This document shows positions 1 through 64,000 of a stretch of 64,000 nucleotides of DNA, piece by piece (position 1 is the first letter of the stretch; each line of letters starts with the position of its first letter). The translations under genes and the position numbers were made by a program. Under the pieces are notes generated by a model that was not told the origin of the DNA, did no database searches, and saw only the letters and a list, made by a program, of their open reading frames with translations. The DNA lies in assembly GCA_025924315.1 (NCBI GenBank), contig JAICIO010000003.1, positions 62,001 through 126,000 on the forward strand, written 5' to 3'. This DNA is from Phycisphaerae bacterium (GTDB taxonomy: Bacteria > Planctomycetota > Phycisphaerae > Tepidisphaerales > Tepidisphaeraceae).

Positions 1-513
1 GGGCTCCTCGACGGCTTTGATTGGCAAACCGTCGAAAAGGTAGTTTTCGTGCGCCACTACGAGGACCTGTCTGGTCTGCTGTTCCTGCTCGCGGCGTTTG
101 CAGACACCGTCGCGGGAATCACGCTGATCGTTTTCCCGATGCGCTGGCGCGGACTCTTGATGGCGACGCTCGCGCCCGCTGTCCTCGTTCATTTCGGCGG
201 CGTTCTGTTCGGTGTGGGATGTGTGATCGTCGACGACTTCAGTGCGCAGTGGGGTGGGCTGACGGCGATGCTCGGCGTGATCGTTGCCGTTCCGTGTTTC
301 CTCGCGATGATCCTCGGGATAATCGCGTTTGTTCGAATCAAAAAATCACCGCCGTCCGGCACTCCCGAACTCGCGGTCGCGCTTACAGTCTTAGAGAACG
401 CTGTTCTGTGCTTCCTGGAAATCCATCAACTCCTCCAGAAGGCCAATCGATGCCTTCAGCGCCTGCTGGAGGAGCCCAAGTCAACACGCAAACCTTTGCG
501 CGAGAAAAAGTGA
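1..513 (+). CDS. partial hypothetical membrane protein (5' end outside window)
   Basis: The reading frame is open from the first base to a TGA at 511-513, so the gene probably begins before the window. A GTG at 49 could also start it, but the residues encoded before that GTG read as ordinary protein. Three hydrophobic stretches are visible (about residues 23-46, 50-74 and 84-108 of the open frame), followed by a charged, Lys/Arg-rich soluble tail. I do not recognise a family. It is most likely a small integral membrane protein with a cytoplasmic tail. A truncated REP-like repeat begins 3 bases after the stop. Confidence 0.55.
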   Translation, partial: GLLDGFDWQTVEKVVFVRHYEDLSGLLFLLAAFADTVAGITLIVFPMRWRGLLMATLAPAVLVHFGGVLFGVGCVIVDDFSAQWGGLTAMLGVIVAVPCFLAMILGIIAFVRIKKSPPSGTPELAVALTVLENAVLCFLEIHQLLQKANRCLQRLLEEPKSTRKPLREKK

Positions 514-516
514 TCG

Positions 517-575
517 CTCGTAGGGTCCGCTTCAGCGGACCGGTTATTTCTTCCGCTCAAAAAGAGAAGTAACTC
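517..575. repeat. truncated GTAG-type REP element
   Basis: One complete arm is present: GTAG at 520 followed by the hairpin GGTCCGC-TTCA-GCGGACC, then a spacer starting CCGGTTATT. The spacer ends with AGTAAC, where the intact copies at 40787-40865 and 61135-61211 continue into the second hairpin. Here the second hairpin is missing, so this is a half copy. Confidence 0.7.
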
Positions 576-632
576 GTTCGCCTGCCGCTGACGTCCGGCA
601 AGTCACGGTCGCGTCGTGTAGCTTGATGGTTC

Positions 633-2924
633 CTATTTCGATGGCGTGATCTCGCACACCACGCGGAAGCCGTAGCTGGGCTCGCGTTGGTTCGCTTCGG
701 CTTTGCCGTTGCGGTAGGCGCTGGCGCATTGGGTGGCGTAGCTGCTCCAGCATCCGCCGCGGGCGACGTGGGTGTTGCCTTTCGTGGGGCCGGTGGGATC
801 GGTTGACTCTTCGTGCTTGTAGGCGTCGGGGGCGTAGAAGTCGGAGCACCATTCCCACACGCTGCCGTGCATGTCGTAGATTCCCCACGCATTGGGCAGA
901 TAGCTGCCGGGCATTTCGAGTGGATGTTGCGAGCGATCATCGGTGCCGGCGTTTTCGGGTGGCGGACCGCTTTGCTCCTCGTTCGGCCGCGGGGGACGTT
1001 GACGCTGATTGCCTGCGCCCTGCGTTGGGCGAGGCGGAGGTTCGCCTCCGTTTGCGCCGCCGCGGCGCTCTTCCATTCTGCGAAGGATGATACTGACGTC
1101 TTTGCCGAAGTTCGCCTGTTCCTTCTTGAGCTGATCGCCGAACGCGAAGCGCGTCGTCGAGCCGGCGCGGCAGGCATATTCCCATTCCGCTTCGGTTGGC
1201 AATCGATACACGCGACCGGCCGCCTTCTCCGCGGGCATTTCGCTTAAGTGCCGGCAGAAGAGTGTCGCCTGTTCCCACGACGTGAACGCCGCGGGCAGCT
1301 CGTCATGCTGAATTCGCTCAGCATTGGGTGGCGCGCCGAGCACCTTCGCAAGCTCGCCCTGGGTGACTTCGTATTCGCCAATGTAGAACGGCTTGGTGAG
1401 CTTCACGGGGTGTGGTGGCGCGTCCGCGAAAGCTTTGTCGCCCATGATGAAGGTGCCGGCGTTGCAGAGGATCAGCTTCTGGCCGATTGAATTGGTGACG
1501 AGCGGATCGAGTTTAACCGGGGTGGGCTCCGCAGTTTTGGGCGCCGGTACGAGCGATTGCGCGATCGGTTGTGTCTGCGCTGACGCCTCATTCGTCTGCG
1601 AAACCGCAAGCGCTGGCGCGGGCGCTTTTGAAGCTGATTCAATCGATTCGATCGTCGGCGCGGTCGCGGGGGATGGCGCGATCGGGACGGAATTTGGTGC
1701 GACCGGCGCGGCTTCGGTCAGGATCTTGGGCGCCGTGTGTCGCGCCGCGTTTTGATTCGCATGCATCTGCCGACGGTTGCTCATCGACGATGCAACAATG
1801 ATCCCGAGAAGCACGATGACGAGCATCCCCACGAATGCTCCGGCGGCGATAAGCACCCATCCGGGTAGCTTTGCGTGCGGGCGGCGCACTTCGGGCATCG
1901 GCGGCGGTTCGTAGACTTCTTCCTGCGCCGGCGCCGCTTGTGCGAGCGCTTCGAGCGCCTGCGTCTGCACAGTACTCGCGCCACTGAGTACAGCGCGCAG
2001 ATCCGCGAGCATCGCCTTCGCGGTTGAATAGCGATCTTCTGGGTTTTTCGCGAGCGCTTTCTGCAGAATCTCGACGACGCCTTCCGGCGCGTCGATGTTC
2101 ATCGCGCGCGGATCGGGGATCGGCGCCGAGCAGTGAGCGAACATCACCTGCATGCTGCTGGGCGCTTCGAACGGTGGTTTGCCGGTGAGGATCGCGTAGT
2201 ACGTGCAACCGAGCGAGTAGATGTCGCTGCGCAGGTCGACCTTGTCACCGCGGCACTGTTCGGGCGACATGAACGCGGGGGTGCCGAGGATTGTCCCCGG
2301 CTGCGTGCGCATGGTGGCGTCCGATGCTTCCACTTTCGCGAGGCCAAAGTCCGCGACTTTCACGTGGCCGTCGCTGGTGAGCATCAGGTTTGACGGTTTG
2401 ATGTCGCGATGGATCAGGCCCATATCGTGCGCGGCTTGCAGCGCTTTGCACGCTTCGCCGACGAGTTTGGTGGCGGCGCGCCAGCCGGGCGAGCCTTTCT
2501 TCGCGAGGTAATCCTGCACACTTCCGCCGGGCACGAGCTCCATTACGATGAAGTAGGCATCGTCCGCGTGATTCACGTCGAAGATGGTGACGACGTTCGG
2601 ATGCGTGAGCTTGCCCGCGGCCTGCGCTTCGGCCAGCAAGCGATCGATCAGCGACTTATCGCGCGCGAACTCCGGCGGAAGGACTTTGATCGCGACCTTG
2701 CGTTTGATGACCGGATCTTCGGCGGCGTAGACGTTTCCCATCCCGCCGTGCCCCAGCACGGAAAGGATTTTGTACTTGCCGAGCATCGATCCAACCGGCA
2801 GCGCGCGATGCGGTGAAGCTGGCTTGGGACCTTGCGAGAGATCGGGCGCATGGATAGCGGCGGTCGCCTGCACCGACGACGGTGGAATCCGCTTTGGTTT
2901 AGGTTTGTTCGGTTGCTCGCCCAT
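633..2924 (-). CDS. Ser/Thr protein kinase fused to FGE/sulfatase-modifying-factor-like domain
   Basis: 763 residues from the ATG at 2924; an in-frame TTG at 2939 is a less likely start. The N-terminal Hanks-type kinase domain (about 50-310) has the glycine-rich loop, VAIK lysine at about 80, HRD at 172-174 and DFG at 192-194, so it should be active. An Ala/Pro-rich linker surrounds one membrane helix (about 355-380). The C-terminal domain (about 477-758) is of the FGE/EgtB/PvdO type (starts with a G-KLILCNAGTFIMG-like strand, has LPTEAEWEYACR and ends GGCW...GFRVV). A Pro/Gly/Arg-rich insert of roughly 45 residues interrupts it. The kinase should be cytoplasmic and the FGE-like domain outside the membrane. 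This fusion is common in planctomycetes. Of the two FGE active-site cysteines only one is apparent, so formylglycine-generating activity is doubtful. Confidence 0.9.
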   Translation of the reverse strand: MGEQPNKPKPKRIPPSSVQATAAIHAPDLSQGPKPASPHRALPVGSMLGKYKILSVLGHGGMGNVYAAEDPVIKRKVAIKVLPPEFARDKSLIDRLLAEAQAAGKLTHPNVVTIFDVNHADDAYFIVMELVPGGSVQDYLAKKGSPGWRAATKLVGEACKALQAAHDMGLIHRDIKPSNLMLTSDGHVKVADFGLAKVEASDATMRTQPGTILGTPAFMSPEQCRGDKVDLRSDIYSLGCTYYAILTGKPPFEAPSSMQVMFAHCSAPIPDPRAMNIDAPEGVVEILQKALAKNPEDRYSTAKAMLADLRAVLSGASTVQTQALEALAQAAPAQEEVYEPPPMPEVRRPHAKLPGWVLIAAGAFVGMLVIVLLGIIVASSMSNRRQMHANQNAARHTAPKILTEAAPVAPNSVPIAPSPATAPTIESIESASKAPAPALAVSQTNEASAQTQPIAQSLVPAPKTAEPTPVKLDPLVTNSIGQKLILCNAGTFIMGDKAFADAPPHPVKLTKPFYIGEYEVTQGELAKVLGAPPNAERIQHDELPAAFTSWEQATLFCRHLSEMPAEKAAGRVYRLPTEAEWEYACRAGSTTRFAFGDQLKKEQANFGKDVSIILRRMEERRGGANGGEPPPRPTQGAGNQRQRPPRPNEEQSGPPPENAGTDDRSQHPLEMPGSYLPNAWGIYDMHGSVWEWCSDFYAPDAYKHEESTDPTGPTKGNTHVARGGCWSSYATQCASAYRNGKAEANQREPSYGFRVVCEITPSK

Positions 2925-3142
2925 CGAGTAAACGCCCAAAGAACGCAGATACCGGAAGCGACGCGCTTGTTCAAGAGATCGTCATGACGGCCGACACGTC
3001 TGCATGGTTTCTCCTTTGTGATTAAAGCATTAGAAGCGTTTAGTGGCGAAGCTCGCTGAGAGGAGGTGGTTGCCCTTGGACGACGATTGACAGGTTCCTG
3101 TTGTGGTTGTCTGCCTATCATCCCTCGCGATAATGGAGCCTT

Positions 3143-4132
3143 ATGAGCATTCGAGTCGGCATCGTGGGTGTGAGTGGTTACGGCGGCGGAGAGGTGTTGC
3201 GCCTTTGCGCTTCGCATCCGTCATTTGAAATGGTTTACGTCGCGGGCGAATCAAGCGCGGGATCACGCCTCGTCGAAAAGTTTCCAGGGCTGAACAAAAA
3301 GCTCGGCGATCTTGTGATCGAAAAGTGGGATCCGACCGCGCTGCCGAAACTCGATCTGCTCTTCGCATCGCTTCCCACCGGCCAATCGCGCGAGCCGCTC
3401 GCGAAAGTTCCAGCGAGCGTGAAGATCGTGGACATCGGCGGAGATCATCGCTACGTCGACGGCTGGACCTATGGCTTGGCAGATGTCTGGCCGGAGGAGA
3501 TCAAGAAAGCCACGCGCGTCGCCAACCCGGGGTGTTATCCGTCCGCGGCGCTCGCCGCGATCGCGCCATTACTTCACGCGGGATTGGTCGAGCCGCATCC
3601 GCCGATGATGATCGACGCGAAGAGCGGCGTGAGCGGCGCGGGCCGCGGCGGCGGCGACAGCAAATTCGGCTTCGCGGAGTGCAACGAGGACGTCGTCGCG
3701 TATGGCTTGCTTAAGCATCCGCATCTTGCGGAGATCGCGGCCACGGTAAAGCGTCTTCAACCCGCGAGCGAAACGCGCATCGCCTTCACGCCGCATCTCA
3801 TTCCCATGACGCGTGGCATTCTCGCGACGTGCTATCTCTGTCCGAAAGAAGGCGCCGATCTTACGACCGAAAAGTGCCTGCAAGTTGCGCGCGAGTTTTA
3901 CAAAGATCGCCCCTTCGTCCGGGTGACCGATCGTCCACCGCACACCAAGTGGGCGACGGGATCGAACCTCGTGTTCGTCTCCTACGCCGCCGCCGGTCGG
4001 GCGCCGATCATCGCGCTGGGCGCGATCGACAACCTCGGCAAAGGCGCCGCGGGCCAGGCGGTCCAAAACGCCAACCTTATGACCGGCCAACCCGAAGACG
4101 CGGGGCTCTGCGCCGCACCGATGTGGCCGTGA
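3143..4132 (+). CDS. argC: N-acetyl-gamma-glutamyl-phosphate reductase
   Basis: 329 residues, the usual size. It reduces N-acetylglutamyl phosphate to the semialdehyde with NADPH in arginine biosynthesis, in the cytosol. The N-terminus has the Rossmann motif GVSGYGGGE (about 9-17). The catalytic cysteine is Cys131 in ANPGCYPSA. The conserved FTPHLIPMTRG block with the active-site histidine follows, and the C-terminus has the AIDNLGKGAAGQAVQN signature. The ATG at 3143 is preceded by GGAG at a spacing of six. No other arginine gene is adjacent, so it stands alone between a divergent kinase gene and a repeat element. Confidence 0.97.
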   Translation: MSIRVGIVGVSGYGGGEVLRLCASHPSFEMVYVAGESSAGSRLVEKFPGLNKKLGDLVIEKWDPTALPKLDLLFASLPTGQSREPLAKVPASVKIVDIGGDHRYVDGWTYGLADVWPEEIKKATRVANPGCYPSAALAAIAPLLHAGLVEPHPPMMIDAKSGVSGAGRGGGDSKFGFAECNEDVVAYGLLKHPHLAEIAATVKRLQPASETRIAFTPHLIPMTRGILATCYLCPKEGADLTTEKCLQVAREFYKDRPFVRVTDRPPHTKWATGSNLVFVSYAAAGRAPIIALGAIDNLGKGAAGQAVQNANLMTGQPEDAGLCAAPMWP

Positions 4133-4137
4133 CCATT

Positions 4138-4270
4138 CTCCCTCTCCCTTGAGGGAGAGGGCGGGGGTGAGGGTGAACCCTGGTGAATCAGGTCGCGCCG
4201 CTTCGCGAGAGATCCTCAAACTGCCGCGCTCGACCCTCACCCTAACCCTCGCCCTTTCAGGGAGAGGGGA
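4138..4270. repeat. intergenic inverted repeat (CCCTCTCCC/GAGGGTGAGGGT family)
   Basis: The left arm is CCCTCTCCCTTGAGGGAGAGG plus GGGTGAGGGT, and the right arm is ACCCTCACCCTAACCCTCGCCC plus GGGAGAGGGG. The two arms are complementary and each contains its own short hairpin, with about 60 bases between them. It occupies the gap after argC. A related copy lies at 5822-6016. Confidence 0.75.
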
Positions 4271-4363
4271 CCAGAGCGCACTTGTAAACACGCGACGATA
4301 TTCGTTAACAACTTGACGTCTCTGTGCACCAGCCTTACACCGATAACTCCACTCGGAGGATTC

Positions 4364-5806
4364 GTGCGATTCTTGCACCTCACGCTCTTTGTTGTATTTT
4401 CGATTATCGCCCCACTCGCGGCGCACGCGGATGCGAAGAAAACGCTCAACGTGCTTTTCATCGCGTGCGATGATCTGCGGCCGGAGCTTGGGTGTTACGG
4501 ACAAAAGCAGATCCTCTCGCCGAACATCGATAAGCTCGCGGCGAGCGGAATGCTGTTTGAGAAAGCCTATTGCCAGCAGGCGGTGTGTGCGCCGTCGCGG
4601 GCGAGTTTGATGACGGGGTGCCGGCCGGATTCGACGAAGGTGACGGATCTCAAGACCCCGCTGCCGACCGTGCGGCCGGATTTGCTCACGCTCGACAACA
4701 ACTTCAAGCAGCACGGCTACACGACGATCTCGCTCGGGAAGATTTTCCACCACGCGGAGAATGATGATCCCGTCGGCTGGAGCGAACCGCCGTGGCGGCC
4801 CGAGCATGGGAGTTTCCCGTGGTTCGTGCTCCCGCAAAACAAGATGCCGACCACCGGCACCGAAGCGAATCCGCCGAAGGGTCAGCGCGGTCCGCCGGTC
4901 GAGGCCGCGGATGTGGACGATGATGCGTATCCCGACGGTCAGACCGCCGCGCGCGCGATCGAGTATCTGCAGAAGCTGAAGGACGCGAACAAGCCATTTT
5001 TCCTCGCGGTCGGATTTGTGAAACCGCATCTGCCGTTTGCGTGCCCGAAGAAGTATTGGGACCTGTACGACCGCAACAAGATCGAGTTGCCGGACGACAT
5101 GCGTCCGCCGAAGGATGCGCCGAAAGTCGCGCTCACGAACTGGCCCGAGCTGCGTCAGTATCGGGGAATGCCCAAGCAAGGTCCGCTGACCGAGGCGCAG
5201 GCGAAGGAACTGGTGCATGGCTACTACGCGTGTGTGTCGCAAACGGATGCGCTCGTCGGAAAAGTTTTGGCGGAGCTCGATCGCCTCGGTCTGCGCGATA
5301 ACACGATCATCATCCTGTGGGGCGATCACGGCTGGCATCTGGGCGAGCACAGCCTCTGGACAAAGCACACGAATTTCGAGATTGCGACGCACGCCCCGCT
5401 GATGATCAGCGGGCCGGGCATCAAGCCAAATCAGCGGACGAGCGCGCTCGTTGAGTTCGTCGATGTGTATCCGTCACTGTGCGAGCTGGCGGGATTGCCC
5501 CTCCCCAAGCAACTCGAAGGAACAAGCTTCGTGCCGCTTTTGAGCGACCCAACGCGAACCTGGAAAACCGCGGCGTTCAGCCAGTTTCCGCATGAAGGTC
5601 GCATGGGCCGCACGGTGACCGACGGCCGCTATCGCTTCACGCTGTGGCCCGCGAAAGGCGACAAGCCGGATGAGTTTGAGCTGTACGATCATCAAACCGA
5701 TCCGCAGGAAGACGTGAACCTCGCCGGGCACGCCGATCAGGCGGATACGCTCAAACGGATGAAGATACTCCTCGCAGATGGCTGGCAGGCGGCGACGCCG
5801 AAGTGA
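4364..5806 (+). CDS. secreted iduronate-2-sulfatase-like sulfatase
   Basis: 480 residues from the GTG at 4364, chosen because GGAGGA lies just upstream and because it places a clean signal peptide (VRFLHLTLFVVFSIIAP...AHA) at the N-terminus. It is a type I sulfatase hydrolysing sulfate esters, probably on polysaccharides, outside the cytoplasm. The nucleophile motif CAPSRASLMTG starts at about Cys75, which must be converted to formylglycine. Metal-binding blocks are visible: ACDDLRPELGCYG near the N-terminus and WGDHGWHLGEHS in the middle. The sequence resembles the iduronate-2-sulfatase/choline-sulfatase group. It lies between two intergenic repeats and has no operon partner. Confidence 0.93.
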   Translation: MRFLHLTLFVVFSIIAPLAAHADAKKTLNVLFIACDDLRPELGCYGQKQILSPNIDKLAASGMLFEKAYCQQAVCAPSRASLMTGCRPDSTKVTDLKTPLPTVRPDLLTLDNNFKQHGYTTISLGKIFHHAENDDPVGWSEPPWRPEHGSFPWFVLPQNKMPTTGTEANPPKGQRGPPVEAADVDDDAYPDGQTAARAIEYLQKLKDANKPFFLAVGFVKPHLPFACPKKYWDLYDRNKIELPDDMRPPKDAPKVALTNWPELRQYRGMPKQGPLTEAQAKELVHGYYACVSQTDALVGKVLAELDRLGLRDNTIIILWGDHGWHLGEHSLWTKHTNFEIATHAPLMISGPGIKPNQRTSALVEFVDVYPSLCELAGLPLPKQLEGTSFVPLLSDPTRTWKTAAFSQFPHEGRMGRTVTDGRYRFTLWPAKGDKPDEFELYDHQTDPQEDVNLAGHADQADTLKRMKILLADGWQAATPK

Positions 5807-5821
5807 GTGTGCTGCATTCAT

Positions 5822-6016
5822 CTCCTCTCCCTGGAAGGGAGAGGGTAAGGGTGAGGGTCGCGCGCGAGAGTAATGGAGCCTTCGAAATCGTGCGCTTCGC
5901 GTGAGAGTCCGCCTTCGCTGCGCTCAGGATGACATTTCACCGGATATGTGAAGTCAGCGCGGATTCACTCTCGCGCTTCACCCTCACCCTAGCCCTCTCC
6001 CTTGCAGGAAGCGGGG
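5822..6016. repeat. intergenic inverted repeat with nested second repeat
   Basis: The outer arms (CCTCTCCCTGGAAGGGAGAGG...AGGGTGAGGGT and ACCCTCACCCTAGCCCTCTCCC) match the element at 4138-4270. The arm ends continue into CGCGCGAGAG and CTCTCGCG, also complementary. The centre carries CGCTGCGCTCAGGATGAC (5917-5934), half of the GTCATTCTGAGCGAAG repeat seen in full at 30470-30548. One repeat may have inserted inside another. Confidence 0.65.
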
Positions 6017-6027
6017 ACGAAGGCGCG

Positions 6028-8091
6028 TCAGAACCCGCGCATTCTCGCGATGTCTTGATACGTAACGAAGAGGAAGACACTGAGGATAAGCGCGAGGCCG
6101 ATGACCTGGGCGATCGATTGGGCGCGCGGGGAGAGTGGCTTGCCCTGGAGTTTTTCGAGAATCAGGAAGACGAAGAGTCCGCCGTCGACGATGGGGATGG
6201 GGAGGAAGTTCACCACCGCCAGGTTGGCGCTGATCATCGAAAGGAACCAGATCAGCCAGTCGTTGCCTTTGAGGGCGAATTTGGTTCCGGCGCCGACGAT
6301 GCCCACCGGGCCCATCACGTTCTTCGGGCTCACACTGCCTTGAATGAAGCGCTGAATCGTGGTGTAGAACTGGAGAATGAGGTCGCGGGTTTCGCCGACG
6401 CCCCACGCGGCGGCGATCAGCGGGTTGCTCGTGTGGCGAACTTCCTGCAGCTCGTGGAACGCCATCGTCGTGCCGTAGCGCATGTTTTTGGCGAGCTGTT
6501 CCGACGGCGCATCCATCACGACATCGAATGATTTGTCCGTGCCGTTGACCGTCGCGACGATCTTGACGGTGTCGTTCGCAGAGACCTTCGCGAGCTGCGT
6601 GCGAACGTCAAACCAATTCTTCACTGGCTGGCCGTTCACAGAAACGATCTTCGCGCCCGCGGGGATGCCGGCCTTGGCGGCGGGACTTTCGGGGAGCGTG
6701 TCGGTGACGACGAGCGTCTGGCTGTCGGGCAGGAGCTGAACGCCGAGCCCGTATCGCCCTTTCGCGAGGCGGATATTCGGCACGACGTCGGGGACCACGA
6801 CTTCTTTCCCATCGCGCAGCACCGTGATGGAGACCTTCGCCCCCTGCTCGCCGTACTCGTTGAGCTTTTTCGTGAGCTTTTGCCGCGTCAGATCGCTGAT
6901 GGAATCATGCGCGTCGTTGGCGATCGAGACGATCACGTCGCCGGGCTTGAGCTTGCCCTTCACGACCGATTCGGGCTGAATCGCCATCACCTGCACGCGC
7001 GTCTGCATACCGGCGAAACTCAGCGGCTTGCCGTACGGCTCTTCGAGAACCGGATGGGCTTGAATCTCGCGCGTCGCGCCGGACTTCTGATTCTTCACGG
7101 TAAGCGTGACCGGCGCGCCGGCGGAGTTTTGCACGGCTGCGTCGAACTTCCAGTAATCCTTCTTCGCGTCGACCGGCTGGCCATTGACGGCGGTGACGAC
7201 ATCGTCCGCGGTCATCGCGAGCGATTCCTCGGGGACGAGGCCCTTCAGATCGCCGTCGCTCTTGTCGGTTTCAGGACCGGTCAGCTGCCGCGGGCCGTCG
7301 ATGCCGATGCTGAGAAAACCGGTCGAATCCTCGTCCGACTTTCGCGGAGTGACCGAGAGATGCTCCTCAGATCCGTCGGGATGGCGCACGAAAACCGGCA
7401 GCGCCTCGCCGGCTTCGGAGAGCGCGACGTTCAGGCCGATCTTCGTGAAATCGTGCTGGTATTTATCGTTGAAGTAAAGAATCCGATCGCCGACGCGCAT
7501 GCCCGCTTCCTGCGCGGGCGAGAGCGGCTGCATGTCGCCGACGATGGCCGGCGGAACGTGAAAGCCCATCAGGAACAGCACGCAAAAACCGAAGAACGCG
7601 AGGATGATGTTCATGACCACGCCTGCGGAGACGATGATCATGCGCTTGCCGATCGGCTTCATGTTGTACGCGCGCGGGTGGGTTTGCTCGGCGTTGGCGT
7701 AGAGGTCGTCCTGCCCGAGCATCTTCACGTATCCGCCGAGGGGGATCCAATTGAGGCGATATTCCGTTTCGCCCAGGCCGAGCTCGCTCGCGATGCGGTC
7801 TTCCTGTTCGACAGTCGCGGGCGGCGGTTCTTCATGCGCTTCGAGCTGCTTGACGCGCTTCTCTTCGATCTGGCGCTGGATTCGCCGATCGTATTCCTGC
7901 TTGCTCGTGCCGACGCGAAAGCCGAGGCCTTTTCGCCAGGAGATCAGCGCCTGTCCGAAACCGACGGCGAACTGCTCGACCTTCACATCCGACCATTTGG
8001 CCGCGAGGAAGTGGCCGAGCTCGTGCCAGAAGATGACGAAGCCGAAGCCAAAGACGAGGAGGAGAATGCTGCCGATGTTGGCGAAGTCCAT
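6028..8091 (-). CDS. rseP: RIP metalloprotease (site-2 protease, RseP-like) with several PDZ domains
   Basis: 687 residues, against about 450 for E. coli RseP. It is an intramembrane zinc protease that cleaves membrane-bound substrates such as anti-sigma factors. The zinc motif HELGH is at 23-27 inside the first membrane helix. The second catalytic block near the C-terminus reads NFLPIPIVDGG, where the VDG aspartate replaces the usual LDG. Between them sit up to four PDZ-like modules (each with a GxxVGDxIL-like strand), and a charged coiled region lies at about 60-105. The last three hydrophobic segments close the membrane domain. It is downstream of dxr on the same strand, a very common pairing in bacteria. 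Confidence 0.95.
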   Translation of the reverse strand: MDFANIGSILLLVFGFGFVIFWHELGHFLAAKWSDVKVEQFAVGFGQALISWRKGLGFRVGTSKQEYDRRIQRQIEEKRVKQLEAHEEPPPATVEQEDRIASELGLGETEYRLNWIPLGGYVKMLGQDDLYANAEQTHPRAYNMKPIGKRMIIVSAGVVMNIILAFFGFCVLFLMGFHVPPAIVGDMQPLSPAQEAGMRVGDRILYFNDKYQHDFTKIGLNVALSEAGEALPVFVRHPDGSEEHLSVTPRKSDEDSTGFLSIGIDGPRQLTGPETDKSDGDLKGLVPEESLAMTADDVVTAVNGQPVDAKKDYWKFDAAVQNSAGAPVTLTVKNQKSGATREIQAHPVLEEPYGKPLSFAGMQTRVQVMAIQPESVVKGKLKPGDVIVSIANDAHDSISDLTRQKLTKKLNEYGEQGAKVSITVLRDGKEVVVPDVVPNIRLAKGRYGLGVQLLPDSQTLVVTDTLPESPAAKAGIPAGAKIVSVNGQPVKNWFDVRTQLAKVSANDTVKIVATVNGTDKSFDVVMDAPSEQLAKNMRYGTTMAFHELQEVRHTSNPLIAAAWGVGETRDLILQFYTTIQRFIQGSVSPKNVMGPVGIVGAGTKFALKGNDWLIWFLSMISANLAVVNFLPIPIVDGGLFVFLILEKLQGKPLSPRAQSIAQVIGLALILSVFLFVTYQDIARMRGF

Positions 8092-8107
8092 GAAGTTGTT
8101 CCGGATT

Positions 8108-8168
8108 CGTAGGTCCGGCTGTGCCGGACGGTCTTTCCGATTCGATGTCCGGCAGAGCCGGACCTACG
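8108..8168. repeat. GTAG-type REP pair, GTCCGGC stem subfamily
   Basis: Each arm is (C)GTAG followed by the hairpin GTCCGGC-TGT-GCCGGAC, and the second arm is inverted with a TCT loop. The pair is separated by about 18 bases. It fills the dxr-rseP gap. A decayed copy lies at 44199-44256. Confidence 0.8.
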
Positions 8169-8170
8169 TT

Positions 8171-9331
8171 CTACAAAGCAGCTTTGCGAATCACATCCGC
8201 CGCGGTTTCGCGCGCCCAGCGGTCGGCTTGAAGCAAATCGTCGAGCGACGGCTCCGCCACCGGCGCGTGCTGAGAGATTGTAAGCTCAACCGCCCGCGAA
8301 ATCCCGCCGAAGGGAATGCTTCCGGCGACAAAAGCTTCGACCGCGACTTCGTTCGCGGCGTTGAGCACCGCGCCTAAGGTACCGCGCTCGCGCGCCACGT
8401 GATACGCCATACGTAACGCGGGGAAACGATTCAAGTCCGGCGGCTCGAAACGCAGATTGAATGCCGCGGTCGTATCGAGGCGTCGCCCAATTCCGCCGGC
8501 GCGTTCTGGGTAGGTTAAGGCGTACTGGATGGGCGTCCGCATATCCGGCGGGGAAAGCTGCGCGATCACCGAACCATCCACGAACTCGACCATCGAATGC
8601 ACGATCGATTCGGGATGGACGAGCACTTCCACCTTTTCCGGCGGAAGGTCGAACAGCCAGCAGGCTTCGATGATCTCCAGCGCCTTGTTGAACATCGTCG
8701 CGGAGTCAATGGTGATCTTGTTGCCCATGCGCCAAGTTGGATGATTGAGCGCGTCGGCGAGTGTGGCGCGGTCGATTTCTTCCTTCGTGCGATTTCTAAA
8801 CGGCCCACCACTAGCGGTGAGAATGACGCGGCGCACTTCATTGATTCGCCCGCAAGCCATTGCCTGAAAAACCGCGGAGTGTTCGGAATCAACGGGAAGG
8901 ATCTGCACGTTGCGCTTTCGCGCTTCGGGAATGAGAATCGAACCCGCGACGACGAGCGATTCCTTATTTGCCAGCGCGATGTGCTTCCCCGCGTCGACTG
9001 CCGAAAGGACGGGCGGCAAACCGGCGGCGCCGACAATGGCGGCGAGGACGATGTCGATGTCGTCGCGGCGAACCATCTCCGCGAGGCCCTGCGGGCCGAC
9101 GTAGATGGCGACGTTCGGAAGCTCGGCCGCGACGGCGCGCTTTGCGTTTTCATCCGCAACGGCGATGGCTGTTGGTTTTGATTGCTTCGCTTGTTCGATG
9201 AGTTTGTCAATTTGGCGGTTCGCACTCAACGCGGCGACGCGATACGGCTCGCCGAGGTGGGCAATCACCTCCAGCGCATTGCAACCGATCGATCCGGTCG
9301 ATCCTAAGATGGCAACCCGTTTGCTCTGCAT
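8171..9331 (-). CDS. dxr: 1-deoxy-D-xylulose-5-phosphate reductoisomerase
   Basis: 386 residues, full length. It makes 2-C-methyl-D-erythritol 4-phosphate with NADPH, the second step of the MEP isoprenoid pathway. The NADPH motif GSTGSIG is at 10-16. The catalytic and metal-binding blocks LPVDSEHSAVFQ, LTASGGPF, HPTWRMGNKITIDSATMFNK and EVLVHPESIVHSMVEF are all intact. The C-terminal blocks include LNAANEVAV. It starts with ATG at 9331 and is followed on the same strand by rseP, with only a REP element between them. Confidence 0.98.
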   Translation of the reverse strand: MQSKRVAILGSTGSIGCNALEVIAHLGEPYRVAALSANRQIDKLIEQAKQSKPTAIAVADENAKRAVAAELPNVAIYVGPQGLAEMVRRDDIDIVLAAIVGAAGLPPVLSAVDAGKHIALANKESLVVAGSILIPEARKRNVQILPVDSEHSAVFQAMACGRINEVRRVILTASGGPFRNRTKEEIDRATLADALNHPTWRMGNKITIDSATMFNKALEIIEACWLFDLPPEKVEVLVHPESIVHSMVEFVDGSVIAQLSPPDMRTPIQYALTYPERAGGIGRRLDTTAAFNLRFEPPDLNRFPALRMAYHVARERGTLGAVLNAANEVAVEAFVAGSIPFGGISRAVELTISQHAPVAEPSLDDLLQADRWARETAADVIRKAAL

Positions 9332-9429
9332 TCTAAACCGGCAAGACTATATCGCAGAACCGCTTACAACCAACGGCTCGACAAATTCTTCTTGGCGTTG
9401 TCTGTTGTGAAGCATACGATGGAGAAGTG

Positions 9430-10137
9430 ATGAGCACTGCCACGGCACGTCAACCTTCAACGGCCAGCGCTGGGCGCGGCTTTCCGCCGCTGCAAAATGG
9501 AGATCACCTCTCGCGTGGTGAATTCGAGCGCCTTTATGCGGAAATGCCTCACGGTGTAAAGGCTGAATTGATTGAAGGAGTGGTCTACATGGCGGCAGCA
9601 CTGTCGGCCGGGGCGCATGGGATTCCGCACCTGGATTTTGTCACGTGGCTGGGGACTTATCGCGCCGCAACGCCGGGGGTTCTCGCGGCCGACAACAGCA
9701 CCGTGCGCCTTGACCTTGATAATGAACCGCAACCTGACGTGTGCATGTTTATCGCGCCCGCGCATGGCGGCCGCGTAAAATTCAGTCCGGAGGGGTATAT
9801 CGAAGGGAGCCCGGAACTGGTCGCCGAAGTCGCCGCGAGCAGCGCCAGCATCGACCTTCACAAAAAGCTGAAGGCGTACCAGCGCAACGGCGTCCTGGAA
9901 TATATCGTGTTTCGAACGCGTGATGCGGCCTTGGATTGGTTTGTTTTGAAGGATGGGCAGTTTGTGCTGGCGGCACCGGACGCGCAAGGAATTTACCTCA
10001 GCACCGCGTTCCCAGGCCTGTGGCTGGATGCGGCGGCTCTGATTTCCGGCCGCATCGCCGATGTGCTCGCAACGCTTGCGCGCGGTGTTGAATCGGCGCC
10101 GCACGTGGAGTTCGCCAAGAGGCTCCTCAAACCGTAG
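9430..10137 (+). CDS. Uma2 family (DUF820) restriction-endonuclease-fold protein
   Basis: 235 residues from the ATG at 9430, preceded by GGAG with a spacing of five; an in-frame GTG at 9427 is adjacent. The core shows the Uma2 pattern: ELIEGVVYM, PQPDVCMF, ELVAEVAASS and a lysine before LKAYQRNGVLEYIVF. Together these form the PD-(D/E)xK-like nuclease fold. Family members are numerous in cyanobacteria and planctomycetes and their substrates are unknown. It is convergent with the respiratory operon and has no visible partner. Confidence 0.88.
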   Translation: MSTATARQPSTASAGRGFPPLQNGDHLSRGEFERLYAEMPHGVKAELIEGVVYMAAALSAGAHGIPHLDFVTWLGTYRAATPGVLAADNSTVRLDLDNEPQPDVCMFIAPAHGGRVKFSPEGYIEGSPELVAEVAASSASIDLHKKLKAYQRNGVLEYIVFRTRDAALDWFVLKDGQFVLAAPDAQGIYLSTAFPGLWLDAAALISGRIADVLATLARGVESAPHVEFAKRLLKP

Positions 10138-10160
10138 ATCACGATCCAGGGAATAACGCT

Positions 10161-10745
10161 TCATCCCAGGATCAACATTCCGAAGAACATCACGATCCAC
10201 ACCCCATCGAGGAAATGCCAGTACATCGCGGCGTGTTTGATGCCGGCGTAGTTTTCGTGGTCGTATTTGCCTTGCATACCGTGACGCACCGTTGTCGAGA
10301 GTCCGATGATCCCGCCGACGACGTGGAGCGCGTGAACCAGGATGAGGAAGAAAACCAGGCCATAGAGAAAGATGCCGTGCTTGTTCGATTCGGCATGGCG
10401 CTTGAGGAGGATCGCAAGACTCGGCGCCTGCACGAGGATGAACCCGGCGGCGAGGACCAGTGTCGCGACGAGGAATTTGCGCATCTTCGCGAGTCGCTCG
10501 CGGCGGACGTTTACGAGCGCTTGGTGCAGCGTGAAGCTGGCGCTGAGGATCAGGACGGTGCTCACCCAAAGGCTTTTCGGGAAGTTGAGGTAATGCAGAT
10601 TCGGGCTGCGATCGCTGGTGAGGCGGATGGCGGCGTAGCCGAACATTGTGGCGCCGAAGAGCGTGGTGAGTGCGGCGAGAAACAGCCACATTCCGACCGT
10701 CCCGGTTCCGGGCGGCAGGCGATGATTGGGTTTGGCATCGAGCAT
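10161..10745 (-). CDS. haem-copper oxidase subunit III family protein (small)
   Basis: 194 residues from the ATG at 10745. The frame stays open further upstream, but that part runs through a repeat and another gene and is low-complexity Arg/Ser, so it was excluded. Five hydrophobic helices are visible, with the subunit III features GTVGMWLFLAALTTLFG at the N-terminus, FFLILVHALHVVGG in the middle and AAMYWHFLDGVWIVMFF at the end. It resembles CyoC/CtaE. It is the last gene of the respiratory operon and the second subunit III-like gene in it, so it may be an alternative or additional subunit of the caa3-type oxidase. Confidence 0.88.
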   Translation of the reverse strand: MLDAKPNHRLPPGTGTVGMWLFLAALTTLFGATMFGYAAIRLTSDRSPNLHYLNFPKSLWVSTVLILSASFTLHQALVNVRRERLAKMRKFLVATLVLAAGFILVQAPSLAILLKRHAESNKHGIFLYGLVFFLILVHALHVVGGIIGLSTTVRHGMQGKYDHENYAGIKHAAMYWHFLDGVWIVMFFGMLILG

Positions 10746-10752
10746 CGAAAAA

Positions 10753-10821
10753 GTGGCGAGGGCATCTTGCCCTCGCAGGCGCGGCTTTCGCCGCAAACCG
10801 AGGGCGAGACGCCCTCGCCAC
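10753..10821. repeat. inverted repeat, GTGGCGAGGGC family
   Basis: The outer arms GTGGCGAGGGCATCTTGCCC and its inverted partner (ends CGCCCTCGCCAC) flank a small central GGCGCGGCTTTCGCCGC hairpin. It sits between the subunit IV and small subunit III genes. One isolated arm of the same family is at 18711-18734. Confidence 0.75.
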
Positions 10822-10839
10822 AGGACGACCAAGGCAAGC

Positions 10840-11256
10840 CTACGGCGCCATCGAGGTACTCGTCGGCGGGACGAAGTTAATCTGGTATTCCTTCGAGTCG
10901 AGGATGACCGTGCCGATGAACAGCGCGACGAAGAAGAGCGCCGCGAAGAGAACCACGCTGTTGAAGGGGCTGTCCCAGCGCAAGTGCATGAAGAAAAGCG
11001 CGACGAGCGTCGCCTTCGCGACCGCGACCGCGAGCGCGATCCAAACATTGAGCGTTCGCCCGAAGTCGAAATAGGTGACGCCAACCGTGATGCCCGTCAG
11101 GATCACCAGGCAGACAAAGACGGCGATCAGAAGCCACGGCGGGACGACGTGCACGTGATATTCGCCGTGATGCTGCCCGTGCGCGGGAACGTGCGACTGT
11201 CCTGCGGCATGAGCGCCGCCGGCCGGGGTCGAAACGTGTTGAATCTCGTGAGCCAT
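10840..11256 (-). CDS. cytochrome c oxidase subunit IV (prokaryotic type)
   Basis: 138 residues. The His/Gly-rich N-terminal tail (about 1-38) is followed by three hydrophobic helices, with the family phrase VALFFMHLRWDSPFN between the second and third. This is the CtaF/CyoD-like small subunit that stabilises the haem-copper oxidase in the membrane. It lies 11 bases after the large subunit III gene, in the normal order I-III-IV. The histidine-rich tail could bind metal, but that is inference. Confidence 0.88.
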   Translation of the reverse strand: MAHEIQHVSTPAGGAHAAGQSHVPAHGQHHGEYHVHVVPPWLLIAVFVCLVILTGITVGVTYFDFGRTLNVWIALAVAVAKATLVALFFMHLRWDSPFNSVVLFAALFFVALFIGTVILDSKEYQINFVPPTSTSMAP

Positions 11257-11267
11257 GAAAGTCTCTT

Positions 11268-12353
11268 TTAGTGAATCAGATACAACAGCGGGAACAGGAA
11301 GATCCAGATCAAGTCAACCAGGTGCCAGTACAGTCCGACGAGATCGACCGGCGCAAAATAGGTCGGGCCGAACTCATGCTTCATCGAGCGAATCAGGATC
11401 CAGCAGATCAAGCCCATGCCGACGAGCACGTGGATGCCGTGCAGGCCGGTCATCAGAAAGTAAAGGTTGAAGAAGGTGAGAACGTGATCCTGCTCGGTCT
11501 TGGGCAGATCGTCAAACTTCACTTCCCATTTTCCCTCGGCGTGCACCCGTGTCGCAAGGCCCGCGGGGACGCCCTGCATCGGGTGGATCTTGGCGGCATC
11601 GGCGGTGCCGGCATTGGGGTCGGCATATGCGTCACCAGCCTGCAGCATCGGACCAGCCTGCGTGGTCGCGGCAGCCTCAGACGGCGCCGTCGCGGCTTGC
11701 GGGGTGGCTAGCGCGGCGCCATAGCCAGGATTCGCGCCTTGCGGGAGCGTCGGCATGTTCTGCGGCTCCATCGTGGTCTGCGGCAGCATCTTGTTGTTCT
11801 TGATCTGCTGCTCGGCCTGCGCCTCGGGCTCATTCGTGGGCGGCTCGTGTGGAACCTGCGGACCCTTGTAGCGCGGATCGTACTGGTCCCACCTGCCGGC
11901 GAACACGCGGTGTTCCCACTTGGCGTGGTACTCGACCGTCTTGATGCACATGAATCCCGCCCCGCCGAGGAGCGTGAGGATCAGGCACAGCGCCAGCCGT
12001 TTGTTGTGTCCGAGCTGCGCTTCGCGGACGCCCCACGCCATCGTCAAGCTGCTGGTGATCAGCACGATCGTGTTGATCGCGCCCAGCGTCTTGTCGAGGT
12101 ATTGGTGGCCGAACTCGAAGATTTCCGGATGGTTGTGACGGTAAACGCTGTAGGCGCAGAACAGTCCGCCGAACATCAGCAGTTCGGTTGCCAGGAACAC
12201 CCACATGCCGAGCTTGCCGGAGGCAAACTGCTGCTCGAGCGTGTCGAAGTGATGCGCCAGATGCGGCGGATGATGATGGTGATCGCGCGCCGGCGAAAAC
12301 GTATCGCCCGCCAGTGCCACCGCCGCCTGCTGTTTGTTGACCAGTTCGCTCAT
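11268..12353 (-). CDS. ctaE: cytochrome c oxidase subunit III, with large internal insert
   Basis: 361 residues from the ATG at 12353. The open frame continues upstream only through an intergenic repeat. Subunit III signatures are KLGMWVFLATELLMFGGLF (about 48-66), AINTIVLITSSLTMAWGV (92-109) and MTGLHGIHVLVGMG (301-314), and the ending is GLYWHLVDLIWIFLFPLLYLI. Between the third helix and the LTFFNLYFL helix is an insert of about 130 residues (roughly 150-285), rich in Ala, Pro, Gln and Thr. Subunit III binds lipid in the proton-uptake region of the oxidase. The heptamer inverted repeat at 12355-12426 directly abuts the start codon, and no clear ribosome binding site remains there. Confidence 0.92.
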   Translation of the reverse strand: MSELVNKQQAAVALAGDTFSPARDHHHHPPHLAHHFDTLEQQFASGKLGMWVFLATELLMFGGLFCAYSVYRHNHPEIFEFGHQYLDKTLGAINTIVLITSSLTMAWGVREAQLGHNKRLALCLILTLLGGAGFMCIKTVEYHAKWEHRVFAGRWDQYDPRYKGPQVPHEPPTNEPEAQAEQQIKNNKMLPQTTMEPQNMPTLPQGANPGYGAALATPQAATAPSEAAATTQAGPMLQAGDAYADPNAGTADAAKIHPMQGVPAGLATRVHAEGKWEVKFDDLPKTEQDHVLTFFNLYFLMTGLHGIHVLVGMGLICWILIRSMKHEFGPTYFAPVDLVGLYWHLVDLIWIFLFPLLYLIH

Positions 12354-12354
12354 T

Positions 12355-12426
12355 TTGTTTGTTGCTCGTTGTCTGTTGCATGTTGCCTGTTGCACAACAC
12401 GCAACAAGCAACGCGCAACCAGCAAA
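12355..12426. repeat. inverted repeat with arms of tandem TTGC-type heptamers
   Basis: From 12355 the plus strand reads five seven-base words in perfect phase: TTGTTTG, TTGCTCG, TTGTCTG, TTGCATG, TTGCCTG, then TTGC. The second arm read on the minus strand gives TTGCTGG, TTGCGCG, TTGCTTG, TTGCGTG. The element fills the gap between ctaD (stop at 12430) and ctaE (start at 12353). Confidence 0.85.
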
Positions 12427-12429
12427 TCC

Positions 12430-14220
12430 TCAATGCTGATGCACCGTCGGCTCGGTTCCCGCGACCGTGCGGGCGTGATCCTCGTCGAGCACCCACTGCT
12501 CGGTCGCCTCATCCCAAACCCAGCTCCCCATGTCGTACGGGTCGCCGGCGACCGGTTCGACCGGGAAGTTATCGTGCGGCGGAGGCGAAGCGGTGTGCCA
12601 CTCGAGCGTGTTGGCGCCCCAGGGATTGGCCGGCGCCTTCTTGCCGTTGATCAGTGCCGCGAGCAGATTGCCCGCCATCATGAACAAAGCCACCGCCATC
12701 ACATACGCGCCGATCGTGGAGGTGACCATGTACTTGTGAAATTCCGGCGGATAGCTCGCATAGCGCCGCGGCAACCCTTTGGCGCCGGCGATGAACTGAA
12801 CGAAGAACGTCAGGTTGAAGCCGATCAGCAGCAGGATCGCCGCGATGTTCCCTACCGTCTTGTTCGTCATCTTGCCGAACATCTTCGGCCACCAGTGATA
12901 AAGGCCGGCGAGGAACGCGAAGAGCGCGCTTCCCACCATCACGTAGTGGAAGTGAGCCACGATGAAGTACGTTCCCGTCACGTGCACATCGTTCGAGAGT
13001 GCGCCGAGAAACAGCCCGGTCAATCCGCCGAAGGTGAACAGGATGATGAACGACAGGGCGCAGATCATCGGCGTGGTGAAGCGAATGTCGCCGCGCCACA
13101 TCGTGCTGACCCAATTGAACACTTTAATCGCAGACGGCACCGCAATGGCGAACGTCAGGATCGAGAAGATCGCATTGGCAAGCGGACTTTGTCCGCTGAC
13201 GAACAGGTGGTGGCCCCACACGAGGAAGCTGAGCATCGCGATCGCGATGGACGAGTAGGCGATGAAGTTGTAACCGAACACGTGCTTGCGCGTGTGGGCG
13301 GTGATCACTTCGCTGATCACGCCCATCGCGGGCAGGATCATGATGTAGACCGCCGGGTGGGAGTAGAACCAGAAGAAGTGCTGATACATGACCGGATCGC
13401 CGCCGAGCGCGGGATCGAAGATGCCGACGCCGAGCGTGCGCTCCGCGAGCAGCAGCAGACCCGTGATGGCGAGCACCGGCGTCGCGAGGATCTGGATGAT
13501 GCTCGTCGCGTAGAGCGACCAGAGGAACAGCGGCATGCGGAACCAGGTCATGCCCTTGGGCCGCAACATGTGAATCGTCGCGATGAAGTTCACGCCGGTC
13601 AGGATCGAGCTGAAGCCGAGAATGAAGATGCCGAGCAGCGCTTCGACGGTGCCGTTGGCGGCCTTTGCGGTGCTGTAGGGCGTATAGAATGTCCAGCCGG
13701 TATCGAGACCCGCGGGGATGAGCGCGTTCGCCCAGTAATTGGCGAACGGGCCGAAGGCTGCGTGAAGAATTCCGCCGAGAAGCACCCACCCGAAGAAGAT
13801 CGACCCGATGATCCAGCACCACAGGCTGCCGAGATTCAATCGTGGGAAGGCGACGTCCTTGGCGCCCAGCATCATCGGAAGGACGAAATTACCCAGCACC
13901 GCTGGGATCGCCGGGATGATGAACATGAAGACCATGAACGCGCCGTGAAGCGTGAAGCAGTGGTTGTAAAAGTTCCACTCGTCGGCTTCGTTGTGCGTGT
14001 ACATCAGGCCGGGCGTGAGCAGCTTGGTGCGCAGCAGCATCGCGAACACCCCGCCGATGAAAAAGGCGGTCAGCACGCCAATCATGTACATCAGCCCGAT
14101 TCGCTTATGGTCCAGCGAAAAGAGCCACGACTTAATCCCTTTGCCGTGGGTCAGGTAGTTGTCGCTCTTGTGCTCCGGCTGCTTCGTTGCGAGCCCAAGA
14201 TTTCCTGTGATAGCAGACAT
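12430..14220 (-). CDS. ctaD: cytochrome c oxidase subunit I
   Basis: 596 residues, with the twelve-helix core plus a C-terminal extension of about 60 residues. This is the catalytic subunit, with low-spin haem, high-spin haem and CuB, reducing oxygen to water and pumping protons. Visible ligand blocks are HGAFMVFMF (haem), [15 protein letters not shown] (CuB histidine and cross-linked tyrosine), GHHLFVSG (CuB histidines) and AHFHYVMVG (haem histidines). The Tyr within HPxxY argues for an A-type oxidase. It starts with ATG at 14220, 33 bases after ctaC, inside the long respiratory operon. Confidence 0.98.
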
Positions 14221-14252
14221 TTCTCAAACTCCAGTACGTCTCGTGCCTTCGC

Positions 14253-15299
14253 TTACTTCAAGTTCGAACCGGCCGATCGCGCGGGCTCATCTTTGTGCAT
14301 CGGCGCCGAAGTCGGAACCGCGCCGCTGGAACCCATGCTCTTCTTGTACGGTTCGCTGATCGTCTTCATATACGCGATCACCCAGTCAATCTGCTTGTCC
14401 TTCAGCCCGCCGAGATATGACGGCATCACCGCCTGATATCCCTGCACGATCTGTTTCGTCGGATACAGTACCGAATCGTGGACGTAGTTTTCATCCGCGA
14501 CGATGGTTGAGCCGTCGCTCAGCGCAACTTTGCTGCCGAACATGTCCTTCCACGTCGGGCCGGTGCCATGCGAGCCGTCGATGCTGTGACACTGAATGCA
14601 TCCACGAGATTTGTAAATGTCCTCGCCCGCCTTCTGCGGCGTGAAGCCGGTCTGCTTCTCCGGATTGCTTGCTTCCTCAAGCCAGCGATCGAAATTGGTC
14701 GGCTCTTCGACCACAACTTTGCTGAGCATTTTGCTGTGGCTCGTTCCGCAATACTGTGCGCAATAAATCGGAAACTCACCGACCTGCGTCGCCTGGAACC
14801 ATGCGCGATTGTAGCGGCCGGGCACCGACATCTTCTGCGTGCGGAACGCGGGAACATAGAAGCTGTGAATGACATCGTCGCTCGTCAGCACGAGTCGAAT
14901 CGGCACGCCCTTGGGCACGTGAAGCTCTGGCGTGACGGTGCCGTTGGGGTATTGGAACGCCCAGTTCCACATCTTGCTCTGCACGATGATCTCGTACGAG
15001 TTCGGCGGGACGACCGACATGTCCAGAAACCCGCGGAAGCCATAGAAGAAAACCACCAGAACGATGATGAGCGGGATGATTGTCCAGGTGAGTTCGAGGC
15101 CCGTGCTGTGGCCGGGCGATTCGCCGCCCTGGTGGCCGGGACGATGCCGATACTTGATGCAGAACACGACCATGCCCGCGAAGATCAGCAGGCAGAAGAA
15201 TGCCGTGATCCCCAGGATGAAGTTGAAAAGCCAATCGACCCCTGGGGCGACCGTGGACGCCTCGGGCGGCATGTAGATGGAACCCAGAATCTTCAGCAT
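14253..15299 (-). CDS. ctaC: cytochrome c oxidase subunit II with C-terminal cytochrome c domain (caa3 type)
   Basis: 348 residues from the ATG at 15299; an in-frame TTG at 15308 is an alternative that would overlap sco by four bases. Two membrane helices (about 22-48 and 73-92) precede the cupredoxin domain. CuA ligands are in the TSDDVIHSF and YCAQYCGTSHSKM blocks (His145, Cys180, Cys184, His188, Met191). A fused cytochrome c domain follows, with CIQCH at about 234-238 and a methionine in the AVMPSYLGG region. The fused haem defines the caa3 type and lets the enzyme take electrons directly from the neighbouring alternative complex III or a carrier. Confidence 0.96.
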   Translation of the reverse strand: MLKILGSIYMPPEASTVAPGVDWLFNFILGITAFFCLLIFAGMVVFCIKYRHRPGHQGGESPGHSTGLELTWTIIPLIIVLVVFFYGFRGFLDMSVVPPNSYEIIVQSKMWNWAFQYPNGTVTPELHVPKGVPIRLVLTSDDVIHSFYVPAFRTQKMSVPGRYNRAWFQATQVGEFPIYCAQYCGTSHSKMLSKVVVEEPTNFDRWLEEASNPEKQTGFTPQKAGEDIYKSRGCIQCHSIDGSHGTGPTWKDMFGSKVALSDGSTIVADENYVHDSVLYPTKQIVQGYQAVMPSYLGGLKDKQIDWVIAYMKTISEPYKKSMGSSGAVPTSAPMHKDEPARSAGSNLK

Positions 15300-15304
15300 G
15301 TCAT

Positions 15305-16135
15305 TCAACTCAAGTCAGTTCCATTCGCCTGTTCGAGGCGATGGTGTCGTCGTTCTTTGATTAACCACCCTGAGATCACCGCCGTCAGCGCGAGCACGGT
15401 GATCACTCCACCAATCCGCATGATCGTGTACGCGGCGAAATCATATTTTCCGGCAAATGAGTCGTAGTGGAAGCACGTCAGGATAATGCGATCCGTCGTC
15501 GTGCCGATCTTGCCTTCCGATGCTTCGACCAGCGAAAGCCGAAGCGTTCGCGAATCAAACTTCACGCCGTAAAGATAACGCGAAATCTTTCCATCCGGCG
15601 TGAGCAGGATCAGCGCCGCCGGGTGCGAAAACTGATGCTTCGCTTCGATCCACTTGTACTGAAACCCGACCGCCTGCGTGACGCGATCGATGGACGCCTG
15701 CGTGCCGGTCAGGAAATGCCACGACGCCGCGCCGTTTGGCCGGTTGTACGCCGCAAGGAAGCTCTGCTTCTTCAGATTCGCCAGCGTCGAGTTTTCGCTC
15801 GGGTCGAAGCTGAGATCGATGACGTCGTAGTCTTTCCCCATCTCCAGCTTCAGTTCATTGAGCGAATCGACCATGCCATTGGAGACCAGCCCGCAGAGCA
15901 TCGGGCAGCCGAAATAGCTCAGCTGCAAAATCACCGGGCGGTCGTGATGGAAATAGTCGGCCAGCGTGACGACCTTTCCGTTCTCATCCTTGAAGACCGC
16001 ATCGAGCGGAAGCATGCTCCCGCCCTTCTCGTCGATGCCGATGCCTTGAAGCGCATCCGGCGCAGCTTCAGTCCGATCCGCGCGCGCCAGCGGCGAAATC
16101 AAAAGGAGGCAGAGAATGACGAGGAACGGCTTCAA
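15305..16135 (-). CDS. SCO1/SenC family copper chaperone, membrane-anchored
   Basis: 276 residues. The only sensible start in frame is TTG at 16135, 7 bases after the preceding gene. A signal sequence is visible at 1-19. The thioredoxin-like SCO domain has the copper-binding CPMLC (Cys77 and Cys81) and a downstream histidine in KHQFSHPAALILL. A C-terminal hydrophobic segment (about 236-258) is a likely membrane anchor, unusual for SCO proteins, which are mostly anchored at the N-terminus. Its role is assembly of the CuA centre in subunit II, encoded next door. Confidence 0.93.
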   Translation of the reverse strand: MKPFLVILCLLLISPLARADRTEAAPDALQGIGIDEKGGSMLPLDAVFKDENGKVVTLADYFHHDRPVILQLSYFGCPMLCGLVSNGMVDSLNELKLEMGKDYDVIDLSFDPSENSTLANLKKQSFLAAYNRPNGAASWHFLTGTQASIDRVTQAVGFQYKWIEAKHQFSHPAALILLTPDGKISRYLYGVKFDSRTLRLSLVEASEGKIGTTTDRIILTCFHYDSFAGKYDFAAYTIMRIGGVITVLALTAVISGWLIKERRHHRLEQANGTDLS

Positions 16136-16141
16136 ATCGCT

Positions 16142-16453
16142 TCAACCTTTTGGCTGCGTCGACGGCAGCTCGCCGTGGTTCGCGACGATCATCTTCATCG
16201 CCTGGTCGATCGGAATCGCCACGGTGCCTTTCTTCTGATCGACCCAGCGGTACTGGTTGATCTTCGTCTCCTGCTCGATCTTCAGATTCGTCACCGGTTG
16301 CGCCGGAACATCTTCGTATTTGATCCGCGTCTCACGCTGCACTTCGCGGAGGAACCATGCCTGAATACCGATCATCAGCACGAGCAGCAGAAATCCGGAG
16401 ACGGCGCCGATCGTGATCAGCAGCGGCGTATTGGGTTGTTGTTCGATCGCCAT
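16142..16453 (-). CDS. small single-helix membrane protein of the act-cta operon
   Basis: 103 residues. One hydrophobic helix lies at about 11-33, followed by a soluble C-terminal region containing INQYRWVDQKKGTVAIPIDQAMKMI. I recognise no named domain. The VDxxxGxxxIPIDxAM phrase resembles short proteins that accompany cytochrome oxidase or ACIII genes in planctomycetes and other phyla. Position between actF and sco suggests a structural or assembly role in the supercomplex, by inference. Confidence 0.75.
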   Translation of the reverse strand: MAIEQQPNTPLLITIGAVSGFLLLVLMIGIQAWFLREVQRETRIKYEDVPAQPVTNLKIEQETKINQYRWVDQKKGTVAIPIDQAMKMIVANHGELPSTQPKG

Positions 16454-16474
16454 GATCGTTTCCGTTTCTACTTC

Positions 16475-17887
16475 TTACGCGTTCTGGAAAACCAATGCTT
16501 CGCTCAACCGCGGATCGTGCAGCGGACGGAGCGGCGCTTTGTTCAGGAATCGTAGGTACGTCGCGAACCACAAACCCGCGATGCCGATGAAACACACGAT
16601 TTCGAGAATCGGAATATAAAACCGGCCGTTCAGCTCCGGAGAAATCATCCACCACACGTCGATCCAGTGGAACACAAGAATCCAACATGCCCAGAAAACC
16701 AGCGAGCCCTTCTTTCGCTTTACCCAGCGGGAGAGCAGTCCGGGAAACGGGATCAGGAACTGCCCGAAGAGCAGCGCAAGCGACACCCACGACCACCCGT
16801 TCACATCCTGGAGCCGCGTCGATGCCCCGCGGTGGACGAACCAGCTCGTTTCTTCCGGAATGTTCGAGTACCAGATGAGCATAAACTGGCTGAACGCGAT
16901 GTAGCCCCAGAAGAACGTCCAGGCGAACAGCCATTTGCCCATGTCATGATAGTGCTCGGTGTTCACGCTCGACGTCATGTACCCGAGCCGCTGCAGCAGC
17001 GTGAAGACCAGCACGAGCGAGGCAAATACCGCGAGCATGCACCCCGTGAAGAAGTAGATCCCGAAGATCGTGCTGTACCAGTGCGGATCGAGCGACATGA
17101 TCAGATCGAACGCCGCAAACGTGAGCGTGAAGAAGAACACCAGCGTCAGCGGACCAGAGAGCGTTTGCAGGCGCTCGGTGATCCTGAAATCGTCATTGCG
17201 ATCCTGCAGCACGGACTGTCGCCAGTAATACATCGCCAACCAGCACCAGAACGCGAAGTAGATGATCAGGCGGATCGTGAAGAAAACCGGATTGAGCCAG
17301 ATACGCTTCTTGAGGATGATCTCATCGAGCGGCGGAACGCCATGCGCGCTGGGATGTTCTGTCTTCAGTTCCTGACGGTCAGGAGAATTTGCAACTTGCT
17401 CACCATCCGTGCCCGCCGGCTTTTGCTCGACGAGTCGCTCGGCGCCGGGCTGCGTCGCATTCGCCTGGCTTTCGCCTTCGACGTGAGCCGGAACCGGTTG
17501 CGCCCATCGATAGAGGGCGCCGTTGTTCAGGAAGAGCGACACGACGATCGGCGCGGCCAGGGCGGCGAGGATCGGCATGGTTGCGCCCATCGCTTCGGCG
17601 GCGCGTCGCGTGCTCACGCTCCAGCCGGCGCGGGTCAGGTGCTGCATCAGCACGAATGCGATTCCGCCCAGCGCAATGCTGAGGAAGAACGCGTAGCTGA
17701 CGAGATACGCGAAGAAGAACCGGCGAAACGTGTGGTCTTCGAAAAAGCCGAGCAACAGCGCCGCGAGAATGCCGACGATGCCGGCGATCTTCGCGATGTT
17801 GTAGACCGGCCATGCGGCCTGACCCAGCTCGATGCGTTCATCGGCCGAGGTAGCGTGTGAATGTTCCGTGTGCTCTGACACCAACAA
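16475..17887 (-). CDS. actF: alternative complex III membrane subunit ActF (quinol:cytochrome c oxidoreductase)
   Basis: 470 residues with about ten hydrophobic helices. A long hydrophilic stretch between the third and fourth helices (about 140-190, charged with Pro/Ala/Glu) is typical of planctomycete versions. The ending RFLNKAPLRPLHDPRL matches ActF-type proteins. ActF is a NrfD-like subunit packing against ActC in the quinol-oxidising membrane domain. It follows actE, separated by a GTAG-type REP pair, and precedes the oxidase genes. Confidence 0.88.
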   Translation of the reverse strand: MLVSEHTEHSHATSADERIELGQAAWPVYNIAKIAGIVGILAALLLGFFEDHTFRRFFFAYLVSYAFFLSIALGGIAFVLMQHLTRAGWSVSTRRAAEAMGATMPILAALAAPIVVSLFLNNGALYRWAQPVPAHVEGESQANATQPGAERLVEQKPAGTDGEQVANSPDRQELKTEHPSAHGVPPLDEIILKKRIWLNPVFFTIRLIIYFAFWCWLAMYYWRQSVLQDRNDDFRITERLQTLSGPLTLVFFFTLTFAAFDLIMSLDPHWYSTIFGIYFFTGCMLAVFASLVLVFTLLQRLGYMTSSVNTEHYHDMGKWLFAWTFFWGYIAFSQFMLIWYSNIPEETSWFVHRGASTRLQDVNGWSWVSLALLFGQFLIPFPGLLSRWVKRKKGSLVFWACWILVFHWIDVWWMISPELNGRFYIPILEIVCFIGIAGLWFATYLRFLNKAPLRPLHDPRLSEALVFQNA

Positions 17888-17894
17888 TTCCTTC

Positions 17895-17951
17895 TTGTAG
17901 GGTGTGCTTCAGCACACCGGGTCGGATGGTGTGCTGAAGCACACCCTACAA
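17895..17951. repeat. GTAG-type REP pair, GGTGTGC stem subfamily
   Basis: A near-perfect inverted repeat from TTGTAG to CTACAA. Each arm is GTAG followed by GGTGTGC-TTCA-GCACACC. Relative to the copies at 40787 and 61135, the GTAG foot and TTCA loop are the same but the stem differs on both sides in a compensating way. It lies between actE and actF. Confidence 0.88.
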
Positions 17952-17964
17952 AAACTCCGATCGC

Positions 17965-18702
17965 TCACTGCTGCTGCTTCAACGTCTGCAACTTCTCCGC
18001 GGGCACCGCGCTCGACGGCGCGTCCTGGCTCAACTGGAGTGCGCGGATGTACGAAACAATCGCCCAACGATCCGGCACTGGAATCTGCGAGCCGTAGCCG
18101 GGCATGTTGCGGATGCCGTTCGTGATCGTGTTGAAAATGTGCCCGTCCGGCCGGCCCATCACGATGTCGCTGTGAAGCGAAGCGGCAGGCACCCACTTGG
18201 GTTCCTGCAACTCGGTCGCGCGCTCGTTCACCATGCCATGACCGGAGCCATCCATGCCGTGGCACGGCGAGCAGAAAATCGCGAAGCGCTGCTGTCCGCG
18301 GGCGATGAGGCGATCATCGACCGTCACTTCTTTGGGGAAACCTTTGAAGAAGGTGACCTGCGGTTTTCCGCCGACCATCGTCGTGCTGAACCCGCGATAG
18401 TAATGATCGTCTTCGTTGAGTTGCCCGCGAGCGACAGTGCCGGGGATCGGGGGCCGATCGGCGCGACCATCCGCGAAGATGGGGCTCGTCTGCTGCTCTT
18501 TGTAGCGCGGCTGGTTGCCCATGTCCTGCATGATCTGAATGCGCGGATAAGCCGAGGTCTGCACGCGACGTCGCGCCGCGACCACCAGCGGAAGCCAGCT
18601 CACCACGACCGCGATGAGGAAGATCGCGACGAGCCAGAACGGCGGCCGACGCAGCCTCAGCTCGCGGAGGGGATTTTCAAATTGATTCGATTCTTGTGAC
18701 AT
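17965..18702 (-). CDS. actE: alternative complex III monohaem cytochrome c subunit ActE
   Basis: 245 residues from the ATG at 18702; the frame extends upstream only through a repeat. One N-terminal membrane helix (about 21-43) anchors a periplasmic cytochrome c domain. The haem site is CSPCH (144-148), and the likely axial methionine is in NGIRNMPGYG. It accepts electrons from the ActB iron-sulfur/ActA haem chain and passes them to the terminal oxidase. Gene order and size match ActE. Confidence 0.93.
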   Translation of the reverse strand: MSQESNQFENPLRELRLRRPPFWLVAIFLIAVVVSWLPLVVAARRRVQTSAYPRIQIMQDMGNQPRYKEQQTSPIFADGRADRPPIPGTVARGQLNEDDHYYRGFSTTMVGGKPQVTFFKGFPKEVTVDDRLIARGQQRFAIFCSPCHGMDGSGHGMVNERATELQEPKWVPAASLHSDIVMGRPDGHIFNTITNGIRNMPGYGSQIPVPDRWAIVSYIRALQLSQDAPSSAVPAEKLQTLKQQQ

Positions 18703-18710
18703 AATCTGTT

Positions 18711-18734
18711 GCGAGGGCAAGATGCCCTCGCCAC
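18711..18734. repeat. single arm of the GTGGCGAGGGC repeat
   Basis: GCGAGGGC-AAGAT-GCCCTCGC followed by CAC is the complement of the left arm at 10753. It sits between the actD stop and the actE start, so the messenger would carry a hairpin there. Confidence 0.7.
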
Positions 18735-18741
18735 GTTTCAT

Positions 18742-19317
18742 CTAGTCTTCCACCTGCTCGATCGCGAGCGGGTTCAGCGATCGCAGGAGATTTTCAGTCT
18801 CGACTTCGTCAAACTTCGGATCCGTCGCGTCGATCACGACGAAGAAACGGTCGTTGGTGACACGGCGGAAACGATCGCTCTTGAACAGCGGGTTGTAGAG
18901 CATGGGCAGCTTGTTCAGGAAAAGCATGCCGAAGACCGCTGTCAGCGACGCGATCAGAACCGTCGCTTCGAACATGATGGGGATGAACGCCGGCAGGCTG
19001 AACAGCGGCTTTCCGCTGACCATATAGCCGTAGTCGTACGCATTCATCCACCATTCCATGAGCAGCGCGCCGCCGAGGCCGGCCAGCCCGCCGGCCAACA
19101 CGAGCCAAGGCAGAATCGTCGGGCGGATGCCCATCGCTTCGTCCATGCCGTGAATTGGGAACGGGCTGTGCACGTCCCAGCGCGTGTAACCCGCGTCGCG
19201 CACCACTTCCGCAGCGGACATGACCGTATTCACGTCGTCAAATTCCGCGAGATAACCCGCAAGCTCCGGCGGAAAGTCGTCGGTTCGGACTGGAGTATCG
19301 AGGGTTTGCGTCGTCAT
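18742..19317 (-). CDS. actD: alternative complex III subunit ActD (DUF3341)
   Basis: 191 residues from the ATG at 19317, preceded by GGGGA; a TTG at 19335 is in frame but lacks such a site. It overlaps no coding sequence beyond its junction with the actC stop. The N-terminal soluble part contains AAEVVRDAGYTRWDVHSPFPIHGMDEAMG, shown here only as a block at about 41-68, typical of DUF3341. Two membrane helices follow (about 73-95 and 115-140), then a cytoplasmic domain with DRFFVVIDATDPKFD. ActD is a peripheral two-helix subunit of ACIII. Confidence 0.92.
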   Translation of the reverse strand: MTTQTLDTPVRTDDFPPELAGYLAEFDDVNTVMSAAEVVRDAGYTRWDVHSPFPIHGMDEAMGIRPTILPWLVLAGGLAGLGGALLMEWWMNAYDYGYMVSGKPLFSLPAFIPIMFEATVLIASLTAVFGMLFLNKLPMLYNPLFKSDRFRRVTNDRFFVVIDATDPKFDEVETENLLRSLNPLAIEQVED

Positions 19318-19319
19318 GA

Positions 19320-20855
<1,536 letters not shown>

Positions 20856-20857
20856 CG

Positions 20858-23800
20858 TTATGCGTGCTCCGACTCAGCGGGTTTGCCTTCCGCGGCTTCG
20901 AGCGTTTCATTCGGGTTACGAATCTTCGCCAGGTGCATGCTGCGCGGACGCGTGTCGAGCTCTTCAAGCACGCTGTACGCCCGCGGATTCCTGTGCAACT
21001 CGGTGACTGCGGACTTGTCGTCGTTCAAGTTGCCGAACGTGATTGCCTGCGTCGGACACGCCTGCTGGCACGCGGTCAGCACTTCGCCGTCGTTGAGGAT
21101 TTCGCTGTCGCGATTGCCGTTGAGGTGATCGTTCCGGGCGGCGATCTTCGCGCGGCTGAGGCGCTGCACACAGTAGGTGCACTTCTCCATCACGCCGCGC
21201 ATGCGAACGGTGACGTCCGGATTGAACACCATCTGCTTGAGCGGATCGATCGAATCGCGCGGCTGCGTGTCGGGAAGGTTCAGCCATGGCGCCGGGAACC
21301 GCCCGCCGCGCGGATCGAGACTCTGCCAGTCGAAGTAATTGAACCGTCGAACTTTGTATGGGCAATTGTTCGAGCAGTAGCGCGTGCCGACGCAACGGTT
21401 GTAAACCATTGCGTTGATGCCTTCGGTGTCGTGCATCGTCGCGCCGACCGGGCACACCTGTTCGCAAGGCGCATTTTCGCAGTGCACGCACATCATCGGC
21501 TGGAATGCCACTTCCGGATTCGGATCCGTTTCCGAGCCTTTGAAGTAACGATCGATGCGGATCCAGTGCATTTCGCGGTTGTTGCCGGCTTCGATCTTGC
21601 CGACGACCGGGATGTTGTTTTCCGACTGGCACGCGATGACGCACGCCTGGCAACCGATGCAGGCGGTCATGTCGATCGCCATGCCCCACGCGTGCGGCGT
21701 GTTGAACACCGCGGGCGCGCCTTCGTGCGCGGGCGGCGGCCACTCGTGGTTGATCGGCGGTTGGAACAGCTGCAGGCGGAGATTTCCTTCGCGCGGCGGA
21801 TGGACCGAGCGCGGATTCTTCTTGTACTGCTCGAACGATGCCTCGTGGAGGATGATGCCGGATTCGTGCTTTTCACCGATGCGCTTTTCGCGACCGTGAA
21901 AGCCCTGCTCGTCGATAATGTGATGATCCTGCGTGGAGACGAGTTGATAGCTTCCGCCGGCTTTCTTGACCTCCGCGGGCGCGACGTCCATTCCCGCGGT
22001 CGTGCGGAGCAGGTAAGTATTGAAGCCGAGTCCGCTGCCGATCTTGCCCGCCTCGCCGCGGCCGTAACCGAGCGGCAGGCCGATCACGCCCACGGGCTGA
22101 CCGGGCATGATGTACGCGGGAAGCGAAAGGCTTCGACCGTTCGAGTCGACGTGCAGCATATCGCCGTGCGCGACGCCGAGCTTTTCAGCATCCTCTCTGC
22201 TGATCATCGCGGCGTTGTCCCAGACGAGTCGCGTCATGGGATCGGGCATTTCCTGAAGCCACGCATTGGGCGTAAACCGGCCGTCATACACGCTCGCATC
22301 CTGCACGAAGCAGAGCTCGAACGCGGCGTTCGTCGCGACATCCTTCGGCGCCGCGACGGTCTTAATCGCGGGCGTAACCGCCGCGGTCGCGCTTCCTTCG
22401 AGAATGCCGTCGTGCAGAACGCGACGATACGCCTTCTCGTTGTTGTTCGCCCCGAGCATCGCGCCAATCGTCTCGCGAACGATTTGCTGGCCCGCGACAA
22501 CCTTTTCGCCGATCAGCATCGCGAGCAGTTCAGTCGGCGTGACGCCACCGAAGAGCGGTTCGATCAGCGGCTGCTGCACGCTGACAGTTCCGTCGTACGC
22601 GCGAGCGTCGCCCCACGATTCGAGGTAATGCGCCTTCGGGACATTCCACAGGCACGCGACCGACGTTTCGTTGCGATAAAGGCTCAGGTGAATTGTGTGC
22701 GGGATCTGCGCCAGGTTCTTGGCGAAGTCGAGATCTGCGGGCGCGTCGTAGGCGGGGTTTCCGCCAAGGATCAGCAGCGTCTGCACCGCGAACTGCTGCT
22801 GGAGATCTGCTCCGAGCTGCTTAATCGCGTCCGCATGGGTCGGGCGATTCGCATCTTCAACCGGACGCAGAACGATCGTATTGCCGATCGAGCCGAGTTG
22901 CGCGTTGATCGCAAAAGCGACGGCCTGCACGTCCGCGGGCAGATGGCAGCCCGCGGTGACAACTGCGTTCTTTCCCGCGGCTTTCAGATCGGCGGCCGCG
23001 GCATCGATGAACTTGGTTTCTTCCGGGGTGAGATCCGCGACTGCGCCGAATCCCGAAACTCCCAGGCGTTGCGCGAGCGCGGAAACAAGTTTCCCCGCGC
23101 GGCTTGGCCGCATCGGCAGTCGCTCGTCCGCGATCGCGCCGGTGTTGCTGAAGCGCGTCTCCGCGACGTACACGCGGCTCATCGTGCCCTGGTCGGCGCT
23201 CTTGCGGCGCTTCACCCAGTCGTTCGCGTAGCGCGTGTGCGCCGGATGCGAATCGATGAAGTCGCTGTCGAGCGAGAAGATCACATCCGCCTTGTCGAGC
23301 TGAAGCTGCGAGCGCAGCGGCTGGCCAAACGCCATTTGCGTCGCGACGCGCTCGTTGTCGCTCGAGATCGGCTCGTATTCGTACCACTTGGCCTTGGGGA
23401 ATTTCTTGAGGAAGGCCGTCTTCATCCGCGCGAAGCTCGGGCTGCTCGTCGCTTCAGTGAGCACGGCAATCGCGCCGCCGTCGCCGGTGAACATCTCTTT
23501 CGTCGCGGCGAGGAAGCCGTCGAAGTTCGCCTCGGCATAGCGCACACCCGCGCGCTGCATCACGCCGCGGGCGCGTTCGGGGTCGTACAGTTCGAGCACG
23601 CTCGCCTGTGCATATCGATCGGCCGAGCCGTAACGATCCGTCACCTTCGAGAACGGATGAGTGGGATTGCCTTCGACCTTGATCGGCCGGCCATCGTAGC
23701 TCTTGACGAGCAATCCGCTGGCGACGCCGTTCAACTCCATCACCGTCGCGTAGTTTTCCGGGATGCCGGGAATCTTGCCTTCGACGTTGCTCGTCTGTGG

Positions 23801-24040
23801 GACGATATTTTCCTTTGGCCAGCGCCGGCAGCCCGTGAGCCCGATGCCCGCCAGCGCCAGCGACGCGCCCATCAGCTTCATGAACGAGCGACGGGACGTA
23901 TTGAGCAATTCGTCCGGGTCGTAGCCGGGGAATTCCTTGGCGATCTGCTCGCGCATCTCGGGCGATTGCGCGAGGTGTTCGAGGCTGCGCCAATACTTTT
24001 GGCCGGAAACGTGATGTTCTACCTGTGACACGTTGAGCAA
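20858..24040 (-). CDS. actB: alternative complex III iron-sulfur/molybdopterin-oxidoreductase-like subunit ActB
   Basis: 1060 residues from a TTG at 24040; a GTG at 24031 is an equally plausible start, and either one overlaps actA. A Tat signal is present: [11 protein letters not shown] (twin Arg at 50-51), followed by a hydrophobic stretch ending LTGC. The central part (about 80-740) is the molybdopterin-oxidoreductase-like domain, which in known ACIII holds no molybdenum cofactor. The C-terminal part (roughly 780-1020) is ferredoxin-like with four cysteine clusters: [41 protein letters not shown] and CTYCVQRL...CQQACP. It should carry electrons from quinol toward the haem subunits on the outer face. 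Confidence 0.96.
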
Positions 24041-24720
24041 CTCGTCATGTAAGTTTTGTCGCGCGTGTGATACAGCTGCTTCAGCTCGTTGCCCACACGC
24101 AGTTGGGCTGCCATCGCCGTCTCGTCCGGCTTGGGCTCGGGCTTGTACGCCATGTTCGTAATTTCAGAGATCGGGCGGAGGTTCTTTTCAGGATTGCGGT
24201 GACACTCGAGACACCAGCCCATGCTGAGCGGCATCGCCTGCTGCACGACGTCCATCTGATCGATGCGGCCGTGGCAGCTGGCGCATCCCACTCCGCGGTT
24301 CACGTGGGCGCTGTGATTGAAGTAGACGTAATCCGGCAGGTCGTGGACGCGCACCCATTCGACCGGTTTGCCCGTCGCCCAGCTTTCACGGAGGCGGATG
24401 AGGTTCGGGCTGTCGGTCTTGATGCTGGAGTGGCAGTTCATGCAGGTCTGCGTCGCGGGGAGCGTCGCGTGCGGACCTTTTTCCACGCCGATGTGGCAGT
24501 AGCGGCAATCGATGCCGAGCTTGCCCGCGTGTAGCGCGTGGCTGTACGCAACCGGTTGTTCCGGTTGATAGCCAACGTACAACGTGCGGGGGGAAGCGCC
24601 GAAGCCAAACAGCACCGGCACATACAGCGCGCCGCCGGCGCCGCCGACGACCAGCACCAACAACAGATAGTTCGCCCAGCGGGGGAACACGAACTTTGTG
24701 GAAGGACCTTCAGCGACCAT
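24019..24720 (-). CDS. actA: alternative complex III pentahaem cytochrome c subunit ActA
   Basis: 233 residues. One N-terminal helix (about 17-40) anchors a periplasmic domain with five CxxCH haem sites: CRYCH at 72, CMNCH at 93, CASCH at 146, CLECH at 170 and CSTCH at 228. Five haems and this size match ActA. Distal histidines are present, for example in FNHSAHV. It is the first gene of the operon and overlaps actB by up to 22 bases. Confidence 0.96.
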   Translation of the reverse strand: MVAEGPSTKFVFPRWANYLLLVLVVGGAGGALYVPVLFGFGASPRTLYVGYQPEQPVAYSHALHAGKLGIDCRYCHIGVEKGPHATLPATQTCMNCHSSIKTDSPNLIRLRESWATGKPVEWVRVHDLPDYVYFNHSAHVNRGVGCASCHGRIDQMDVVQQAMPLSMGWCLECHRNPEKNLRPISEITNMAYKPEPKPDETAMAAQLRVGNELKQLYHTRDKTYMTSCSTCHR

Positions 24721-24817
24721 GAGTCAGGTGTTCGTTCTTAATCAGCGGAACTACGCGGCGGGCTCACATAAGCACGAAGCGAAGCGACCGGCTGCAATTC
24801 CCTTGCGGGGAGCGGCC

Positions 24818-24846
24818 AATATTTGGATCGAAGGTATTCCCGTCAA
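24818..24846 (-). promoter_or_regulatory. possible promoter of the act-cta operon
   Basis: On the minus strand, TTGACG (24846-24841) and AATATT (24823-24818) are separated by 17 bases, about 100 bases upstream of actA. The first is a five-of-six match to the sigma-70-type -35 box and the second a four-of-six match to the -10 box. No activator site was recognised. Confidence 0.4.
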
Positions 24847-25204
24847 CACTTCTGTGGTGCGGTCTTTTGCCGCACTGGGAATAGAAACCCTTCGTTTCCG
24901 TTGCAGCTCGCTGCTTTTCGTCTGGAGTTGAGCCCCGGAATACGACGTGTCTGTTCGCGTGATTCCTCCGTGTTCCCCGCTTCGTTTCTACAGCTTCAAT
25001 CCGGTCGGACTTCGTCGGCCAGGCTTCCGAGTGCTGGCCGACGCACGCGCCATGCTAACCCTAAACCAAACAGTTATCCGGACGTGTCATCAGACTCTTC
25101 GACAGTTGCACGATGGCGCGTGTGCATGGTTTACTACCGCACGCGCCGTCACGCAATCAACATTCGCGTGGGATCGACACACTTTTTTCACCAGGGAGTC
25201 TCGC
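24847..25204. other. divergent intergenic region without a recognised gene
   Basis: This stretch separates the act operon and the plus-strand lipoprotein gene. I see no convincing coding frame or RNA gene in it. It holds a short GTGCGG-CCGCAC hairpin near 24858-24876, not followed by a T run. GGGAG at 25194-25198 is the ribosome binding site of the next gene. Confidence 0.5.
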
Positions 25205-25594
25205 ATGCGGCTGTCTCGAATGACCGGAACCACGCTTCTTGCTGTTGGCTTGTTGGGCTGCGCGAGCAACAAGAAAGCCGAGGGGCCGCCCGCTCCCGCC
25301 GCGTCGGAATCCCGCATCACCGAGATCCGTCAGAACTACACCCGAAACGATCCGAACGCCCAGATCGGCACCGTGATCGCGGTTGAGAAAGACGCTCAGC
25401 TCGCCGCGGTGGGAAATCTGATGCTGGACAAAATTCGTGAAGACGATGTGATGACCTTCATCGACAGCAACGAGAAACCGATCGCCAACGGCACCGTCGT
25501 CCGCAAAACCGCCGACGCCGCACATGTGAAATACGAACCGATCAAGCCCGATGGCAGAGATCCCGTCGCAGGCGACTTGGCGGTGAAGTTCTGA
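25205..25594 (+). CDS. small lipoprotein of unknown function
   Basis: 129 residues from the ATG at 25205, with GGGAG six bases upstream. The frame is open further 5' but lacks sensible signals there. A lipobox-type signal (TTLLAVGLLGC, Cys at about 18) predicts lipid attachment. The mature part has the phrases IGTVIAVEKDAQLAAVGNL and GTVVRKTADAAHVKYEP, and ends DPVAGDLAVKF. This gives a small beta-rich domain like those seen repeatedly in planctomycete secreted proteins, but I cannot name it. Confidence 0.75.
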   Translation: MRLSRMTGTTLLAVGLLGCASNKKAEGPPAPAASESRITEIRQNYTRNDPNAQIGTVIAVEKDAQLAAVGNLMLDKIREDDVMTFIDSNEKPIANGTVVRKTADAAHVKYEPIKPDGRDPVAGDLAVKF

Positions 25595-25620
25595 GACAGA
25601 CGCATCGCACTTCTATTGTG

Positions 25621-25650
25621 GGGCGATCCCGGCGCACCGGGACGTCGCCC
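25621..25650. repeat. intergenic hairpin (REP-like)
   Basis: GGGCGA-TCCCGG-CGCA-CCGGGA-(CG)TCGCCC folds into a 12-base-pair stem with a small bulge. Related words (GCGAGCGTCGCCCC) follow at about 25673-25686, suggesting the partner arm of a REP-like pair. Confidence 0.5.
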
Positions 25651-25713
25651 GGCGTCCATGGGCAGAAGGCAACGCGAGCGTCGCCCCTTCATCCCTCGGC
25701 GCCCAATCGTTAA

Positions 25714-26298
25714 ATGGAATCGCCCCGCCTCATCCTCGCCAGCCAATCCCCGCGCCGGCGGAGCCTGCTTCAGCAGGCGGGTTTTCAATTTGTCGCCGAA
25801 CCCGCGCATGTTGACGAAGAGACGTATCCTTCAGAATCGCTTCCCTCCGACGTCGCTCTCCTGCTCGCCAAACGAAAGGCCGAAGCGCTCGCGCCGAAAT
25901 ACCCCAAGGACGTCATCCTCGCCGCCGACACCGTGGTCGCCTTCGGCGATTCGATCCTCGGCAAACCGAAAGACGCCGCCGACGCGCGTCGGATGCTCAA
26001 GCTCCTCGCCGGCACGACCCACATCGTCATCACCGGCGTCGCGGTCGTTCTCGCCAACACGAAGTTCGAGCGCGTGAAGCGCGTGATGTCGTCCGTGCGC
26101 ATGCGCTTCCTCACGCCGCACGAAATTGATCGCTACGTCGAGGGCGGCGATTGGGAAGGCAAAGCCGGCGGATATGGAATCCAGGACCACGATCCGTTCG
26201 TCAAACGAATCCACGGCTGTCATACGAACATCGTCGGCCTTCCCATGACCACAACAAAAGTGCTCCTCGCCGCGGCGGGCATCTATCCAAAAGTATGA
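25714..26298 (+). CDS. maf: Maf family nucleoside triphosphate pyrophosphatase
   Basis: 194 residues, normal size. It hydrolyses non-canonical or canonical nucleoside triphosphates to monophosphate and pyrophosphate. The signature [19 protein letters not shown] is at 6-24. The catalytic aspartate lies in ILAADTVV (about 68-75). The block GKAGGYGIQD near 149-158 and the C-terminal NIVGLPMTTT are conserved. Its stop codon overlaps the start of a tandem-word repeat (26296-26377). Confidence 0.95.
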   Translation: MESPRLILASQSPRRRSLLQQAGFQFVAEPAHVDEETYPSESLPSDVALLLAKRKAEALAPKYPKDVILAADTVVAFGDSILGKPKDAADARRMLKLLAGTTHIVITGVAVVLANTKFERVKRVMSSVRMRFLTPHEIDRYVEGGDWEGKAGGYGIQDHDPFVKRIHGCHTNIVGLPMTTTKVLLAAAGIYPKV

Positions 26299-26377
26299 AT
26301 TCAGAATCATGAATTATGAAGGAAAGACGTCGAAGAGATCTCTTTTCATCATTCATCATTCATAATTCATCATTCTC
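26296..26377. repeat. inverted repeat with arms of AATGATG/AATTATG heptamers
   Basis: The left arm on the plus strand reads AATCATG, AATTATG, AAGG after ATGAATTCAG. The right arm read on the minus strand gives AATGATG, AATTATG, AATGATG, AATGATG, AAAA. The element starts in the maf stop codon and ends just before the next start at 26381. Confidence 0.75.
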
Positions 26378-26380
26378 TTC

Positions 26381-26722
26381 ATGGAATACCTCCCCGGAAT
26401 CTTCGCCCTCCTCGTCGCCGTCGCGGGGTGGTTCTACATGTTTTACTCGCGCGCGGCTCATCACCTTGCGACCGTCGAAGGCGAGCGCATCAATCGTCGT
26501 CGAATTCTTCTGCGTCGCGTCGGCGGGCTTTCGATGGTCGCACTTGGGGCCTGCTTCTACGCCGGTTACTATGCCACCGATCGCGAGCACCCCACCCGCG
26601 CGTTCGCGATGTTGTGGTTGATCGTGCTCGTGCTGATGATGGTGATTCTGTTTCTCGGGCTGATCGATTTGCGACTCACACGAAAGCTGCGCGAAGAACA
26701 ACGACGGAAAGAAGGCCGATGA
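26381..26722 (+). CDS. small membrane protein of unknown function
   Basis: 113 residues. Three hydrophobic segments (about 4-22, 48-66 and 75-98) are separated by basic loops (RINRRRILLRR), and the C-terminus is highly charged (RLTRKLREEQRRKEGR). No family is recognised. Its TGA overlaps the ATG of the DUF192 gene (ATGA at 26719-26722), so the two are probably translationally coupled. Confidence 0.7.
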   Translation: MEYLPGIFALLVAVAGWFYMFYSRAAHHLATVEGERINRRRILLRRVGGLSMVALGACFYAGYYATDREHPTRAFAMLWLIVLVLMMVILFLGLIDLRLTRKLREEQRRKEGR

Positions 26723-27246
26723 AATCCCGACCGTTTAGCGGCGGCCCGAAGGGCCGGGCTCTTCTCACGATATTCCTTCTCCTCGGTCCACTCGCCTGCG
26801 ACCACGATGACACTGTGAAATCCACCCTCCCCACCATCACCATGCAGATCGGCCGACAAACCTTCAACCTGGAAGTCGCCGACACCGAACCCGCGCGCGA
26901 AACCGGTCTTATGAACCGCGATTCCATGCCCGCCAATCATGGCATGCTCTTCGTCTTCCAGGACGAGATCCCGCGCGAGTTCTGGATGAAGAACACGCGC
27001 ATCCCGCTCGACATTCTCTTCCTCGATAGCAGCGGAAAAGTCGTATCGAGCAAATCAATGAAGCCGTACGACCTGAACACAACCGCGAGCGACGCCGCCG
27101 CCAAATATGCGATCGAGCTCAATAGCGGCGCCGCGCAAAGCTCGGGCGTAGCGGTTGGCGATCAGCTCAACATTCCCCTGCCTGCCCTTTCACGGACCGA
27201 TAACAACGCGAGTACTTCGCAACCTTTCAGCGCGCCGGCGAAATGA
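26719..27246 (+). CDS. DUF192 family lipoprotein
   Basis: 175 residues from the ATG at 26719, with GAAGG just upstream. The N-terminus ends in a lipobox (LLLGPLAC). The DUF192 domain covers about 40-150, with the recognisable blocks VADTEPARETGLMNR and MLFVFQDE, then FWMKNTRIPLDILFLDSSGKVV as the conserved core (about 88-109). The family is small, secreted and of unclear function. It is coupled to the membrane protein gene upstream. Confidence 0.9.
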   Translation: MKSRPFSGGPKGRALLTIFLLLGPLACDHDDTVKSTLPTITMQIGRQTFNLEVADTEPARETGLMNRDSMPANHGMLFVFQDEIPREFWMKNTRIPLDILFLDSSGKVVSSKSMKPYDLNTTASDAAAKYAIELNSGAAQSSGVAVGDQLNIPLPALSRTDNNASTSQPFSAPAK

Positions 27247-27322
27247 CGCGTGCGCCGCGGGCGGCTCCGTTACCGGCGATAAAGTCCGTCTCCCCCTGCG
27301 TCGAAGTTACGGGAGAGACGCC

Positions 27323-28279
27323 ATGTCAGATTCCCGCGACGCCGCCGCCGATTCCACCGTTGCCCCGCCGCAACCGAATCCCGCTGCGCCGATTTCCGCG
27401 GGCGCTTTCAGCCTCGTTCACTCCGCGCCGCTCGACCAGCATCTCGAAACGCTGCAGCAGGAAATCATCCAGCTGCGCGAAGAGATCAACCTCCTGCGCC
27501 GCCGCGACGAAACGCTCAACTTCTATATGCATCGCATGGATGAAGAGATGCGGCTGGCTGCGCGCCTGCAGCAGGATTTTCTCCCGAAGGCTCTCCCGCA
27601 AATCGGCACGGTTCACTTCCACACGCTCTTCCGCCCCGCGGGATATGTGAGCGGCGATCTGTACGACGTGATGCGACTCGACGAAAACCACGTCGGCTTT
27701 TACATGGCCGACGCTGTCGGTCACGGCATGCCCGCGGCACTGCTCACGATGTTCATCAAGAACGCGCTCGTGACCAAAGAAATCACGCCAACCGGTTATC
27801 GCCTGCTTCCACCCGGCCAAACAATGGCGCGTCTCAACGACGCGCTCGTGAGCCAGAACCTGAGTTACGCCACGTTCGCCACTGCGATCTACGGCGTGAT
27901 CAACACGCAAACGCTGCAACTTTCCTTCTCCCGCGGCGGACATCCCAGCCCCATTCTCCTCCGCAGCACAGACGACACGATGGAGAACCTCGCCGGCGGT
28001 GACGGCAGCCTGCTCGGAATCTTCGCCGGCGAACCGTTCGCCGACACCACAGTCCAGCTGCAACAAGGCGACCGCCTCTTCATCTTCACCGACGGCATCG
28101 AAGTCGCGTTCGCCGACGAAGACCTCAAGGACACGCAGCGCTGGCGCGAAGAGCTCTACAATCGCCGCACGCTCGCGACCGAGCAGCTTTTGAGCGAATT
28201 CGCCGACCACATCGACAAAGAAAGCGGCAGCCTCCAACCCAAAGACGACCTGACCATCATCGCGGTGGAAGTTCTTTAG
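27323..28279 (+). CDS. PP2C-type (SpoIIE/RsbU) serine phosphatase
   Basis: 318 residues from the ATG at 27323, preceded by GGGAGAG. A coiled coil lies at about 38-75 (HLETLQQEIIQLREEINLL), then the junction helix AARLQQDFLPKALP that typically leads into RsbU-type catalytic domains. Catalytic metal-binding aspartates lie in SGDLYDV, ADAVGHGMPAALLTMF, FTDGIEVAF and KDDLTIIAV. It probably dephosphorylates an anti-sigma-factor antagonist or similar phosphoserine protein. No partner kinase or antagonist is next to it, and no N-terminal sensor domain is present, so the coiled coil may dock a separate input protein. Confidence 0.92.
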   Translation: MSDSRDAAADSTVAPPQPNPAAPISAGAFSLVHSAPLDQHLETLQQEIIQLREEINLLRRRDETLNFYMHRMDEEMRLAARLQQDFLPKALPQIGTVHFHTLFRPAGYVSGDLYDVMRLDENHVGFYMADAVGHGMPAALLTMFIKNALVTKEITPTGYRLLPPGQTMARLNDALVSQNLSYATFATAIYGVINTQTLQLSFSRGGHPSPILLRSTDDTMENLAGGDGSLLGIFAGEPFADTTVQLQQGDRLFIFTDGIEVAFADEDLKDTQRWREELYNRRTLATEQLLSEFADHIDKESGSLQPKDDLTIIAVEVL

Positions 28280-28326
28280 TCGTTGGTTCCGTTCCCATTC
28301 CGCCGCTGGCGCAATACGATTTCGGC

Positions 28327-28746
28327 ATGTCACCGTTGGAACACGCTGCGATCAAGGAGATCGGTGTTGTTCGCTCATCGCTCGTCGCACGAAAAAACGC
28401 GCCGCGGCAGGGTCATCTCGGGGCGCCGAATGCGACGGTGGAGATCGACCCAACCTTCGCGAGTGCCCTGCTCGGCATGTCCGCCGGGGATTGGATCATC
28501 CTCATTACCTGGCTGCATCAAGCCGATCGCGAGGTGATGCACGTTCGGCCCGGGCACGATCCGAACCGCCCCATCACCGGCGTCTTCGCGACGCGGTCGC
28601 CCGATCGGCCGAATCCGATCGGCCTGCATCGCGTTCAAGTGCTTTCGATCGATGGGACGAGTCTCAGCGTCGGACCCCTCGAAGCCATCGACGGCACGCC
28701 GATCATCGACATCAAACCGGTTCTCAAAAACTCCGCTGACTCGTAA
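28327..28746 (+). CDS. trmO: TrmO/TsaA family tRNA m6t6A37 methyltransferase
   Basis: 139 residues, the size of the single-domain form. It uses SAM to N6-methylate threonylcarbamoyladenosine-37 in tRNA for threonine codons. The blocks IGVVRSSL near the N-terminus, GDWIILITWLHQADR (about 53-67) and the signature GVFATRSPDRPNPIGLHRV (about 85-103) are intact. The end reads LEAIDGTPIIDIKPVL, as expected. The C-terminal extension found in E. coli TrmO is absent, which is common. Confidence 0.93.
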   Translation: MSPLEHAAIKEIGVVRSSLVARKNAPRQGHLGAPNATVEIDPTFASALLGMSAGDWIILITWLHQADREVMHVRPGHDPNRPITGVFATRSPDRPNPIGLHRVQVLSIDGTSLSVGPLEAIDGTPIIDIKPVLKNSADS

Positions 28747-28785
28747 GACGTGGACGAGCGAACGGCATCGTGTCATGATTCTCTG

Positions 28786-29295
28786 GTGCCCACGCGCATT
28801 TCAATTGTAATTCTGCTTGTCGCCGTCGGATCGCTCGTCGGTTGCAAAAGCACATCGAGTCGGGAGGCGCCCGCACCGGCTGAAGTTCTTTTTGAGAAGC
28901 GATTGAATGACAACGGCGCCGCGACGTTTCGTTCGTGGAACGGCAAGGCGTATCGCATGAACAGCGATAGGGAACTTGCGTTCTTCCCAGATCACACGGT
29001 GCAGATGCTCGACTGGGGATTGACGCTCACGCATTACCGCGGGCATTACACGATCGATCTCGAGGGGCGGATCACCGCGAGCTTCGAGGACTATCAGCCA
29101 CAGTGGCCGATGACGCAGCTCGATTTGGACGGCGAGACGCTTCTGCTCCGGCCGGTGGATCCGGATCCGCCGTTGATCATTGGTCAACGACATCCGACGA
29201 TGATGCACACCGAAAGCGCGTTCTGGCCGTTCCGGATGCTGAGCGGCGCGGACGAACAACACGTTTTGAAAGCAATGAAGGTGGGCCCGCGTTAG
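28786..29295 (+). CDS. lipoprotein of unknown function
   Basis: 169 residues from the GTG at 28786, chosen because it leaves a short basic n-region before the lipobox signal (LLVAVGSLVGC). An in-frame GTG at 28750 would add 12 residues. Neither has a clear ribosome binding site. The mature part has Trp/Tyr-rich strands (TVQMLDWGLTLTHYRGHYTIDLEG) at about 70-95, like small beta-barrel lipocalin-like domains. I recognise no family. It converges with the zinc hydrolase gene and the 3' ends overlap by four bases. Confidence 0.68.
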   Translation: MPTRISIVILLVAVGSLVGCKSTSSREAPAPAEVLFEKRLNDNGAATFRSWNGKAYRMNSDRELAFFPDHTVQMLDWGLTLTHYRGHYTIDLEGRITASFEDYQPQWPMTQLDLDGETLLLRPVDPDPPLIIGQRHPTMMHTESAFWPFRMLSGADEQHVLKAMKVGPR

Positions 29296-30425
29296 TTCGC
29301 GGCCCCTCCAATTGGCGCGGTGCGCTTGATGGGCACGGCGGGCTTCGCGTTTGGATCGTGCGCTTCGTCCCAGGCGCGGCGCCAGGTTTTGGCGACGCGA
29401 TCGACGGCCCAGGCGAGTTGATGCGCCTTCATCTGCATCACCGTCATGTCCTGGCCGAAATACTGGCCGTGGGTATGGAAGAAAATGTTCAGGTCGATCT
29501 GGTCCTGGCCGCCGCGGCCGGATTTTGACGTGCTCGGGCGCGTGGTGGGCTTGGCGGATGCGACAGCGGCGGCGCCGATCATCGGTAATGCCGTATAGCT
29601 TGTGCGCGTGACCTCGATCGTTTCGTGGAAGAGGTCCTTCGGCTGCACCGGATCTTTCACCTCCGCGAGCGCCTTCTCGATCAGCGGCCACATCTCTTCG
29701 CGGAGACTCATCCAATCGTTCTGCTCGTCGTCGATCATTTTGTATTCGACGACCGCGTGTACATCCGGCGCCGTGCGCTTGTTTGCGAAGTACGTCTTGC
29801 TCATATAGTCGATCGTGCCGTGCTGCGGCTGGGTGTTGTCTTCGAGATAATGTGCGAGATATCCGGCCCAGCGCGCGGCGGTGTCGGTGTCGGTCGCCTC
29901 TGAATCACCGAGCTTTCCGGCGCGGATCGCGCTCACCAGCTCGTCGTACGATTGCTCGACACGAAACGGCAGCATCCCGGCCTGCACGTAACGCGCGTCG
30001 TTGATGTCCTTCGGAAAATCCTCGAGCTTCGGCAACCCCGAAAGGTCCGGCCGATATTCTCGCTTCTGATCGCCCCTCAGAAACAATTCGGCATCGATGA
30101 AGTGCAACTCGCGCTCGCGGATGCCAAACTCCGGCACCTTTTGCTGCGCGAGAAAATCGGGCGTGCCGGCCCAACGCTCCAGGCCCTTGAAATTGCTGAT
30201 GTCCGTGCCGACGCGGGTGTGAAGAAAATATTCCTTCTCGCCGGCCATGTCCTTAAGGCCCGGCGTGATCTTCTGGAGCCACGCCTTCATCTCGGGCGGA
30301 GTCGAAGGGTCCGCAACCAATCGCTCGGCGGCCAGACGCGTCAGCTGTATGTGCTCTTTGTAGCTCCAGGCGTGTGCGCTGCTGGCGAGCGCAATCGACA
30401 TCAATACTAAAGCACATCGTCGCAT
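29292..30425 (-). CDS. secreted S1/P1 nuclease / phospholipase C superfamily zinc hydrolase
   Basis: 377 residues. A signal peptide ends AHA (17-19), making Trp20 the first mature residue, as in the family, where the N-terminal amino group of Trp1 binds zinc. The next ligand, His25, equals mature His6, the P1-nuclease spacing. The core motif HYLEDNTQPQH gives His192, Asp196 and His202, the 4 and 6 spacing of known members, and HAVVE gives His223 and Glu227. ELHFID (His108, Asp111) is another candidate pair. This predicts a trinuclear zinc site and secreted phosphodiesterase activity on nucleic acid or phospholipid. The C-terminal tail is basic and Pro/Thr-rich. The substrate cannot be decided from sequence. 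Confidence 0.82.
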   Translation of the reverse strand: MRRCALVLMSIALASSAHAWSYKEHIQLTRLAAERLVADPSTPPEMKAWLQKITPGLKDMAGEKEYFLHTRVGTDISNFKGLERWAGTPDFLAQQKVPEFGIRERELHFIDAELFLRGDQKREYRPDLSGLPKLEDFPKDINDARYVQAGMLPFRVEQSYDELVSAIRAGKLGDSEATDTDTAARWAGYLAHYLEDNTQPQHGTIDYMSKTYFANKRTAPDVHAVVEYKMIDDEQNDWMSLREEMWPLIEKALAEVKDPVQPKDLFHETIEVTRTSYTALPMIGAAAVASAKPTTRPSTSKSGRGGQDQIDLNIFFHTHGQYFGQDMTVMQMKAHQLAWAVDRVAKTWRRAWDEAHDPNAKPAVPIKRTAPIGGAAN

Positions 30426-30469
30426 GTGATTTTCTCCCTTGTGATGGCCTTCTCGCCTTCGTACAGCGT

Positions 30470-30548
30470 GTCATTCTGAGCGAAGCGAAGAATCTCGATA
30501 ACGAGCGCGTCATCCGATCCCGAGATCCTTCGCTTCGCTCAGGATGAC
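30470..30548. repeat. inverted repeat, GTCATTCTGAGCGAAG family
   Basis: The left arm is GTCATTCTGAGCGAAGCGAA (30470 onward) plus GAATCTCG. The right arm is CGAGATCC plus TTCGCTTCGCTCAGGATGAC, ending at 30548. A single arm of this family is nested in the repeat at 5822-6016. It lies in the gap upstream of the zinc hydrolase. Confidence 0.8.
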
Positions 30549-30626
30549 GGCGGTCGCAGGCGATGCACAACGTGTTCGTAGCGGATGAGGAATATAGCGA
30601 CTGGCCGTGCGAACGCGGAGAAAGCG

Positions 30627-31232
30627 CTACTTGATGACAGTTCGTGGATCGCCGAAGACGACGTTGGTGATCTGCGGGGTTCCGTCGGCGTTCAGCTCGC
30701 CTTTGATCAGCACCATGATGAGCGAGCGGCTTTCGTCGGCGATTTCGGCGGGTTGGGTCGCGGACGCTTTGCCGCGGAGGATGATCACGCCGATGTGCTG
30801 GCCTTCGCTGACACTCAGCGTCTGCGAGATCCACTGTGTGGCGACGTCGTTGGCCTGGCGCATTTCCTTGTCGCTTGGGGGGATCATGACCCGGCGGATG
30901 CTTTCGGGGATCGAATTCGATGCGGAGAAATCCGAAGCGATGTCGGAAGCGATCGTGGATGCGGGCATCTGATATCCACGAGCGGTGATGACTTCGCCGT
31001 CGGTCACGGTGGTGGCGAGCTGTGAGTATTGAGCGAGCGAGCCATCAATTCCGCGGATGGCGGCGTCGTCCGTGAGGGCGGCATGAAAATCCGCGGCGTC
31101 GGTGGGATGCACCAGGAGCTTGGCCAGCGCATCGACCTGGTCGGACCAGGTTTTCGCGGGCTTTGTAGACTGCGCGCTGGTCGCGACAAAACACAGGACG
31201 CAGCAGATGAAGAAAGCAGCCCACCGCATCAT
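30627..31232 (-). CDS. secreted protein of unknown function
   Basis: 201 residues from the ATG at 31232, preceded by GGAG at a spacing of six; the second codon is also ATG. A signal peptide is clear (AAFFICCVLCFVATSAQ). The mature protein is Ala/Asp/Ser-rich, with a C-terminal beta-strand pattern (IGVIILRGK, LIMVLIKGELNADGTPQITNVVFG). I recognise no family. Its neighbours are a divergent permease gene and a repeat. Confidence 0.68.
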   Translation of the reverse strand: MMRWAAFFICCVLCFVATSAQSTKPAKTWSDQVDALAKLLVHPTDAADFHAALTDDAAIRGIDGSLAQYSQLATTVTDGEVITARGYQMPASTIASDIASDFSASNSIPESIRRVMIPPSDKEMRQANDVATQWISQTLSVSEGQHIGVIILRGKASATQPAEIADESRSLIMVLIKGELNADGTPQITNVVFGDPRTVIK

Positions 31233-31390
31233 TGCATACTCCAGTGATTGTATCGGCAGGTCGCCATGAATCGCCGTCAGCGAATCTGCAGGACAGCAAA
31301 ATTTAGCGGCGTGATTCGGCGAGGTTATCGGACGGGATCGCTTCGTGCGCTGCTTTATGCGGGGACGCCCCGTACACTCGCGAACACAAG

Positions 31391-33370
31391 ATGCCCCGAC
31401 CTGAGATAGCTCCCCGATCCTCGCGATTTGTGTTGTTCGCCTCGGTTTGCATTGTGATCGCTGCGCTCTATTTCGCGCAGGACGTGCTGATTCCGCTGGC
31501 GCTGGCGATGATCGTGAGCTTTCTGCTCACGCCGCTTTGCAACTGGCTCGAACGGCGCGGGCTGGGTCGCGTGCCGGCGGTGCTCACCGTCGTAATCGCG
31601 TCACTTCTCGTGGTCGTGGTGATCGCATGGGTGGTCGGGTTTCAGGCGTACCACATCGCAGAGCAACTGCCGCAGTATGCGGGGAACATCAAGGCCAAGC
31701 TCGCATGGCTGCCGAAGCCCGGCGAGGGCGTGATCGGCAAGGTCGAGAAGACGATCAGGCAAGTAACGACCCCGACGACCGCCCCGACAACCGCCGCGAC
31801 GACGCAAGCGACGACCGAGCCGGCCGCGGCCGTCGCCCCGCCCCTGCCGGTGACGACGAACAATCCGATCAATCCGTCGCAGGTGGCGCTTCCGCCAACG
31901 ACGCAGCCGATCCCGGTCACCATCGTCACGGATACGAGCCCGTTCGCATACCTCTTCGCCAACGCCAGCAGCTTCATCGGGCCGCTCGGAACCGCGGGGA
32001 TTGTGATCATCTTCTACCTCTTCATGCTGCTTGAGCGAGAGGATCTGCGCGACCGTATGATCCGCTTGATCGGCGGCGGGCGGCTCACCATCACAACGCA
32101 GGCGCTGGACGATGCCGCGACGCGCATCAGCCGGTATTTGATGATGCAGAGCATCGTCAACAGCACGTACGGCCTGACGATTGCGATCGGCTTGTGGATC
32201 ATCGGACGAACGGTTGGCGGAGTGCCGTTCCCCAGCTGCTTCCTCTGGGGGCTGCTCTGCACTGTGCTGCGCTTCATCCCATACATCGGCCCGTGGATCG
32301 CGGCTGCGTTCCCGATCGCGCTGGCGCTGGCGGTTTATCCAAGCATTAACGTTTTCTTCTGCGTTTTGGGCCTCTTTGTCTTCATCGAATTGATCAGCAA
32401 CAACTTCATGGAGCCGTGGCTGTATGGATCGAGCACTGGGATGTCGGAAGTGGCGATCCTCGTGGCGGCGGTGTTCTGGACGTGGCTCTGGGGCGCGATT
32501 GGTCTGCTGCTTTCGACACCGCTGACGGTGTGCCTCGTTGTGCTGGGCAAATACGTTCCGCAGCTTCAGTTCCTCGACATCCTCCTGGGCGACGAGCCGG
32601 TGCTCGATCCGCCGCAGCGCGTCTATCAACGATTGCTTGCGCTCGATCAGGAAGAGGTGATGGATGTCGTCGATGAATACCTGAAAGAGCACTCGCTCGA
32701 GGAGGTGTACGACAAGGTGCTGCTTCCAGTGATGTCGATGGCGGAGCACGATCGTCACCGCGGAAGGCTCGACGATCGCCGCCAGAAATTCATTCGTCAA
32801 AGCATGCGCGACACGATCGAGGAACTCGGCGATCGGAACCGCGCGATGACGGTGAAAGCCGCCGCCCAGGAAACCGTCGTCGAGGCGAAAGACGGCGAAT
32901 CGAAAGCGAAGCCCAAACGTCCGCAACTCCCGACCAATTGCACGATCAACGTGCTCCTGCTGCCGGCGCACGACGAAGCCGATGAGATCATCGGACTGAT
33001 GCTCGCGCAGCTGCTCGAGCTGCGCGGATACTGCGTCTTCGCGATGTCGCAGAACGCGCTCGCGAGCGAGATGGTCGAAGCGGTCGAAGCGAAGAAGGCA
33101 AACGTCGTCGTCGTCTCCGCGCTTCCCCCTGCGGCGATTTCACATGCGCGGTATCTCTGCAAGCGGCTCACCGCCAAATATCCCGAGCAGCAGCTTGTGG
33201 TCGGGCTTTGGACGGTCAAATCAAATCTGGAGCGCGCACGGGAACGAATCACCTGCAGCAAGGAAACCCCCATCGTCACAACCCTTGGCGATGCCGAAGA
33301 CGAGCTCTATCGCCTGGTGCACGGGCTGATTACGGAAGCGACGACAACCACGCCGGTAAAACCGGCATAA
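31391..33370 (+). CDS. AI-2E family (PerM/TqsA-like) permease with C-terminal Rossmann-like domain
   Basis: 659 residues, against about 350 for a plain family member. The permease part (about 1-420) has about eight helices and the family phrases FIPYIGPWIAAAFPIALAL and MSEVAILVAAVFWTWLWG. A Thr/Pro-rich loop of about 60 residues (about 123-185) interrupts the first half. After the last helix comes a charged helical linker (about 430-510). The C-terminal domain (516-650) begins INVLLLPAHDEADEIIGLML and continues with alternating beta-alpha units (NVVVVSALPP). It resembles the cobalamin-binding Rossmann-like fold but lacks a clear DxHxxG. The permease may export small molecules or ions. The fused domain suggests cytoplasmic sensing, by inference. 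Confidence 0.88.
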   Translation: MPRPEIAPRSSRFVLFASVCIVIAALYFAQDVLIPLALAMIVSFLLTPLCNWLERRGLGRVPAVLTVVIASLLVVVVIAWVVGFQAYHIAEQLPQYAGNIKAKLAWLPKPGEGVIGKVEKTIRQVTTPTTAPTTAATTQATTEPAAAVAPPLPVTTNNPINPSQVALPPTTQPIPVTIVTDTSPFAYLFANASSFIGPLGTAGIVIIFYLFMLLEREDLRDRMIRLIGGGRLTITTQALDDAATRISRYLMMQSIVNSTYGLTIAIGLWIIGRTVGGVPFPSCFLWGLLCTVLRFIPYIGPWIAAAFPIALALAVYPSINVFFCVLGLFVFIELISNNFMEPWLYGSSTGMSEVAILVAAVFWTWLWGAIGLLLSTPLTVCLVVLGKYVPQLQFLDILLGDEPVLDPPQRVYQRLLALDQEEVMDVVDEYLKEHSLEEVYDKVLLPVMSMAEHDRHRGRLDDRRQKFIRQSMRDTIEELGDRNRAMTVKAAAQETVVEAKDGESKAKPKRPQLPTNCTINVLLLPAHDEADEIIGLMLAQLLELRGYCVFAMSQNALASEMVEAVEAKKANVVVVSALPPAAISHARYLCKRLTAKYPEQQLVVGLWTVKSNLERARERITCSKETPIVTTLGDAEDELYRLVHGLITEATTTTPVKPA

Positions 33371-33375
33371 GCAGA

Positions 33376-33462
33376 ATTGTTCATTTAAGGATTGTTCATC
33401 GTCCACTGGAAAAGCCTTTCCCGCCTTCTCAAATGAACAATGAACAATCGACAATGACCAAT
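33376..33462. repeat. inverted repeat with arms of ATTGTTC heptamers
   Basis: The left arm is ATTGTTC, ATTTAAGG, ATTGTTC, ATCGTCC. The right arm read on the minus strand is ATTGGTC, ATTGTCG, ATTGTTC, ATTGTTC, ATTTGAG. It starts six bases after the permease stop and ends 20 bases before panB. The word is a rotation of the GTTCATT word at 47067-47163. Confidence 0.8.
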
Positions 33463-33482
33463 TCCCTCGTCGGGTGGATACA

Positions 33483-34349
33483 ATGTCCCCCATGACCCGC
33501 CCGCTTACTTCAAAGTTTTCCTTGAACGATCTGCGTGCCGCGCGAAAGAACGGAACGAAAGTTCCGATGCTCACCTGTTACGACTTCACAACCGCGCGGC
33601 TGATGCAGGAGGCCGGCGTCCCGGCTTTGCTCGTGGGCGACTCGGCGGCGAATGTCGTCTTCGGTCACGACACAACGTTACCGGTCTCACTGCCGCTGAT
33701 GATGGAACTCGCCGCCGCGGTCAGGCGCGGGGCGCCAAGCGCCTTCGTCGTCGCCGATATGCCGTTCGGGTCGTACCACGGATCGGTCGCAAAAGGCGTT
33801 AAAAACGTATGCCGCATGGTGCAACTTTCCGGATGCGACTGTGTGAAGATTGAGGTAGCCGCCAGCCACGGCAGGTTGGTTCGAGAACTGGCCGATGCAG
33901 GCGTGGCGGTGATGGCTCACATGGGTCTGCGGCCGCAGACCGTGGGATTGCTTGGTGGATACAAATCGCAAGGTCGCACGGCCGACAGCGCCGAAGCGAT
34001 CGTCGAGCTCTCCATGAAAATGGAGCGAGCGGGCGCGGCCGCGCTGTTGCTCGAAGCAGTTCCGCCCGAAGTGAGTCAGCGCGTGGTCGAGCAGACGGAG
34101 CTTCCCGTCATCGGCTGCGGCGCCGGGCCCGCCTGTCACGGTCATGTGATCGTCACACAGGATGGCCTGGGCATGACGACGCATCGTCCGCGATTTGTTC
34201 CCGACTTAGGCGACGTCGCGGCGAAACTCAAGGAAGCTTTTTCCTTGTACGTTGAGCGCATCGCCACGGGCGAATACCCCGCTCCGGAGCATCAATACCA
34301 GATGCCCGCGGACGAAAAGGCGAAGTTTTTGGCAGGATCGGAATTCTAA
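33483..34349 (+). CDS. panB: 3-methyl-2-oxobutanoate hydroxymethyltransferase
   Basis: 288 residues from the ATG at 33483; a GTG at 33474 and an ATG at 33492 are also in frame. It transfers a hydroxymethyl group from methylenetetrahydrofolate to ketoisovalerate in pantothenate synthesis. Blocks VPMLTCYDFTTARLMQEAGV, LLVGDSAANVVFGHDTT (metal-binding Asp), VVADMPFGSY and VKIEVA are present. PVIGCGAGPACHGHVIVTQD near the C-terminus is the conserved active-site region. It lies between two tandem-word repeats, with no other pantothenate gene beside it. Confidence 0.96.
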   Translation: MSPMTRPLTSKFSLNDLRAARKNGTKVPMLTCYDFTTARLMQEAGVPALLVGDSAANVVFGHDTTLPVSLPLMMELAAAVRRGAPSAFVVADMPFGSYHGSVAKGVKNVCRMVQLSGCDCVKIEVAASHGRLVRELADAGVAVMAHMGLRPQTVGLLGGYKSQGRTADSAEAIVELSMKMERAGAAALLLEAVPPEVSQRVVEQTELPVIGCGAGPACHGHVIVTQDGLGMTTHRPRFVPDLGDVAAKLKEAFSLYVERIATGEYPAPEHQYQMPADEKAKFLAGSEF

Positions 34350-34351
34350 AA

Positions 34352-34420
34352 AGTTGACAGTTGTCAGTTGGCAGTTGTGAGTGCCTACTACTGTCAACTG
34401 ACAACTATCAACTGACAACT
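34352..34420. repeat. inverted repeat with arms of AGTTGAC-type heptamers
   Basis: The left arm reads AGTTGAC, AGTTGTC, AGTTGGC, AGTTGTG in perfect seven-base phase. The right arm on the minus strand reads AGTTGTC, AGTTGAT, AGTTGTC, AGTTGAC. It begins two bases after the panB stop and ends shortly before the GAGGAG ribosome binding site of the DegP-like gene. Confidence 0.88.
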
Positions 34421-34436
34421 CGTTGAGGAGTAACCC

Positions 34437-36020
34437 ATGAAAGGTTGGCGTAAATCATTAACGGTGGCGGCGATCGCAGGATCGTCGATCGTCGCGTACA
34501 CCGTCGGCACCTCGCTCGTGAAGGACGTGCAGTTCGCACGCGCAGAAGAGCAGGTGAAGGCGTCGCGCGAGCAGCTCGCGAAAGTGAACGACATGGCGGA
34601 CGTCTTCCGCGCGGTCGGCAAGGCGGTCGAGCCGTCGGTCGTCAGCATCGACGTGAAGAAGACCGTGAAAGGCACACGCACGCTGCCGTTTGATGACGAC
34701 ATGCTGCGGCGCTTCTTCCCGGATCGCGACGGCGACGGCCAGCCGGACCTCCCGCCCGGCTTCCAGAATCCGAATGACGACAACGGCGGCGATGAAGGCG
34801 GCTTCGAACAGGTGGGCACCGGCAGCGGCGTCATCATGGAAGTCGATGGCAGCACCGCTTACATCGTGACGAACAACCACGTCGCCGGCGGCGCCGATGA
34901 AATGAAGATCACCCTCTCCGACGGCCGAACAATCGACAACGGCAAGCTGGTTGGCGCCGATCCGAAGACGGACATCGCAGTCGTCAAAATCACCGCCGAC
35001 CACGTCATCCCCGCCAAGTGGGGCGACAGCGATCAGCTTCAAAAAGGCGACTGGATCATGGCCTTCGGCAGCCCGTTCGGCTACGTCGGCTCGATGACCC
35101 ACGGCATCGTCAGCGCGCTCAATCGCGATGTCGGCATCCTTCGCGCCAGCCAGGGCTATGAAGATTTCATCCAGGTCGATGCGCCGATCAATCCGGGTAA
35201 CTCCGGTGGTCCGCTTGTGAACATTCATGGGGAAGTCGTCGGCATCAACACGGCCATCGCATCGCGCACCGGCGGATTCCAGGGCATCGGCTTCGCGATT
35301 CCATCGAACGAGGCGAAGCGTATCTACACCGACCTCAAGGCCAACGGCAAAGTCGTTCGCGGATGGCTCGGTGTTGAGATCGCAAATGTCACCGACCTGA
35401 AAGACGATGCCAAGTCGCTCGGCTACACCGGCGAACAGGGCGTGATCGTCGCGGGCGTGATGAATGACACTCCCGCCGGCGGAAAGCTCAAGCCGGATGA
35501 CATCATCACCAAGCTCGACGGCAAAGAGGTGAAGAACGTCCAGCAGCTCCGCGGAGCGATTGCCGAAACCAAGCCCGGCCAGGAAGTGACGATGACGGTC
35601 TTCCGCAACGGCAAGACGCAGGACGTGAAGGTGAAGCTCGGCGAACAGCCGGAGAACCTCGCCTTCGCCGCGGGCGGCGGTCGAAACAACCCGAATCACG
35701 CGAAGAAAGATTCGGGTGAAGCGTCGGCCGAGAACATGGGCATCCGCATCGCCACACCGACCGATCAGCAGATCCAACGTTACGGCCTCGAAGCCGGCGC
35801 GCAGGGCGCTCTCGTGACGCAGGTCGTTCCCGGGTCGCTCGCGATGCGACAAGGCCTCCAGGTCGGCGATCTCATCACCAGCATCGACGGCAAGGAAGTG
35901 AAGAGCGCCGACGAGGCGGCCGATCTGCTCAGCAAGGCCGACCTCAAGAAAGGCGTCCGCCTCCACGTGACGACCAAGGCCGGCGAACGCTCAGTCTTCG
36001 TGAACAACGCGAAGGAATAG
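34437..36020 (+). CDS. DegP/HtrA-like serine protease with two PDZ domains
   Basis: 527 residues. The ATG at 34437 follows GAGGAG at a good spacing. An N-terminal hydrophobic segment (about 8-28) serves as signal or anchor. The S1C protease domain has the triad His148 (NNHVAGG), Asp179 (TDIAVVKI) and Ser256 (GNSGGPL). A Gly/Asp-rich loop precedes it (about 95-122). PDZ1 (about 290-390) and PDZ2 (about 430-515) follow, with VVPGSLAMRQGLQVGD in the latter. It degrades or chaperones misfolded envelope proteins. A strong terminator follows directly, so it ends its transcript. Confidence 0.96.
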   Translation: MKGWRKSLTVAAIAGSSIVAYTVGTSLVKDVQFARAEEQVKASREQLAKVNDMADVFRAVGKAVEPSVVSIDVKKTVKGTRTLPFDDDMLRRFFPDRDGDGQPDLPPGFQNPNDDNGGDEGGFEQVGTGSGVIMEVDGSTAYIVTNNHVAGGADEMKITLSDGRTIDNGKLVGADPKTDIAVVKITADHVIPAKWGDSDQLQKGDWIMAFGSPFGYVGSMTHGIVSALNRDVGILRASQGYEDFIQVDAPINPGNSGGPLVNIHGEVVGINTAIASRTGGFQGIGFAIPSNEAKRIYTDLKANGKVVRGWLGVEIANVTDLKDDAKSLGYTGEQGVIVAGVMNDTPAGGKLKPDDIITKLDGKEVKNVQQLRGAIAETKPGQEVTMTVFRNGKTQDVKVKLGEQPENLAFAAGGGRNNPNHAKKDSGEASAENMGIRIATPTDQQIQRYGLEAGAQGALVTQVVPGSLAMRQGLQVGDLITSIDGKEVKSADEAADLLSKADLKKGVRLHVTTKAGERSVFVNNAKE

Positions 36021-36047
36021 AGCTTCGAACGAAACTTCGAATGCACG

Positions 36048-36080
36048 AAACCCCCGGGACAAATGTCTCGGGGGTTTTCG
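36048..36080 (+). terminator. intrinsic terminator after the DegP-like gene
   Basis: AAACCCCCGGGAC (36048-36060) pairs with GTCTCGGGGGTTT (36065-36077) around an AAAT loop, with one G-U-type mismatch, and is followed by TCGTTTG. The A-rich left flank means it could also act for the minus-strand gene ending at 36121. Confidence 0.85.
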
Positions 36081-36120
36081 TTTGTGCCCTGGTCCCCTCT
36101 TCCATCTAATCTATCTCTTC

Positions 36121-36735
36121 CTATTTTTCGCCTTGCTCCTTCGCCTCGTTCTCTGAAATCCGGCGGACGCAAACCATCGCGGCGGCGAGAAGTTGTTTGT
36201 CGCGATAAATTTTCTGAATCGCTTTCTCCGCGTCCGCCTCGTCTTTGCCTACGAGATTGATCTTCCCAGCGATCGGAAGATTGATTTCGCCTTTTTCGTC
36301 CACCTCCATCACCTCGGCCGTTTCCTGCTGTGGACCCTTCAGATCCCAGATGCGAAACTCGAGGTGGTCGCCTTTCGCAATTACCCCACATTTGATCGAT
36401 GCGTTCGCAGCAACCTCTTCACGGGTCACTTGCGCCGCGGCGGCGCGGATCAACTGCGCCTTGTTGTATGCGTTGTTCACGGCGTCCTGGACGTCGGCGA
36501 GTTTCTTGCCATTGACGTCGATCTTGCCGATGAGCGGCATGCTGATCTCGCCGTTGCCGTCCACCCGTTTCTTGAACGAAGTCTTCAGCCCTGGCCCGAT
36601 GAGGCCCGTAACCGCGATATTGAGTAAGTCATTCGTTTGCGCCGGCCCCTTCTGATCGACCGCATCGTCCGCACGTGCGACGAACACAAGCAGGGTCAGG
36701 ACGAGCAACGCAAATCGATGGAGCGTTCGATTCAT
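36121..36735 (-). CDS. secreted protein with duplicated polysaccharide-export-like domain
   Basis: 204 residues with a signal peptide (LHRFALLVLTLLVFVARA). Two homologous halves follow. The first (about 36-115) has NIAVTGLIGPG then the core GNGEISMPLIGKIDVNGKKL. The second (about 118-198) has LEFRIWDLKGP then KGEINLPIAGKINLVGKDE. Both match the Poly_export (Wza-type) N-terminal pattern. No SLBB domain or membrane barrel is present, so it is not a complete export channel. It may be a periplasmic partner or an independent binding protein. Confidence 0.8.
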   Translation of the reverse strand: MNRTLHRFALLVLTLLVFVARADDAVDQKGPAQTNDLLNIAVTGLIGPGLKTSFKKRVDGNGEISMPLIGKIDVNGKKLADVQDAVNNAYNKAQLIRAAAAQVTREEVAANASIKCGVIAKGDHLEFRIWDLKGPQQETAEVMEVDEKGEINLPIAGKINLVGKDEADAEKAIQKIYRDKQLLAAAMVCVRRISENEAKEQGEK

Positions 36736-36766
36736 GACTGCCTCCCTTTGGGTTTTGCGTGATAGG

Positions 36767-37192
36767 TCAGCGTTTCTCGCGGATCTCTTTGTATTGATCG
36801 ATGAGCGATTTTTCTTTGTCCGCGAGGACGAGCGCGGACCACTTCGTTGCGTCGGAGCGGCCTTTCGGTTCGGTGAAGGTGACGACGCGGCGCACGCGCT
36901 TTTTGGAGCGAATCACGCCTTCGGTGTACTCGGCGGAGAAAATGTAGCGATACCGTTCATCTTCGTTGCCGTAGATCAAATCGTTCACGCGGACGTCCGA
37001 CGCACCGGGCACCGGGAAACGTTCCGCGACCCGCGCCGCGAGGCGAAAGCGGTCGCCGGGGCTGTAGTGCATGTCCCAGGCGCGGGCGAGTTCGCTTAGC
37101 GCCGCACGCCGCCGCTGGCGAACAAACATCTGCGCAGCGATCGCCGCCGCAGTGATGCCGATTGTCAGGGCGAGGAAGGACGCGGGGGACAT
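36767..37192 (-). CDS. membrane-anchored protein of unknown function
   Basis: 141 residues from the ATG at 37192. The frame remains open further upstream only through a repeat and the 3' end of another gene. One N-terminal helix (about 3-21) is followed by a basic stretch (RQRRRAALSELARAWDMHY). A small domain with YRYIFSAEYTEGVIRSKKRVRRV and a charged C-terminus completes it. I recognise no family. It lies just upstream of the export-like gene on the same strand. Confidence 0.66.
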   Translation of the reverse strand: MSPASFLALTIGITAAAIAAQMFVRQRRRAALSELARAWDMHYSPGDRFRLAARVAERFPVPGASDVRVNDLIYGNEDERYRYIFSAEYTEGVIRSKKRVRRVVTFTEPKGRSDATKWSALVLADKEKSLIDQYKEIREKR

Positions 37193-37256
37193 GGTCGCAT
37201 GATCGGCCGAATGGGCGCCGGATTCAATCCGTGCACTGCAACGAAGTCTCTTTCGT

Positions 37257-37314
37257 CTAGCCGCGAGCTTGCTCGCGCATGCGCAGGCAACCGTCGCGAG
37301 CAAGCTCGCGGCTA
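37257..37314. repeat. inverted repeat, TAGCCGCGAGCTTGCTCGCG family
   Basis: Left arm CTAGCCGCGAGCTTGCTCGC (37257 on) and right arm GCGAGCAAGCTCGCGGCTA are complementary, and each arm is itself a hairpin (CGCGAGC-TT-GCTCGCG). A 16-base spacer separates them. It is built like the GTAG elements, but with TTTAG/CTAG-type feet. Confidence 0.78.
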
Positions 37315-37337
37315 AACCGGACCGCCCGCGCGCATGT

Positions 37338-38561
37338 TCACTTCCTCGGTGTCGTTGTGGGCTTCGTCGTCGCCGTGCGCGTCGTCGGCATTCCCTTCCC
37401 AACCGGCGGTGTGTAACTGATGCCGTAATCGGGGTACATCGGGCGCAGCGTATCGTCCATCCACGTCACAAATCTGCGCATGTCCTGATCTTCGAGGTTG
37501 TGGAACATCGGGCGGTAGCCTTTGACGTCCGGGTGATCGTACTCGGCGATGTCGGGCGGCAGCGCGTACTGCACGAGCAGTGAAAGGTGTCCGTTTCCGC
37601 GGTCGATCATACGGCGCTCGGTCGCGCCGAACACGCCTGGCTGCATGCTGCCGACCTTCCGCACGTATTGCGTGAGGATGTAAAAGTTCGTGTACGACAC
37701 CGCCTCGGCGTTGTCGGTGAGCGTGTAAAGGATGAAGTTCCCACCGTTCGGCCCGCCGTGGCAACCACTGGTCGCGCAGCCGGTCATAATCAGCGGCTGG
37801 ATGAGATTGCGATAATCGCGAATGGACGCGGGATCGGACAGCACCTTCACATCGTCCGAAAGATGCACGCCCTCGGGGTAGTTGCCATCCAGGATCGACA
37901 GTGCCTGATCGAGCGGCCGCATCGCGTTGACGGTGCCGATCTCCATGTTCATCAGCGTCGCGTAACGCTTCTTCACATCATTGGTGAAGTTGAAGCGAAC
38001 GCCGTTGTCCGTCGCACGCAATTCTTCCTGCCGGATCTTGTTGATCTCGTTGGCGCTGAGCAGCTTCCGATCCGACTGGGGTGAAGCCTTCGCCATCGCT
38101 TGTGCGTTTGCTCCGATCGTCAACGTCGACGGCTGCGTCGATTTCACGCGCTCCATGCGGATCTGGCTGCGCACGGTCTCGAGCAGGTCCTGCGCTTCTT
38201 TATTTTTCGGATCGATGCCGAGCGCCTGTTCGAGGGCCTGGCGGGACAGATCGTATTGCTCCTGATCGAACGCCCAGCGCGCAAGGCGGATCCGTCCATC
38301 GACGTCCTTCGCGTCGAGTTTCGCCATCCGATCGTTGAACTCGTCGAGGACGTTGTCGTGGTATTCGATCTTGCTGATGTCGTCGCGGCTGAGGTGCGTT
38401 TCCCCGCCGTGGATGGTCACGACAACGGACTGCGCGTCCTTCTCCTGCACGTCGCCTTCGTAGGTGTGGCCGTCCTTCATGGTGACGACCCCGGGCTTGG
38501 CGAGGAGAACCGATGTGACAAGACCCACAGTAGCAAAAGCAACGAGTCGCCAGCGAACCAT
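37338..38561 (-). CDS. secreted protein with atypical CX4CH haem-like motif
   Basis: 407 residues from the ATG at 38561, which has AGGAG seven bases upstream; a further ATG at 38591 lacks this. A signal segment (WRLVAFATVGLVTSVLLA) precedes a small beta domain (about 25-70, MKDGHTYEGDVQEK...IHGGETHLSRDDISKIEY). A TPR-like helical pair follows (about 90-130). The C-terminal domain contains CATSGCHGG (Cys262, Cys267, His268), a CX4CH rather than CX2CH arrangement, in a context (LIMTG...GGPNGGNF) typical of planctomycete cytochrome-like proteins. Several methionines further on could be the axial ligand. Function unknown. Confidence 0.78.
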   Translation of the reverse strand: MVRWRLVAFATVGLVTSVLLAKPGVVTMKDGHTYEGDVQEKDAQSVVVTIHGGETHLSRDDISKIEYHDNVLDEFNDRMAKLDAKDVDGRIRLARWAFDQEQYDLSRQALEQALGIDPKNKEAQDLLETVRSQIRMERVKSTQPSTLTIGANAQAMAKASPQSDRKLLSANEINKIRQEELRATDNGVRFNFTNDVKKRYATLMNMEIGTVNAMRPLDQALSILDGNYPEGVHLSDDVKVLSDPASIRDYRNLIQPLIMTGCATSGCHGGPNGGNFILYTLTDNAEAVSYTNFYILTQYVRKVGSMQPGVFGATERRMIDRGNGHLSLLVQYALPPDIAEYDHPDVKGYRPMFHNLEDQDMRRFVTWMDDTLRPMYPDYGISYTPPVGKGMPTTRTATTKPTTTPRK

Positions 38562-38645
38562 AAGGTGTCTCCTCAGCAGTGCATACGCCATGGTACGGGA
38601 CTGCTTGGAAAACCGGCAAGTTCGTTTGTTTGACGCGTCAGGCGC

Positions 38646-40724
38646 TTACGGTTTCGTCGCTAATTTGGGTGCTTGCGAGGTCGTGCTCGGCCTTGTGGAC
38701 GGTTCGGACGTGCTCTGCGTCGTCGAAGGCTGCGTGGTCAGCATGTAAAGCCGCTCGCGGGCCCGCATGAAGTTGGGGTTCATCCCCAGCGCCCGCAAGA
38801 AATGCTGCTTGGCTTCATCTTTCTTCCCCTCCGCCGTCAGCGCGACGCCCCAGTTCGTCTCCGCGATGGGTGTGGGGAGCGTTTCGACCGACTTTTGGAA
38901 ATTGTCGATCGCCTTGGCCGGCTCGTTCAGGATGCCGTAAACGTTTCCGAGGTTGAAATAGTACAACGCGATCTTGGATTGCCGCTCGATCTTGTCGGAA
39001 TCCGTTTTCGGTTGCGGCGAGTTGATGACGTCATTCAGTGCGTTGTGATAGTACTTGGCCGCCTCATCGAACTTCTTCTGCGCGAGCATCGAGTTGCCGA
39101 GATTGAACTGCGTCATCGGATCGTTCGGCTGGATGCGCGCGGAGACGAGATAATGTTCCATGCTGATGCGATCCGCCTCTGAAGCGAGATCGAGGCTGCG
39201 GCGGTAGATCTCTTCATTTCGCTCCGCGAGGGCGCGCTGCGCGGCGTGGCGATACTGCTCGGCCTTGCCCGACCAGATCTCGCCAAGTGAATTGTTTCCC
39301 GCGACGCTATCCGGGTTCACCGCGACGGCGTGATCGAACATCGTTTCGCTGTCGGCCCACGTGCGCACCTGCCGAAAACTCAGCACCGCCAGCACCAGCA
39401 CAATCGCCGCGCCAACGCGCAGCCACACGTCGCTGTTCAATTGAGCGAGCGCGCCCGCGAAGATGATCGAGACGCCCAGCATCGCGACGTAGACGTAGTG
39501 ATCGGTGACGGTCGAGAAAATCTGGAAGTCGAAGCGAACGAGCCCGAGCACCGGAAGAACCGCCAGCGCGAAAAGCAACGAACCGATCGCGAGCCAGCGG
39601 AACTTGCGATACGTCGCGAGGCTGATGAGCGCCAGCGCGACCGGAATGATCCAGGTCCAAAACCGCTGCGCGCTGTGCAAGAGCCAACTCGGATTTCGTC
39701 CATAATCAATCGCGAGCTTGAGCGGAAAGAGGACCTTTCCGACGTACCACGCGAGCGCATCGAGCGCAACCAGCGGACGCGCCGCGAGCGGCGAATACGC
39801 GTGTTCCGCGGGCTGAAAACGCCATCCGAGCAGGATGATCGGGATGCTCAGGGCCAGCCACAGCACAAACGGTTTGACCGCATCGACCAAGCGCCGCCGG
39901 GCGACGAACAGATCGAGCACGATCGCGAGCAGCGGAATCGCGACCGCCTGCGGCTTGGCGAGCATCGCCAGTACGAAGCAGATGGTTCCGATGATGTACG
40001 ATCCGATCGGCGAAAGATGCAGCTCGATCGGCTCGGGCTCAGCTTCCGTCGGCGCCGCGCCCGCTTCAGCGGTCGCGCTCGTTTCCGCAACGGGCGGCGC
40101 CGGTACGGGTTCGATCACGCGCGGAGGCTCGGATAATGGCTCGAGATTCTCCGACTGAATTCCTTGCGCGTATCGCAAATATTGCCAGAGCGCAACGAGT
40201 CCCAGCGCCCCGCCCAAAACATCTTTCATCCCCGAAATCCACGCGACGCTTTCCACTTGTAATGGATGAACCGCGAACAGCGCTGCCCCCGCGACGCAGA
40301 TCCATTCGTTGTCGAATATCCGCCGCAGGATCATCAGCACCACGAGCGCCGCGCCGACGTGAAAAATCACGTTGATGGCGTGGAACGTCATCGGGTTGAG
40401 CGTGACGCCGGTATCCGGATCAGGGGTATCCGTGTGCGCCTGCGACGATAAAGCTCCCCACACCGTGTACGTCAGCGGCGCGTACAGATCCATGTGCGGC
40501 CCGAGCCAGTAGCGGCCGATGTTCACGCTCTCGCCCGGCGGCGGATTGAAGTCCGGGTTTCGTGCCAGGGTCTTGTAATCGTCCCAGCTGAGGAATTCGT
40601 AGGTGACGGTCGGGATAAACACGAGCACGGCGAGCGCCGCCACGATCAACGCCCCAACCACTCGCGGATTCATCGGCGCAGATTCCGCCGCCACAGGCTC
40701 AATAGGTGTCGTTTGGTCTGTCAC
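38646..40724 (-). CDS. TMTC-like TPR membrane protein (predicted glycosyltransferase-fold)
   Basis: 692 residues from a GTG at 40724. The N-terminal two thirds have about ten helices. The first luminal loop has FLSWDDYKTLARNP, where the DD pair is the usual catalytic-type motif of GT-C enzymes, and AVHPLQVESVAWISGMKDVL matches the TMTC/O-mannosyltransferase-like family. An acidic Pro/Ala loop (about 195-230) sits between helices. The C-terminal third has TPR repeats (FNLGNSMLAQKKFDEAAKYY, YFNLGNVYGILNEPAKAID). It probably glycosylates or processes envelope proteins, but the substrate is unknown. It ends with a Thr/Ser-rich tail. Confidence 0.85.
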   Translation of the reverse strand: MTDQTTPIEPVAAESAPMNPRVVGALIVAALAVLVFIPTVTYEFLSWDDYKTLARNPDFNPPPGESVNIGRYWLGPHMDLYAPLTYTVWGALSSQAHTDTPDPDTGVTLNPMTFHAINVIFHVGAALVVLMILRRIFDNEWICVAGAALFAVHPLQVESVAWISGMKDVLGGALGLVALWQYLRYAQGIQSENLEPLSEPPRVIEPVPAPPVAETSATAEAGAAPTEAEPEPIELHLSPIGSYIIGTICFVLAMLAKPQAVAIPLLAIVLDLFVARRRLVDAVKPFVLWLALSIPIILLGWRFQPAEHAYSPLAARPLVALDALAWYVGKVLFPLKLAIDYGRNPSWLLHSAQRFWTWIIPVALALISLATYRKFRWLAIGSLLFALAVLPVLGLVRFDFQIFSTVTDHYVYVAMLGVSIIFAGALAQLNSDVWLRVGAAIVLVLAVLSFRQVRTWADSETMFDHAVAVNPDSVAGNNSLGEIWSGKAEQYRHAAQRALAERNEEIYRRSLDLASEADRISMEHYLVSARIQPNDPMTQFNLGNSMLAQKKFDEAAKYYHNALNDVINSPQPKTDSDKIERQSKIALYYFNLGNVYGILNEPAKAIDNFQKSVETLPTPIAETNWGVALTAEGKKDEAKQHFLRALGMNPNFMRARERLYMLTTQPSTTQSTSEPSTRPSTTSQAPKLATKP

Positions 40725-40786
40725 AGGGTGGATTAATCTAGCGGGGGTGGGCTAAAGGGCAACAGACGGCTCATTGTGGAATTGTC

Positions 40787-40865
40787 CTCGTAGGGTCCGC
40801 TTCAGCGGACCGGTTATTCGCCTTTCGTTCAAAAGTAACCGGTCCGCTGAAGCGGACCCTACGAG
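40787..40865. repeat. GTAG-type REP pair, GGTCCGC stem subfamily
   Basis: Perfect outer arms CTCGTAGGGTCCGC...GCGGACCCTACGAG. Each arm is GTAG plus GGTCCGC-TTCA-GCGGACC. The inner spacer ends share CCGGTTA(TT) and (AG)TAACCGG. Another copy is at 61135-61211 and a half copy at 517-575. Confidence 0.9.
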
Positions 40866-40881
40866 GGGATCAAACTACGTG

Positions 40882-42015
40882 TCATAAGAGCGGCCGCACC
40901 CTTCCATCACCATGCCCTGATGCCTTTCCCCACACACCGGGCAAAGTTTTGCCACAACTTGGACATGCACCGTCCGCGCCAACGCGGTTCTCACGGACGC
41001 GGAAGCTGAAGCGCTCGATCACCGTCGCATTGCAGTGATGACAGCGGGTGTTTTCCCACTCGCCAACCTGGCCGGGGAGATTGCCGGGGTAGAGGTATTT
41101 CATCCCCGCCTGCTGGCCGAACTCGACGATCTTCATCAGATCATCCGCCCGCGTCTGGCGAAAGCCGTCCGTCATTTTGTAGTCCGGATGAAACGCCGTG
41201 ATGTGCCATGGCATCAGCGGATCGACGGACCCCAAGAACTCCGCCATCGCCTTCAGCTCATCGGGATTGTCATTGAACCCCGGAACGAGCAGCGTAACGA
41301 TCTCGACCCAGAAGCCGCGCTCTTTCAGCATGCGAATGGTGCTGACAACGTTCTCGAGTACCCCGCCGAGCTGTCGATACGCCTTGTCGTTGAACGCTTT
41401 CAGATCGACCTTGTACGCATCAACGTGCGGGCGGATGAAGTCGAGCACCTGCGGCGTTCCGTTGCCGTTGGAAATGTACGCACAGCGCAATCCGCGCGAG
41501 CGCGCTTCCTTGAACACATCGACGGCCCACTCGCTCGTAATGAGCGGTTCGTTGTAGCTCGACGCGACAACCGGCGCCCCGTTCTCAATCGCCAGATCCA
41601 CGAGCTGCTTCGGCGTCGTAAACTTCGGCGCCGCGATCGCATCCGCGTCGCGAAGCATCTGGCTCGTCACCCAGTTCTGGCAATATCCGCAATGATAATC
41701 GCACCCGAGCATGCCAAACGTGAGCGCATCGCTCCCCGGCAAGACATGAAAGAACGGCTTCTTTTCAATCGGATCGCATGCCAGCGCTCCCACATACCCA
41801 TGCGGAACAAGCAGCGTCCCATCCTCGTTGAACCGCACGCGACAAACCCCGTCGCGGCCGGGCTTCACAAGGCACCGATGCCCACAAGCAAAACACTGCA
41901 CCGCCCCATCCGCCTTGTGCTCGATCAGCGCTTCCGACGCCGGAACGCTGTACTGATGCAGCATCTCTTTGAGAGACTGCAGCCGCTGTTTGTCGTTGAG
42001 GACTTCGAGGGGCAT
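40882..42015 (-). CDS. amrS: AmmeMemoRadiSam system radical SAM enzyme
   Basis: 377 residues. The radical SAM cluster motif CDYHCGYC is at 105-112 (CX3CX2C). An N-terminal zinc-ribbon-like CFACGHRC...GVC precedes it (41-58), and YVGALACDPIEKKPFFHVLPG is the family signature. A second zinc ribbon (CHHC...CPSCG) closes the protein at about 331-357. Family members act with AMMECR1 and Memo-domain proteins in an uncharacterised radical modification. Those partner genes are not in this window. Confidence 0.94.
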   Translation of the reverse strand: MPLEVLNDKQRLQSLKEMLHQYSVPASEALIEHKADGAVQCFACGHRCLVKPGRDGVCRVRFNEDGTLLVPHGYVGALACDPIEKKPFFHVLPGSDALTFGMLGCDYHCGYCQNWVTSQMLRDADAIAAPKFTTPKQLVDLAIENGAPVVASSYNEPLITSEWAVDVFKEARSRGLRCAYISNGNGTPQVLDFIRPHVDAYKVDLKAFNDKAYRQLGGVLENVVSTIRMLKERGFWVEIVTLLVPGFNDNPDELKAMAEFLGSVDPLMPWHITAFHPDYKMTDGFRQTRADDLMKIVEFGQQAGMKYLYPGNLPGQVGEWENTRCHHCNATVIERFSFRVRENRVGADGACPSCGKTLPGVWGKASGHGDGRVRPLL

Positions 42016-42078
42016 GTCTATTCAATGATAGTCCAGCCGCGCCAACTCGAACTTCACTTTTTCGAAGAAATCTCGCGA

Positions 42079-42465
42079 TTAACGCGAGCGGCCCGAAATT
42101 GCTTTTTCGAGAAGTGCCACGTTTTTCAGGTTGGATTTGTAGGCCACGTCAAACGCATCCCCGACGATGGGCAGCAACCCGCCGAAGTAGTCGATCGCCA
42201 GATTCGCCAGCATCCGGTACTCCAATCGCTTCCCCAGCCCATGCTTTCTCGCCAGATGAACCGGATACATTCCCGCCAGCATCGTGATCGTATCTCCCAC
42301 GATCGGCAAAAGCCCCACAATCGCATCGAGCCCAAACTTGATCCCCGCGAAACTGAACTGCGAGTCCAACAGTGTGGCCAGCAACCGAGCCTTCGCCAGA
42401 TCCGCCTCCAGATCCAGCACCCGCTCCGCCCCCACGCGTCGCACATCAACGGTGATTGTTTCCAT
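42079..42465 (-). CDS. DUF4112 family protein
   Basis: 128 residues. The family blocks are clear: LATLLDSQFSFAG then KFGLDAIVGLLPIVGDT (about 43-59), and a repeat of the same pattern, DYFGGLLPIVGDAFDVAYKSN (about 92-112). The two GLLPIVGD segments are probably membrane-associated hairpins. Function unknown. A 12-base direct repeat (TTTCCATAGTTA at 42459 and 42528) brackets the gap just upstream of its start. Confidence 0.88.
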   Translation of the reverse strand: METITVDVRRVGAERVLDLEADLAKARLLATLLDSQFSFAGIKFGLDAIVGLLPIVGDTITMLAGMYPVHLARKHGLGKRLEYRMLANLAIDYFGGLLPIVGDAFDVAYKSNLKNVALLEKAISGRSR

Positions 42466-42536
42466 AGTTAGTAATACGAAACTTATCGCCGAGGGTTACA
42501 ACCCCGTCGTTATAACTTCGCACGTTCTTTCCATAG

Positions 42537-43127
42537 TTATCCGGTTGCGAGATGATTCGCGTGGTAACGCCAAAACTCTTCAACCGACGTACACCCACCA
42601 GACAGCACAGCCGTATAGATGTCGTGACTCGTTACCGAGTTTCGATACTCCGGGTGACGACAGACCTCGTTCTTGATCACTAACGCACTCTGCCTTGATC
42701 GCTCCGTCATTTCCGCAGCCAGTCGCTCGCAGTAAACCATGCGCTCTTCGCAGAGCTCAGGCGAAACACCCCACACGTCAATCTTCCATCCGCCTGCGTC
42801 TAATGGCTTCGTGTGGATCGCGAGGTAAAACCCTCGAACACCTTCGGTCGCTGGAAAGTTCAGATGATCGGTGTATGAAGCTTTCCTTGGCGACAGTGCG
42901 ACGACTAACTGACGCCCCACATCGAGGAAGGCCCGTACCGTTACGTCCGGCATCGCAAGATAAATGTCCAGATCGCGCCAGGTCATGAGCCGCATCGCAT
43001 AGCTGCCGCTGATGTGCGGTTCCCCATGTTCGCGCAGAATGTTGAGCACGCCGTGCCGAGCGAGAAGCCCATCGGCTTCGGCTCGGAGCGAACAATCCTG
43101 CTCGATGAGTTCAGCCGGCGTCATCAC
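42537..43127 (-). CDS. nucleotidyltransferase-fold protein (predicted)
   Basis: 196 residues from the ATG at 43127. The stretch ISGSYAMRLMTWRDLDIYLAM (about 40-60) matches the G-S-x(n)-DxD pattern of the polymerase-beta-like nucleotidyltransferase fold. Downstream strands (FYLAIHTKPLDAGGWKIDVWGV) supply a further acidic residue. No known subfamily is recognised, so targets could be small molecules, tRNA or protein. Its start codon overlaps the ankyrin-gene stop (TGA inside ATGA), implying coupled translation. Confidence 0.65.
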   Translation of the reverse strand: MMTPAELIEQDCSLRAEADGLLARHGVLNILREHGEPHISGSYAMRLMTWRDLDIYLAMPDVTVRAFLDVGRQLVVALSPRKASYTDHLNFPATEGVRGFYLAIHTKPLDAGGWKIDVWGVSPELCEERMVYCERLAAEMTERSRQSALVIKNEVCRHPEYRNSVTSHDIYTAVLSGGCTSVEEFWRYHANHLATG

Positions 43128-43825
43128 GTCGCCCCACCCAATAACCCCCGCACCCAGTCGCTCCGCACCGCCTCGCGCACACGCGTTCCTTTCCCATCCT
43201 GATCACTCACGCGCGCCCCGCGCTCCAGGAGCAACCGAATAATCCCCGTCTGCTGCGCGCGGGCCCGCTCCGATCCACTTCCGCTCGCCCCCGTATTGTG
43301 CACCGCCAAATGCAACGGCGTCGAACCCGCCCCGTTCCGCAACCTCACATCCGCCCCACCGTCCGAGAGCGCCCGCACCGCGGCGAGCGAGCGCGTCCGC
43401 ACCGCGCGATGCAGCGGCGCGACGCCGTTCTTATCCACCGCATTCGCGTCCGCCCCCGCCGACAACAAATACTCAATCATCCGCCCCTGCGCCGTCGGCT
43501 CCCATCGCCCCGCATCCGCCGCATAATGAATCGCCTGCGCCCCGCGCCGATTCCTCGCCGAAACCTCCGCCCCGTTCTCCACCAACAACTTTGCGATCGA
43601 AAGATAAAACCCCGCCGCCGCCAGATGCAACGCCGTATCCCCCGCGTAAAGGTAATGCCCTACTTCTTTGAAGAAGAAGCTCGTCGAATCCTGACGGGTA
43701 GCACCAACGCACGCGGCCATCGTCGCCAACTCCGGCTCCGCCTTCAGGGCGCGCACGACTTCTCCCACGTCGCCTTTCACGACCACGCGTACGAAATCCA
43801 GGAAGTTCGACTTCGCCTGAGCCAT
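43124..43825 (-). CDS. ankyrin repeat protein
   Basis: 233 residues from the ATG at 43825; the upstream continuation is Arg/Ser-rich and antisense to another gene. Four ankyrin repeats are visible: DTALHLAAAGFYLSIAKLLVENGAEV, QAIHYAADAGRW...YLLSAGADA, VAPLHRAVRTRSLAAVRALSDGGADV and TPLHLAVHN...LLLERGARV, at roughly 73-215 (blocks are abbreviated). It is a cytoplasmic protein-binding scaffold. It overlaps the nucleotidyltransferase gene, suggesting one functional unit. Confidence 0.85.
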   Translation of the reverse strand: MAQAKSNFLDFVRVVVKGDVGEVVRALKAEPELATMAACVGATRQDSTSFFFKEVGHYLYAGDTALHLAAAGFYLSIAKLLVENGAEVSARNRRGAQAIHYAADAGRWEPTAQGRMIEYLLSAGADANAVDKNGVAPLHRAVRTRSLAAVRALSDGGADVRLRNGAGSTPLHLAVHNTGASGSGSERARAQQTGIIRLLLERGARVSDQDGKGTRVREAVRSDWVRGLLGGAT

Positions 43826-43853
43826 GCGCGACTGCTCCACTGAGCACTGTGAT

Positions 43854-44177
43854 TTAATCCGGCTTTGCCTGCTCCCGAATCCGATCCAGCAGGTCGTAGA
43901 TATCCTGCATCTTCTCCGAAGCGGGCGGATATCCGAAGTGATTGTGCCGCCGGTACTCCAGGAACAAACAAGCACGCAGATCGGAAAGCGTCTTGCAGTC
44001 CCGCCGATGATTTGCGACCTCCGCGCACGGTGAAACAGCGCCCATCTGCATGTATTCGTTGAACGTCTGTGCGAAGCGCACCACTCTCGACCAGTCCGCG
44101 TCTCGCGGCGGAACGTCCGATCGCCGCAGCGCCTCATTCGGTATCGGATTCGCCATTGGCATAAGGCAATAGTTCAT
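43854..44177 (-). CDS. hypothetical protein
   Basis: 107 residues from the ATG at 44177; ATG codons at 44162 and 44156 are also in frame and none has a clear ribosome binding site. The protein is soluble, with a conserved-looking central helix (LSDLRACLFLEYRRHNHFGYPP) and Arg/Asp-rich ends. I recognise no family. It is followed after 28 bases by the ankyrin gene, in the same direction. Confidence 0.55.
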   Translation of the reverse strand: MNYCLMPMANPIPNEALRRSDVPPRDADWSRVVRFAQTFNEYMQMGAVSPCAEVANHRRDCKTLSDLRACLFLEYRRHNHFGYPPASEKMQDIYDLLDRIREQAKPD

Positions 44178-44198
44178 CGTTGATCTAACGCGAGGAAC

Positions 44199-44256
44199 CG
44201 AGGTCCGGCTGTGCCCGACTCCATTGATGCGTCAAAGATGTCCGGCAGAGCCAAAC
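44199..44256. repeat. decayed GTAG-type REP pair
   Basis: AGGTCCGGCTGTGCCCGAC and TGTCCGGCAGAGCCAAACC match the two arms of 8108-8168 with several substitutions. The outer GTA feet are lost, and the stems no longer pair perfectly. Confidence 0.6.
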
Positions 44257-44317
44257 CAACCGACTACAGGCTTGAATTAGGTCGCGGCCCATCAGATCCT
44301 CGCGGTGTTGAACCAAT

Positions 44318-44866
44318 TCACTTCGTGGGGTCGAATCTTGCGCCGGTTACGCTCGCTGCCGCGAAAGCCTTCGCGACTTCCACTTGTGTAATCACGACGA
44401 CGTGCCAACTATCGATTCGAAAGAGGCGCTGCTCCTTCACTTTTGATTCGTCGATGGATGGCTTGATCACGCCTCCAAAATCCTTTGGGCCTCGATATCC
44501 GGAGATCACACTGTTCTTTTCATCAAGGCAGTCAATGCGGTTCAGGACATTCAATATATACAGGGCATCATCGAACGGCGAATCGATCACGCGGGCCGGA
44601 ATGAGTTGAATGTCTCGTTTCGCAATGCCACGCAGGACCTCTGCCGCTCGTTCAGAGACGATTGGTATCCCACCAACAGTCGTCATGTAATCGCGAACTT
44701 TCCCTTGACCGACCAGTTGGAGCGAGATCTCTCGCAACTCTGCGAGAAGCATTCCGGTCTTAAGCGTTCCGCCGAGTAGCCAGTCTTTTTCGAGAAAATC
44801 AAAGTTGCAGAGTCCCGGCTCGTCCAAGTCCTGACGCAGTACAAAGAATCGCTTCTCGCTGCTCAT
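44318..44866 (-). CDS. Imm11-like (DUF1629-type) predicted immunity protein
   Basis: 182 residues from the ATG at 44866, which has AAGGGA seven bases upstream; a GTG at 44884 overlaps the neighbouring gene. It begins FFVLRQDLDEPGLC, has IPIVSERAAEVL in the middle and ends ASVTGARFDP, the pattern of Imm11/DUF1629-like polymorphic-toxin immunity proteins. No toxin gene is beside it, so it would be an orphan. The assignment rests on short motifs only. Confidence 0.55.
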   Translation of the reverse strand: MSSEKRFFVLRQDLDEPGLCNFDFLEKDWLLGGTLKTGMLLAELREISLQLVGQGKVRDYMTTVGGIPIVSERAAEVLRGIAKRDIQLIPARVIDSPFDDALYILNVLNRIDCLDEKNSVISGYRGPKDFGGVIKPSIDESKVKEQRLFRIDSWHVVVITQVEVAKAFAAASVTGARFDPTK

Positions 44867-44880
44867 TGCGGATCCCTTTT

Positions 44881-45828
44881 TCACGCCAGCAGTTCGTCGA
44901 TCCTTCGGATCGCGTTGTCATCGAGGTTGATCCCGCTGCCTTCGGCGTTTTCTTCGACTTGTTCGGGCCGTGTCGCGCCGATGATGCAGCTGGTGATTTC
45001 TTTTTTTCGCAGGATCCACGCGAGGGCGAGTTGGGTCATTGTGCAGTTGTTATCTCTGGCGACGGTTTCCAGGCGTTGGATTTTTTCTAAGAGCGCGTTG
45101 TCTTCGACGAGGCGGCGGATGAATTGGTTTTGGCGGTCGTCGGTCGCGCGAGAACCCGCGGGGAATTTCTGACCCGGTTTGTACTTTCCGCTGAGCAGGC
45201 CTTGGGCGAGCGGGGAGAAGACGACTTGGCCGATGCCGGCTGTGGCGCAGAGCGGGAGAACCTTCGGTTCGATTTTACGGTTGAGCGCGTTGTAGCAGGG
45301 TTGCGAGCTTTTGGGTTTGTAGTAGCGGTCGCCGCAGATTTGCAGGCATTTTTCGATCGCTTCGACCGGCCATTCGGAGAAGCCCCAGTAGAGGATCTTG
45401 CCTTGGCGGATGAGATCGTCCATCGCTCGGATCGTTTCTTCCAGCGGGGTTTCTTCGTCGTAGCGGTGGCACTGGTAGAGATCGATATAATCGGTGCGCA
45501 AGCGGCGCAGGCTCGCGTGACACTGTTCCATGATGTGTTTGCGCGAGAGCCCGCGGTCGTTGGGGCCCTGGCCCATCGGGAAAAAGACCTTGGTTGCGAG
45601 GACGTAGCTGCTGCGGGTGCGGCCCGTGAGCATTTCGCCCCAGGCTTCCTCGCAGCGACCGGCGGCGTAGACGTTGGCGGAGTCGAAGAAGTTGATGCCG
45701 ACGTCAAACGCCTTGTTCATCACATCCCGAGCGGCCTTGGCGTCGAGTGCGTTGCCGAAGGTGAGCCAACCACCGAGGCCAATTTCCGACAGCTTGATTC
45801 CAGAGTCTCCAAGACGGCGATAATGCAT
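44881..45828 (-). CDS. aldo/keto reductase (Kv-beta/YghZ-like)
   Basis: 315 residues. An NADPH-dependent oxidoreductase of the (beta/alpha)8 aldo-keto reductase fold. Catalytic residues are visible as Asp49 (FFDSANVY), Tyr54, Lys80 (VLATKVFF) and a histidine at about 121 (LYQCHRYD). The cofactor end shows FSPLAQGLLSGKY and IIGATRPEQVEEN. It begins LGDSGIKLSEIGLGGW. The physiological substrate is unknown. Confidence 0.95.
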   Translation of the reverse strand: MHYRRLGDSGIKLSEIGLGGWLTFGNALDAKAARDVMNKAFDVGINFFDSANVYAAGRCEEAWGEMLTGRTRSSYVLATKVFFPMGQGPNDRGLSRKHIMEQCHASLRRLRTDYIDLYQCHRYDEETPLEETIRAMDDLIRQGKILYWGFSEWPVEAIEKCLQICGDRYYKPKSSQPCYNALNRKIEPKVLPLCATAGIGQVVFSPLAQGLLSGKYKPGQKFPAGSRATDDRQNQFIRRLVEDNALLEKIQRLETVARDNNCTMTQLALAWILRKKEITSCIIGATRPEQVEENAEGSGINLDDNAIRRIDELLA

Positions 45829-45848
45829 CGTTGTTCCTTACAAAGTAT

Positions 45849-45920
45849 TGAACCACGAATGGACACCAATGAACACGAATCAGAAATCCATTCGTGAAGA
45901 TTCGTGTTCATTCGTGGTTC
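45849..45920. repeat. inverted repeat with arms of ten-base (xxxCACGAAT) words
   Basis: The left arm on the plus strand is AACCACGAAT, GGACACCAAT, GAACACGAAT. The right arm on the minus strand is AACCACGAAT, GAACACGAAT, CTTCACGAAT. Period is ten bases. It lies in the divergent gap before the bifunctional nuclease gene. Confidence 0.8.
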
Positions 45921-45933
45921 GTTTCGCTTTCCT

Positions 45934-45961
45934 CCAAAATCCGCGATCCAAAATCCAAAAT
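45934..45961. repeat. single-arm CCAAAAT heptamer array
   Basis: CCAAAAT, CCGCGAT, CCAAAAT, CCAAAAT in perfect seven-base phase, immediately after the ten-base-word element. No inverted partner arm is nearby. Confidence 0.75.
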
Positions 45962-46034
45962 CAATAGCTACAATGTCTTAGCTTGACACCTGTTGGCGCG
46001 AGTTCTACGTTCTGAATTAGCCTAGGAGCCGTTC

Positions 46035-46433
46035 ATGGCCGTTCAGATGGAGTTGCACAAGATCATCATCAGCGAGATGGCCGATCAGCAGTTCATCGTG
46101 CTGAAGGAAGTGGACGGCGAGCGGAAGTTTCCGATTGTCATTGGCAACCCTGAAGCGTACGCGATCGACCGCCGGCTGAAGAACATTCCCACTCCGCGGC
46201 CGCTCACGCATGATCTGCTGGCGAATGTGATCGAGGAGATGGGCGGGACCATCGAGCAGATTGTGATCAACAATCTGCAGGAGCACACCTTTTTCGCCCG
46301 CATTCATATTCGTCGAAATGGCGAGATGATCGAAGTCGATTCGCGGCCGAGCGATGCGATCGCGCTGGGCGTGGCGACCAGCGTCCCGATCTTCGTCGCG
46401 GAGCATGTGCTCGACGAAGTCGCGCGCGAGTAG
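46035..46433 (+). CDS. bifunctional nuclease family protein (DUF151)
   Basis: 132 residues from the ATG at 46035, with TAGGAG six bases upstream. The blocks KFPIVIGNPEAYAIDRRL (about 31-48), RPLTHDLLANVIEEMGG and the C-terminal VDSRPSDAIALGVATSVPIFV (about 101-121) are diagnostic for the family. Plant and Mycobacterium members have been reported as nucleases. The role in this organism is unknown. Confidence 0.92.
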   Translation: MAVQMELHKIIISEMADQQFIVLKEVDGERKFPIVIGNPEAYAIDRRLKNIPTPRPLTHDLLANVIEEMGGTIEQIVINNLQEHTFFARIHIRRNGEMIEVDSRPSDAIALGVATSVPIFVAEHVLDEVARE

Positions 46434-46585
46434 AATTTAGGCACGGATCATCACTTCACCTCCACTTGCCGCTTTTTGATGCAGGCGTTGAAAAGCTCGT
46501 TGAATGCGCGGCGAAGCGGCCTAAGTGTTTTTCCTATCAGCACTATCGAGTCGAACTCATCCAAATGGCACGGGCGAAGCGCTCG

Positions 46586-46601
46586 TGGCACGGGTGTTGT
46601 T
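46586..46601 (+). promoter_or_regulatory. sigma-54-type promoter candidate upstream of glnB
   Basis: TGGCACG-GGTG-TTGTT matches the -24/-12 consensus TGGCACG-N4-TTGCW except for T in place of the -12 C. It would give a leader of roughly 105 bases before glnB. A second TGGCACG lies 20 bases upstream at 46566. Nitrogen-regulated sigma-54 control of a P-II/ammonium-transporter pair is biologically reasonable, but the box may also be a chance or repeat-derived match. Confidence 0.4.
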
Positions 46602-46716
46602 TTAGGCAAAGCGAGTCTCAACGCCCGCGGTGCATCTTTATGGATCGCGGAGGGCTCGCGGTATGATGTCGGCTCGGGGACTGTTTGCAGTGTTCGTGAA
46701 TCCAAGGAGTTCAGCG

Positions 46717-47055
46717 ATGCAGATGATCGAAGCCGTCATCAAGCCACATAAACTCGACGCCGTGAAGGCCGCCCTTGCCAAGCTTGGCATCCTGGGCGTG
46801 ACCGCGGTCGAGTGCAAAGGCTTTGGCCGACAGATGGGCCATACCGAGCGATATCGTGGTGCGAAGATGGACGTCGGTTTCGTTCCGAAGGTGCTGCTGA
46901 AGATTTGCGTGAAATCGGATGAGACCGCGAATGCGGTCGAGGCGATCACCGAATCAGCCCGCACCGGAGAAGTCGGCGACGGCAAGATCTTCGTCTACCC
47001 CGTTCTGGAAGTGGTGCGCATCCGCACCGGCGAGAAAAACGAATCGGCCCTCTAA
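46717..47055 (+). CDS. glnB: nitrogen regulatory protein P-II
   Basis: 112 residues from the ATG at 46717, with AAGGAG upstream. It is a trimeric sensor of ATP/ADP and 2-oxoglutarate. The aligned length is identical to E. coli GlnB. The signature VECKGFGRQMGHTERYRG (about 31-48) and the C-terminal TGEVGDGKIFVYPV block are intact. In the T-loop the uridylylated Tyr51 of E. coli is Met here (YRGAKMDVGF), so it cannot be uridylylated at that site. It is followed by amtB, the standard pairing, and its T-loop probably gates that transporter. Confidence 0.95.
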   Translation: MQMIEAVIKPHKLDAVKAALAKLGILGVTAVECKGFGRQMGHTERYRGAKMDVGFVPKVLLKICVKSDETANAVEAITESARTGEVGDGKIFVYPVLEVVRIRTGEKNESAL

Positions 47056-47066
47056 GCGAGGGCATC

Positions 47067-47163
47067 GTTCATTGTTCATTGAAGAATTTGTTCATTTGTT
47101 CATTTCAGAGGCGCTCATCGCAATTCTGAAATGAATAAATGAACAATCCACGAATGAACAAAT
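47067..47163. repeat. inverted repeat with arms of GTTCATT words
   Basis: The left arm reads GTTCATT, GTTCATT, then GTTCATTT, GTTCATTTCAGA. The right arm is TTCTGAAATGAAT, AAATGAACAAT, GAATGAACAAAT. It lies in the glnB-amtB gap and starts about 11 bases after the glnB stop. Confidence 0.78.
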
Positions 47164-47245
47164 CTTGCCTCTTCCTCCTGCGTTGAGACGCGTTGCTCTT
47201 GAACACGGTCTCGACGCGCGACGCGCGTCGCCATGGAGGAATCGA

Positions 47246-48703
47246 ATGGTACGCGCACGCTCTCGAGCCTTTCTCTCGTTCGCACTTCTCGCACTATTTC
47301 TGGGTTTCTGTTCCAAGGCCGGCGCCGATGAAGTCGCCTCGGGCAAGATCGATTCGGGCGACACCGCCTGGATGATGGTCTCGGCCGCGCTGGTCCTGAT
47401 GATGACCGGACCGGGGCTCGCGCTTTTCTACAGCGGACTCGTTCGCCGCAAAAACGTCCTCGCGACGATGATGCAGAGCTTCATCCTGATGGCGATCGTC
47501 ACCATCATCTGGGCGATCGTCGGCTATTCGCTGGCATTCGGCACCGGCACGCGATTCATCGGGGGATTCGAATACGCATTCCTCAATCACGTCGGCGCGG
47601 CGCCAAACGTGGACTACGCCCCGACGATCCCACACACCACGTGGATGGCGTACCAGCTCATGTTCGCCATCATCACGCCCGGCCTGATCTGCGGCGCGTA
47701 CGCGGAGCGCATGAAGTTCAGCGCGATGCTCCTCTTCTCGACGCTGTGGTTGATCTGCGTGTATTGCCCGATGGCGCACATGGTGTGGGGCAAAGGCGGA
47801 CTGTTCAGCTGGTCGCTTCCGCCGGGCGGTTACGGGATTCCCGCACTCGACTTCGCGGGCGGAACGGTCGTTCACATTTCATCGGGGGTGTCGGCGCTGG
47901 TGTGCGCGCTCGTGATGGGCAAACGTCGTGGTTATGGAAAAGTTCCCATGCCACCGCACAGTGTCGTCCTGAGCGTGATCGGCGCGGCGCTGCTCTGGGT
48001 CGGCTGGTTTGGGTTCAACGCGGGCAGCGCGCTGCAAGCCAATGGCCTCGCGAGCGCGGCGCTGGTGAACACGCACTTCGCCGCCGCGGCGGCGACGCTC
48101 GGCTGGATGTTCATCGAATGGTTCAAGACCGGTAAGCCGACGGTGCTCGGCGCGATCTCCGGCGCCGTCGCAGGGCTGGTCGTGATCACGCCAGCGAGCG
48201 GATTTGTCACGCCGATGTCGTCGCTGATCATGGGATTCATCGGCGGAATCGTCTGCTTCTTCGGCGCGACATCGCTCAAGCACGTGTTCGATTACGATGA
48301 TTCGCTCGACGCGTTCGGCGTGCACGGCCTCGGCGGAACGCTCGGCGCAATCCTTACCGGCGTGTTCGCGTCGTCCGGGATTAACGCGCTGATCAAGACA
48401 CCGAACACCAACTACGAAGGCCTGATCTACGGCAACGGGTATCAGGTGGTGAACCAGCTGCTCGCGACGGTCGTGACCTGGATCATCGCGGCCGTTGGCG
48501 CATTCGTCCTGCTGAAGATCGTCGATGCGGCCGTCGGACTGCGCGTCAGCGAATCGGACGAATACGATGGCCTCGATCTGAGTCAGCATGGCGAATCGGG
48601 CTACAACCTCGAAGACGCGTACAGCGCGACCTTCGCCGGCGGCGGCGCGACGCTGATCAACGGCGGGGAAGCGCCGGAAGCGGCGCCGGCCGTTGCCCAC
48701 TAG
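47246..48703 (+). CDS. amtB: ammonium transporter
   Basis: 485 residues from the ATG at 47246, preceded by GGAGGA; the frame is open further upstream without a start signal. A signal-like N-terminus is followed by eleven helices of the Amt fold. Recognisable blocks are ALVLMMTGPGLALFYSGLVRRKNV (about 50-73), the pore phrases DFAGGTVVHISSGVSALVCA and WFGFNAGSAL, and HGLGGTLGAILTGVFAS near the end. It conducts ammonium across the inner membrane. The cytoplasmic C-terminal tail (RVSESDEYDGLDLSQHGE) is the usual P-II docking segment, consistent with glnB next door. Confidence 0.97.
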   Translation: MVRARSRAFLSFALLALFLGFCSKAGADEVASGKIDSGDTAWMMVSAALVLMMTGPGLALFYSGLVRRKNVLATMMQSFILMAIVTIIWAIVGYSLAFGTGTRFIGGFEYAFLNHVGAAPNVDYAPTIPHTTWMAYQLMFAIITPGLICGAYAERMKFSAMLLFSTLWLICVYCPMAHMVWGKGGLFSWSLPPGGYGIPALDFAGGTVVHISSGVSALVCALVMGKRRGYGKVPMPPHSVVLSVIGAALLWVGWFGFNAGSALQANGLASAALVNTHFAAAAATLGWMFIEWFKTGKPTVLGAISGAVAGLVVITPASGFVTPMSSLIMGFIGGIVCFFGATSLKHVFDYDDSLDAFGVHGLGGTLGAILTGVFASSGINALIKTPNTNYEGLIYGNGYQVVNQLLATVVTWIIAAVGAFVLLKIVDAAVGLRVSESDEYDGLDLSQHGESGYNLEDAYSATFAGGGATLINGGEAPEAAPAVAH

Positions 48704-48729
48704 CAAGATGCTGAAACCAAACGCCGCGA

Positions 48730-48760
48730 AAGGGATGGCGATTTGCGCCATCCCTTTTTT
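48730..48760 (+). terminator. intrinsic terminator after amtB
   Basis: AAGGGATGGCG (48730-48740) pairs with CGCCATCCCTT (48746-48756) around ATTTG and runs into a TTTT stretch. This ends the glnB-amtB transcript. Confidence 0.9.
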
Positions 48761-48856
48761 CATTTTCTTGATAATTTTTTCCCCACGCCGTCGCGCAATG
48801 AATCGCTCTAACTAGCGAAATCTCCGAGACCTGCGCGTTCTGCAAGCCACCTGTCG

Positions 48857-48939
48857 CGATTGCAATCGTTGGGAATCAATCAAATTTCACTTTTTGCGGT
48901 TGCATGTCGCACATCCACCCATTATATGGGATTGCAATC
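48857..48939. promoter_or_regulatory. pair of GATTGCAATC palindromes upstream of the pseudopilin gene
   Basis: CGATTGCAATCG (48857-48868, a perfect 12-base palindrome) and GATTGCAATC (48930-48939) are 72 bases apart, flanking the putative promoter. They have the form of a two-site operator. The AT-rich spacing also contains AATCAATC-type words. Confidence 0.4.
48900..48927 (+). promoter_or_regulatory. possible promoter of the pseudopilin gene
   Basis: TTGCAT (48900-48905) and TTATAT (48922-48927) are separated by 16 bases. The region 48761-49087, about 330 bases without a gene, otherwise holds only the palindromes above and the GGAGG ribosome binding site. Confidence 0.35.
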
Positions 48940-49087
48940 AATTTGATTGGGAGCCAATGAGTTGGCGGGACGGGGCAAGTGCCTCCCTGCATGTCGGCGC
49001 TTCGACGGTCGCCTCGCCTTGCTCCATGTCAGATTGAAATCATCTCTACGCGTTGTCGGCCGTGCTGAACTGATTTGGAGGTTCCTC

Positions 49088-50020
49088 ATGTCTCGTCGTA
49101 TTCGCGCTTTCACCCTGGTTGAGCTTCTCGTCGTCATCGGCATCATTGCCGTGCTCATCTCGCTGCTGCTGCCGTCGCTCCAGGCCGCTCGGGCGCAAGC
49201 GCAAAGCACGCAGTGCCTGAGCAATCTCAAGAGCATCGGACAGATGCTTTACATCTACGCCAACGAGAACAAGGGCTATCTGCCTCCCACGAATTTCTCG
49301 ACGATCGAGCGCATCTCCGGCGGCGGCTCGCTCACCCTTTCGGGCATCCCCGATAAGATCTGGTATCCCGACGTGCGCCGCGCGCTGTTTAAGCTCTGCA
49401 ATCCAAACGGGGATTACGATGCGACGACGTTCAACGCCGGCGGCCTGAAGATCTTTTACTGCCCGGGCAATTATCTCTGGGACAGCGAGCCCGCCGGCAG
49501 CTCAACCTCGCATGCGCCCGATGATTTCCGCGCTAACGGTCTGATCGGCTACTGGTACATGGGCTGCCCGAACCCCTATTACCCGCTCTATCACTGGAGA
49601 GGTCCCTACCCACCTCCTGCGGCGCATAACGAGTGCCTCGATTGGCGCTTCTGGGATCGCAATCACAGCGGCGACAATCGTGACGACTACATGAACAAGG
49701 TGGGCGACAAGAACGCGGCTAAGATCGTCATCGCCACCGACCAATCGCGCCAGGCCGGCGCCGCCACCAGCATGTCGGGCCGATTCGGCTTCGCGTATCT
49801 GCACGGAAAGAACAAGAACGCCTTCAGTGGCTGGAAGAACAACCTGTTCGGCGACGGCCACGCCACCTCGATCGCCCCGCGACGAGCGGCGTTCACCGAT
49901 TTCGACGGGAAGAACTACAGATTCACGGATTACTTCAGTGGTGCTTACGTGCCCGGCGAAGATGAACTTGCACCGGGCTGGGGCGGCACCAGCACCAATC
50001 CCGTTCCCGTGTTCTGGTAA
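49088..50020 (+). CDS. type II secretion pseudopilin-like protein (H-X9-DG type)
   Basis: 310 residues from the ATG at 49088, with GGAGG upstream. The N-terminal prepilin sequence [20 protein letters not shown] has the cleavage point before Phe8, with Ala in the -1 place instead of Gly, and the +5 glutamate. The long helix leads into [30 protein letters not shown], a block (about 36-65) typical of the planctomycete DUF1559-like pseudopilins. The C-terminal part ends with [13 protein letters not shown]. It probably belongs to a type II secretion or pilus apparatus encoded elsewhere. Confidence 0.9.
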
Positions 50021-50042
50021 GAGCGAACAGGGTGTTTCATTC

Positions 50043-50090
50043 CGCAAGCGACTCCGTGAGGCCAACCCACGGAGTCGCTTGCGTCTTTGG
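50043..50090 (+). terminator. intrinsic terminator after the pseudopilin gene
   Basis: CGCAAGCGACTCCGTG (50043-50058) pairs perfectly over 16 bases with CACGGAGTCGCTTGCG (50068-50083), then TCTTTGG follows. The T run is short, so it may be a weak terminator or a processing stem. Confidence 0.7.
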
Positions 50091-50153
50091 CTCTAGTCGT
50101 TTGGCTCCGCGCTCGCAGGTGGATACGATCTGACCGCTGCGCTACGTGAGCGC

Positions 50154-50226
<73 letters not shown>

Positions 50227-50247
50227 ATTCCGAAACGCGAATTCGAT

Positions 50248-52428
50248 TTACCCTTCACCATAGTCTGGTCCCAGGCGGACTTTCAGTCCGCCGAGCGCTG
50301 TGTCGTAGTAGGCGAAGACGTAGTTCGTGGTGTAAAGCTCCGCGACAGAGAGGAAGGCGCCGCCGCCGTCCACAATCGGTACGGTTACGTCCGGGCCGTT
50401 GGTGTTCGGGTCACCGGTAACCATCAGCCGATCATGCGATTGATCGTAGGTGATGAAGTACGGCGAGTATTCCTCTCCACGACGGCTCGGGTATGCGAAG
50501 TAGCTGTATTCACCGATGAAGCCGGCGGTCAGCACCGCCTTGTCATGCCATGAGCTACGGAAGAAATCGGCGCGGCGCAGGTCGTGGTGATCCGTGCCGT
50601 AATACGTGATGTTTTCGCCGCTGAGATGCAGATCGCTTCCATGCTGCGTGGCGACGAGCTGGGTCGCCCAATGCCCGCCCTTTTGATGCGCCGCGTATTT
50701 GATCTGGCCGGTCGTGCTGTCCACATACGCGACCGAAAACTGCCCGGCATAGATGTCGATCTGGAGCGAGTTGAAGCGGCCTGCATCATCGGTGGTGTCG
50801 ATCGGCTCGAATCCCCATGTCGATCCGCCGCGATTCATCGTGAAGCGCAGATCGCCGTGGGTCTTGTCGTAGTAACTGATCGCCGGAACATCATCTGCCG
50901 TGAGCACAAGCGACGGATACAGGCCGACGCTACCCTTGCTGACGATCGTCTGCGTGGTCCACGACGTGCGATTGGTGGTGGAAGCGTAACACAGCGAACT
51001 GGTGTTACCTTCAAAGTAGGCAATCACCGGGAGATTGTCGCTTCGCACCGCGAGAGAAACGTACTGCCCGGCGTACGGCGTCGCATCGACCACAACCGTC
51101 GGCGACCAGAATCCCTCCGGGGAGCAATACGCATATTTCAGGTCGTTCGCGATCGTGTCGTAGTACGCAAGATGAATCGAGCCGTCGGTGCCGTAAGCGA
51201 TCGAGTTGATTGTCCCGCCGACGAAATCGTCCGGCTTGGGCGCGCCGAGGACGCCGGCGTCGAGCTTGTCGATTTCGCTTGGCGCGGCGACAAGGATGTT
51301 GCCATCGGATGCCGCTGCGATGCCCACCCCGCTGTCGAGCGTCTGGATAACATTCGACATGTCGCCGGTTGCGGGATCGATCGTTGCGAGTTCCCAAAAA
51401 GACTCCGTGTACGTTCCGCGAATCCCGAGGACACCGATGCGGCCATCCGGCAGGACGGTCGCTTGTACGGGCGCGCCGAGGTGTTCCTCGTCGCTGATCA
51501 CGTCGTACACGCGCGCACCGGAAGGCGAGAATTTGTCAATGACGGTGCGCTCGAGCCCGTCGATTGGATAGACGGTCGAAATCAGCACCACCGAGCCGTC
51601 GGGCTGGAACGCGCTGCGCGCGCCACCGAAAAAATAGAGGTTGTCATCGAAACCGCTGCGAGCAAAACCGCTCGTGCCATAGCTCGTATCGATGGCGCCG
51701 GCAGATGTAAGACGAACCACGACGAACTGCGAATCGGCGGCGTTAGCGTATTGGTCCTCGTCGGCGGCGCTCCCAGCGAGCAGGATTTTCCCGCCGGCAA
51801 CGTCTTCGATCCCGGCCAGTTGATCGTTCCCCTGCGGGAAATCGGTAACCGGCGTGGCAAGCGTTAGATCAACTCGTCCTCCCGTGCCAAATGATGAATC
51901 CCGCGCGCCCGTTGTATTGAATCGATCGATAACGGTTGTCGTATTTCTGGTGTCGCTGGCATACACGCTCCCGCCGATTAATATTTTGCCGTCGCTCTGC
52001 ACCGTCATGCACGGATTAGAGATCTGGTCGTACGCGACGGATGCGGTCCCTTGCGTGCCGAAGGTGGTATCGACCGCGCCGCTGCTGGTGAGGCGCGTCA
52101 GGGATTCGATTGCAGCATTCGCTGCCGTCGCGAGCACATAGATCTTTCCACTCGCAGAATCCACCGCCAGCAACTGCTCTCCGTCGGGCAGATGCGTCAC
52201 GACGCCATTGTTTCCGAACGTCGTATCCGGCGCGCCGGACGACGTGTATCGGCGAACGGTATTTCCTTCGGCGCTCGTCACACCGGGAACGAGGAACTTC
52301 CCGCCGGATGTGGCGAGAATGCCTGAGAAGCCCTTATCGGCGTTGATGGCGCCGGCGCTGCCAAAGGAAGAAACCAGATCTCCAAACGCCATCAATCGCC
52401 GCGGTTCAAGCGTTTCGACGAGATGCAA
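50248..52428 (-). CDS. secreted delta-60 repeat protein with C-terminal beta-propeller-like repeats (paralogue 1)
   Basis: 726 residues from a TTG at 52428, which has GGAGGA three bases upstream. The N-terminus carries the planctomycete LEPRRLMAFGD signature. The first half (about 15-370) has delta-60 repeats, each with a GxxDxxFGxxG ending. The second half (about 390-720) has repeats of about 45 residues with PAISYYDKTHGDLRF-like and W-x-T-phrases that suggest blades of a sialidase-like beta-propeller. It is probably a surface or secreted binding protein. It is the most divergent and last of three tandem paralogues. Confidence 0.82.
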   Translation of the reverse strand: MHLVETLEPRRLMAFGDLVSSFGSAGAINADKGFSGILATSGGKFLVPGVTSAEGNTVRRYTSSGAPDTTFGNNGVVTHLPDGEQLLAVDSASGKIYVLATAANAAIESLTRLTSSGAVDTTFGTQGTASVAYDQISNPCMTVQSDGKILIGGSVYASDTRNTTTVIDRFNTTGARDSSFGTGGRVDLTLATPVTDFPQGNDQLAGIEDVAGGKILLAGSAADEDQYANAADSQFVVVRLTSAGAIDTSYGTSGFARSGFDDNLYFFGGARSAFQPDGSVVLISTVYPIDGLERTVIDKFSPSGARVYDVISDEEHLGAPVQATVLPDGRIGVLGIRGTYTESFWELATIDPATGDMSNVIQTLDSGVGIAAASDGNILVAAPSEIDKLDAGVLGAPKPDDFVGGTINSIAYGTDGSIHLAYYDTIANDLKYAYCSPEGFWSPTVVVDATPYAGQYVSLAVRSDNLPVIAYFEGNTSSLCYASTTNRTSWTTQTIVSKGSVGLYPSLVLTADDVPAISYYDKTHGDLRFTMNRGGSTWGFEPIDTTDDAGRFNSLQIDIYAGQFSVAYVDSTTGQIKYAAHQKGGHWATQLVATQHGSDLHLSGENITYYGTDHHDLRRADFFRSSWHDKAVLTAGFIGEYSYFAYPSRRGEEYSPYFITYDQSHDRLMVTGDPNTNGPDVTVPIVDGGGAFLSVAELYTTNYVFAYYDTALGGLKVRLGPDYGEG

Positions 52429-52446
52429 TTGTCCTCCGAGGAAAGA

Positions 52447-54642
52447 TCAACCCGCATTCGTGCCGGACCTTATCACGAGCGCGTGCAGCCCAGTGTCCTG
52501 ATACGCAATATTTGATTCGCTTAATCCGCGGGCGGCCGACAGAAACTTCCCACCGCCGGTCGCGATGATGTCCTGCTTCCAGCCGATGATATACATCCCC
52601 ACCGTGTCGAGCGTCTGGTTGTAGGCGAAGATCGCGGATGATGCGAGCGGTTGCGAGACGACGTCGCTGTAAAGCCCGACGTTTCCTTTGCTTGCAAAGA
52701 GCTCGTCCTCCCAATCAGCGCTTTCCACTGCTTTTGATGAGAGGCGCAAGTCGCCATGTGGGACGTCGTAATAGCTGATGAAGGTTGTGGACGTGTCGTT
52801 TCCGAGCGACACGAAATTCGCGCCGCCAGGGCTGGCGACGGTTTCAACCGCCCACTTGCCGCTCTTGGCGCGCGAGCCGTAGCGAACGTCGCCGGTGCTC
52901 GAATCGACGTAGGCAACGGTGAAATGATTCGACCACGGGTCGATCGCGAGTGAACAGCTGCGGCCGACATCGCCTTTGCTGTCGATCGTTCGCAATTGCC
53001 ACGCGGTACCATCGAAAATCGCGAACCGCAGATCGCCGAGGGTCTTGTCGTAATACGCGATCCCCGGCGCGCCTTGAGATGAGAATTGCAGGGACGCATA
53101 GAGCCCAACGGTGCCCGGGCTGTCAACGGTTTGCGTCCTCCATGACGTCCGGTTCGCCGTGGTGGCGTATTTCAGATCGCTGGTGTTTGCTGCGTAATAC
53201 GCAATCGCAGGAATGTTGTCGTTTCGCAGCGCAATCGAAACGTATTCGCCCGCATAGGGCGTCGAGTCCACCACAATGGTTGGCGACCAGATGCCCTGCG
53301 GATCGCGATATGCGTACTTAAGATCGTTGGCGATTGAATCGTAATACGCGAGATGCAGCCCCCCGGCGGAGTCTTCAACCATCGAGTTGTTCTCGCCGCC
53401 AATAAAATTGTCGGGTCTCGGATCGTTCACATTGCCGACTTGGAGCTCGCCCAACTCGATGGCGGAGTCGGTGCTCGAAGTTCCGCCGTAAAGCACGTTG
53501 CCATCGGCCGAGAGCGCCATCGCCGCGGAATCATTCAGGTCAATCCCGTTCGACGAATTGGTGTTGACGATGTTGCCCAATTCACCGCTCGCGTCGATCG
53601 CCGCGAGTTGCATACCGCGCCCGTCCCCGCGTCTGGGCCGGGCGAGTATCAGCACGCGCCCGTCTCCGAGCGCAGCGCTGTCAGTCGGAACACCGATTCC
53701 CGGCGTGCCGGTTGTGCGGTTAAATGAAACCGTTCCCGACGAAGAGAACTCTGCAATGGCGAGTTTCTTCGGGCGCGCGGCGAGAACAACCGAGCCATCC
53801 CTCTTCGTCGCGAACGTTGTGGGCAGCGCATACCATCCGTTTGTGGCGTACACCGCTCGCGCGATTCCGCCGCTGCCGTATGAGCTGTCCAGCGTGCCGT
53901 CGCTGTTGAATCGCGCCGAACCGAAGATGGTATCGCCGAAGATGCTGTCAACTTCTTCGCCGGTATTGTCGTCGGAAAACGGCGGAGACCAGACGAGCGA
54001 GCCTCCGCCAACGAGAATCTTTCCAGCCGACGTGACTGAAATTCCCACGACAGTTTCGGTCGCGTCGGGTTTGAAGATGCTGGTGGTGCCGAACGTGAAG
54101 TTCGCGACGCCCCCTGTGCCGAAGGCCAGATCGCCCGTGCCGTCCGCATTTCGCCGGTACACCCGCGGCGTCCCTTCGTACAGCATTTCCCCGCCCACGC
54201 CACCCGCGATCAGCAGCTTTCCGTCCGGTTGTATTGCGATTGAAGTTGGCTGAAACGATCGCGTTGAACAAACGCGCACGGTGCCGAAAGCAGCGTCCGG
54301 CACCCCCGCATGCGAAAAGCGCCGCAGCACGGTGTTCGGACCCGTCCGCATCAAGGCGTAAATCTGGCCCGATACGTTTTGGACGGTCCCAATGATGACG
54401 ACGTTCGAGAATGAGACAACGCCAGCAACGCCGAACGATGAATCCGGTGCGCCCGACGCGGTGTAACGCACGATCGCATTGTTCCCGGTGGCGAGGATCG
54501 TGCCGTCGGAAGCGACGCTGAGATCCGAGACAAGCGGTACACGCTGCTCCGGCGTCTGCACGCGGCCGTTCGTCCCGAACGTGGGATCCACCTGGCCAAA
54601 TGAAAGCAGACGGCGCTGCTCAAGCGGTTCGATAAGGTGCAT
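52447..54642 (-). CDS. secreted delta-60 repeat protein with beta-propeller-like repeats (paralogue 2)
   Basis: 731 residues from the ATG at 54642 (an in-frame TTG at 54660 would overlap the previous gene). The signature LEQRRLLSFGQ opens the protein. Delta-60 repeats cover about 15-380, with phrases such as YTASGAPDSSFGVAGVVSF. The C-terminal repeats (about 400-725) include LHLAYYDSIANDLKYAYRD and PGIAYYDKTLGDLRFAIFD, nearly the same as in its neighbours. The three genes evidently arose by tandem duplication. Confidence 0.83.
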   Translation of the reverse strand: MHLIEPLEQRRLLSFGQVDPTFGTNGRVQTPEQRVPLVSDLSVASDGTILATGNNAIVRYTASGAPDSSFGVAGVVSFSNVVIIGTVQNVSGQIYALMRTGPNTVLRRFSHAGVPDAAFGTVRVCSTRSFQPTSIAIQPDGKLLIAGGVGGEMLYEGTPRVYRRNADGTGDLAFGTGGVANFTFGTTSIFKPDATETVVGISVTSAGKILVGGGSLVWSPPFSDDNTGEEVDSIFGDTIFGSARFNSDGTLDSSYGSGGIARAVYATNGWYALPTTFATKRDGSVVLAARPKKLAIAEFSSSGTVSFNRTTGTPGIGVPTDSAALGDGRVLILARPRRGDGRGMQLAAIDASGELGNIVNTNSSNGIDLNDSAAMALSADGNVLYGGTSSTDSAIELGELQVGNVNDPRPDNFIGGENNSMVEDSAGGLHLAYYDSIANDLKYAYRDPQGIWSPTIVVDSTPYAGEYVSIALRNDNIPAIAYYAANTSDLKYATTANRTSWRTQTVDSPGTVGLYASLQFSSQGAPGIAYYDKTLGDLRFAIFDGTAWQLRTIDSKGDVGRSCSLAIDPWSNHFTVAYVDSSTGDVRYGSRAKSGKWAVETVASPGGANFVSLGNDTSTTFISYYDVPHGDLRLSSKAVESADWEDELFASKGNVGLYSDVVSQPLASSAIFAYNQTLDTVGMYIIGWKQDIIATGGGKFLSAARGLSESNIAYQDTGLHALVIRSGTNAG

Positions 54643-54656
54643 CTGTCGCTCGCGGC

Positions 54657-56864
54657 TCAATTCAACGGCGGACCCGATCGCACCTTCAGCGCGCCCAGTG
54701 TCGTGTCGTAGTACGCCAGATTCAGGTCATCCAACGCATGTGCGACGGATAGAAACTTTCCGCCGCCTGTTGCGATCGTCGTTTCCGAATTGTCGTAATA
54801 GTTGTACATGCTGACTTGGTTCAGCGTACGGTTATAGGCGAAGACTTCCGAAGTGTAGTTGTTCGTCACCTGCTTGTTGTACAAGCCGACCGCACCTTTG
54901 CTGGCGATCAATCGGCTGGACCACGTCGTGTCATAGTAGTACTTCGACGCCAAGCGGAGATCGCCGTTGTAGGCGTCGTAGTAGCTGATGTATGCGGTAG
55001 ACCAGTCGTAGGTAAGCGTCAGAAAATCGGCGCCTTTGGTCTTGGCGACCGTTTGAATCGCCCACGTTCCGCCCTTCTGATGCGAGGCGAAACGGATGTC
55101 GCCGGTCGTCGAATCGACATACGAAACCGTAAAATGATTCGAGAACGGATCGATCGCGAGCGAACTGCTGCGGCCGACGTCGTCGTTGCTTTCCACCGTT
55201 TCATATCCCCACGAGGTGCCACTGAAAATTGCGAAGCGCAAATCGCCGGTGGTCTTCTTGTAGTAAGTGATCGTCGGGTTGTCATTCGTCGTGAACTGAA
55301 GAGACGGATAGAGGCCAACGCTTCCCGCGCTCTCGATGGTTTGCGTCGTCCATGACGTACGATTCGTTGTACTGGCGTATTTTAAATCGCCGGTATTCCC
55401 GCAGAAGTAGGCAATGCCCGGAATGTTGTTGCTCTTGAGCGCGATGGACACGTATTGGCCGGAATACGGCGTAGAATCGACCACAACCGCCGGTGACCAA
55501 ATGCCCTGCGGATTTCGGTACGCGTACTTCAGATTATTCGCGACGATATCGTAATACGCCAGATGCAATCCGCCGTTTGAATCTTCGATCATCGCATTGT
55601 TTTCGGCACCGGTGAAGTTGTCCGGACGAGGGTCACCGGCGTTGCCTTTGTCGAGCTTGCCGACTTCGATCGACGTGCCCGCGGCCGCTGTTGCGCCGTA
55701 AAGAATCTTTCCATCGGATGCCACCGCCAGCGCCGCGGTGTTGTACGTCGCAACGCCATCGGAAGAATTGGTCCAGACGATGTTCCCGATGGCTCCGGTT
55801 CCATCGATCGCCGCCATTTGAAGCCCGCGCCCATCGTTGCCGCTCATCGGGCTGGCGAGAAACACCACGCGTCCATCGGCGAGCGCCACGCTGTCGACCG
55901 GCCCTCCAAAACCGAGAGCATCTGGCTTGGTGTCGAATACGACCGCGCCGCTCGGGGAAAACTGGGCGACGGTGAATCGATCGGTATAAGCGGAAACGAC
56001 CACCGAGCCATCCGATTTCATGGCGAATGTCCCGGGCAGACCATACGACCCGCCGCTCGCATAAACGCTGCGCGCAATTCCACCTGTGCCGTACGTGCTG
56101 TCGAGTGCGCCGCCGCTGGTGAGGCGCACAGATGCGAACGCTGTATCCCCGTATGCGGCATCGATGAACTCACCGGTGTCCGGATCGGTAAACGATGGAG
56201 CCCATGCGAGCGAGCCTCCGCCAACGAGAATCTTTCCTCCCGATGTCACGGCGATACCCGTGACGACGTCCTTCGCGACCGGAGTCAGGACATTCACGGC
56301 GCCGAGGGTGAAGTCGACCGTTCCCCCGCTGCCGAAGGTGGAATCGCCTGTGCCATCGGCGTTGCGCCGATACACGCGAGAGGTTGCGCCGTCTCCACCG
56401 TTGGTGCGCACGGTCCCGGCGATCAGCAGCTTTCCATCTGCCTGAATCGCGAGCGATGACGGCGAGAACGTGCGGCTCGCAGAGACGAGCACCGTTCCGC
56501 CCGTCCCGAATGTCGAATCCAGCACGCCGGCGGTCGTGTAGCGCAGAAGAACGGTGCCCGCACTCGCATTCACGAGCGCATAAATCTGTCCCGATGTGTT
56601 TTGTACGACGCCTTTGAGCACAACCCCCGAGATCGAGACGACCCCGGCGGTGCCGAACGTGGAATCGGCCACGCCGGTCGAGCTGTAGCGGACGATCCCG
56701 TTGTTTCCCGCGGCCAGGATCTTTCCGCCGGCGACGACCTGCAGGTCAGACACGAGCGGCGTGTTCTGCTCCGTCGTCTGCACGCGTCCACCGGTGCCGA
56801 ATGTTGTGTCCAGCTGGCCAAACGACATCAAGCGACGCGATTCGAGCGATTCGACTTTGAACAT
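54657..56864 (-). CDS. secreted delta-60 repeat protein with beta-propeller-like repeats (paralogue 3)
   Basis: 735 residues from the ATG at 56864. It starts MFKVESLESRRLMSFGQLD. Delta-60 repeats (about 14-380) contain YSSTGVADSTFGTAGVVSI and similar. C-terminal repeats (about 400-730) read LHLAYYDIVANNLKYAYRN, PTITYYKKTTGDLRFAIFS and close with LNLAYYDTTLGALKVR. It is the first gene of the tandem set, and its stop overlaps the alternative start of paralogue 2. No signal peptide of the classical kind precedes the LESRRL segment. Confidence 0.84.
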   Translation of the reverse strand: MFKVESLESRRLMSFGQLDTTFGTGGRVQTTEQNTPLVSDLQVVAGGKILAAGNNGIVRYSSTGVADSTFGTAGVVSISGVVLKGVVQNTSGQIYALVNASAGTVLLRYTTAGVLDSTFGTGGTVLVSASRTFSPSSLAIQADGKLLIAGTVRTNGGDGATSRVYRRNADGTGDSTFGSGGTVDFTLGAVNVLTPVAKDVVTGIAVTSGGKILVGGGSLAWAPSFTDPDTGEFIDAAYGDTAFASVRLTSGGALDSTYGTGGIARSVYASGGSYGLPGTFAMKSDGSVVVSAYTDRFTVAQFSPSGAVVFDTKPDALGFGGPVDSVALADGRVVFLASPMSGNDGRGLQMAAIDGTGAIGNIVWTNSSDGVATYNTAALAVASDGKILYGATAAAGTSIEVGKLDKGNAGDPRPDNFTGAENNAMIEDSNGGLHLAYYDIVANNLKYAYRNPQGIWSPAVVVDSTPYSGQYVSIALKSNNIPGIAYFCGNTGDLKYASTTNRTSWTTQTIESAGSVGLYPSLQFTTNDNPTITYYKKTTGDLRFAIFSGTSWGYETVESNDDVGRSSSLAIDPFSNHFTVSYVDSTTGDIRFASHQKGGTWAIQTVAKTKGADFLTLTYDWSTAYISYYDAYNGDLRLASKYYYDTTWSSRLIASKGAVGLYNKQVTNNYTSEVFAYNRTLNQVSMYNYYDNSETTIATGGGKFLSVAHALDDLNLAYYDTTLGALKVRSGPPLN

Positions 56865-56906
56865 GGTTCCCCAAAGTGTGTGGTTCTTCAGCCCGTTACT
56901 TGCAAA

Positions 56907-58535
56907 TCAACTATTTCGATAACGATCGATCGCCTGAAGCAGATGGTAGTCGCCAAAGATGAGCGACGTGTCGTCGCCGATGTTTTTCGGAACGACCTGC
57001 GCGCCGTGCGTAATGATCCCGCGGCTGGCGGTGCCTTCAGTGAGATAGTTCGTGCTGAGCAGCGACGAGAGAATCTTCTCTGCGCCCGCGCGATACGTGG
57101 CGGAGTTCGTCGGGTCGCTTGTCTTGAGGACGTTGGAGAGATCGAGCATGCCAGACGCCGCGATCGCCGCCGCGGAGCTGTCGCGATAGGCGTTGGGAAT
57201 CTTCGGATCGTCGAAATCCCAATACGGCACGCCGTCGCTCGGAATGTGCGCGAGCCACCAGTCCGTTACCTTCTTCGCGGTGGTGAGAAACTCCGTCTTC
57301 CCCGTCTCGCGATAGAGCATGGGAAAATCCAGAATCGCCCAAGACTCCCCGCGCGACCACGTGCTCGTGTTGCTGTAGCCCTGGTACGTTTCGGCGCTGA
57401 TGAAGTCGCCGGTGGCAGAATCGAAATACCCGCGCTGGATCGTCGTGCCGTCGGAGCGAACGAGATGGTTCATCACGTTTTCCGCATGACGAACGGCGCG
57501 GTTGTAATACGTCTGATTCCCCGTCTGCTTCGCCGCCCAGAACATCAGTTCCAGGTCGGCGGTCTGATCCATCAGCACGCCGAAGTTCGCCTTTGGATTT
57601 CCACTTGTGCTGGTGATGCCGACGGTTCGAAACGCGCCGACCGTCTCATTCCACTGCGCGTTCTTGGACACCGCCGCCGCGAGCAGCACGTTCTTCGCGT
57701 TCACATCGCCCGTCGCGTTGTAGAGCGGCAGAAACGTGTCCATCAATCGCGACGCGTGATCGCCGGGCTGGCTGCTCTCGCCCGACAGTGGGCTGGTCCA
57801 CATCGTCGCTTTGTCTTTCCAATAACTGTTGTTGCCGGTCAGCGCATACATCTCCCACAGATTTCCGCCGAAATATCCGCTGGTCCAATCGTCGGCGTTC
57901 ACCGTCACCCACGTCCCATCCTTATTGCTGCGCAGCGGGAACTGCGTGGTGTTCTTTCCGAAATCCGAAAGCGATCGCGCGAGTTGATCCTGCGCGAACG
58001 CGATGCCGTGATCGATCTGCGTGAGCACCGTCGGATCGGCCGCGTAAATCGCGGTCGAAGGAATCGTCGCCTTCGCCCGCGTGGCGGTCTGCCACTTCAG
58101 CGAGACATTCGCGCTGCCGGTGTTGTCGAAGTATTCCAGGAGCAGGTCGTATCGCTTCCCCGCGGTCAGCGCGATCGAGCCCTTGTCCGTCTGCGTCGGA
58201 TGCGACTTCCAGTCGTTGATGATCAGCTGGTGGTTGATCCACAGCCGCGCGCCGTCGTCGCTCGTCACGTAGAACGTGAAGGTCTCCGACGTCGGCGCTT
58301 TGAGCCGCCCCGTCCATCGCGCGGAGAACGTGTCCGCATCGATCTTCGCCGCGTCGGGTGAACCGGTGCCCCAGTCGAAGTTCACGACCTTATCGATCCG
58401 CCAGACGCTTTTGCCGCTGAAGTTGGTGTTGTTGTAATAAGCCCCGAGGAATCCCGGCGCCGGATCAGTCGCCAGAAAAGTGCGGTTCTCCAATGCCTCG
58501 ATCATGCACGCGCGCAGCGACGACGTCTTCCCCAT
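56907..58535 (-). CDS. PA14 domain fused to GH88-type unsaturated glucuronyl hydrolase
   Basis: 542 residues from the ATG at 58535, which has AAGGA upstream (a GTG at 58556 is in frame). The N-terminus has the secreted-protein motif MIEALENRTFLA. A PA14 domain (about 25-165) shows FLGAYYNNTNFSGKSV and YVTSDDGARLWINHQLI. The GH88-like (alpha/alpha)6 domain (about 170-540) has DDWTSGYFGGNLWEMYALTG, MDQTADLELMFWAAK, TSTWSRGESWAILDFPMLYR and DTSLIFGDYHLLQAI, including the expected catalytic aspartates. It cleaves unsaturated uronic residues left by polysaccharide lyases, outside the cell. It neighbours the delta-60 cluster. Confidence 0.9.
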   Translation of the reverse strand: MGKTSSLRACMIEALENRTFLATDPAPGFLGAYYNNTNFSGKSVWRIDKVVNFDWGTGSPDAAKIDADTFSARWTGRLKAPTSETFTFYVTSDDGARLWINHQLIINDWKSHPTQTDKGSIALTAGKRYDLLLEYFDNTGSANVSLKWQTATRAKATIPSTAIYAADPTVLTQIDHGIAFAQDQLARSLSDFGKNTTQFPLRSNKDGTWVTVNADDWTSGYFGGNLWEMYALTGNNSYWKDKATMWTSPLSGESSQPGDHASRLMDTFLPLYNATGDVNAKNVLLAAAVSKNAQWNETVGAFRTVGITSTSGNPKANFGVLMDQTADLELMFWAAKQTGNQTYYNRAVRHAENVMNHLVRSDGTTIQRGYFDSATGDFISAETYQGYSNTSTWSRGESWAILDFPMLYRETGKTEFLTTAKKVTDWWLAHIPSDGVPYWDFDDPKIPNAYRDSSAAAIAASGMLDLSNVLKTSDPTNSATYRAGAEKILSSLLSTNYLTEGTASRGIITHGAQVVPKNIGDDTSLIFGDYHLLQAIDRYRNS

Positions 58536-58689
58536 AAACCATCCTTGAGTTGTCACAACTGATTGCCCGGCCCCGAACCCTTATCGGCGATACGTTACAC
58601 AAGAGCGTCACCGATTCCAAAAGATTTCGCAATCGTTGCCTGAATTCCCGGTTCGGTTACTGTCATTGCTGAATTGCCGTGAGGTGGAC

Positions 58690-61125
58690 ATGCCCCGAGT
58701 CGTTCGAATCGTCATACTCTCTGTCGCGATTTGTGTGGTCTGTACCACAGTTCGCGCGGCTGACATTTACCTTCGCGCGCGCGTCATCGAACCGACCCTC
58801 ACCCAGAGCACCAAGGGCCAGAAGCTCGCGATCGGTGGGCATCCGCATGAAGATCCCTGGACTTTTCCCCTAAAAACGACGGCCGCGAGCAACGAGTGGA
58901 GCGAGTGGGTGAACCTGTCTGACTGGAAATGGCATGGCCGGATGAACCGCGCGGGCGGAATTGCAGAATGGCCATCGGTGATGATCACACTCGAACCCGC
59001 ATCCAAGACGGGGGTCGCGATGGAAGTCGAGCTTGGCGACGCACCAACGGACGCCGGCGTCGTCCTCAAGTTCACCGAGCGCAGCGAATCATCCGTAATC
59101 GGCTTCCTCGTCCCCAATCCTCTCCGCGAGCACAAAGACGAATTCGAAACGGGCTCGCAGATGTGCGAGCGACAGCTCAAGTGGGCAAAAGAAGCAACCG
59201 GCGATAAGCCGATCGTGCTGAAGCAGTTTCAATTCATCAGCGCGCTCTGGGGGCCATACGACCCGGCGCTGGCGCGAATCAATTACGCGACATTGATGCA
59301 GCTCGGCTTCAACACCTTCGGCGCCGACGCCAAATTCCTCCGCGAGCACGGCCTTCGTTCGTATCAGACGCTTTGGCTCTATGGCAACGAACCGGAAGTC
59401 AGCGATCGCGAGTGGAAGAAGCAGTCCGATGCACTCGAGGCGAACACGGACCCATGGCTCCTGCACGAAGGCACTTCGCACTGGGTGCTCGGCGACGAGG
59501 TGTCGGCCATCGATCCGAACGTCGCGAAGGACAACAAGGCAACGACGTGGTTCCGCGAGTATCTGCGGGCACATCACGTCAAAGACAGCGATCTTCCCAA
59601 GCCGATCGATCAGATTGAGTATCCGAAGGGCCTGGGTGCCCTTAAGTCATTGCCGCGCGATGCGGATCTTCCGACTCGGCGGATGTGGTATTACGCCGCC
59701 AAGTTTGCTCAGTCGTGGTCGGCCGACCAGCTCCGGCATCAGACGGATCTCGTGCACCAGACGTTTCCCGGTTCGAAAACCGAAACGCTTCCCACGGATC
59801 ATGGGTTCCTGAACGCGTGGGGTCCGCCGACGATTGGCATGAGCTATCGGCTGCTTGATCTGTTCGACGTCGGTCAGAAGCGCGCGGTCGACCAGCTCTC
59901 GGCCGAGGATTGGATCGGCTTGAACCACATGTACGGCCCGGATTACACGTGGACCGGCGCGCAGACGACCGAATATTACAACTCGATCTGCAGCAGCGCA
60001 ATCGCCGGTCACGACATGCATCTGCGCGCGCTTATCACCGTGAGTGATGACGATTATCTGCGCCTCAAGTGCTACTCCGATATCGCGCAGGGGACGAAAT
60101 CGTTCTTCTTCTGGACCTTCGGCCCGACGTACATCGGCACCGAGAACTACTGGTCAGATTTGCGGAGCGAATACGACGGCATCGCGAAGATCGGCCGGGC
60201 CCTGGAGAAATGCGAGGACGTCATCTGCGCCGCCAAACCTGTGCGCGATCCGGTGGCGATTGCGTATTGCGTGAGCCACGATTTGTGGCACACGGAGAAC
60301 CCGGCGGCGTTCGTGGAAAAACGACTCGTTTGGCATGCATTGCGACACGAGCAGATTCAACCAGATTGGCTGCGCGAAGAAGATCTGGCGAGCGGACGAT
60401 TGAAGGATTTCAAAGTCCTCTACCTGACCGACTGGTGCGTGAGCCGCGATGCGTCGGCGGCGATCGATCAGTGGGTGAAAGACGGCGGCGTGCTGTACAT
60501 GAGCGCCGGTGCCGCGACGCGCGACGAATTCTACGAGCCGTATCTGCCCGGATTTGCCAAAGCGGTCTGGCCGGACGACGCGACAAAACAGTTCGTCGTC
60601 GAGGAAGGTCACACGTACAACGAACGCACCGATCTACCGAAGATCAAGCCGATGGCGACGATTGACGGGATGCCTGTCATCGGCTGCCGAATGCCGCTGC
60701 GCGATGGCTCCTCGCGAGCGATGATCGAAGTGCCCTACGGCCAGGGAAAAATCTTCGCCGCGAGCTTCCTTCCCGGTCTCGCCTACGGCCAAGGCGCCAA
60801 CTTCGTGCCCGCGGAGCTGAAAGAGAAGTGGCCCGAAGCCCCGCGCAAGCTCATCGCGCGGCCGCTCGACGTGATGCGATCGATGCAACAGGTGAAAGCG
60901 AACGTGCCCGTCGTCGAAGCAAGCTTAATCAGCGGACCCAAAGGCTCCGCGGTGGTGCTCGCGAATTACACCTATCAGACGGTCGACAACCTCGTACTCG
61001 ATGTCCATCGCGACTTCAAAACCGCGACGAGCGTTGAAGGGGTACCGGTGAAACTTGAAAAGACCGCTAGCGGCGTTCGTCTCGAATTGCCCCTCAAGTG
61101 GACGGACATCGTGGTTTTGAAGTGA
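58690..61125 (+). CDS. secreted GH42-like glycoside hydrolase (predicted)
   Basis: 811 residues from the ATG at 58690, with GAGG upstream and a signal peptide (VVRIVILSVAICVVCTTVRAA). The N-terminal beta domain (about 20-135) is followed by a TIM-barrel-like region with WGPYDPALARINYATLMQLGFNTFG. A glutamine-amidotransferase-like domain (about 560-730) follows, with VLYLTDWCVSRDASAAIDQW, GGVLYMSAGAATRDEF and VPYGQGKIFAASFLPG, as in the trimerisation part of GH42 beta-galactosidases. A C-terminal beta domain ends it. The exact family and catalytic acids are not certain. Confidence 0.62.
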   Translation: MPRVVRIVILSVAICVVCTTVRAADIYLRARVIEPTLTQSTKGQKLAIGGHPHEDPWTFPLKTTAASNEWSEWVNLSDWKWHGRMNRAGGIAEWPSVMITLEPASKTGVAMEVELGDAPTDAGVVLKFTERSESSVIGFLVPNPLREHKDEFETGSQMCERQLKWAKEATGDKPIVLKQFQFISALWGPYDPALARINYATLMQLGFNTFGADAKFLREHGLRSYQTLWLYGNEPEVSDREWKKQSDALEANTDPWLLHEGTSHWVLGDEVSAIDPNVAKDNKATTWFREYLRAHHVKDSDLPKPIDQIEYPKGLGALKSLPRDADLPTRRMWYYAAKFAQSWSADQLRHQTDLVHQTFPGSKTETLPTDHGFLNAWGPPTIGMSYRLLDLFDVGQKRAVDQLSAEDWIGLNHMYGPDYTWTGAQTTEYYNSICSSAIAGHDMHLRALITVSDDDYLRLKCYSDIAQGTKSFFFWTFGPTYIGTENYWSDLRSEYDGIAKIGRALEKCEDVICAAKPVRDPVAIAYCVSHDLWHTENPAAFVEKRLVWHALRHEQIQPDWLREEDLASGRLKDFKVLYLTDWCVSRDASAAIDQWVKDGGVLYMSAGAATRDEFYEPYLPGFAKAVWPDDATKQFVVEEGHTYNERTDLPKIKPMATIDGMPVIGCRMPLRDGSSRAMIEVPYGQGKIFAASFLPGLAYGQGANFVPAELKEKWPEAPRKLIARPLDVMRSMQQVKANVPVVEASLISGPKGSAVVLANYTYQTVDNLVLDVHRDFKTATSVEGVPVKLEKTASGVRLELPLKWTDIVVLK

Positions 61126-61134
61126 TCGGCATTC

Positions 61135-61211
61135 GTAGGGTCCGCTTCAGCGGACCGGTTATTTGCCTTTTTCGAAATTAAGAGTAACCGGTCCGCTGAA
61201 GCGGACCCTAC
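61135..61211. repeat. GTAG-type REP pair, GGTCCGC stem subfamily
   Basis: Outer arms GTAGGGTCCGC...GCGGACCCTAC, each a GTAG foot plus GGTCCGC-TTCA-GCGGACC, as at 40787. The spacer is TTTGCCTTTTTCGAAATTAA-like and contains a central TTCGAA. It ends one base before the pyrC stop codon. Confidence 0.9.
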
Positions 61212-61212
61212 A

Positions 61213-62484
61213 TCAGGCAGTCAGCTCCCACTTCACCTGCCCATCGACGATCGTGTGCGTCGCTCGGCCTTTCAGCTTCCACCCATTGAACGGACAATTG
61301 CGGCTGAAGCTCTTGAACTGTTCTACGTCCACCGTCCATTCGTGATTCGGATCGATGATCGTCACATCGGCGATCGCGCCCTCTGCTAACGTTCCTCGAT
61401 CCAGGCTGACAATTTGAGCGGGCCGCGTGCTCATCAGGTCGATGAGCTTCATCCAATCGATGTGGCCGGGCTCGACGAGCGCTTTGATGTACAGCGAGAG
61501 CGCGCATTCGATCGAGATGATGCCGAACGGAGCGTAAGGAAACTCGAGTTCCTTTTCTTCCGCTAAATGCGGCGCGTGATCGGTCGCGAGGCAGTCGATG
61601 GTGCCGTCTTTCACGCCTTCGATGCACGCCGCGACGTCGGCAGCGGTACGCAGCGGCGGGTTCATCTTGTAGTTCGTGTCGAACGTCCGGCAGTTTTCGT
61701 CGGTCAGAAGCAGATGGTGCGGCGCGACCTCGGCGGTCACGTTGTGCTTGTTTCGCTTTGCCTGGCGGATCAGCTCGACGCTCCACGCGGTGCTGATGTG
61801 CTGCACGTGATACCGCCCCGCGATCGTGCGATTGAGCAGCAGATCGCGCGCGATCATCAATTGTTCCGCCTCAGCGGGAATCCCACCGAGACCGAGGGCC
61901 GTCGAAACCAATCCCGCGTGCATCGATCCGCCGCTGAGGGTTGGCTCTTCGCAGTGCTGCATGATCACCGCGTCGAACATCTTCGCGTACTGCAGCGCCT
62001 TGCGCATGACCGACGCATCTGCCACGCCGACGCCATCGTCGCTGAACGCGATCGCCCCGCGTTGCTGCATCGACCCAATCTCCGCCAGCTCTTTCCCCTC
62101 GCGGCCTTTCGTGATCGCGCCGATCGGATGCACGTTGCACAACCCGACGCGCTCGCCCTCACGACAAACAAACTCAATCAATCCTTCGTTATCCAGGGCC
62201 GGCTTCGTATTCGGCATGCAGCAAACGGTAGTAAATCCCCCCGCCACCGCCGCCGCCGCCCCGGACGCGATCGTCTCCTCCTCCTCGTCCCCCGGCTCGC
62301 GAAAGTGGACATGAATATCGATGAGCCCGGGCACAACGTAGCATCCGGACGCGTCAATCGTTCGCTCTGCTTTGATCGGTATGGCCTCCGAGATCCTCCC
62401 ATCAACGATGAGCAAATCCCCCTTCCGCTGAAGCGCGCGAGAGGGATCAAGGATCGTGCCGTTTTGGATGAGGATGGAGGGCAT
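61213..62484 (-). CDS. pyrC: dihydroorotase (class I)
   Basis: 423 residues, normal size. It cyclises carbamoyl-aspartate to dihydroorotate in pyrimidine synthesis. The zinc-binding motif HVHFREPGDEEEET starts at His57 or nearby. The conserved VCCMPNTKPALDN, HCEEPTLSG, HISTA and LATDHAPH blocks are all intact, ending in the aspartate that serves as catalytic base. The ATG at 62484 sits directly beside the inverted-repeat arm and has no recognisable ribosome binding site. It would naturally follow pyrB, but a small cassette separates them. Confidence 0.97.
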   Translation of the reverse strand: MPSILIQNGTILDPSRALQRKGDLLIVDGRISEAIPIKAERTIDASGCYVVPGLIDIHVHFREPGDEEEETIASGAAAAVAGGFTTVCCMPNTKPALDNEGLIEFVCREGERVGLCNVHPIGAITKGREGKELAEIGSMQQRGAIAFSDDGVGVADASVMRKALQYAKMFDAVIMQHCEEPTLSGGSMHAGLVSTALGLGGIPAEAEQLMIARDLLLNRTIAGRYHVQHISTAWSVELIRQAKRNKHNVTAEVAPHHLLLTDENCRTFDTNYKMNPPLRTAADVAACIEGVKDGTIDCLATDHAPHLAEEKELEFPYAPFGIISIECALSLYIKALVEPGHIDWMKLIDLMSTRPAQIVSLDRGTLAEGAIADVTIIDPNHEWTVDVEQFKSFSRNCPFNGWKLKGRATHTIVDGQVKWELTA

Positions 62485-62485
62485 A

Positions 62486-62520
62486 GCGCAAAGATCTCAA
62501 AGCTGCAAAGAGCGCAAAGG
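62486..62520. repeat. left arm of the GxxExxY cassette (CTTTGCGxT words)
   Basis: Read on the minus strand, the arm is CTTTGCGCT, CTTTGCAG, CTTTGAGAT, CTTTGCGC, about 8-9 bases per word. It begins one base from the pyrC start and ends one base from the GxxExxY stop. Confidence 0.85.
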
Positions 62521-62521
62521 T

Positions 62522-62959
62522 TTATTCGGGTTCGGCCTCGGCACGGAATACTCTATGGATTCCTTGTTTCAGGATCATCACATTGAAATTGATGAGCAAG
62601 CCCAACGGCAATTTCAATATCTTCAGATAGCGAATGACTTGCCTCCGATCAATCGGATGCAGAGTCTCCACGGATTTCACTTCAAGAACGAGCTTCTCCT
62701 CGATCAGGAAGTCGACGCGGACGGACGCTACAGGCTGTCCCTTATATTCAACAACCAATCGAAGTTGACGCCGAAAGCAAATACCGTGGTCCTGAAACTC
62801 GATAGCCAGCGCGTTTTCGTAGGCAATCTCCGGTAATCCTGGTCCCAACTCGCGATGCACTGTGATCGCAATTCCAATCACGCGATGCGCAAGCGAATTA
62901 ATCTCCTCTGACGGCTGAGCCAATTCACTGTACGGGCTATGCTCATCGTCGAATGACAT
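62522..62959 (-). CDS. GxxExxY family protein (predicted PD-(D/E)xK nuclease fold)
   Basis: 145 residues from the ATG at 62959, with AAGGAA about ten bases upstream whose AAGG comes from the cassette's right arm. The family signature is GLPEIAYE (Gly41, Glu44, Tyr47, Glu48). The downstream core VDFLIEEKLVLEVKS gives Asp83, Glu93 and Lys95, the D-x(9)-ExK pattern of the PD-(D/E)xK nuclease superfamily. The function of the family is unknown. Here the gene fills the space between two inverted repeat arms, inside pyrB-pyrC. Confidence 0.93.
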   Translation of the reverse strand: MSFDDEHSPYSELAQPSEEINSLAHRVIGIAITVHRELGPGLPEIAYENALAIEFQDHGICFRRQLRLVVEYKGQPVASVRVDFLIEEKLVLEVKSVETLHPIDRRQVIRYLKILKLPLGLLINFNVMILKQGIHRVFRAEAEPE

Positions 62960-62971
62960 TGAATCGAAATT

Positions 62972-63007
62972 CCTTTGCGCTCTCTGCGATCTTAGCGATC
63001 TTTGCGC
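62972..63007. repeat. right arm of the GxxExxY cassette (CTTTGCGxT words)
   Basis: On the plus strand the arm is CTTTGCGCT, CTCTGCGAT, CTTAGCGAT, CTTTGCGC in nine-base phase, inverted relative to the left arm. It ends 6 bases from the pyrB stop codon at 63014. Confidence 0.85.
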
Positions 63008-63013
63008 AACACC

Positions 63014-63955
63014 TCACACCAAAACCTGCCCAACCAGAAACAGCACCGCCATTCGGATCGCCAGGCCGTTCGTTACCTGCTGAAGGATGCCGCTTTGGGG
63101 GCCATCCGCGATGTCGCTGCTGATTTCTATGCCTCGGTTCATGGGGCCGGGGTGCATGACGAAGACGTCTTTTTTGCAGCGTTGAAAGCGGTCCCAGGTC
63201 AGGCCGAAAAATCTTGTGAATTCGCGGACGCTGGGGAACTGGCTGCTTTTGATGCGCTCGAACTGGACACGGAGCATGTTGATGACGTCCACTTCCCCGA
63301 CGATCTCGTCAAAATTGTGGACGACTCTTGCGCCGAGTTGTTCGAAGCTTTTGGGAAGCAGCGTTGGCGGGCCGACGAGGATCACCTCGGCCCCTAGCTT
63401 TGTGAGCGCGAAGAGGTTCGAGCGGGCGACGCGAGAGTTGGCGATGTCGCCGACGATCGCGACTTTCAGGCCTTCGATTCGGCCGAAACGCTCGCGCATC
63501 GTGTAAAGATCGAGCAGGCCCTGCGTCGGATGTTCGTGCGCACCGTCGCCCGCGTTGACGACGCTGCATTTCATGGTCTTGGCGAGTTGCAGGGCTGCGC
63601 CGGCCGCGCTGTGGCGAATCACGATGATGTCCACGCCCATCGCTTCGATATTGCGCGCGGTGTCGATCAGCGTTTCGCCTTTGCTGACGCTACTGCCCTT
63701 GCCGGAGAAATCGAGGATATCGGCGCTCAATCGTTGCGCCGCCAATGTGAAGCTCGTTCGCGTGCGGGTGGAATCTTCAAAGAATGCGTTGACGACGACG
63801 CGGCCCCTCAACGCAGGAACTTTCTTGATGCTGCGTGTCGAAACTTCTTTGAACGAGTCGGCCGTGTCGAGCACGAAGCGGATGTCGTCGGCCGACAGTT
63901 GTTCGAGGCCGAGGAGGTGCTTGTGCGTCCAGCGATGTTGCGTTTCAGCGGTCAT
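63014..63955 (-). CDS. pyrB: aspartate carbamoyltransferase catalytic subunit
   Basis: 313 residues. It condenses aspartate with carbamoyl phosphate in the first committed step of pyrimidine synthesis. The carbamoyl-phosphate motif STRTRTSF is at about 61-68, and HPTQGLLDLYTM (about 141-152) and KVAIVGDIANSRVARSN are conserved. VFVMHPGPMNRG near 263 is the aspartate-binding region. It is transcribed toward the cassette and pyrC. No pyrR or regulatory pyrI is visible at the window edge. Confidence 0.97.
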   Translation of the reverse strand: MTAETQHRWTHKHLLGLEQLSADDIRFVLDTADSFKEVSTRSIKKVPALRGRVVVNAFFEDSTRTRTSFTLAAQRLSADILDFSGKGSSVSKGETLIDTARNIEAMGVDIIVIRHSAAGAALQLAKTMKCSVVNAGDGAHEHPTQGLLDLYTMRERFGRIEGLKVAIVGDIANSRVARSNLFALTKLGAEVILVGPPTLLPKSFEQLGARVVHNFDEIVGEVDVINMLRVQFERIKSSQFPSVREFTRFFGLTWDRFQRCKKDVFVMHPGPMNRGIEISSDIADGPQSGILQQVTNGLAIRMAVLFLVGQVLV

Positions 63956-64000
63956 TTCGGCTCAACCAGAATTTCATCCCGCCCATCGGTTTCACGAAGT

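Follow-up and report, generated by a model that had tools for sequence, protein, structure and literature searches.

A predicted GxxExxY nuclease gene between inverted tandem-word arms at a Phycisphaerae pyrB-pyrC junction: a candidate one-gene selfish element

The pyrB-pyrC cassette and its predicted nuclease

The stretch of DNA analysed here (the window, 64,000 nucleotides from a contig of a Phycisphaerae bacterium) contains the adjacent host genes pyrB and pyrC, and the gap between them is filled by a single cassette (62486-63007) consisting of an arm, a GxxExxY gene and a second, inverted arm (Table 1). Each arm comprises four words of 8-9 bp, and the spacing is extremely tight, with 6 bases between the pyrB stop codon and the 5' arm, 12 between this arm and the gene, and a single base both between the gene and the 3' arm and between the 3' arm and the pyrC start. 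A preliminary description, made from the sequence alone, had claimed this layout, including the completeness of the gene, the spacings within the cassette and the filling of the gap, and it held to the base. Within the window, tandem CTTTGCG pairs are confined to the cassette arms: a search for CTTTGCGNTCTTTGCG that tolerated at most 2 mismatches recovered 5 matches, every one of them within the arms, as against 0.41 expected (0 of 100 shuffles). No Rfam match at the gathering score was recovered in the cassette region. The proposal that the arm supplies the ribosome binding site of the gene is plausible but weak, resting on a putative AAAGGA about 12 bases before the ATG.

Table 1. Features of the cassette, its host genes and the related palindrome in the window
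Feature	Position	Strand	Basis
GxxExxY gene, PD-(D/E)xK nuclease PF13366/TIGR04256 (predicted), 145 aa	62522-62959	-	profile match, conserved residues, structure model
5' arm (upstream of nuclease gene), four tandem 9-bp CGCAAAG-type words, inward-reading	62972-63007	.	sequence, word search
3' arm (downstream), same four words inverted, CTTTGCG outward from gene	62486-62520	.	sequence, word search
pyrB, aspartate carbamoyltransferase, upstream host gene	63014-63955	-	profile match
pyrC, dihydroorotase, downstream host gene	61213-62484	-	profile match
Gene-less palindrome, tandem CACGAAT words, 9-bp loop	about 45849-45920	.	word search; one related palindrome in window
Catalytic residues of the window nuclease (predicted)	Glu44, Asp83, Glu93, Lys95, Gln107, Tyr111		predicted from conservation

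A separate family of REP-like palindromes with a CGCTTCAGCG/GCTTCAGC core (GTAGGGTSYGCTTCAGCRSACC) is also found in the window, at 17891-17954, 40785-40866 and 61134-61211, the last of these just beyond the end of pyrC.

Profile searches matched the window protein to both PF13366 and the TIGR04256 GxxExxY model with 128 bits each (curated cut-offs 22 and 35). The eponymous motif (Gly41-Glu44-Tyr47) is conserved in its relatives. The D-x(9)-ExK nuclease pattern previously claimed for it (Asp83, Glu93, Lys95) held, with all three residues, as well as Tyr111, being invariant among diverse relatives, Gln107 invariant or nearly so, and Glu44 conserved. The conservation of this active site suggests that the protein is likely to be an active nuclease. 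A confident structure model (pLDDT 89.6) has as its nearest PDB neighbour the Cas4 protein SSO0001 (Z 9.2), followed at lower ranks by other Cas4 proteins, RecB-type and lambda-type exonucleases and Hjc resolvases, and PADLOC Cas4 profiles gave weak hits (E 0.012-0.027). The protein is therefore a predicted PD-(D/E)xK nuclease of the Cas4/RecB type, with the likeness to Cas4 based only on the fold and a weak profile match. The protein contains one cysteine in all (Cys61), and no cysteine is invariant among its relatives. No sequence relative of it was found in the PDB. A published pipeline has likewise called GxxExxY where another tool saw cas4 (PMC8934634).

A toxin-antitoxin or known defence system was considered and rejected, given that there is a single gene between the arms, without a partner, and no confident match in the PADLOC defence library. 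Carriage by phages or plasmids was likewise rejected as the main route of spread, with the nuclease found in none of 50,697 phage records and, rarely, on plasmids (8 of 72,556). In the open-access literature searched, we found GxxExxY named in passing and no function described for GxxExxY/PF13366, nor any description of its arms, cassette or mobility; an earlier account might exist in preprints or subscription journals outside this search.

Inverted tandem words flank most GxxExxY genes and track the nuclease tree

The absence of arms at other GxxExxY genes, which would have refuted the preliminary description, was not borne out. We collected 129 GxxExxY genes within the family and the wider phylum, using a single-protein query that favours one subfamily, and scored 260-bp flanks on each side for inverted repeats. 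A score of at least 18 was reached by about 80% of these genes as against 3.4% for a control of swapped flanks. Among 379 other ORFs of the loci retrieved, 5.8% also reached it, and most of these high scorers were GxxExxY genes fetched again. The second GxxExxY gene of the same genome also possesses inverted arms, with a different word (TTGTCCACGAAGGACACGAAGGGACACGAAG ... ATTCGTGTCCCTTCGTGTCCTTCGTGGACAA). A wider sample of 32 loci from named organisms extends the arms to Cyanobacteria, Chloroflexi, Verrucomicrobia, Bacteroidota, Alpha- and Betaproteobacteria and Ignavibacteria, with 15 of the 32 scoring at least 18 (3.5% expected) and 26 scoring at least 12 (19% expected). On a plasmid of Bacteroides finegoldii, for example, a copy with CACAGAG arms lies between radA and the gene for an FAD protein. 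Up to 15 copies occur per genome, in varied places. A minority of the genes lack clear arms (e.g. L168, L220, L222 and L264).

Individual loci show further variations. The gene at L168 (G047:C3) has weak arms, with an inverted-repeat score of 8. Two GxxExxY genes, at L263 (on a plasmid of Gemmatirosa kalamazoonensis) and at L055 (G024), have a whole palindrome on each side in place of a single arm, as if each gene were flanked by two gene-less elements.

The arms are made up of tandem words of 8-10 bp in direct orientation, with the purine-rich strand first in 122 of 128 cases. Nearly all words are variants of C-R-C-N-R-A-G/T/A with a period of 9-10 bp, including CACAGAG, CGCAGAG, CACGAAG, CACGGAG, CGCAAAG, CGCGAAG, CGCCAAG, CACAGAT and CACGAAT; the word caller was limited to this type, a restriction that does not apply to the arm search by inverted-repeat score. 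The two arms of a given cassette have a word in common, and it differs between cassettes, even within one genome. On a tree of 157 proteins we observed 71 word changes as against 101.5 under a free shuffle, and when words were shuffled only within genomes the expectation was 84.3±2.4, with 0 of 200 replicates as low as the observed value. Words thus track the nuclease tree even against the within-genome shuffle, indicating that the arms and the nuclease travel as one unit, and host composition does not explain the arm words. This concordance demonstrates co-inheritance; it is not by itself proof of recognition.

Filled and empty junctions and dispersed gene-less palindromes

In a survey of the pyrB-pyrC junction in 24 family genomes with pyrB, a GxxExxY cassette was present in five, including that of the window, with three different words among them, and in one further genome an arm at this position is followed by the end of the contig. 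In five sister genomes the junction is cleanly empty, with only -1 to 19 bases between the two genes, and a 70-bp word remnant persists in another family genome; hence the second potential refutation of the preliminary description, a lack of empty pyrB-pyrC sites in sister genomes, was not borne out either. In one genome (L186, G025) the gap is instead occupied by a HigB-like toxin and an HTH partner (by Pfam matches). A different pair of small ORFs, by eye of the VapBC type, was observed in the gap of L195 (G018). Together these two pairs suggest that the gap accepts several kinds of small cassette. Monophyly of the five GxxExxY occupants, tested on 27 proteins, was rejected (p-AU 0.018), which makes at least two arrivals likely.

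Empty orthologous sites in sister genomes were also recovered by a joined-flank search for L145, L142, L086, L165, L152 and L105, and by position for L108. The empty sites gave no evidence of a target-site duplication or of exact excision, the spacers of sister genomes being too diverged to show either, and none of the REP loops yielded a readable target-site duplication. In terms of location, 103 of the 129 cassettes follow a co-directional gene and 79 lie between two co-directional genes, with medians, in these 79, of 6 bases from the preceding stop codon to the upstream arm and 10 bases from the downstream arm to the next start. These values fit the earlier guess that the nuclease may recognise gaps after stop codons, though recognition as such is inferred. 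The filled gaps include moxR-DUF58, groES-groEL, pheS-pheT and argG-argH, named by eye from the flanking translations, and those at radA and fabD-fabG, known from annotation; pyrB-pyrC, moxR-DUF58, groES-groEL and argG-argH are repeatedly filled in distant genomes. Moreover, the same junction can hold different nuclease lineages with different words, as in L044/L073 and L210/L217.

At several shared junctions the nuclease is far less conserved than its neighbours: 72% versus 95% identity for L152/L157, 76% versus 95% for L044/L045, and 42-50% versus 78-85% at pyrB-pyrC. In other pairs (L061/L063, L105/L109, L099/L121) it is as conserved as its neighbours, and within-genus shared junctions can show high protein identity (94% for L061/L063, 96% for L199/L200). 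The divergence is compatible both with replacement by a new cassette and with rapid joint evolution. L157 carries an identical run of 29 bases on either side of its gene, and in its counterpart L152 both flanks have a different word; the arms of one cassette thus change jointly, with their match being kept. Hence, the gene and its inverted tandem-word arms are inherited as one unit, which shows a presence/absence pattern at orthologous junctions and sits wall-to-wall in stop-start gaps.

Palindromes without a gene, built of the cassette words, are scattered through the genomes that carry cassettes. Pattern searches of the window's own genome recovered about 20 of them, typically 74-82 bp long with loops of 8-22 bases, all intergenic and rarely between divergent genes; most correspond to the arms of the second cassette and others have the CTTTGCG words of the window cassette. 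The proposed link between the cassette and empty tandem-word inverted repeats therefore held, but only one of these lies in the window (Table 1), and the others, with CTTTGCG or CTTCGTG words, are elsewhere in the genome. Palindromes can also be nested: a CATCTGTG palindrome has L034 in its loop, and an unrelated GTAGCACGGGTT palindrome holds L018, L027 and L035 between its arms.

In a comparison of 246 genomes, at least three tandem CTCTGTG arrays were present in 39 of 112 genomes with GxxExxY as against 6 of 134 without it (p 4e-10), and CTTCGTG and CATCTGTG arrays showed an association in the same direction; these counts derive in part from the cassette arms themselves. A same-word test was significant for CTTCGTG and not for CTCTGTG or CATCTGTG, with cassette sampling being incomplete. 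Arrays also occur without a detected GxxExxY gene, namely 55 CTTCGTG arrays in G076 and 10 CTCTGTG arrays in G230, a 99% complete genome without a PF13366 match, and in the window's own genome no cassette matches the CTCTGTG and CATCTGTG arrays that are present. At L281 (G037:C7:30200-30950) CACAGAG arms surround a hydrophobic ORF of 110 aa, without a Pfam match, instead of GxxExxY.

Two further genomes deserve mention. In G210 (L268-L280) the CTCTGTG palindromes have inner parts of about 80-200 bases, in contrast to the short loops of the window's own genome, and some contain nested palindromes of CAGAT words (e.g. L270). Identical CTTCGTGGTCTTCGTG arrays are found throughout the genome of G106, in two cases at bases 85-100 of a contig; this recurrence and the contig-edge positions suggest one multi-copy element that breaks the assembly.

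Proposed mechanism, rival explanations and relationship to known systems

Taken together, these features make the cassette look like a selfish mobile gene of a kind not yet described, which appears to have repeatedly settled in gene gaps across many phyla, putatively spreading along with its repeats. We favour, with moderate confidence and without laboratory data on movement or cleavage, the explanation that the unit is a one-gene selfish element following a logic similar to that of the RAYT-REP systems with a different enzyme. In this view, the nuclease would recognise both its own arms and the gene-less palindromes by their tandem words, whether in duplex form or as a folded strand, and would make its cut at an arm end or close to it. 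DNA freed or broken in this way might then be copied, with either host repair or the nuclease doing the copying, into the loop of an existing palindrome or into a fresh stop-start gap. Given that most copies lie between co-directional genes, expression is probably by read-through from the host operon. The original reading as a selfish or mobile nuclease cassette is thus supported, with movement by the nuclease remaining an inference, as does its recognition of the arm words, for which there are no binding or cleavage data. A bolder version, for which the case could fall either way, is that these cassettes represent a new class of transposable element, in which a single Cas4/RecB-like nuclease, acting alone, moves its own gene as well as gene-less palindromes via tandem-word ends, with the word changing along with the enzyme, and targets stop-start gaps in operons in many phyla.

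Of the rivals, one that we consider unlikely is a homing-like drive without transposition, in which the nuclease would cut a cassette-free stop-start junction acquired by gene exchange and repair would copy the cassette in, with the arms being regulatory or protecting against self-cutting; spread would be allelic, and the same junctions would be refilled. It is favoured by the filling of the four junctions listed above in distant genomes, and by the presence of a stand-alone nuclease without a transposase that evolves faster than its flanks. However, the junction sequences are short and diverged, diverse junctions without an obvious common target are used, and the gene-less palindromes that carry the cassette words at unrelated loci could not have arisen without movement to new sites. 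Also unlikely is the possibility that the palindromes are host features, i.e. sites for nucleoid or regulatory proteins or mRNA hairpins spread by other machinery, with GxxExxY as captured cargo. In its favour, Geobacter metallireducens has paired tandem repeats of this type, including TCTCCGTS[Y], that have been read as global regulator sites (PMC2700814), arrays occur in genomes without the gene, and the arm pair of L281 surrounds another ORF. Against it, word and nuclease lineage are concordant within genomes and the array load tracks the presence of GxxExxY; moreover, the arms vary from cassette to cassette within a genome, so that no single host protein could read every one. Finally, an ordinary, vertically inherited operon gene, with the arms as mRNA-stabilising or terminator hairpins and the empty junctions as losses, has support from the highly identical within-genus junctions but is very unlikely in light of the different lineages and words at the same junction, the rejected monophyly of the pyrB-pyrC occupants and the multiple, variously placed copies per genome.

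If the selfish-element explanation is true, it would provide a function for GxxExxY, a widespread nuclease family for which we found none described, and an origin for dispersed tandem-word palindromes (CTTTGCG, CTCTGTG, CTTCGTG and kin), earlier read as regulator sites in one genome. It would also imply at least two origins for the RAYT-REP lifestyle, the second of them in a PD-(D/E)xK nuclease. The dozens of natural enzyme-word pairs would form a candidate panel for DNA-recognition specificity, testable in Bacteroides or filamentous cyanobacteria, and the cassette would exemplify a mobile gene settling between operon genes.

Comparisons with known systems offer partial parallels. Of the two marks of a classical insertion sequence, inverted ends are present, and the spacers are too diverged to reveal whether there is a target-site duplication. 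The definition of a homing endonuclease gene proper is not met, as the cassettes lie between genes and not inside a conserved gene, intron or intein. The predicted fold and the catalytic order D...ExK...QxxxY are reminiscent of Cas4, RecB and lambda exonuclease; unlike Cas4, the 145-residue window protein lacks iron-sulphur cysteines and a cas1/cas2 or helicase partner, and it is found in a pyr operon context. The paired tandem repeats of G. metallireducens (classes 1-3, attributed to IHF/HU or a regulator) resemble the arms in being tandem 7-9-bp repeats on opposite strands at variable distance in intergenic regions (e.g. proB-proA), and their class 2 consensus, cited above, belongs to the same word family; however, the relevant sections of that study report no nuclease gene, mobility or co-variation.

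The closest parallel is with the RAYT-REP/REPIN systems (Nunvar 2010, PMC2817692; Bertels and Rainey 2011, PMC3116915), in which an enzyme gene lies between inverted dispersed repeats, co-varies with them, evolves faster than its neighbours and shows paired change at orthologous sites (PMC2817692). The cassettes similarly consist of one gene for a DNA-cutting enzyme (cutting being predicted here) with a dispersed repeat on either side in inverted orientation; the repeats co-vary with the enzyme, the enzyme outpaces its neighbours, orthologous copies keep paired repeats even as these change, and gene-less doublets are scattered through the genome. RAYTs, however, are HUH/Y1 tyrosine transposases of the IS200/IS605 kind, whereas PF13366 is the sole match here and the predicted fold is Cas4-like; likewise, their repeats are palindromes headed by a conserved GTAG tetranucleotide, as opposed to tandem 8-10-bp words. 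In comparison with RAYT-REP, GxxExxY cassettes fill stop-start gaps, occur in many copies per genome and are found in several phyla. Thus, by analogy, the GxxExxY cassette might work like a RAYT-REP system without being a member of that group, since both its enzyme and its repeat structure differ.
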